Virus record (IMG/VR): IMGVR_UViG_3300028394_000351
Span: 1 to 21,576 of that record
DNA length: 21,576 nucleotides
Strand: one strand, 5' to 3'
Origin: a virus
Below the pieces are notes generated by a model that saw nothing but the letters and a program-made list of their open reading frames with translations, had not been told where the DNA came from and did not search any database. Made by a program: the position numbers and the translations under genes. This document shows, one piece after another, positions 1 through 21,576 of the stretch. Position 1 is the first letter of the stretch. Each line of letters begins with the position of its first letter.

Positions 1-27
1 GCCCAGCAATTCCAGCCGTTTTGTGCG

Positions 28-390
28 TTACCAGCCCTCGCCGTACCGAGCCCGCATGGCGTTATCGTGCTCGTCCTCACAGCCGGCCTTGCGGGCCGCA
101 GCGGCGTTGTGACTGCCGGGCTTCCCGGGCGTGGACAGCGGCGTGTTGATGCGGCACGGCTCGACGATCCGCTCGAGCTCCTCGAGGTACATGAGCAGTC
201 GGCCCTCGGGCGTGTTGACGAGAAATGCCCCGTCCTCCGGGCCATGCACGGTGCCCTCCTGGTAGCCGCCGCCAAAAGCTCGCGGGCAGCGGACGCGATC
301 GCCGGGCTTGGGCTTCCACACACTGCCGTACATCTCAGCCATAGCGGCCTCAGCGGCAGCGGCTTCGCGGTGGTGGGGATCGGTACTCAT
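28..390 (-). CDS. hypothetical protein, 120 aa
   Basis: I do not recognise this protein. Its start is well supported: an AGGAGG ribosome binding site sits about 8 nt before the ATG. Residues 1-20 are Ala/Glu-rich. Residues about 28-78 (PGDRVRCPRAFGGGYQEGTV onward, then LEELERIV) look like a small SH3/KOW-like beta-barrel with a Gly-rich turn. The C-terminal 40 residues are polar and probably disordered, with two Cys in the second half. A minus-strand promoter candidate lies at 421-448, so the gene may be transcribed alone or with the tiny ORF at 529-600. It sits on the far side of the integrase from the late operon, in the lysogeny/early side of the element. Confidence is good that it is a gene and low for any function. 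Confidence 0.75.
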   Translation of the reverse strand: MSTDPHHREAAAAEAAMAEMYGSVWKPKPGDRVRCPRAFGGGYQEGTVHGPEDGAFLVNTPEGRLLMYLEELERIVEPCRINTPLSTPGKPGSHNAAAARKAGCEDEHDNAMRARYGEGW

Positions 391-420
391 CGTGGGTGCC
401 TCCTGCGGTTTGGGTTGCGT

Positions 421-448
421 ACTGTACGTCTGTTCCTTGAAGAGTCAA
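421..448 (-). promoter_or_regulatory. sigma70-like promoter for the 120-aa gene, overlapping repeat motifs
   Basis: On the minus strand TTGACT (448-443) and TACAGT (426-421) are separated by 16 nt. They match the -35 consensus at 5 of 6 and the -10 consensus at 4 of 6. Transcription would start near 413, about 25 nt before the ATG at 390. The spacer contains GGAACAG and the -10 lies in GTACAGT. Both words recur in the region upstream of the integrase (1087-1155), so a common DNA-binding protein may act here. The promoter is inferred from consensus only. Confidence 0.45.
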
Positions 449-528
449 GCAGGCAAAAACGGCCGCAAAACAAGAGTTTGCAAAGTCGAATCCGTGTACA
501 CCATTCCGTATCGCTAGCGTTAGTTCAC

Positions 529-600
529 TCAACCAAGCTGGCCCGCGGCGAAGATCCGCAGCACTACCAGCAACAGCTCGAACCAGACCTCAGCGTTCAT
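529..600 (-). CDS. possible 23-aa hydrophobic peptide
   Basis: This is a very short ORF: ATG at 600, TGA at 531-529, 23 residues. An AGGTGG ribosome binding site sits 4 nt before the ATG. The product (start MNAEVWFELLLVVLRIFAAG) has a central hydrophobic stretch of about 12 residues flanked by Glu and Arg. It could be a short membrane-associated peptide or an amphipathic helix. A promoter candidate (651-680) and a 17-bp palindrome (627-643) lie directly upstream. It may equally be a leader peptide or a chance ORF. Nothing in the sequence names a function, and only its position and ribosome binding site support it. Confidence 0.3.
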   Translation of the reverse strand: MNAEVWFELLLVVLRIFAAGQLG

Positions 601-626
601 CGCACCACCTGTGTCGGGCCGTGCCT

Positions 627-643
627 GTCATCACCGTGATGAC
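627..643. repeat. 17-bp perfect palindrome, operator-like
   Basis: GTCATCACCGTGATGAC reads identically on both strands around one central base (8-bp arms). It lies right after the predicted transcription start of the minus-strand promoter at 651-680. That position suits a repressor operator or a 5'-end RNA hairpin. No T-tract follows on either strand, so a terminator is unlikely. Confidence 0.55.
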
Positions 644-650
644 GAGCGGC

Positions 651-680
651 ACAGTAGCGTTATCGTTAGTTCGCAGTCAA
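651..680 (-). promoter_or_regulatory. minus-strand promoter candidate upstream of the palindrome
   Basis: On the minus strand TTGACT (680-675) is followed after 18 nt by TACTGT (656-651). The -35 box matches consensus at 5 of 6 and the -10 box at only 3 of 6. The predicted start falls at the edge of the 627-643 palindrome. The transcript would read the 23-aa ORF and then the 120-aa gene. It lies in the intergenic space just past the stop of the HTH gene. This is a weak call made from consensus alone. Confidence 0.3.
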
Positions 681-713
681 GAACACCCGCCTCAGATTTT
701 TGGACGGCACAGA

Positions 714-1064
714 CTACCGAGATTTCCGGCGTTTGCGGATGGGCTTTGGGGCCTCGCGCTGGCCTACGCTGCGGACGGACAGCGAGCCGCGTAGGGCTCG
801 AGCTGCTCCCGCGTCGACCAGCCACGCCCGCTCGCCAGCCTTCCAGCCGGCAAGGTCGCCCCGCCCCAGAAGCAGTCGGATCCAGCCGACGGTGCAGCCG
901 GCGGCCTCTGCGGCCTCGGCAACTGTCAGCCACTCTTTGTCCGGCGATGCCACAACCATGCCCCAGAATGTATCGACAGCGTTAGGTGAGTCAAACCGCC
1001 GAGAAGCCAACTCTTCGCACGTCGCCGGCAGCACGTCCGAAACGACGCCGCCGGCATCTCGCAT
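714..1064 (-). CDS. helix-turn-helix DNA-binding protein (excisionase/MerR-like)
   Basis: The 116-residue product has a HTH_17/MerR-type module at about residues 44-84. It reads EWLTVAEAAEAAGCTVGWIR, followed by a wing-like GRGDLAGWKAGERAW. The C-terminus is strongly basic (KPIRKRRKSR). This architecture is known from excisionases and small phage regulators. The gene is divergent from the integrase with about 135 bp between starts, a typical place for an integrase-linked regulator or Xis. I chose the ATG at 1064, preceded by GAGGGG at close spacing. The frame stays open further upstream, and an internal ATG at 959 would give a shorter protein containing only the HTH. The nested inverted repeats at 1087-1155 are candidate binding sites. 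Whether it is Xis or a repressor cannot be told from sequence. Confidence 0.6.
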   Translation of the reverse strand: MRDAGGVVSDVLPATCEELASRRFDSPNAVDTFWGMVVASPDKEWLTVAEAAEAAGCTVGWIRLLLGRGDLAGWKAGERAWLVDAGAARALRGSLSVRSVGQREAPKPIRKRRKSR

Positions 1065-1086
1065 TGCCCCTCGCACTCGAAAGTCT

Positions 1087-1155
1087 GTACAGTATGGAAC
1101 AGCCCGCCAAGGGCAGATTGTTCCAGCGGACGGGGTGCAGATTGGACAACTGTAC
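1087..1155. repeat. nested inverted repeats between HTH gene and integrase
   Basis: Two inverted pairs are nested here. GTACAGT (1087-1093) pairs with ACTGTAC (1149-1155), and TGGAACA (1095-1101) pairs with TGTTCCA (1119-1125). The same two words, GGAACAG and GTACAGT, recur within the promoter at 421-448. CTGTACAG (1085-1092) is itself palindromic. The layout suits cooperative operator or Xis/integrase arm sites. The spacing (CTGT-N10-ACAG) does not fit the classical LexA box. Confidence 0.5.
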
Positions 1156-1169
1156 ACGTACCGTAAACT
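1143..1169 (+). promoter_or_regulatory. possible integrase promoter
   Basis: TGGACA (1143-1148) and TAAACT (1164-1169) could be -35 and -10 elements, with a short 15-nt spacer. The start would fall roughly 23 nt before the integrase ATG. The ACTGTAC repeat arm (1149-1155) lies in the spacer, so binding there would block transcription. The spacing is suboptimal, so confidence is low. Confidence 0.25.
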
Positions 1170-1199
1170 AGCGTCCCTTGGCAAAAAAGGAGACGCCGA

Positions 1200-2114
1200 A
1201 TGACCCTGCGAGAACTACTGCTAGACCGAGTCGCGCCGCTGAAGAATCTGTGCGACAGGACCGTTGCCATGTACGAGGCAACGCTCGACCGATTCCGCGA
1301 CTTTCTGGGCCACGAGCCGACCGTCGATGATCTCGACGACCTGACCGCGGCCAAGTTCCTGCGCTGGCGTCAGACGACGCAGCATAGCAGGTTCAAGATG
1401 ATTAGCCCGGCGAGCCTCGCAAAAGACTCTGCCCACCTGCGAAGCCTGTGGACTTGGCTCGCCAAAAAGCGCTGGAAGAAGACCAACGGCGAGCTGCTCG
1501 AGTTCCCCGACTACGCCCGTCCCCGCGTTCCCAAGCCCCGCCCTGTGGCCTACACGGTCGACGAGCTCAGCGCCCTGGTCAGAGCCGCCCGGCATCGCAA
1601 GGGCCTCGTAGCGGGCAAGCCGGCCGCCTGGTACTGGCTGACGAAATTGCAGGCCATGTTCCAGACCGGCGAGCGTATCGGGGCCGTGCTGGCCCTGCGG
1701 TGGCGCGAGGTCGATCTGGAGCGGTGCACCATCACGTTTCTCGCAGCAACCCGCAAGGGCCGCCAGGAGACGATTACGCGGCAGATCACGCCCGAGCTGG
1801 CCCGGCTCATGGCTGTGCATCAAGGCCCGGCGGACGCCCTGGTATGGCCTTGGCTGGAGGATCGGAAGATTTTGAGCTGCTATGCCAGCCTCAAGGTGCT
1901 GTGCCGCACGGCCGGGGTCCCGTACCACCCGTTTCACAGCATCCGCAAATCGACTGCGTCATACCTCAAGCTGGCCGGCAAGTCGGCCAAGAAACAGCTC
2001 GGGCACTCCTCTGAGGAAATGGCCGAGACCCACTACTACGACGAGCGAATCACCGGGGTCGAGTCGGCCCTCGACTTCCTGCCGCCGCTAGACCTGACCG
2101 GGCCGGGTACCTAG
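1200..2114 (+). CDS. int: tyrosine recombinase / phage integrase
   Basis: This 304-aa protein has the usual integrase length and would catalyse site-specific integration and excision. Residues about 15-100 form a SAM-like core-binding domain (YEATLDRFRDFLG, then LAKDSAHLRSLWTWLAKKRW). The catalytic domain follows from about 117. The catalytic set is visible: Arg159 in GERIG, Lys186 in TRKGR, His246 and Arg249 in FHSIR, His269 in GHSS, and the nucleophile Tyr279 or Tyr280 in THYYDE. AAGGAG lies 9 nt before the ATG. It is the only clear plus-strand gene of the window and converges on the methyltransferase, sharing a CTAG with its stop. It has no long N-terminal arm-binding domain beyond the core, so arm binding may be limited. 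An attachment site was not identified. Confidence 0.93.
   Translation: MTLRELLLDRVAPLKNLCDRTVAMYEATLDRFRDFLGHEPTVDDLDDLTAAKFLRWRQTTQHSRFKMISPASLAKDSAHLRSLWTWLAKKRWKKTNGELLEFPDYARPRVPKPRPVAYTVDELSALVRAARHRKGLVAGKPAAWYWLTKLQAMFQTGERIGAVLALRWREVDLERCTITFLAATRKGRQETITRQITPELARLMAVHQGPADALVWPWLEDRKILSCYASLKVLCRTAGVPYHPFHSIRKSTASYLKLAGKSAKKQLGHSSEEMAETHYYDERITGVESALDFLPPLDLTGPGT
2111..2114. other. CTAG palindrome used as stop codon on both strands
   Basis: The integrase stop is TAG at 2112-2114. The methyltransferase stop is TAG read from 2113 to 2111. The palindrome CTAG therefore closes both convergent genes with no intergenic space, leaving no room for a terminator between them. Confidence 0.9.
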
Positions 2115-3397
2115 AACAGCGTGTCCTTTGGAGTGGCTGCAGTGATCCTCGCCTTCGCGATCTCAACGTATTCCGCCTCGCGTTCGATGCCGATGAACCG
2201 GAAGCCCTCGGCCACGGCTGCTTTGCCCGTGGAGCCGGAGCCCGCGAACGGGTCGAGCACTACGCCGCCGCGTGGCGTCACGAGCCGGCAGAGGTAACGC
2301 ATGAGGGCGGTGGGCTTGACGGTGGGGTGATGGTTGCCTCGCGGCCGTGGTTTCATCTCGCGCGGCTCGTTCGTGTAGGGCAGCGTTCCGTGCCGCTTGT
2401 CGCCGTGGGCCACACTCTGCTTGATCGTCTGCGGAAGCCCCTCGCACCCTTCATCCCGATCCGCCTTCGACGCTTTCGCGCAGTAGAAGAAGCGGGCGGC
2501 GGAGCCAAAGTCGTGATGGCCTTTACCACCAGGCCGCGTCCAGCCGCCTGCGTAACCAGGCTGCGATTCGCTGGTGGCGTTCTGGCCTCCGCTCTTTGTG
2601 ACCGGAAACAGCCCCACCACCTCCTCGCTGCCGTCGTGGATCAGGTTGGCGGGCCAGCGGCCTGTGCCAGCTTCGTCCTTTGCTTCACGTTCGTAGTTCG
2701 CGCCGCTCATGGATCGATCTTCGCCGGCCTTGCTGCCGGTCTTACTCCAGCCGCTCTCATTTTGTGTTCGCACACCCACCCTACACCCATCCACATTGAT
2801 CCCGCCCGTGCCCCACGTCAACACATTCTCCGCCACCGTTCCGGGCAGCGGTTTGCGGGCCACGATGATCGGCTCCCATGCGGGCTTGAGGGCCGTGCCC
2901 CAGCCGGACCACTGGCGGGCGGCGTTGGTGGCGGGGGTGGTTGCCATCGTGGTGCCAGAGTGATCGAAGCCGCAGTAGCTTCCGCCGTGAGCAACGCCGG
3001 AATGATTCTGAATATGCCCGCCGGCGTACACCTTCGGGCCGGCTGTCTCCCGCTCCGCCCCAGCCGCCTTGTCAATCGCCTTGCTCACGTCGTGCGACTT
3101 CGGAAAGCCGCTGCCGTACACCCACATCACACAATCCCGAATCTCCCAGCCCGCATCTTCGATGGCACACGCGAGCCGGTGATAGGTGCGAGTCCCGCCA
3201 AACGCCAGCAGGTGCGCGCCGGGCTTCGCGACTCGTAACGCCTCCGCCCAAAACGATTGGCCAGGTACACCGTGATCCCAGCCCTTGCCCATGAACGACA
3301 GCCCATAGGGCGGGTCGCAGACGATCGCGTCAACGCTCTCGGCGTTGAGTGTCGCCATGACTTCGCGGCAGTCGCCGTGGTGAATCGTCCATGACAT
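2111..3397 (-). CDS. DNA methyltransferase, beta-type order (DPPY then FxGxG)
   Basis: The 428-aa protein is a SAM-dependent DNA amino-methyltransferase, for N6-adenine or N4-cytosine. The catalytic DPPY is at residues 28-31 (VDAIVCDPPYG). The SAM-binding DPFAGSG is at about 382-388, followed by GFRFIGIEREAEYVEIAKARI. Catalytic motif before SAM motif is the beta-class order. The middle (about 120-340) holds a variable target-recognition region with many Gly and His. No restriction endonuclease lies beside it, so it is probably an orphan phage methylase that protects or marks phage DNA. It is the last gene of the minus-strand block, separated by 94 bp from the preceding 63-aa gene. No strong ribosome binding site precedes the ATG at 3397. 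The recognition sequence cannot be predicted. Confidence 0.92.
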   Translation of the reverse strand: MSWTIHHGDCREVMATLNAESVDAIVCDPPYGLSFMGKGWDHGVPGQSFWAEALRVAKPGAHLLAFGGTRTYHRLACAIEDAGWEIRDCVMWVYGSGFPKSHDVSKAIDKAAGAERETAGPKVYAGGHIQNHSGVAHGGSYCGFDHSGTTMATTPATNAARQWSGWGTALKPAWEPIIVARKPLPGTVAENVLTWGTGGINVDGCRVGVRTQNESGWSKTGSKAGEDRSMSGANYEREAKDEAGTGRWPANLIHDGSEEVVGLFPVTKSGGQNATSESQPGYAGGWTRPGGKGHHDFGSAARFFYCAKASKADRDEGCEGLPQTIKQSVAHGDKRHGTLPYTNEPREMKPRPRGNHHPTVKPTALMRYLCRLVTPRGGVVLDPFAGSGSTGKAAVAEGFRFIGIEREAEYVEIAKARITAATPKDTLF

Positions 3398-3491
3398 GCA
3401 GCCAGATTGGCGACACCGTCAAGCCGGGCAAGCGGGGAGGCAACGCGGGGGAAAGGACGAAACCCTACGCTGCCTCAACCCGCCGCCCGGC
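3398..3491. other. 94-bp gap before the methyltransferase
   Basis: I find no gene, no convincing promoter and no perfect hairpin in this interval. On the minus strand there is a TTGACG about 27 nt upstream of the methyltransferase ATG, too near the start codon to be useful as a -35 element. It may simply be an untranslated leader. Confidence 0.3.
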
Positions 3492-3683
3492 TCAGTCTCG
3501 GCCCTGCCAGTACGTGATCCGCTCCTCGGCCCGGGCGAGCTCGCACAGGAGGCGGGCTCGCTCGGCCAGCAGCCGTAGCACATCGGCCGCCAGCGTGCCA
3601 CAGGTGCCCGTGTAGGCACCCTGGAACTTGCGGGCCCGGTGCTCCATGCGGACCAGGTCGTTTTCAGTCAGCGGCTGCGGCAC
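3492..3683 (-). CDS. small hypothetical protein, 63 aa, GTG start
   Basis: The start is a GTG at 3683, preceded by a very strong AGGAGGA ribosome binding site 7 nt upstream. It overlaps the end of the Nmad1-like gene by 20 bp. The product begins MPQPLTENDLVRMEHRARKF after fMet initiation and continues with YTGTCGTLAADVLRLLAERARLLCELARAEERITYW. Residues about 30-60 are a long amphipathic helix that may form a coiled coil. There are two Cys (29 and 47). I cannot assign a function. The coupling suggests production together with the nucleotide-modification-associated protein upstream. Confidence 0.75.
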   Translation of the reverse strand: MPQPLTENDLVRMEHRARKFQGAYTGTCGTLAADVLRLLAERARLLCELARAEERITYWQGRD

Positions 3684-4179
3684 CCTGCTCCTCCTGGTAC
3701 AGCAGCAACGCCAGCAGGCTGTAGGACGCCAGATCCAGCAGCGTGTCCTCCACGCCCTCGTGACCGAGCCGGCCCGTGGCGTTGAACGTGGCGAGCCGCG
3801 TGACCTTGTCGCTGAGACGCACCATGGCACCCTTCCACGGCGCGATGCCCACGAACGCGGCACCGTTTCTGATGTTCAGAAGCGGATCCTCGCCGCTCGG
3901 GCAGCCGTAGTCCTGCGACTTGCCAGCGTGCATGGCCTTCAGCCGGTCGCACAGGTCGTAGAACGCCTGGCTAGTTGGGTGCGTGCCGTCACGCAGCACC
4001 GAGTCTCCACGCCACGCCTGCGAAAGCACCGCGGCAGCACACTGCTGCGCCGGCTCGCAGCCTGCCAGCGGCGGCGGCTTGTAGCCGATCAGCTTCTCGT
4101 CGGCCGGGTCGGTGTTGTCGAGCCGGTTCTTCACGGCGGCCCGCAGTGCCTGGTTGGATTCCTCGAGCGTGGTGCTCAT
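3664..4179 (-). CDS. Nmad1/DUF1599-like protein (nucleotide-modification associated)
   Basis: This is a 171-aa protein starting at the ATG of an ATGA overlap with the metallophosphoesterase stop. Residues about 85-161 match my memory of the DUF1599/Nmad1 family: SQDYGCPSGEDPLLNIRNG, then GIAPWKGAMVRLSDKVTRLA, then EGVEDTLLDLASYSLLALLLY. That family is all-alpha, related in style to MazG-like nucleotide-processing folds, and occurs in phages with base-modification genes. The acidic residues Glu144 and Asp145 in VEDTLLDL and Asp124 in RLSDK are plausible metal ligands. Residues 1-80 are less conserved and contain two Cys (41 and 47). The neighbouring methyltransferase makes a DNA-modification context reasonable. 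Biochemical activity is unproven for the family. Confidence 0.7.
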   Translation of the reverse strand: MSTTLEESNQALRAAVKNRLDNTDPADEKLIGYKPPPLAGCEPAQQCAAAVLSQAWRGDSVLRDGTHPTSQAFYDLCDRLKAMHAGKSQDYGCPSGEDPLLNIRNGAAFVGIAPWKGAMVRLSDKVTRLATFNATGRLGHEGVEDTLLDLASYSLLALLLYQEEQGAAAAD

Positions 4180-5258
4180 GTCTTCGCCTTTCGCAAGTCT
4201 CGGTCGCAGAACAGCGGGTACGCCCGCGTCACCTCTTGTCGCCCGTGGTCCACGATGACCATTCCTTGGCACGGCCGCTCCGGTGAGGCGACTCGCTCAG
4301 CGTATGGCGAGTGTCCAATCACGCTTCCGTTGGCGACGTAGCGAGCACCACGCAGCCAGCCCCAGCAGTGGTAATGCCCGAAGATCGTCAAGTGAGCCTT
4401 GCGTCCTGCGTCCCAACGGGCGATCGCCTTGCTCGCCGGCAGGGCCAGGCCGTAGACGCCGCCTGCGTACCGGATGCTGTGGCCGTGCGTCGTGCGTAGC
4501 AGGAACCCGTCGAGGTCGACGTAGCCGAGGTGCCCTTCTGCGATCTGCCACCGCACGTTTTTGTTCGTCTCCTCGCGGGCCAGCGTGAAATACATCAACT
4601 GCTCCCACGAGTGATCCAGCTCGGTAGCGATACGGTTTTTCTCAGTGCTTCGCCCGTGGTTGCCGGCGTTGGTGCAGACGATGACCTCGTCGGCGTGCTG
4701 GGCCACGCTGTTGATCAGCGCCCGCAGCCGCTCGGCAATCCACCGCGTGGCGTTCATCGGCGATAACTGGGCCACCTCAACGCAGTCCGGGTGAATGTGG
4801 CCAGTAATCAGGTCGCCACCAATCCAGATGACGACCCGCCGGATGTCCGCCTGGTTCCGCTCGTGCTCAAGGCAGTCGAGGAACCGCTCTTCAATCTCGG
4901 CGATCCGCAGTTGGCATACGTCGAGGCTGTAGTCGTTCTCGCCGTTGACGGTCTCGGGCAGCACCCGCTCTTCGGCATGCACATCGGACAGCATCAAGAT
5001 GGCCGTGGCGTCGTGCTTAGCCCGCTTCTTGTGAGCCTTGACAGTTTTGGTCAAGGCCACGGGCGTTACGCCTTGCAACGCTGTGAAACGGTCGGCCCGC
5101 TCACGCTCGGCGTCCATGGCCTGCAGTGCCGCCTTGTACTTCGTCCGCAGCCCGGCCAGCTCGGCCCGCAGCCGGGCGAGCTCGGCGTCGGCCTGCAGCT
5201 GCTGCTGGGCAGCAGCCGCGGCGGCCACCTCGTCGCTCAATCTTTTGGCGTCAGCCAT
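4176..5258 (-). CDS. calcineurin-like metallophosphoesterase with N-terminal coiled coil
   Basis: The 360-aa protein is a binuclear-metal phosphoesterase. All signature motifs are visible: SDVHAEE (Asp92, His94), GGDLITG (Asp149), NAGNHGR (Asn200, His201), THGH (257-260) and GHYH (294-297). Residues 1-60 are Ala/Gln/Glu/Arg-rich with heptad character, predicting a coiled coil for oligomerisation or partner binding. A basic linker (KTVKAHKKRAKH) joins the two parts. The family includes nucleases (Mre11/SbcD type) and phosphatases. Phage homologues are usually suspected to act on DNA or RNA, but the substrate is unknown. A GAGG element lies about 8 nt before the ATG. The start overlaps the 81-aa gene by 22 bp and the stop overlaps the Nmad1-like gene by ATGA. 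Confidence 0.85.
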   Translation of the reverse strand: MADAKRLSDEVAAAAAAQQQLQADAELARLRAELAGLRTKYKAALQAMDAERERADRFTALQGVTPVALTKTVKAHKKRAKHDATAILMLSDVHAEERVLPETVNGENDYSLDVCQLRIAEIEERFLDCLEHERNQADIRRVVIWIGGDLITGHIHPDCVEVAQLSPMNATRWIAERLRALINSVAQHADEVIVCTNAGNHGRSTEKNRIATELDHSWEQLMYFTLAREETNKNVRWQIAEGHLGYVDLDGFLLRTTHGHSIRYAGGVYGLALPASKAIARWDAGRKAHLTIFGHYHCWGWLRGARYVANGSVIGHSPYAERVASPERPCQGMVIVDHGRQEVTRAYPLFCDRDLRKAKT

Positions 5259-5482
5259 TGTGCCAGCCTCGTCGGGTCAGCGGTTTTCCATCCATGCTCT
5301 TGGCAGCGAGCAAACAGGAGCTTCGCCAGCTGCAGGGCTTTCAAGGTTCCGTACTCGCCGGCGTGAAACCGCTGCCTCACATCAAGCATTTCGGCAGCGG
5401 CCTCGGGCGGCAGACGATCCCACCACGTCTTTCGGCCGATAACCTTTGGGACGTCGGACAGGATCTCGTCAGCGAGGCTCAT
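5237..5482 (-). CDS. hypothetical protein, 81 aa
   Basis: The start at 5482 has GGGAG 7 nt upstream and overlaps the HExxH gene by 14 bp. The open frame extends further upstream, but that part is antisense-like sequence inside the HExxH gene. The protein (start MSLADEILSDVPKVIGRKTW) continues with WDRLPPEAAAEMLDVRQRF and ends TADPTRLAQWLTPKD. The helical pattern WDRLPPE...HAGEY...LKALQLAKLL...ADPTRLAQWL resembles a small winged-helix or HTH protein. It may be a DNA-binding partner of the metallophosphoesterase that follows. No function is assigned. Confidence 0.7.
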   Translation of the reverse strand: MSLADEILSDVPKVIGRKTWWDRLPPEAAAEMLDVRQRFHAGEYGTLKALQLAKLLFARCQEHGWKTADPTRLAQWLTPKD

Positions 5483-5759
5483 GGTCAGACTCCCGGTAGC
5501 CAAGCATCTTGAGCACACGCCGCTGCACACGCGCCAGCTCGGTGATACTCTCCTCGCTGATGCTTGGCCCGAGGACCGCATGGGCGATCTCGTGCAGGAT
5601 CGTCTCGAGCCGCTGGCCACCGGTCAGGGTTTCGTCGATCAGAATCCGGGGACGCTTGGCGTTGTCAAAAAACGTCCACCCGCAGGCGTCACCCTTGAGC
5701 CGGGTGAACCGCAGCAACCACCGCTTGCCGTCGATTGTGACGTCGTGGTCCTCGGGCAT
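5469..5759 (-). CDS. small HExxH metallopeptidase-like protein
   Basis: The 96-aa protein starts at the ATG at 5759, with AAAGGA about 7 nt before it. A longer in-frame extension to 5870 runs into the upstream gene and lacks a ribosome binding site. The zinc motif HEIAH is at residues 56-60, preceded by GGQRLETIL. A downstream Glu in SISEESITELARV could be the third ligand, as in SprT or ImmA/IrrE-type minimal metallopeptidases. Residues 1-45 look like a beta-sheet module (GKRWLLRF, GWTFFD, PRILID). Small HExxH proteins of temperate phages often cleave repressors or act in DNA-protein repair, but here no repressor is adjacent. Its placement after the tail genes is unusual for a lysogeny switch. 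Confidence 0.75.
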   Translation of the reverse strand: MPEDHDVTIDGKRWLLRFTRLKGDACGWTFFDNAKRPRILIDETLTGGQRLETILHEIAHAVLGPSISEESITELARVQRRVLKMLGYRESDHEPR

Positions 5760-5793
5760 CGGTCGTCCTTTCGCCCGCACTATGGCTGGGCTG

Positions 5794-6510
5794 TCAACCG
5801 ATCCCGATGCGGCGGCCGAGTGCGTTAAGAGCCTCGGCCCTGCCCTTGCATCCGCAGTCCTTGACGCCAAGAGCCCTGCTCACACGCTCGGGCGTGATGC
5901 CGATGGCAGAGAGGCCCGCGGCCACCATGTCGCCCAAGCCGCGGCGGGCCGGTTCGTGATTCGCGAACCGCGAACGTAGCAGCTCGAGCAGCTCGTTCTT
6001 GGCGTCGGCCTCGGGCACGTCCTGGCGGTACATCTTGTCGAGGTGCAGGAAGTGCTGGCCGAGCACCTTGGCGTTGGCTCGCAGGGCCGGCTCGCACAGG
6101 TCGGTCGGCAGCCAGTCCGGGCAGCCACCGTCCCGCACGAACCGCTGCGGAACGATCGCCGTGGCGGGCTCGCCAACGTCCCGCATGATGGTCAACGCCG
6201 GCCACGGCTGACCTTGGTTGTTGCCCTGTGCCGCCACCAGGCGGCCGGGGTAATCGTCGACACACCACGGCCGCACCGGAATCATGTCTTCCTCAAGGAA
6301 CATTCGTACCGGGCCGTCGCAGTACCGGTCGAGGGTCATGCCTATCACCGGGCTGATGGCGGGCACCTCGAGCACGTCGCAGGAGCACTGCGGATCCGCC
6401 CCGGTGTAGAGAACGGTGGCCACGTGCGGAGTCGTGAGCGTGGCGGACACGGCCGAACACCACACGCGGGCGATCTCGGGGCGGCCTGCGGTAGCGGTCA
6501 GGATGTTCAT
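5794..6510 (-). CDS. glycosyltransferase-like protein with C-terminal CGC motif
   Basis: The 238-aa protein starts at an ATGA overlap with the preceding gene. The N-terminus (MNILTATAGRPEIARVWCSA) resembles the first strand and helix of GT-A glycosyltransferases. MFLEEDMIPVRPW (70-82) could be the acidic metal/nucleotide-binding loop, though not a clean DxD. Residues about 190-238 are a compact tail: GLGDMVAAGLSAIGITPE, then KDCGCKGRAEALNALGRRIG. A tail of this shape (GDxV...GI...CGCxxRxxxLN) is one I recall at the ends of unrelated phage proteins. It may be a zinc-knuckle or docking tag. The gene ends the tail-tip block, with many Cys (18, 42, 44, 64, 83, 130, 139, 219, 221). The GT assignment is tentative. 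Confidence 0.5.
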   Translation of the reverse strand: MNILTATAGRPEIARVWCSAVSATLTTPHVATVLYTGADPQCSCDVLEVPAISPVIGMTLDRYCDGPVRMFLEEDMIPVRPWCVDDYPGRLVAAQGNNQGQPWPALTIMRDVGEPATAIVPQRFVRDGGCPDWLPTDLCEPALRANAKVLGQHFLHLDKMYRQDVPEADAKNELLELLRSRFANHEPARRGLGDMVAAGLSAIGITPERVSRALGVKDCGCKGRAEALNALGRRIGIG

Positions 6511-6995
6511 GCGATGCTCACGCTCGGAGTGGTCACGCAGGGGATGCCGAACTGCTCTCCGAAGCACGTAAGCGTTACTGCTCCTGTCCGCGGGCAGTAC
6601 GTTCCATCAGCCTTGGCCGTGGACGCAAATGGAATGGCGGCCGTAAATCCATCTGAGGCCGCCTGTTGCGTCGCCGCGCAATAGGCACACACGCCCATGT
6701 CAAAAAACCACCCGCACGGAGTGCAGGAAATCTGAGCACTTACGATCAGATACGAGTCGTCAGGAAGGGTCTCCTGTGCAAAACCAAGAACACCCGGTAT
6801 TGGCACAGTGGCCGTGACTGTCATGCCGCAGAATGACACCGAGATTGAGACTTGAGTCGGGCACGAAGTCGCGCAGCACTTGCATGGCAACTTGCGGGCG
6901 TCGCCGCGCTCTTCCATGAACACTTTGAACGTGTAAGGGTCCGGCTTGTGCATGCGGACCTTGTTCGCGATCGTGCGAGCGACATAGTCAGGCAT
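6507..6995 (-). CDS. Cys-rich tail-tip hypothetical protein
   Basis: The 162-aa protein begins at the ATG at 6995, overlapping the previous stop by one base. An upstream in-frame start at 7031 is less likely. It has twelve Cys: 38, 40, 41, 45, 56, 91, 94, 103, 106, 134, 144 and 153. They form CKCCATSC, CTPC and CAYC clusters that suit zinc binding or disulfides. The rest is beta-rich (QVSISVSFCGMTVTATV, SYLIVSAQI). Position between tape measure and accessory genes suggests a virion tail-tip or host-interaction protein. I do not recognise a family. Disulfides would form only outside the reducing cytoplasm, so metal binding is equally possible. Confidence 0.7.
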   Translation of the reverse strand: MPDYVARTIANKVRMHKPDPYTFKVFMEERGDARKLPCKCCATSCPTQVSISVSFCGMTVTATVPIPGVLGFAQETLPDDSYLIVSAQISCTPCGWFFDMGVCAYCAATQQAASDGFTAAIPFASTAKADGTYCPRTGAVTLTCFGEQFGIPCVTTPSVSIA

Positions 6996-7510
6996 CACGA
7001 CGCCGTAGTGCAGGTGAACACGTCGTACCACGTCAGGCAGCCGTAGGAACCGTGCCCTAGAATCTGCGTCTTCTCAGCGGCGTATCCCGTCAGCGTCGTC
7101 CAGTCGATGCCGTCCATGGTGTGAGCGCAGGTGAAGCAGCTCCCGTGCATCTCAATCTCGACCGCCACATTGCTGCCAGCAGCCTTGGTGAACACTACAT
7201 GCCGTTCGCACGACTGATTGTCTGGCGTGGCCACCACCGGCGTGGTCCAGTTCATGACGCTGACAGTGTTGGTCGTGCCAGTCAGCGTGACCGTTTTGAA
7301 GGAGCCCGTCTGCCATGTTCCCGTGAACGTCGCGAGCCTGGCCGGGACGCGATAGATGTCGGGGCTGGAGTGTATGCCGTCCTCAACGCGGTCGCCCTGC
7401 TCTACCTGCCGCACCACCTTGGCGATTCGCTGAGCGGACTGCCTTGAAAACTTGACGAACTTCTGCCCGGCGTCCTGTCCGGGTCCATTGTCCGCGGCTT
7501 GGCCGGCCAT
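6995..7510 (-). CDS. tail-tip associated hypothetical protein, 171 aa
   Basis: The ATG at 7510 follows the upstream TGA by two bases. Residues about 15-45 (GQKFVKFSRQSAQRIAKVVR, then QVEQGDRVEDG) form an amphipathic basic helix. Residues 60-125 are Thr/Val-rich beta strands (LATFTGTWQTGSFKTVTLTG). The C-terminal part has five Cys: 101, 125, 128, 158 and 167. The protein resembles an oligomerisation helix followed by a beta-sandwich, as seen in phage fibre or tip proteins. That is inference from composition and position. It belongs to the same coupled run as its Cys-rich neighbour. Confidence 0.7.
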   Translation of the reverse strand: MAGQAADNGPGQDAGQKFVKFSRQSAQRIAKVVRQVEQGDRVEDGIHSSPDIYRVPARLATFTGTWQTGSFKTVTLTGTTNTVSVMNWTTPVVATPDNQSCERHVVFTKAAGSNVAVEIEMHGSCFTCAHTMDGIDWTTLTGYAAEKTQILGHGSYGCLTWYDVFTCTTAS

Positions 7511-7512
7511 GG

Positions 7513-7890
7513 TCAGCCCTCGACGATGGAGATGACCAGCTGCGTACCGGTGACATTGCTGATGGCGGCATAGTTCCCGGCCGCCAGGCGGCCGATGGCA
7601 GCTTCACCGCCACGAAGCGAGACCGTGGGCACCAACGTCCCGGCCGACAGCTGACCGAACGAGACGGCCGCAGTGCTGATCGTCGAAAGGTTGCGAGCGA
7701 AGAACAGGCCAACGCTCGACAGTGTGGCCGTGCTGATCGCCACTGTGCCGGCCGCATTGGTCCCAGGCGTGAGCGTATAGGTAGCAAGCCCGCTGGCATT
7801 ACAGCTGGCGGTAACGCCCGATGCCACGAGCGACTGCGACAAGGCTCCGCGATTGACGGCAGCGCTGATCGTGTACGTGATATCTGCCAT
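7513..7890 (-). CDS. hypothetical beta-rich tail protein, 125 aa
   Basis: The start has GGAGCAGAC directly before the ATG at 7890. The 125-aa sequence is dominated by Ala, Ser, Thr, Val and Gly with alternating strands, for example TYTLTPGTNAAGTVAISTAT and GTQLVISIVEG at the end. It contains one Cys and no charged clusters. This composition is typical of small virion surface or tail-tip beta-sandwich proteins. No named family is recognised. It lies 9 bp after the preceding tail gene and 2 bp before the next. Confidence 0.65.
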   Translation of the reverse strand: MADITYTISAAVNRGALSQSLVASGVTASCNASGLATYTLTPGTNAAGTVAISTATLSSVGLFFARNLSTISTAAVSFGQLSAGTLVPTVSLRGGEAAIGRLAAGNYAAISNVTGTQLVISIVEG

Positions 7891-7899
7891 GTCTGCTCC

Positions 7900-8763
7900 T
7901 TACGGTTGAGTTGGTTGCCCGAAGTAGTCGTTAAATGGCACTTCTCGCTGCACCCGTCGCTCAAGGATGTCGGGAGCACCAGACTTGATCGTGCCGTCTG
8001 TGTTCAGAGGTTGCGGGTTACTTGATGGCACCCGCTCGCTGGTGTCGGGATCGACGACGTACGCTCGCTTCTTCGTGCCGCCCTCTAGATAGTTCCAGCC
8101 GACGTTGGGCAGCTGCAGGTTCCACTTGTCGGGCCGATACTCCAGGCTCACCTCGACTTGCCAATACCGAATCTCGGCCTCATTGACAACCTCCACGGCC
8201 GGCTGACCAGAGATACCGCCGCACTTCCAGGTGCCTGGCGGGCCTCCCAGATAGGTGTCGCTGTTGATGCTGTTGGCCACGGCCTGGGCAAGCCCGTAGT
8301 CAAACGTGGCGCGGTTGCCGCTGATGCTGGCCTGCAGCGTTGAAATATCCGTGGTCGCCCCCTCAAAGAAATCGTTCGCAGAGTTTTGCAAGGGCTTGAG
8401 CGTGCCGCCGTCGTAGTAGTACAGAGCAGGCACGCTCAGACCACCGGTGGTCCACTTCCAGATGTCGGGCCGAGCCAAGGGGTTCTGGTCGGGGTTCTGC
8501 TGCTTGGGCAGCTCGTAGTCCCACGTCACCTCATAGTGCCAACGGGAGCCGCTGTAGTTGCTCACCGAAGCATTCATCGCCAAGCAGTAGAACGCCTCGG
8601 GGTGAGGGTTCAGGAACGAAACGCCAGGTGCGTTAACGATGTCGGTCTGCGGCGTGGTCGGGTCATTGACCTCGACCACCCACTTGCGCTGAAAGACAGG
8701 CGGCTCGCCGAACTTTCGGCTTGCCGAGACCGTGGCCAGCTCGGTGTATTTGACGATGCCCAT
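7900..8763 (-). CDS. putative distal tail / baseplate protein
   Basis: The 287-aa protein is encoded directly after the tape measure, sharing one base with its stop (TAATG). In siphoviruses this position holds the distal tail or tail-tip protein. The sequence is rich in aromatic residues and beta strands: WHYEVTWDYELPKQ, RYWQVEVSLEYRPDKWNLQL and GWNYLEGGTKKRAYVV. A C-terminal polar segment has ILERRVQREVPFNDYF. An N-terminal stretch (FGEPPVFQRKWVVEVNDP) suits a ring-forming beta domain. No catalytic motif is visible. The name rests mainly on gene order. Confidence 0.55.
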   Translation of the reverse strand: MGIVKYTELATVSASRKFGEPPVFQRKWVVEVNDPTTPQTDIVNAPGVSFLNPHPEAFYCLAMNASVSNYSGSRWHYEVTWDYELPKQQNPDQNPLARPDIWKWTTGGLSVPALYYYDGGTLKPLQNSANDFFEGATTDISTLQASISGNRATFDYGLAQAVANSINSDTYLGGPPGTWKCGGISGQPAVEVVNEAEIRYWQVEVSLEYRPDKWNLQLPNVGWNYLEGGTKKRAYVVDPDTSERVPSSNPQPLNTDGTIKSGAPDILERRVQREVPFNDYFGQPTQP

Positions 8764-10448
8764 TACGCCGCGGCCCCCAAGATGTCGACCTTCTCCTGCT
8801 GCAGAGCCCGCAACTCCTTGCGGATCTCCTCAAGCTTGGCATTAGCCTTGCGGTTCTCTTCGATCGCTGGATCTTCACGCCCAGTGGCCAAAGCGATGAA
8901 CTGGGCCATACCCTCACTGGAGCGGATGTCGTTCGCCTTCAGGGCCTCGTTGGACTTCCCGTTGAGGGCGGCCGACTTGCCGGCCTCAATCTCTGCAATC
9001 TGCCCTTGCTTGTCCACCATCTTCTCGTCAATGTCGGCCGCTTTCTTGGCTGCCTCGTCTTGACGTTTCTTCGCATCGGCTGCGTCTTTTTCAGCCTTGG
9101 CCTTGGCCGCCGCAGCCTCACGAGCAGCCTTCGCGTCGGCCTCTTTCTGTGCTCGCTCCCGCTCGCGTTCCGCTTTCGCCTCCGGATCGTTCATGCGATT
9201 GCGTGCGTTAGCAACAGCTCGACTCGCTGGGCCTTCGGCACCTTGGGCGGCGTTGCCGCCAAAGATGGCCCGGCCTGCTGCAGTGGCTGCGTTGGATGCA
9301 GCACCTTCCATCTCCCTTGAGTTCTGGTCGGCCTGCTCCTTGGCATTCGCCGCCAAGTCCTTGCCGAACTGCTCAAGGTCGCTCGACACCCACGAGCCAA
9401 TGCCTTCCAAGAACTTGCCCAAGCCCATGGCCAGCACGTTGCCGGAGATTTGGAACAAGTTAAACCCTGCCCGCAGCGTCTCGGCCACGGCCGTGAACAC
9501 GTTGCCCGCAAACTCAAACACGGCTCCTACTTCCGACAGAGTCACCCCAAACCCGTCAAACGATGCCATGGCATTGTCAAAGATTCCGGCGAAGTAGTCG
9601 GCCACGTCCAGCAGGGCGTTTGAAATCGTGTCGGCAATCGTGCCGTTCTGTCCGCCGATGTTGTTCCACTCTTCGACGAACGCCAAGAAATCATTGGCAA
9701 GAGACTCGACAACCGGCGCGAGGTTGCCGACGACCTGGCCGACGATGCCTTCAAAGGTTGCCTTCACCATGTCTAAGGCGTCGTTCATTGAGCCGATAGC
9801 CTCGACTTGATCCGCACCGACAACGGCACCGAGCCGACGCATCCGCTCTTCTACCTCGGCCAGGTTCTGGTTCATCAAGGGAAGAAGCTCGACGCCTGAC
9901 TTGCCGAACAAGGACACGGCAGCCGCAGCCCGCTCGGCCGGCGTCGACAGCGCGGAGATTGCCTGCTGGATGGCTCGGAACTGCTCCTCTGGCGACATGG
10001 CCTGCAGCTGCTCAAAGTCCAGGCCAAGCTTGGTGAACGCTTCGGTGTTGCCGCTTTCGGCGGCCTGCCCGATCACGGTCGTTAGTTTTTGCAGCGCCGC
10101 CGCGCCGTTCTCCACGCCAGCCAGACTGGCTGCCATGTCGAAGACTTGCAGAGATTCCACGCCAATTCCAATGCGATCGGATAAATCGTTCATGGCGTCA
10201 ACAGATGACGCCACGGAAGATGCGTAGTTAAAAGCCGTGCTCGCAGCGGACGTGAACGCATTCGCTGCCATTCCGACACCCTTGGCCACCACTGAGCCAA
10301 TGGCAAGAGTTTTTAAAGCGCCGACGTCGCGAGAAACCTTTTTTGCAGCGTCGCCAATTTTGTCCAATTGCTTAACGGCTTCGTTAACGCCGCCAGCCAT
10401 CTTGGCGGCGTTAGCCGACAGCGTAAAACCGATACCGATCGTGGCCAT
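8763..10448 (-). CDS. tail tape measure protein
   Basis: The 561-aa protein sets tail length and occupies the tail lumen before DNA ejection. It is the longest tail gene and follows the frameshifted chaperone by 3 bp, which is the diagnostic order. The N-terminus (GFTLSANAAKMAGGVNEAVK) and the Ala/Gly-rich helices of residues 40-130 are typical. A hydrophobic middle (about 230-350) may be membrane-active. Residues about 425-490 are an almost pure Ala/Glu/Lys/Arg coiled coil, and a second charged helix ends the protein (ENRKANAKLEEIRKELRALQ). At about 1.5 angstrom per residue this would correspond to a short tail of roughly 80-90 nm. That figure is a rule-of-thumb inference. Confidence 0.88.
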   Translation of the reverse strand: MATIGIGFTLSANAAKMAGGVNEAVKQLDKIGDAAKKVSRDVGALKTLAIGSVVAKGVGMAANAFTSAASTAFNYASSVASSVDAMNDLSDRIGIGVESLQVFDMAASLAGVENGAAALQKLTTVIGQAAESGNTEAFTKLGLDFEQLQAMSPEEQFRAIQQAISALSTPAERAAAAVSLFGKSGVELLPLMNQNLAEVEERMRRLGAVVGADQVEAIGSMNDALDMVKATFEGIVGQVVGNLAPVVESLANDFLAFVEEWNNIGGQNGTIADTISNALLDVADYFAGIFDNAMASFDGFGVTLSEVGAVFEFAGNVFTAVAETLRAGFNLFQISGNVLAMGLGKFLEGIGSWVSSDLEQFGKDLAANAKEQADQNSREMEGAASNAATAAGRAIFGGNAAQGAEGPASRAVANARNRMNDPEAKAERERERAQKEADAKAAREAAAAKAKAEKDAADAKKRQDEAAKKAADIDEKMVDKQGQIAEIEAGKSAALNGKSNEALKANDIRSSEGMAQFIALATGREDPAIEENRKANAKLEEIRKELRALQQEKVDILGAAA

Positions 10449-10451
10449 GCG

Positions 10452-10748
10452 TCACCGACTGAGTTTGCTGAGTTCCGCTGCAATCTGTTCTGGCGTCATT
10501 GGCGGTTTGGCAATCGGCATGAAATCGTCTTCCCTCGGCGGCCTGCCTCGTCCGCAATATGGGGCCAATGTTGCGGCCACGATTCGTGCTGTCTGTCGCC
10601 ACTCGCCGCCCAAAGGATTAACGTACCGATGAAATGCCAACCATCTCCGATACTCAGTAACGTCCATGCGTTGCCCGAGCTCCCGCACCGTCATGCCCAG
10701 GTGACCGGCCAGCAGCAGCGGGAACGCATCCAGCGGCCGGTCAATCAG
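10452..10748 (-). CDS. tail assembly chaperone, frameshift-only C-terminal part (gpT-like)
   Basis: This segment is entered by -1 frameshifting at 10748-10754 and continues the upstream chaperone frame. It reads LIDRPLDAFPLLLAGHLGMT, then VRELGQRMDVTEYRRWLAFH and NPLGGEWRQ, and ends PPMTPEQIAAELSKLSR. The block LAGHLGMTVREL....YRRWLAF is what I expect of gpT-type chaperone extensions, which recruit tail tube subunits and the tape measure. An ATG at 10694 exists, but a separate start there would cut off conserved residues encoded upstream. The full product would be about 208 aa (110 plus 98). It ends 3 bp before the tape measure gene. Confidence 0.82.
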   Translation of the reverse strand: MIDRPLDAFPLLLAGHLGMTVRELGQRMDVTEYRRWLAFHRYVNPLGGEWRQTARIVAATLAPYCGRGRPPREDDFMPIAKPPMTPEQIAAELSKLSR

Positions 10749-10754
10749 TTTTTT
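10703..10754 (-). promoter_or_regulatory. programmed -1 ribosomal frameshift signal
   Basis: On the minus strand the heptamer A AAA AAC (10754-10748) is in the correct phase with the upstream frame (GGA AAA AAC TGA). A 5-nt spacer is followed by an 8-bp perfect inverted repeat, GACCGGCC (10742-10735) and GGCCGGTC (10710-10703), around a 24-nt loop. Slipping back one base reads CTG ATT GAC and continues to the stop at 10452. This is a textbook slippery-site-plus-stem arrangement. Confidence 0.88.
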
Positions 10755-11077
10755 CCAATCTCCTCGATGTCTTTCTCGTCAAGCTCGTTGTGCTTCTGAG
10801 CGATTTTGAACAACCGAGCCCCGACAGTGCCGCTGATTCTCTTGAGCTGGTCGCTCGTGAAGATCTCGACGCCACGATCGTCCACAAGGCACTTGGCCAG
10901 GTAGCGGGTGCGGTAGTCGTCCACGCCCTCACCCTTGGCTCTCAGGCACGCCAGCTCCCACGCCTGCAAGTCACCAAGGGGCAACGCCCGGATGAACACG
11001 TCACGCTTCCATTCAGGGACGTGAACTCGCACGCTCGCGTCGCTGTCCACCGCCAGGATCTCGTCGGCTAGTCCCAC
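10745..11077 (-). CDS. tail assembly chaperone, short form (gpG-like)
   Basis: The 110-aa protein starts at a GTG (11077) with AGGAG about 8 nt upstream, one base after the preceding stop. It is mostly helical with charged segments: EWKRDVFIRALPLGDLQAWE, then CLRAKGEGVDDYRTRYLAKC, ending ELDEKDIEEIGKN. Length, position between tail tube and tape measure, and the slippery sequence at its last codons identify it as the siphovirus tail assembly chaperone. Its 3' end carries A AAA AAC immediately before the TGA. The short form should be the abundant product, and a minority of ribosomes would make the long form. Confidence 0.85.
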   Translation of the reverse strand: MGLADEILAVDSDASVRVHVPEWKRDVFIRALPLGDLQAWELACLRAKGEGVDDYRTRYLAKCLVDDRGVEIFTSDQLKRISGTVGARLFKIAQKHNELDEKDIEEIGKN

Positions 11078-11078
11078 G

Positions 11079-11432
11079 TCACGCTCCTACCTTGAACGAC
11101 ACGGAGTACAGCTGCAGCTCGCCCACGCTTGCCGACCATCCGAGGTTCTGAAAAATGGCCTTGGAAAACGAGAACGAGATGCCAGTGCCAGTGATAGATA
11201 ACGCAGCCGTCAAGCCGACGTTGGTGCTGGACATCGCGGCCGACCCGCGAAGAGTGCACGAGATGCTGCCGAGATCGACGTCGGCAGGCGAGAACGACTT
11301 AATGCGAGACGCTTGCGTGCGGGGCGTGACTTCGACGGCATCAGACGAGATGCCATCGACGCTGACGCTCACGAGCTCGCCGAGCGTTACGCCATTCCAG
11401 GTGACGGTCGTGCCCTGCGTTACGTTTGCCAC
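11079..11432 (-). CDS. tail tube-like protein 2
   Basis: The 117-aa protein starts at a GTG (11432) with GGGAGG 6 nt before it. The sequence is beta-rich: TVTWNGVTLGELVSVSVDG, then DVDLGSISCTLRG, and ends SVGELQLYSVSFKVGA. It shares a general layout with the gene just upstream: GxT......VSV, then a LxxxxISCxxxG strand, and a C-terminal GEL...S.xFKV. Both lie where the major tail protein belongs, before the chaperone. It may be a tail tube subunit or an Ig-like tube decoration. The length is at the short end for a tube protein. Confidence 0.65.
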   Translation of the reverse strand: MANVTQGTTVTWNGVTLGELVSVSVDGISSDAVEVTPRTQASRIKSFSPADVDLGSISCTLRGSAAMSSTNVGLTAALSITGTGISFSFSKAIFQNLGWSASVGELQLYSVSFKVGA

Positions 11433-11447
11433 GACGGCCTCCCGTCG

Positions 11448-11774
11448 TTAGCTCTTGACCTTGAAAGTCAGGGACTGCTTGACCAGCTCGCCCACAGAGT
11501 AGGCCACGCTCGAAGACGAGACCGTGGCGGTGTACGTCGCGGCGGCGAACGACAGCACGCCAGATGCGCCAATCGCCACCGCCGTCACGCCGTACGCCTC
11601 GCAGCTGATCTCATTGTCGATAAGCGCCGGCGACTGATAGGTGCGATTGGCACCGCTGGCCAATCCGAGGTGCGAGTTGTCGAGCAGGTCTCCGCCCGGC
11701 GTCACGGTGACGCTGGTGACGGTGTACGTCGAGCCCGCGAAAACGAAGTTACTGCCCTGCGAATCTGCGGCCAT
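11448..11774 (-). CDS. tail tube-like protein 1
   Basis: The 108-aa protein starts at the ATG at 11774 with AGGAGA 8 nt upstream. The start is preceded by a 77-bp gap containing a hairpin. The sequence (FAGSTYTVTSVTVTPGGDLL, DNEISCEAYGVTAVAIGASG, VGELVKQSLTFKVKS) is beta-rich and similar in outline to the next gene. A strong ribosome binding site and dedicated leader suggest high expression, as expected of the main tube protein. Which of the two forms the tube, or whether both do, is not decidable from sequence alone. Confidence 0.65.
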   Translation of the reverse strand: MAADSQGSNFVFAGSTYTVTSVTVTPGGDLLDNSHLGLASGANRTYQSPALIDNEISCEAYGVTAVAIGASGVLSFAAATYTATVSSSSVAYSVGELVKQSLTFKVKS

Positions 11775-11796
11775 TTGGCATATCTCCTAGTGACTC

Positions 11797-11814
11797 GTGG
11801 GCTTTAAGCCCCAC
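11797..11814 (-). other. hairpin in the leader of tail tube-like gene 1
   Basis: GTGGG (11797-11801) pairs with CCCAC (11810-11814), with a few inner pairs possible around a one-base bulge. No T-tract follows on the minus strand, so it is not an obvious terminator. It lies 23 nt before the start codon at 11774 and could stabilise or process the tail tube mRNA. Confidence 0.35.
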
Positions 11815-11851
11815 TTAAAACTTATGGGCGAAAAGGGCAATCCTTGCAGAG

Positions 11852-12604
11852 TCAATACTTGCCGTCTTCCAAGTCTTTCTTTGCTTTCTGGACACCAATC
11901 TGCAGCTGAGCGAGCAGCACGCTCTGCATCGTGGATTTGCTGGAATCAAACGCTTTTTGGAGCGGATGGTAAGCCGGCATGGCACCAAGCCCACGGCGAG
12001 GATCAACAGACGCCAAGAACGCCAAGGGGTATGGCGGCTGTGTTCCAGACTTGGTGCTTTGGAACGGGCCGCTTGTGTTGTACGAACTCATGACAACTTT
12101 CTTGTTGGGATCCACGGCCTCCTTGGATCTGAGCACCAGTGTCTGTCGAAACCCGTTCACGGAAGCGCGACTAGACTTGACTTTCTTGCTTTTGCCGGGG
12201 AACCGGCGCTTGGTGCCAAACTCAACCAGGTGCGAGTGAAACGCTCGGTCGTTTCCGACTTTAATCTTGCCGCCGGGCACCTTCTTTGAATCGCCTGTGC
12301 CACTTCTGCGATATCCCACAACTGCAACCGGCACCATCATGTTCATCCGATTGCGGGTGTAGACCTTGGTTTTCATGGCAACGGCGCGGGCTAAGTTGCC
12401 GGTCTTTTTGCCAAGTCTTCCCACCTGACGCTCAAGGGCAGACTTGCCCCAGTATGCAGCTTTCTTGACGGCCATAAGGCCGTATCGCCGCATGATCTTG
12501 TCGGGAAACGTCCGCAGCTCGTCCTGCAACTTCTTGATCTCGTCAGACGCCAACGAGGCGCGGACCTCTGCGTGACCGGCAACGCCAAGCGCCGTCTCAA
12601 TCAT
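11852..12604 (-). CDS. HK97 gp10-family tail completion / neck protein (long variant)
   Basis: The 250-aa protein shares one base with the upstream stop (TAATG). The family signature is visible: helix IKKLQDELRTFPDKIMRRYG, HSHLVEFGTKRRFPGK with the typical HxxEFGT, and HPLQKAFDSSKSTMQ near the C-terminus. Family members are usually about 110-160 residues. This one is longer because of basic inserted loops (SKKVPGGKIKVG, KSKKVKSSRASVNG) and a segment about 165-215. It normally helps join head and tail. In most phages this family precedes the tail terminator gene, while here it follows it. Confidence 0.75.
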   Translation of the reverse strand: MIETALGVAGHAEVRASLASDEIKKLQDELRTFPDKIMRRYGLMAVKKAAYWGKSALERQVGRLGKKTGNLARAVAMKTKVYTRNRMNMMVPVAVVGYRRSGTGDSKKVPGGKIKVGNDRAFHSHLVEFGTKRRFPGKSKKVKSSRASVNGFRQTLVLRSKEAVDPNKKVVMSSYNTSGPFQSTKSGTQPPYPLAFLASVDPRRGLGAMPAYHPLQKAFDSSKSTMQSVLLAQLQIGVQKAKKDLEDGKY

Positions 12605-13026
12605 TACGTTGCCTCATTGATGCGGAACTCGTACGTCTGCTGCACGTTGTAGTAGGGCAGCATCTGGTCATCGGCCGGCATGTCCACGCCATCGGCTTCG
12701 GTCTGCAGCGTGGTCCGCTGAATCGTCACGCCGGCTGTGGTCCCCGTCCACCCGTCCACCGCCAGGCGGACAGCTCGAGCGATCGACTTCACCGACGTGT
12801 AGGACGTCCCGTAGGTAGTCAGCTGCATCGTCACCACGGGATTGCCGACGTTGCCCGCGAGCGACTGCGGACGCTCCACGGCCGTACGCTGAAACACCAC
12901 CAGCGGTAACGGCGTCCCCGTGGGGGCAATCAGCGGAAATACCCGCTGCCCGATGAGCGACGAGACGGCCGTCTGGCTCGTCAGGCGCTGGTACAAAAAC
13001 GCTTCGGGTGCTTCGGGCAGGCTCAT
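12604..13026 (-). CDS. tail terminator, DUF3168-like
   Basis: The 140-aa protein begins at an ATGA overlap with the head closure gene. The sequence fits the DUF3168/tail terminator family: EAFLYQRLTSQTAVSSLIGQ, RVFPLIAPTGTPLPLVVFQR, then a beta strand VVTMQLTTYGTSYTSVKSIA and ARAVRLAVDGW. The role is to cap the growing tail tube and bind the head connector. Length and gene position agree with the family. Confidence 0.8.
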   Translation of the reverse strand: MSLPEAPEAFLYQRLTSQTAVSSLIGQRVFPLIAPTGTPLPLVVFQRTAVERPQSLAGNVGNPVVTMQLTTYGTSYTSVKSIARAVRLAVDGWTGTTAGVTIQRTTLQTEADGVDMPADDQMLPYYNVQQTYEFRINEAT

Positions 13027-13352
13027 CCGTCATCCCTCTTTTCAGTGCAGATGATCTCTTGATGCCAGAGCCGTTCTTGCTCAATGACCTGGCCAATCTC
13101 CAGAACGCGGTTGCGGTAGAGAATCCGCATGGCACCCGTTACGCCGGACAAGTAGCGGATCTTGACCCGGTGCGTCATGAAGCCAACGGTCTCAGCAAAG
13201 CGTTCTGTCTCCCTGGCGGACAGCGACTCCACCGATGCCCACACGGTGGCGAACGTAGACCACGCCAGCACGGTCTCGCCCACCTCGTTCTGAGTCTTGG
13301 CGGCCTGCTGAATCGTCACGCGGGTCCACATGTCGCCTGCTGGCAGTGGCAT
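13023..13352 (-). CDS. phage head closure protein (SPP1 gp16-like)
   Basis: The 109-aa protein starts at the ATG at 13352, sharing one base with the connector stop (TGATG). The frame stays open to 13895, but the extra part lies inside the connector gene and is Arg/Gly-rich shadow sequence. The family pattern is clear: MWTRVTIQQAAKTQNEVGET, VWASVESLSARETERFAE, THRVKIRYLSGVTGAMRILY and RNRVLEIGQVIEQERLWHQE. This beta-barrel ring closes the head after packaging. Length is typical. Confidence 0.82.
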   Translation of the reverse strand: MPLPAGDMWTRVTIQQAAKTQNEVGETVLAWSTFATVWASVESLSARETERFAETVGFMTHRVKIRYLSGVTGAMRILYRNRVLEIGQVIEQERLWHQEIICTEKRDDG

Positions 13353-14032
13353 CAGCGGTAGCTCCCCCAGCGAATGGTGTCGAGCATCGCCTTGACGCCA
13401 AACGGCACCTCGGTCAGCGCGGCCTCGGCTGCCGCGTCGCGGTTGCTCCACAGGTGCGACACGATCATGAGGACGGCCGATTTCACCGGGGCCGGAACGC
13501 TTGTGCCGTCTGCGGAGTAGCCGGCGTACCACGTCACGGTGGTGCTGTTCTGGTCCACCAGGTGGGAAGGCCACGTCGTGCCATACAACGGCCGGCAGAC
13601 GCCCGGGGTGGCCTGCCGGTCCACCCGGTACTCCGTGGCGTCCAGCGTCGCCGTAGAGGCCCCAGCGGATGGCGTGTAGGTGATCGTGACCGCCGTGGCA
13701 GTGCCAGACTGCACCATCGGCGGCCTGGGAAGTTCTACGTCCAGATTGGGCACCGTGCCCTGGCGGCCTTCGATGTTGTTTCCATCCGCCTTCAGCCCGA
13801 ACTGCACCGGGCTGCCCACGGGGCCGTAGAACGAATCGAGCCGCATCGTCCACTGCGTCGTGCAAAAGGTGCGGTCGGTGTAGTCCTCGGCCCACCGGGT
13901 GGCTGCCGTGATCAGATTGCCGATTAACGCATCGTCGTCTGTGTTGTCGATACGCAGGTGCAGCTTGGCCTCGGCCAGCGTCACCGGGTTATTGGCGGGC
14001 TCGGTGGCCCGCACCAGGCTGCGATACCTCAT
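13352..14032 (-). CDS. head-tail connector protein (HK97 gp6 / phiE125 gp8-like)
   Basis: The 226-aa protein starts at an ATGA overlap. Its N-terminal helices match the connector family: TLAEAKLHLRIDNTDDDALI, then GNLITAATRWAEDYTDRTFC. A central beta region (about 95-170) is followed by a C-terminal helical block, VPAPVKSAVLMIVSHLWSNR, and the LxxIRWGSYR ending seen in many members. It forms the ring beneath the portal. The length matches the larger phiE125 gp8-type members rather than the compact 100-aa HK97 gp6. Confidence 0.83.
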   Translation of the reverse strand: MRYRSLVRATEPANNPVTLAEAKLHLRIDNTDDDALIGNLITAATRWAEDYTDRTFCTTQWTMRLDSFYGPVGSPVQFGLKADGNNIEGRQGTVPNLDVELPRPPMVQSGTATAVTITYTPSAGASTATLDATEYRVDRQATPGVCRPLYGTTWPSHLVDQNSTTVTWYAGYSADGTSVPAPVKSAVLMIVSHLWSNRDAAAEAALTEVPFGVKAMLDTIRWGSYR

Positions 14033-14250
14033 CGGGCCTTCCTCCCTCTACGCCGCGTGGCGTCGGCCGTTTCAGCGGCCCGGTTCTCCACCATCGCCAC
14101 CTCGAGCAGCTGCGGCTCGTCGGCGACGATCTCGACCGCCCCGGCGATGACGAGCGACTTCGCCGGCCCCTTTGGATATTCAATGATGTCGCCCTTGCGG
14201 TACGCACCGTGGGGCCGCAGGAACCGCAGGCGGACGTGGTCAGGTTGCAT
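14029..14250 (-). CDS. small hypothetical protein in connector region, 73 aa
   Basis: The 73-aa protein overlaps the end of the glycosyltransferase gene by 11 bp. The first 50 residues form a compact KOW/SH3-like pattern: VRLRFLRPHGAYRKGDIIEY, then PKGPAKSLVIAGAVEIV. The tail is basic and probably disordered (TADATRRRGRKAR). Small proteins with a KGDIIEYP...L...G.AEIV pattern are common in the head-connector region of siphoviruses. Its role is unknown and may be structural. Confidence 0.7.
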   Translation of the reverse strand: MQPDHVRLRFLRPHGAYRKGDIIEYPKGPAKSLVIAGAVEIVADEPQLLEVAMVENRAAETADATRRRGRKAR

Positions 14251-15007
14251 TGCTGGCGTCTCCGTGCTCGACAGATCCCCACGCCTCGGCCGGGCGACGT
14301 CCGCCCTGACTCCAGTAGTGGCTGGGTGTTTGGTAGACGGGTTTCAAGTCGCGGCCCGGCCACGTGAACTTAAGCTCGGCGTGGCCAATCGCCACCTGCG
14401 GGGCAATGCCCAGCGTGTTGCCGGCTGCCTTGAACTGCTTCCAGAAGTGAATATCGGGGTCCACGCGAGTCACTTCGCCAGCAGGGGCATCGCCCCAGTG
14501 GCCATCCGGCCGCGGCGTACCGAGGAACCACGGGGATGGCGTGCGCTTCAACGCCTCGCTGCGGATGAGCGTGCACCCGAAGTGAGCGGTCGCCACCGGC
14601 TGCACCACCGCCTCGAACCACGTATTGGGCAGCTGCACCAGGCCGATGGTGCCGTCGTGCCCCTCGGGCGTGAACATGGGCACGCCTTCGTCTCGCTTCG
14701 TCTGCAGCGGGGCCACGGCGTCAAACCCGCTGACCATGGCTGCGGTCATCAGCCGCTGGATGGTGTCGGCCTCAAAGACGCTGTCAAAGTCGATGACAAG
14801 CACCCAGTCGGTGCGTTCAATCATGTCGAGCAGCACACGATCAAGGCACTGTTCCCAGAACGCCCCGGTGAACTTGGTCGGCCGGATGCCGAGCGGCATG
14901 AGGCTCTGCATGGTGCAAAAGAAATTGTCCTGAAAACCCAAGCGAGGCACGCTGAACGCGGCCTCCACTCGCAGGTCGTGCTGCACGTTGCCGACGGAAA
15001 CTTTCAC
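14240..15007 (-). CDS. GT-A type glycosyltransferase within the head module
   Basis: The 255-aa protein starts at a GTG (15007) with GAGGGA about 8 nt upstream. GT-A features are visible: DWVLVIDFDSVFEADTIQRL with the DxD-type loop (Asp73, Asp75), the acceptor-side strand ATAHFGCTLIRSEALKR (140-156), and VDPDIHFWKQFKAAGNTLGI (182-201), followed by VAIGH. The last matches the ED-x(n)-R-x-x-x-G block of GT2 enzymes. The N-terminus lacks a full leading VxVxxPxYNR motif, having VPRLGFQDNFFCTMQSL instead. It could glycosylate a capsid, tail or host surface component. The sugar and acceptor are unknown. It sits between decoration-like and connector genes, an unusual place for an enzyme. Confidence 0.8.
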   Translation of the reverse strand: MKVSVGNVQHDLRVEAAFSVPRLGFQDNFFCTMQSLMPLGIRPTKFTGAFWEQCLDRVLLDMIERTDWVLVIDFDSVFEADTIQRLMTAAMVSGFDAVAPLQTKRDEGVPMFTPEGHDGTIGLVQLPNTWFEAVVQPVATAHFGCTLIRSEALKRTPSPWFLGTPRPDGHWGDAPAGEVTRVDPDIHFWKQFKAAGNTLGIAPQVAIGHAELKFTWPGRDLKPVYQTPSHYWSQGGRRPAEAWGSVEHGDASNAT

Positions 15008-15028
15008 AGACAGTCCCTCAATGCCAAA

Positions 15029-15057
15029 CGGGCGGCCCGGGCGTGCCGAGCCGCCCG
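15029..15057 (-). terminator. GC-rich hairpin after the decoration-like gene
   Basis: CGGGCGGC (15029-15036) and GCCGCCCG (15050-15057) form an 8-bp perfect stem with a 13-nt loop. On the minus strand it is followed by TTTGG only, so a full intrinsic terminator T-tract is missing. It lies in the 80-bp gap between the decoration-like and glycosyltransferase genes. It may attenuate transcription after the high-copy head genes or protect the upstream mRNA end. Confidence 0.45.
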
Positions 15058-15087
15058 CATTGGGCGTTATCCGTTGGCTGTCAAGCG

Positions 15088-15519
15088 TCAGGAGTTGTTG
15101 ACGTTGTTGACGCCCGACTCAGTGGCGGTGACCGGGAACTGCTCGGCCTTGGTAAGCCGGGCGTTGGTCATTACGGCCACCGTGTTGCCGGGGCTCGTCA
15201 CGACCGTCAGGTACCGCTTGCGGCCCCGCAGGTCGATGTTGAACCGGGCGACCGCACCGACGTTTGCCCCGGTCGTGCTGCCGGCACCCGCCGTGATCGA
15301 CACACCGCTGATGTCCGTCTGGCCCGAGCCGGAGGCGTCCGACTCCTGCACCTTCAGCACGCTGGCGTAGGACGCGGTCGCCGCCGTGAACGGCGAGTAG
15401 ATCACGTCGATGGCGGCGTACTTGAACCCCGCACAGTCGATCTCGTGCGAATGCGTGGCCGAAGCCGCAACGCTCGACGCCGCCTTCGTGACGCTCTTGG
15501 TGCCAGATGCGTGATTCAT
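15088..15519 (-). CDS. putative head decoration / minor capsid protein
   Basis: The 143-aa protein lies 29 bp after the major capsid gene. It is beta-rich and Ser/Thr/Ala-rich: GFKYAAIDVIYSPFTAATAS, YASVLKVQESDASGSG and RGRKRYLTVVTSPGNTVAVM. It begins with a polar HASGTKSVTKAASSVAASA segment that may be an attachment arm and ends ESGVNNVNNS. Position and composition suit a decoration protein or capsid spike. There is no family motif I can name with certainty, so the name rests on context. Confidence 0.6.
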   Translation of the reverse strand: MNHASGTKSVTKAASSVAASATHSHEIDCAGFKYAAIDVIYSPFTAATASYASVLKVQESDASGSGQTDISGVSITAGAGSTTGANVGAVARFNIDLRGRKRYLTVVTSPGNTVAVMTNARLTKAEQFPVTATESGVNNVNNS

Positions 15520-15548
15520 TGCTCAGAGTCTCCGGGGAAGGTTTAGGA

Positions 15549-16955
15549 TTAGGCGAGCTTGAGGGCGACCACCGGGCCGGCCTCGGAAGTGGTGCCGAGG
15601 CTGTGGTGGTTGATGTCCACGCGGTAGACGACCCTCCACGCGGTCTGGTCGACCTCGAAGTAGCGGTCGGTGCTGGACGCAATCTGCATGTCGCCCTTGT
15701 TCGCCATGATCGACGAGAGCGACAGGTCGCCGACGTAGGCCGCGATCTGGCCGGTGGTCGGGGCGGACGACATCTTCAGCACCCACACCACGGGCAGGCC
15801 GAGGAACGTGGTCGGCGTGCTCTGGGCGAGGTTGGCAGCGGTGTTGCCGCCGGCCAGCGCCCCGATCGTGCCCGAGCCGGCGGTGCCGGTGGACAGCATC
15901 ATCCGCTGCACGCTGTTGTGGTAGGTCGCCGGGTGCATGTACCAGGCCGACGTGCCGATGGCGTACCGGGGCAGGGCCGCGAGGGCCTTGAGGTAGTCAT
16001 CGATGTCGAGCAGGGCGATGGTGGTGTTGCCCGAGCCGGCCGACACGACCGACGCCGTGTGCGTGCCGTCATCGATCTGCGACAGGCCACGGATGCCACC
16101 GTAGGTGGAAGCGCCGGTCCCGTTGAAGAACGCATCGTCCAGGGTGCCGCTGATCGTGGTGGCGTACTCATTGACCAGCCACTGGGCGACCGAGATGGCG
16201 TTGTCGGCCAGCAGCTCGTTGCTGACGCGGGTGGCCGCGGCCAGCTTCTTGAGCACCAGCTGCACCATCGTGGCGCTCGGGTCCGACGTGGTGATCGTGG
16301 TGTTCTCGCCGATCCAGTAGCCGGTGATGCCCGACAAACGCTTGGGCACCAAGAGCGTGTCCGACTGCGTGGTGACCCGCTGGGCCAGGTTCATTGACAC
16401 GCCGAAGGTCTCGACCAGCCTGATCAGCGAGTTGCTGAAGTCCTCGAACACGAGGGCACCGCCGAGGCTGTTGACCTGGCCACCGAGATCACGCGACTCG
16501 ATGCCGAGGTTGTCGCGGCACCACTGGCGGGCCTGCACGTCACCGTTCAGGCTCTTGAGCCACTGGCCGCAGCGATGGGCGATCTCGGGCGTCTCGAAGA
16601 CACCGGGCTTGTAGCCGCGATACGAAACCGGCTCGATGCGAGTCTTCATGTCGGTGGTCTCCACGGGGGCCGGCGCGGCCCGGTTCAGAACCTTGAGCAG
16701 TTCGGCCTTGCGGGCCGCGGCGGCCTCTTCCTTGGAGATCGCGGCCTTGATCCGCTCGGCCTTGGCGAGCAGCGCGTCGTACTTCGCCTGGCGGGCTTCG
16801 ACAGCCTCGACCGCAGAACGCTCGCCACCTTCGACGGGCGTGCCGTCGGTGTTCTCGGTAGCCTCCTCGGCGGCCCCTTCCTCGTCGAGCATGCCGAGCT
16901 CAGCGAGAGTGCTGGCGAGTTCGTCGAGCAGTTCCTTGACGCGGCTGGCGGCCAT
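15549..16955 (-). CDS. major capsid protein, HK97 fold
   Basis: The 468-aa precursor starts at the ATG at 16955, with AGGAG 8 nt upstream. A longer in-frame start at 17039 is rejected because it lacks this site. Residues 1-100 are the delta/scaffolding domain, a charged coiled coil (VKELLDELASTLAELG, then ARQAKYDALLAKAERIKAAI). An Ala/Pro linker (RAAPAPVETTDMKTRIEPV) marks the probable protease cleavage zone. The shell domain follows: GGALVFEDFSNSLIRLVET, TTQSDTLLVPKRLSGITGYW, WIGENTTITTSDPSATMVQL and VSNELLADNAISVAQWLV. The upstream prohead protease is the expected processing enzyme. A 92-bp leader with a hairpin and a strong ribosome binding site fits high expression. Confidence 0.93.
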   Translation of the reverse strand: MAASRVKELLDELASTLAELGMLDEEGAAEEATENTDGTPVEGGERSAVEAVEARQAKYDALLAKAERIKAAISKEEAAAARKAELLKVLNRAAPAPVETTDMKTRIEPVSYRGYKPGVFETPEIAHRCGQWLKSLNGDVQARQWCRDNLGIESRDLGGQVNSLGGALVFEDFSNSLIRLVETFGVSMNLAQRVTTQSDTLLVPKRLSGITGYWIGENTTITTSDPSATMVQLVLKKLAAATRVSNELLADNAISVAQWLVNEYATTISGTLDDAFFNGTGASTYGGIRGLSQIDDGTHTASVVSAGSGNTTIALLDIDDYLKALAALPRYAIGTSAWYMHPATYHNSVQRMMLSTGTAGSGTIGALAGGNTAANLAQSTPTTFLGLPVVWVLKMSSAPTTGQIAAYVGDLSLSSIMANKGDMQIASSTDRYFEVDQTAWRVVYRVDINHHSLGTTSEAGPVVALKLA

Positions 16956-17015
16956 GTGTCGGCTCCTGTGTGCGGTAGGTGTGTGACCTTCTCGCACGGT
17001 AGAGGCCGAGCCGGT

Positions 17016-17034
17016 ATCCCTTGCAGATAGGGAT
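17016..17034 (-). other. small hairpin in the major capsid leader
   Basis: ATCCCT (17016-17021) and AGGGAT (17029-17034) form a 6-bp perfect stem with a 7-nt loop. It sits about 60 nt before the capsid start codon, in one of the few gaps of the operon. No T-tract follows in the direction of transcription. A role in mRNA stability or processing is inference. Confidence 0.35.
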
Positions 17035-17047
17035 GGCAACTCGTTAC

Positions 17048-17224
17048 CTAGTTAGGCAACGAGCGGCGGCGGATCTCGCACGACTTCACGACGTGCTTGG
17101 CCGTCTGGCGGCAGTGAGGGCACCGCAAGTACCGCGTGCACACGTCGCCCTTCTCGACTGACGAGTACACGCCGAACCGTGCACGCCGGCAGTGGTGGCA
17201 AACGTCACCCGACTTTGTGGCCAT
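17048..17224 (-). CDS. small zinc-ribbon protein, 58 aa
   Basis: This very short gene starts at the ATG at 17224, overlapping the protease stop by 20 bp, and ends with TAG at 17048. The product is a compact two-knuckle zinc ribbon: CHHC at residues 9-12 and CPHC at 35-38, with further Cys at 29 and 49. It reads MATKSGDVCHHCRRARFGVY, then VEKGDVCTRYLRCPHCRQTA, and ends in basic IRRRSLPN. The spacing of the two CxxC pairs (22 residues between) is typical of nucleic-acid or protein binding ribbons such as DksA or Com-like phage proteins. Placement between protease and capsid suggests a regulatory or assembly role, but none is known. Confidence 0.72.
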   Translation of the reverse strand: MATKSGDVCHHCRRARFGVYSSVEKGDVCTRYLRCPHCRQTAKHVVKSCEIRRRSLPN

Positions 17225-18173
17225 GCTGCCTCAAAAACCTGCGGATCTCATGCTCCAGTTTCGCGTCCCGCCTGAGAGCCGGCAGCTTTAGCGCCGGTCG
17301 GTGCGATTTCAGATGCTGTTCCAGTGAGCGAACCGCCACGCTTGTGTCTCGGTACGCCGGCGTCAGCACAGGGCCGACGTCGTAGAGACCGTCGATTGAG
17401 CGAATGTACCGAAGGTGCCCTCCGTTCTCGTCGGTTGTCCACTCATCGTCCTGCGTCGTGAACGCGAACGACGAGCCGTACACGTCGCCACGCCGAATCA
17501 GCTCGAGCACGTCGCCACGCGACGCCGGCGGGTCGATCTCGTAGCCCAGGCCGTTGTCCATCGCAGCCAGCCGAAGCGTGCCCGCGCGCTCGGTACCGAG
17601 AATCATGTTGTTGTCGTGGTTGAACAGTCCGACCACCGATCGACTGTCGGCTTTCATCACCGAGTCAAACGCCCCGGGGAGGATCTCTTCGGTGAACCCG
17701 CCAAGATTGACAGAGCGGACCCCGTAGCACGCGGCCATGCCGCGAATCATCACCTTGCCGTCGTCGCGGGTCTCCACGCTCAGCGGCAGCGGTAGGTCGC
17801 GGCGCTCGATACCCATGGTGTCACTCCTTTCGTTTTCGTCTGCGGCGTTCATTTGTCGCACCAGTTTTTTGCTCCATGAATACCCCGAGTCTCCACCCCA
17901 TAGTTTGTGCGCTATGAGGCCGTTCGACGGGTATCCCGGCTCCCCCGGACTCCAGCCCTCCCCCTGCCTGTCCACTTGATGTCGGTCGAAGAACGCTTTC
18001 ATCCTGCGTGCCGTCTCGGGGCTGATCGTCACACCGTTGCTCAGGTCTCTTGCGCGAGCCACGCCGACTGCCGTGCCTCCTCGTCCGAACTCTTTTCGCC
18101 AATCGAGCCCTTTCTGTGCTTCGGCCCGCACGCCGGCCGGCGGCGTGAAGTCAATCGCGTCGTACTTAGCCAT
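17205..18173 (-). CDS. prohead protease (HK97 gp4/S78-like) with extra N-terminal domain
   Basis: The 322-aa protein is a fusion. Residues about 10-110 are a conserved module (KGLDWRKEFGRGGTAVGVAR, ARDLSNGVTISPETARRM, FFDRHQVDRQ, GYPSNGLIAHKLWGGDSG). I recall this module from other phage and prophage proteins, often linked to head maturation. Residues about 120-290 are the serine protease: GMAACYGV, FTEEILPGAFD, catalytic His186 in LFNHD and catalytic Ser235 in YGSSFAF, then VGPVLTPAYRDTSVAVRS. It cleaves capsid delta domains and itself. The start overlaps the portal stop by 8 bp. A strong AAGGAG site precedes Met120 (17816), so a protease-only product of 203 aa is also likely. Confidence 0.88.
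   Translation of the reverse strand: MAKYDAIDFTPPAGVRAEAQKGLDWRKEFGRGGTAVGVARARDLSNGVTISPETARRMKAFFDRHQVDRQGEGWSPGEPGYPSNGLIAHKLWGGDSGYSWSKKLVRQMNAADENERSDTMGIERRDLPLPLSVETRDDGKVMIRGMAACYGVRSVNLGGFTEEILPGAFDSVMKADSRSVVGLFNHDNNMILGTERAGTLRLAAMDNGLGYEIDPPASRGDVLELIRRGDVYGSSFAFTTQDDEWTTDENGGHLRYIRSIDGLYDVGPVLTPAYRDTSVAVRSLEQHLKSHRPALKLPALRRDAKLEHEIRRFLRQHGHKVG
17816..17833 (-). promoter_or_regulatory. strong internal ribosome binding site inside the prohead protease gene
   Basis: On the minus strand AAAGGAG lies about 8 nt before an in-frame ATG at 17816 (Met120). The downstream sequence begins MGIERRDLPLPLSVETRDDG, exactly where the S78 protease domain starts. This is a better ribosome binding site than the one before the full-length start. 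Confidence 0.65.
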
Positions 18174-19530
18174 TTGGCTTTTTCCGGGTGGTGCGGCGTG
18201 CTCGAGGTGTAGCCGGCTTTACGGGCACGTCATTCGCCGGCGGCGGCCCAGCCAGCAACTTGTCGGTGTAGGACTGCGGTAGGTTGTCCGCCGGCCCAGG
18301 CTCGCCGGCGTTGCCAACGGCAGCGGTGGCCGCGATGCCCTGCATCGTGGTCAGGTTCATCTGCATGTACCGTTGATCGCCATCGGGGCCGATCGGGTTC
18401 ATGTTCAACACCTCGCGGCACTCGTTGATTGAGTAGATGCCCGTGTTCAGCATCGTCTGGAGCCAGTTGGCTTGGGCCGCCAGGTCGCCACGCAGTAGGC
18501 CCCGAGTGTCGAACTCCGCGAAGTACACGTCATCCCGCACCACAAGATCGCGGGTGATGGCCGACTCCCACCGCCGGAACCACGGGAGCAGCGTCTGCTG
18601 AACCAGGTCGATGGCGGCCTGCTCCTGACTGGCGTAGCCAACCTTCGTCTTGTCCTGCACATACGACGGGTCGACGCGATACGCCCGGCAGATCTCGATC
18701 ACTTGGTACTGCCGGGTCTCGAGGAACTGGCTCGCCTCATTGGTGGATTGCACGTCCTTCCAGTGCACACCCTGCGGCAGCACCGCCGTGCGGTGTGCCC
18801 GGTCGGCCCCGCGGTGCATCCGCTCAAACTGCTCGCGGAGCCGCTCGGCCGTCTCCACCGTGATCGGGTTGTCGGACTCCATGAGCCCCGACAGCCGGCA
18901 GGCGTTCCCGAAGTACGCCCCGCCGTGCGTCTCCAACGCTTGAGCCAACGCGATGGCATCCCGCGAAAGCGTGATCGGCAGCATGCCCTGCACGCCGTCC
19001 TGCGACAGCCACCGCAGGTGGAACATTTGGTCTTGCCGGTAGTACGACTCGCGGCCGTTCTGCTCGCGGTAGCAGTACCGAAGGGTCCCGTCCTCGAGCT
19101 GGTCAACCTTCATGCGGCTGGGGTGCAGCGGCCACAGCTCGCTCACAGCGCCAGCAATACCACTGCGGATCTCGGCATAGGCGTTGCCGTAGAGCAGGCA
19201 GTGAGCGGTGAGCATCTCGCGGAACTCAAACGAGGTCTGCCAGCCGTTGGGCTGCTGGTTCAGCAGCCGATACAGCGGCACACTGCGGGCTCGCTCCTTG
19301 CCGCCCTCGGTGAGGCGCTCGTACAAGTGCAGCGGCACCGTCGCCACGTTCTCGGCAATCAGCCGCACGCAGGCGAGCACCGTAGAGCACTGCAGGGCCG
19401 TCTCGGGCGTGATGCGAACACCAGCCGGGCCGCGGGCCGGCGAGTCGTTCCAGCCGTCGCCGTAGCCGCCATTCCGTAGGTCGATAATCCGGTAGCCCTT
19501 GTCCGTGGTCGTCTCGGCGTTGGCGATCAT
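18166..19530 (-). CDS. portal protein (HK97 family)
   Basis: The 454-aa protein forms the dodecameric portal through which DNA is packaged. I chose the ATG at 19530 because it makes an ATGA overlap with the terminase stop. An in-frame ATG at 19548 would add six residues. Family landmarks are ITPETALQCSTVLACVRLIA, ENVATVPLHLYERL, LYRLLNQQPNGWQTSFEFRE, LLYGNAYAEIRSG, a Met/His-rich QMFHLRWLSQDGVQGMLPI, IEICRAYRVDPSYVQDKTKV and NTGIYSINECREVLNMNPI. The C-terminal 45 residues are Pro/Ala-rich and end in basic RARRTTRKKPNG. The length is typical of the family. Confidence 0.92.
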   Translation of the reverse strand: MIANAETTTDKGYRIIDLRNGGYGDGWNDSPARGPAGVRITPETALQCSTVLACVRLIAENVATVPLHLYERLTEGGKERARSVPLYRLLNQQPNGWQTSFEFREMLTAHCLLYGNAYAEIRSGIAGAVSELWPLHPSRMKVDQLEDGTLRYCYREQNGRESYYRQDQMFHLRWLSQDGVQGMLPITLSRDAIALAQALETHGGAYFGNACRLSGLMESDNPITVETAERLREQFERMHRGADRAHRTAVLPQGVHWKDVQSTNEASQFLETRQYQVIEICRAYRVDPSYVQDKTKVGYASQEQAAIDLVQQTLLPWFRRWESAITRDLVVRDDVYFAEFDTRGLLRGDLAAQANWLQTMLNTGIYSINECREVLNMNPIGPDGDQRYMQMNLTTMQGIAATAAVGNAGEPGPADNLPQSYTDKLLAGPPPANDVPVKPATPRARRTTRKKPNG

Positions 19531-21107
19531 ATGACCGTTAGATCCCATGTTTGCTCAGGCTTTGGTGCGGTGGCCGTCTGCCATAACCCGATGGCCATGA
19601 CGAGACTGACAATGCCGTCAATGCGTTCCGTCGATTTCGCCTTGCTCGGTTTGATGTTGCCGGCCGCTGAGTCGCTCTGAATGGCTACGCTGGCTGCCTG
19701 CCAGCCCAGCACCGGGTGACCACCGTGCAGGAGTTTGCCGCTGACGACCCAGTTCTCCAGTTGCTTCGACGGGGCCGACAATGACGCATAGCCCTGTCGA
19801 AAGTTTTGCATAGGAAGCCCATCTCCTTGCAGTAATTGCTGGCCGAGCTGGGCGCTGTTCCATGGATCGAGCCCGATGCCACGCACCTTGTATTTTGAGC
19901 AGATGCCGTTGATGTCGGACCGCACCGTATCGAAGTCCGTGACGTTCCCGTCGGTCATGTGCAGATGCCCCTGACGATGCCACGTCAGATACGGCACCTT
20001 GTCACGCCGCTCCCGCTGGTGAGCGTTCTCGCTAGGAATCCAGAAGTGCGGCTCAATCCAGAACGTGCCATCGTCCAGCGGGAACAGCATCACGAAGGCT
20101 GTCGTGTCGTACGTGGTTGCCAGGTCGAGCCCGGCCCAGCACTCCCGGCCGGCGAGATCCACTGGGCAGGCACCGTTGCCCTGTGCCCAGTGATCCATGC
20201 GGAGCCAGCGGGTGTCCTGCTCAGTCCATTGGTTGAGGTAGAGCTGGCGGAACGTGTTCTCGTACGTCGGCATCTCAACCGCTCGAGCACACTCGCTGCG
20301 GAGGAAGTCGAGCTTGACCGAGACGCCCAGGTTGGGGTTGGCACTCGCCCATACCTTCTCGTCCTTCCAGTCGGCCGCGATTGGGGCCGCGTAGATCACC
20401 GGCAGAAAGCTCTCGTCCTTGACCGCACCGCCGGCCACAGCCTCGGCGTACTTCCAGATCTCCCAGCACACGCTGCGGCGGTCGTAGCCGGCCGTGGTCA
20501 GGGCCACCGTCAGCGGGTTCCGCCTTGCCCCCTGGCTGGAAATCATGACCTCCCACATCTCGCGGTTGCTGACGTGGAGCTCGTCGAACACCACGGCATG
20601 CGCCGAAAGCCCGTGCTGGATTCCCGCCTCGGCGGACAGGGCCTTGTATGTGGCGTGCGTCGATTCCCGCACGATGGCGTTGCGGTAGACCTTGAGGTAC
20701 TGCGACAGCGTCGGCGACTGCTCGACGGCGATCTTCGCGGTATCGAACACCAGGCGTGCTTGGTCCCGCGACGCGGCACACGAATAGACCTCGGCCCCCG
20801 GCTCCTGCTCCATAAGGCACCGCAGAGCGATGCCCGCCGCCAACGTGCTTTTCCCATTTTTGCGAGGCAGTGCCAGCAGTGACGTTCGCACGACTCTCCG
20901 CCCGTCACGCTCGCGGAACAGCGACCACACGTAGCGTTTCTGCCACGGCTCGAGCACGAACGGCTTGCCGCCCAGCTCGCCCTTGGCGTGCGTCAGGTGC
21001 TTCTCGAAGAACCGAACGGCAATGCACGACGAGCAGTCGTGGCACGGCTTCTCAGCCGAACATCTTCCGGTCTTCGTCGTCCTCGACGGCTTGCGGCTTT
21101 TCGACAT
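19527..21107 (-). CDS. terL: terminase large subunit (HK97-like)
   Basis: The 526-aa packaging motor is taken to start at the ATG at 21107, with AGGG upstream. A longer frame to 21185 lies inside the small subunit gene. ATPase motifs are Walker A in LPRKNGKSTLAAG (about 80-87) and Walker B in AVVFDELHV (about 172-176). The nuclease has acidic residues in GLDLATTYDTTAF (Asp328), GIGLDPWNSAQ (Asp414) and ERIDGIVSLVMA (Asp497). The N-terminus carries a Cys cluster (16, 22, 25 and 28; RCSAEKPCHDCSSC) that could bind zinc, an addition I do not expect in HK97 itself. It overlaps TerS by 56 bp and portal by 4 bp. This is the strongest phylogenetic marker of the element. Confidence 0.94.
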   Translation of the reverse strand: MSKSRKPSRTTKTGRCSAEKPCHDCSSCIAVRFFEKHLTHAKGELGGKPFVLEPWQKRYVWSLFRERDGRRVVRTSLLALPRKNGKSTLAAGIALRCLMEQEPGAEVYSCAASRDQARLVFDTAKIAVEQSPTLSQYLKVYRNAIVRESTHATYKALSAEAGIQHGLSAHAVVFDELHVSNREMWEVMISSQGARRNPLTVALTTAGYDRRSVCWEIWKYAEAVAGGAVKDESFLPVIYAAPIAADWKDEKVWASANPNLGVSVKLDFLRSECARAVEMPTYENTFRQLYLNQWTEQDTRWLRMDHWAQGNGACPVDLAGRECWAGLDLATTYDTTAFVMLFPLDDGTFWIEPHFWIPSENAHQRERRDKVPYLTWHRQGHLHMTDGNVTDFDTVRSDINGICSKYKVRGIGLDPWNSAQLGQQLLQGDGLPMQNFRQGYASLSAPSKQLENWVVSGKLLHGGHPVLGWQAASVAIQSDSAAGNIKPSKAKSTERIDGIVSLVMAIGLWQTATAPKPEQTWDLTVI

Positions 21108-21525
21108 GGAGCGATGCCCTGGCGGACGGGTTGAGCCCGAAGTCCTGCTCGAGCTGCCGCAGCTGCTGGGCCAGTTTGTGGGCAATCGAAACCTCGGGAC
21201 GCTGGGCGATGTACTTCACCTCTCCGCCGTCGTTCAGGATCGGGTAGGTGTCGCCTTCCGCCTTGAGTTTGGCTCTGGTGGCAAGCCACCACTCATACGT
21301 GTCGCAGTACCGAGCCAGTGCCTCAATGTCGGCCTGCGTCATCACGCGAACGGACTGAAGCAGCGGCAGGAGCTCACGCCACCGGGCGGCGGCCACCTCG
21401 CCGAGGTGCGGCGGCATCGCCACGCCAGCGGTGGGCGGCTGCGGCTCGTCCGACCGGACCACGCGGAGCGTGCCGCGGGCCTGGCGGACGGCGGTCGGTG
21501 TTTTTGGCGGTCCGCGTTTGCCCAT
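21052..21525 (-). CDS. terS: terminase small subunit, P27 family
   Basis: The 157-aa protein recognises phage DNA and feeds it to the large subunit. The P27-family pattern is clear: MGKRGPPKTPTAVRQARGTL at the start, PPHLGEVAAARWRELLPLLQ, then VRVMTQADIEALARYCDTYE and WWLATRAKLKAEG. It continues with LAQQLRQLEQDFGLNPSARASL, which is the conserved end of this family. Only a weak ribosome binding site (TAGGT) lies upstream. Its promoter is probably outside the window, because just 51 bp remain to the right edge. It is the first visible gene of the late operon. Confidence 0.92.
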   Translation of the reverse strand: MGKRGPPKTPTAVRQARGTLRVVRSDEPQPPTAGVAMPPHLGEVAAARWRELLPLLQSVRVMTQADIEALARYCDTYEWWLATRAKLKAEGDTYPILNDGGEVKYIAQRPEVSIAHKLAQQLRQLEQDFGLNPSARASLHVEKPQAVEDDEDRKMFG

Positions 21526-21576
21526 TGTTGTGGCGACCTACCCGGCAGGCAAAACCCCCCGGCCCGTACGCAGAGA

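Follow-up and report, generated by a model that had tools for sequence, protein, structure and literature searches.

Frameshifting in known tail assembly chaperone genes

In phage lambda the G and GT products reportedly arise by a programmed -1 frameshift, which is said to have been described by Levin in 1993 and by Xu, Hendrix and Duda in 2004, and the lambda heptamer is G GGA AAG. The two lambda products are made at about 30:1 and this ratio matters for tail assembly (PMC5009743). The heptamer AAAAAAC has been found in the tail chaperone gene of the haloarchaeal virus HCTV-2 (PMC5009743) and, according to the available excerpts of two further reports, at the tail chaperone frameshift of the Caulobacter phage phiCbK group (PMC3556154) and of Acinetobacter phage Loki, where it adjoins the stop codon (PMC5313236); the descriptions in these excerpts make no mention of a stem. 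In the Streptomyces phages phiSASD1 (gp35/gp35.1) and Dubu (gp13/gp14) a joined CDS is already annotated at GGGAAACTGA.

The locus described here lies on the minus strand of a 21.6-kb virus record (IMGVR_UViG_3300028394_000351; the window is the whole analysed stretch of 21,576 nucleotides), in a siphovirus-like structural module with terminase, portal, protease, capsid, connectors, tail proteins and tape measure. It occupies the interval between the small tail ORFs and the tape measure gene and has the following features:

10745..11077, minus strand: zero-frame ORF for a gpG-like tail assembly chaperone, 110 codons, GTG start
10748..10754, minus strand: slippery heptamer A AAA AAC, in phase with the zero frame
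10745..10747, minus strand: zero-frame stop TGA, directly 3' of the heptamer
10747-10743, minus strand: spacer TGATT between heptamer and stem, 5 nt
10703..10742, minus strand: downstream stem-loop, 8-bp stem and 24-nt loop, 5 nt after the heptamer
10742-10735, minus strand: 5' arm of the stem, GACCGGCC
10710-10703, minus strand: 3' arm of the stem, GGCCGGTC
10452..10748, minus strand: gpT-like -1-frame extension, from CTG ATT GAC CGG to TGA, 98 codons plus stop
8763..10448, minus strand: tape measure protein for tail length, of 561 aa, with matches to PHROG tape measure families (lowest E 3.4e-25)

An AGGAG is located about 7 nt 5' of the GTG start of the chaperone ORF, and the zero frame ends, on the minus strand, with GAG GAG ATT GGA AAA AAC TGA. 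The first-pass annotation of this DNA had placed an in-phase A AAA AAC at the last two sense codons, and the heptamer is indeed found there (10754-10748). It had also proposed an open, gpT-like -1 frame ending 3 bp before the tape measure gene and a fusion protein of 208 aa; both hold, with the -1-frame stop at 10452, the tape measure ATG at 10448 and a predicted fusion of 110+98 aa whose halves match chaperone and gpT profiles respectively. ORF calling likewise bore out its warning that a caller working frame by frame would start the second ORF at 10694, the first ATG of the -1 frame.

As in lambda, the chaperone gene stands directly before the tape measure gene, the heptamer lies near the end of the short frame, the -1 extension is of the gpT type (Pfam Phage_tail_T) and one gene would give two products, the second of which is predicted here. 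The locus differs from lambda in its heptamer, A AAA AAC in place of G GGA AAG, in the position of the stop, which adjoins the heptamer, and in its strong conserved stem-loop 5 nt downstream. The genes of phiSASD1 and Dubu are homologous in the G half (29% and 28% identity) and in the T half, which is 39% identical to the one described here; they share the TGA directly after the heptamer but their heptamer is G GGA AAC. The phiCbK group and Loki are likened to this locus by heptamer and place, and not by sequence relationship.

Homology of the two halves

The zero-frame ORF matches PHROG 344, tail assembly chaperone, with an E-value of 1.9e-15, and Pfam Phage_TAC_13 weakly, below the cut-off. 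The -1 extension matches PHROG 337, tail protein (E 1.6e-15), and Pfam PF06223 Phage_tail_T, the lambda gpT family (29.5 bits against a cut-off of 25.9). The G-like half is followed by the T-like half, in the canonical order and directly upstream of the tape measure gene, and distant homologues in annotated phages carry the tail assembly chaperone label. Together with gene order, these matches support the assignment to a lambda G/GT-like chaperone made in the first-pass annotation: chaperone homology, gpT homology, adjacency to the tape measure gene and a conserved in-phase X XXY YYZ heptamer were all found. A search for the host, in which the gpT half was compared with genome contigs, returned distant matches only, to one Streptomyces and one SAR92 genome.

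Conservation of the heptamer and the stop codon

The heptamer alone is weak evidence because the window contains four copies of AAAAAAC where 0.91 would be expected; one of the other copies lies out of phase in the protease ORF (17864-17870) and two are on the plus strand. Conservation among relatives provides the decisive evidence for the predicted frameshift signal. Two scans of viral contigs yielded 109 loci with the junction, corresponding to 71 distinct sequences that form two clades with a T-half identity of about 74-100% (outlier L020, 66%) and 50-54%, respectively. AAAAAAC is present in all 71. The zero-frame stop follows the heptamer at once in 68 of them (TGA in 50, TAG in 9 and TAA in 9) and comes one codon later, as TAG, in the other 3; the stop is therefore retained while its identity varies. 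In the larger clade the heptamer fixes Gly as GGA and Lys as AAA, though these make up 17% and 18% of the Gly and Lys codons elsewhere in the gene, and in the sister clade Ala is fixed as GCA (26% elsewhere) and Lys as AAA (19% elsewhere). Synonymous suppression along the fused gene of the larger clade peaks over the heptamer and the stem: every one of the 15 strongest 7-codon windows has its centre within codons 107-126 (numbering from 0).

A relaxed scan for GGNAAAC with similar downstream sequence showed that 45 of the 80 loci examined share the open-frame layout, all with GGGAAAC, which suggests that these loci are a wider related group. In Rhodococcus phage Jflix2 a joined CDS is annotated with a different junction sequence. 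An in-phase G GGT TTC precedes the end of the chaperone frame in this phage (1822-1881) and is a plausible alternative slippery site; the relative REQ1 is without G GGT TTC and is annotated as two genes.

Conservation of the stem-loop

The 5-nt spacer and perfect 8-bp stem described in the first-pass annotation are present in this sequence, and the core of the stem is common to the relatives, but in the sister clade neither its outermost nor its innermost pair is conserved. The perfect 8-bp stem is therefore a property of this clade and not of the wider family. In the alignment of 47 sequences the pairs in columns 15-19 (5 of the 8) form in all 47, and pair 2 is A-U in 30, C-G in 13 and mismatched in 4, these being group-1 sequences with A-G. 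In the sister clade pair 1 is lost in most sequences and pair 8 in all, leaving a stem of 6 bp and, in addition, an inner stem where four sequences have A-U for G-C. Cells with changes on both sides of the stem numbered 13 against 4.7 in shuffles. Paired cells and double-change cells both exceeded all shuffles, and the true register was better than every slid register; kinship among the sequences inflates counts of this kind, and the change from A-U to C-G at pair 2 is largely one event common to a clade. Overall, the stem begins 5 nt after the heptamer, within the distance of about 5-9 nt expected of a stimulatory stem, and its core pairs are retained, with compensatory changes. With the heptamer in 71 of 71 relatives, the comparison of homologues named in the first-pass annotation as a possible refutation thus left its proposal standing.

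Perfect 8-bp stems at the required distance are rare, being found at 0.43% of window positions and in 0.84% of recodings that leave the protein sequence of the gpT start unchanged. The folding energy was unremarkable against shuffles (z = -1.5) and, being non-significant, was dropped as evidence. Stimulation by a Shine-Dalgarno-like GAGGAG located 5 nt before the heptamer was also considered and rejected because GAGGAG is not conserved in relatives, which have CAAGACATAGG and similar sequences.

Translation of the -1 frame upstream of the first ATG

The downstream ORF could in principle be a separate gene with its own start at ATG 10694, the overlap with AAAAAAC being incidental. The ATG is retained in 45 of 46 group-1 and in all group-2 sequences, and automatic callers as well as some actinophage records annotate two genes. 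However, the sequence upstream of the ATG (CTGGCCGGTCACCTGGGC ATG) contains nothing like a Shine-Dalgarno sequence, and the similarity to PHROG 337 starts upstream of it. Moreover, selection acts at the protein level on the 18 codons 5' of the ATG when they are read in the -1 frame, despite the zero-frame stop, and the -1 frame has no start codon ahead of them. For single-base codon differences between the heptamer and the ATG, the synonymous share is 90% in the -1 frame, as against 22% for the zero frame and 2% for the +1 frame; the same stretch in the sister clade gives 93%, 21% and 0%. Since the zero frame is stopped in every relative across this stretch, the synonymous pattern indicates that both translation and selection of the stretch take place in the -1 frame. 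Independent initiation at 10694 cannot account for this. We therefore regard a separate gene as very improbable.

Even less probable is a joining of the frames by RNA polymerase slippage on the A6 run, without involvement of the ribosome. The six-A run is present and invariant in the relatives, but six A is short for polymerase slippage, which in addition needs no final C, no phase, no nearby stop and no stem at a set distance, although the relatives conserve all four. Finally, a sequencing or assembly error that split one gene, for which a six-A homopolymer would be a usual place, has a negligible probability and is refuted by conservation, as the identical split is found in 71 distinct sequences from many metagenomes with a stop that alternates between TGA, TAA and TAG.

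Proposed mechanism

From the sequences compared, the locus is almost certainly a case of programmed -1 frameshifting of the lambda G/GT kind. What the sequences show is the anatomy of the locus, its homology and selection acting on four elements: heptamer, stop, stem and -1 frame. From these we infer slippage itself, its rate, the tRNA step and the roles of the proteins. Most ribosomes would terminate at the TGA after reading GGA AAA AAC, which yields the 110-aa gpG-like protein. The remaining minority would be held by the stem-loop with Lys-tRNA and Asn-tRNA on AAA AAC, the P- and A-site tRNAs would slip back one base onto AAA AAA, and these ribosomes would go on with CTG ATT GAC CGG to make the 208-aa gpG-T fusion. 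If lambda is a guide, the tape measure protein may be coated by the G part, and tail tube subunits may be recruited by the T part.

The rate cannot be predicted from E. coli, because A AAA AAC is reported to be much less slippery there than A AAA AAG (PMC5009743), and frameshift efficiency could be low here unless host tRNAs or the stem compensate. A speculative and rather doubtful extension is that A AAA AAC and an unusually rigid stem 5 nt away set a ratio tuned, in this uncultured phage lineage, to a host whose tRNA-Asn or tRNA-Lys decoding is not E. coli-like.

The mechanism is long known and its understanding is unchanged by this locus, which is a clean new example in an uncultured, unannotated phage family. 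The analysis provides correct gene models for this family, with one joined CDS where callers report two genes, the second truncated, and a large, well-conserved natural data set for frameshifting on A AAA AAC plus a stem in bacteriophages.

Other features of the window

The position of the tail tube gene is taken by two small neighbouring ORFs of similar length (11079-11432 and 11448-11774, both on the minus strand). They resemble each other weakly (BLASTP E 0.04), gave no convincing match to a family in PHROG or Pfam, and may be tail tube paralogues. An ORF of 255 aa (14240-15007, minus strand) lies between the capsid gene and the connector genes, for which ORF no PHROG match was found and whose match to Pfam NTP_transf_3 (E 0.036) is below the cut-off; by eye it looks glycosyltransferase-like, with a DFDS motif, and this would be an unusual place for such a gene. 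The prohead protease (17205-18173, minus strand) carries an extra N-terminal region of about 115 aa that matches PHROG 2859, a family of unknown function. A tyrosine integrase (1200-2114, plus strand) is encoded on the strand opposite to the structural genes, which suggests a temperate phage. The N6/N4 DNA methyltransferase (2111-3397, minus strand) has a long mid-protein insertion relative to the Pfam model.
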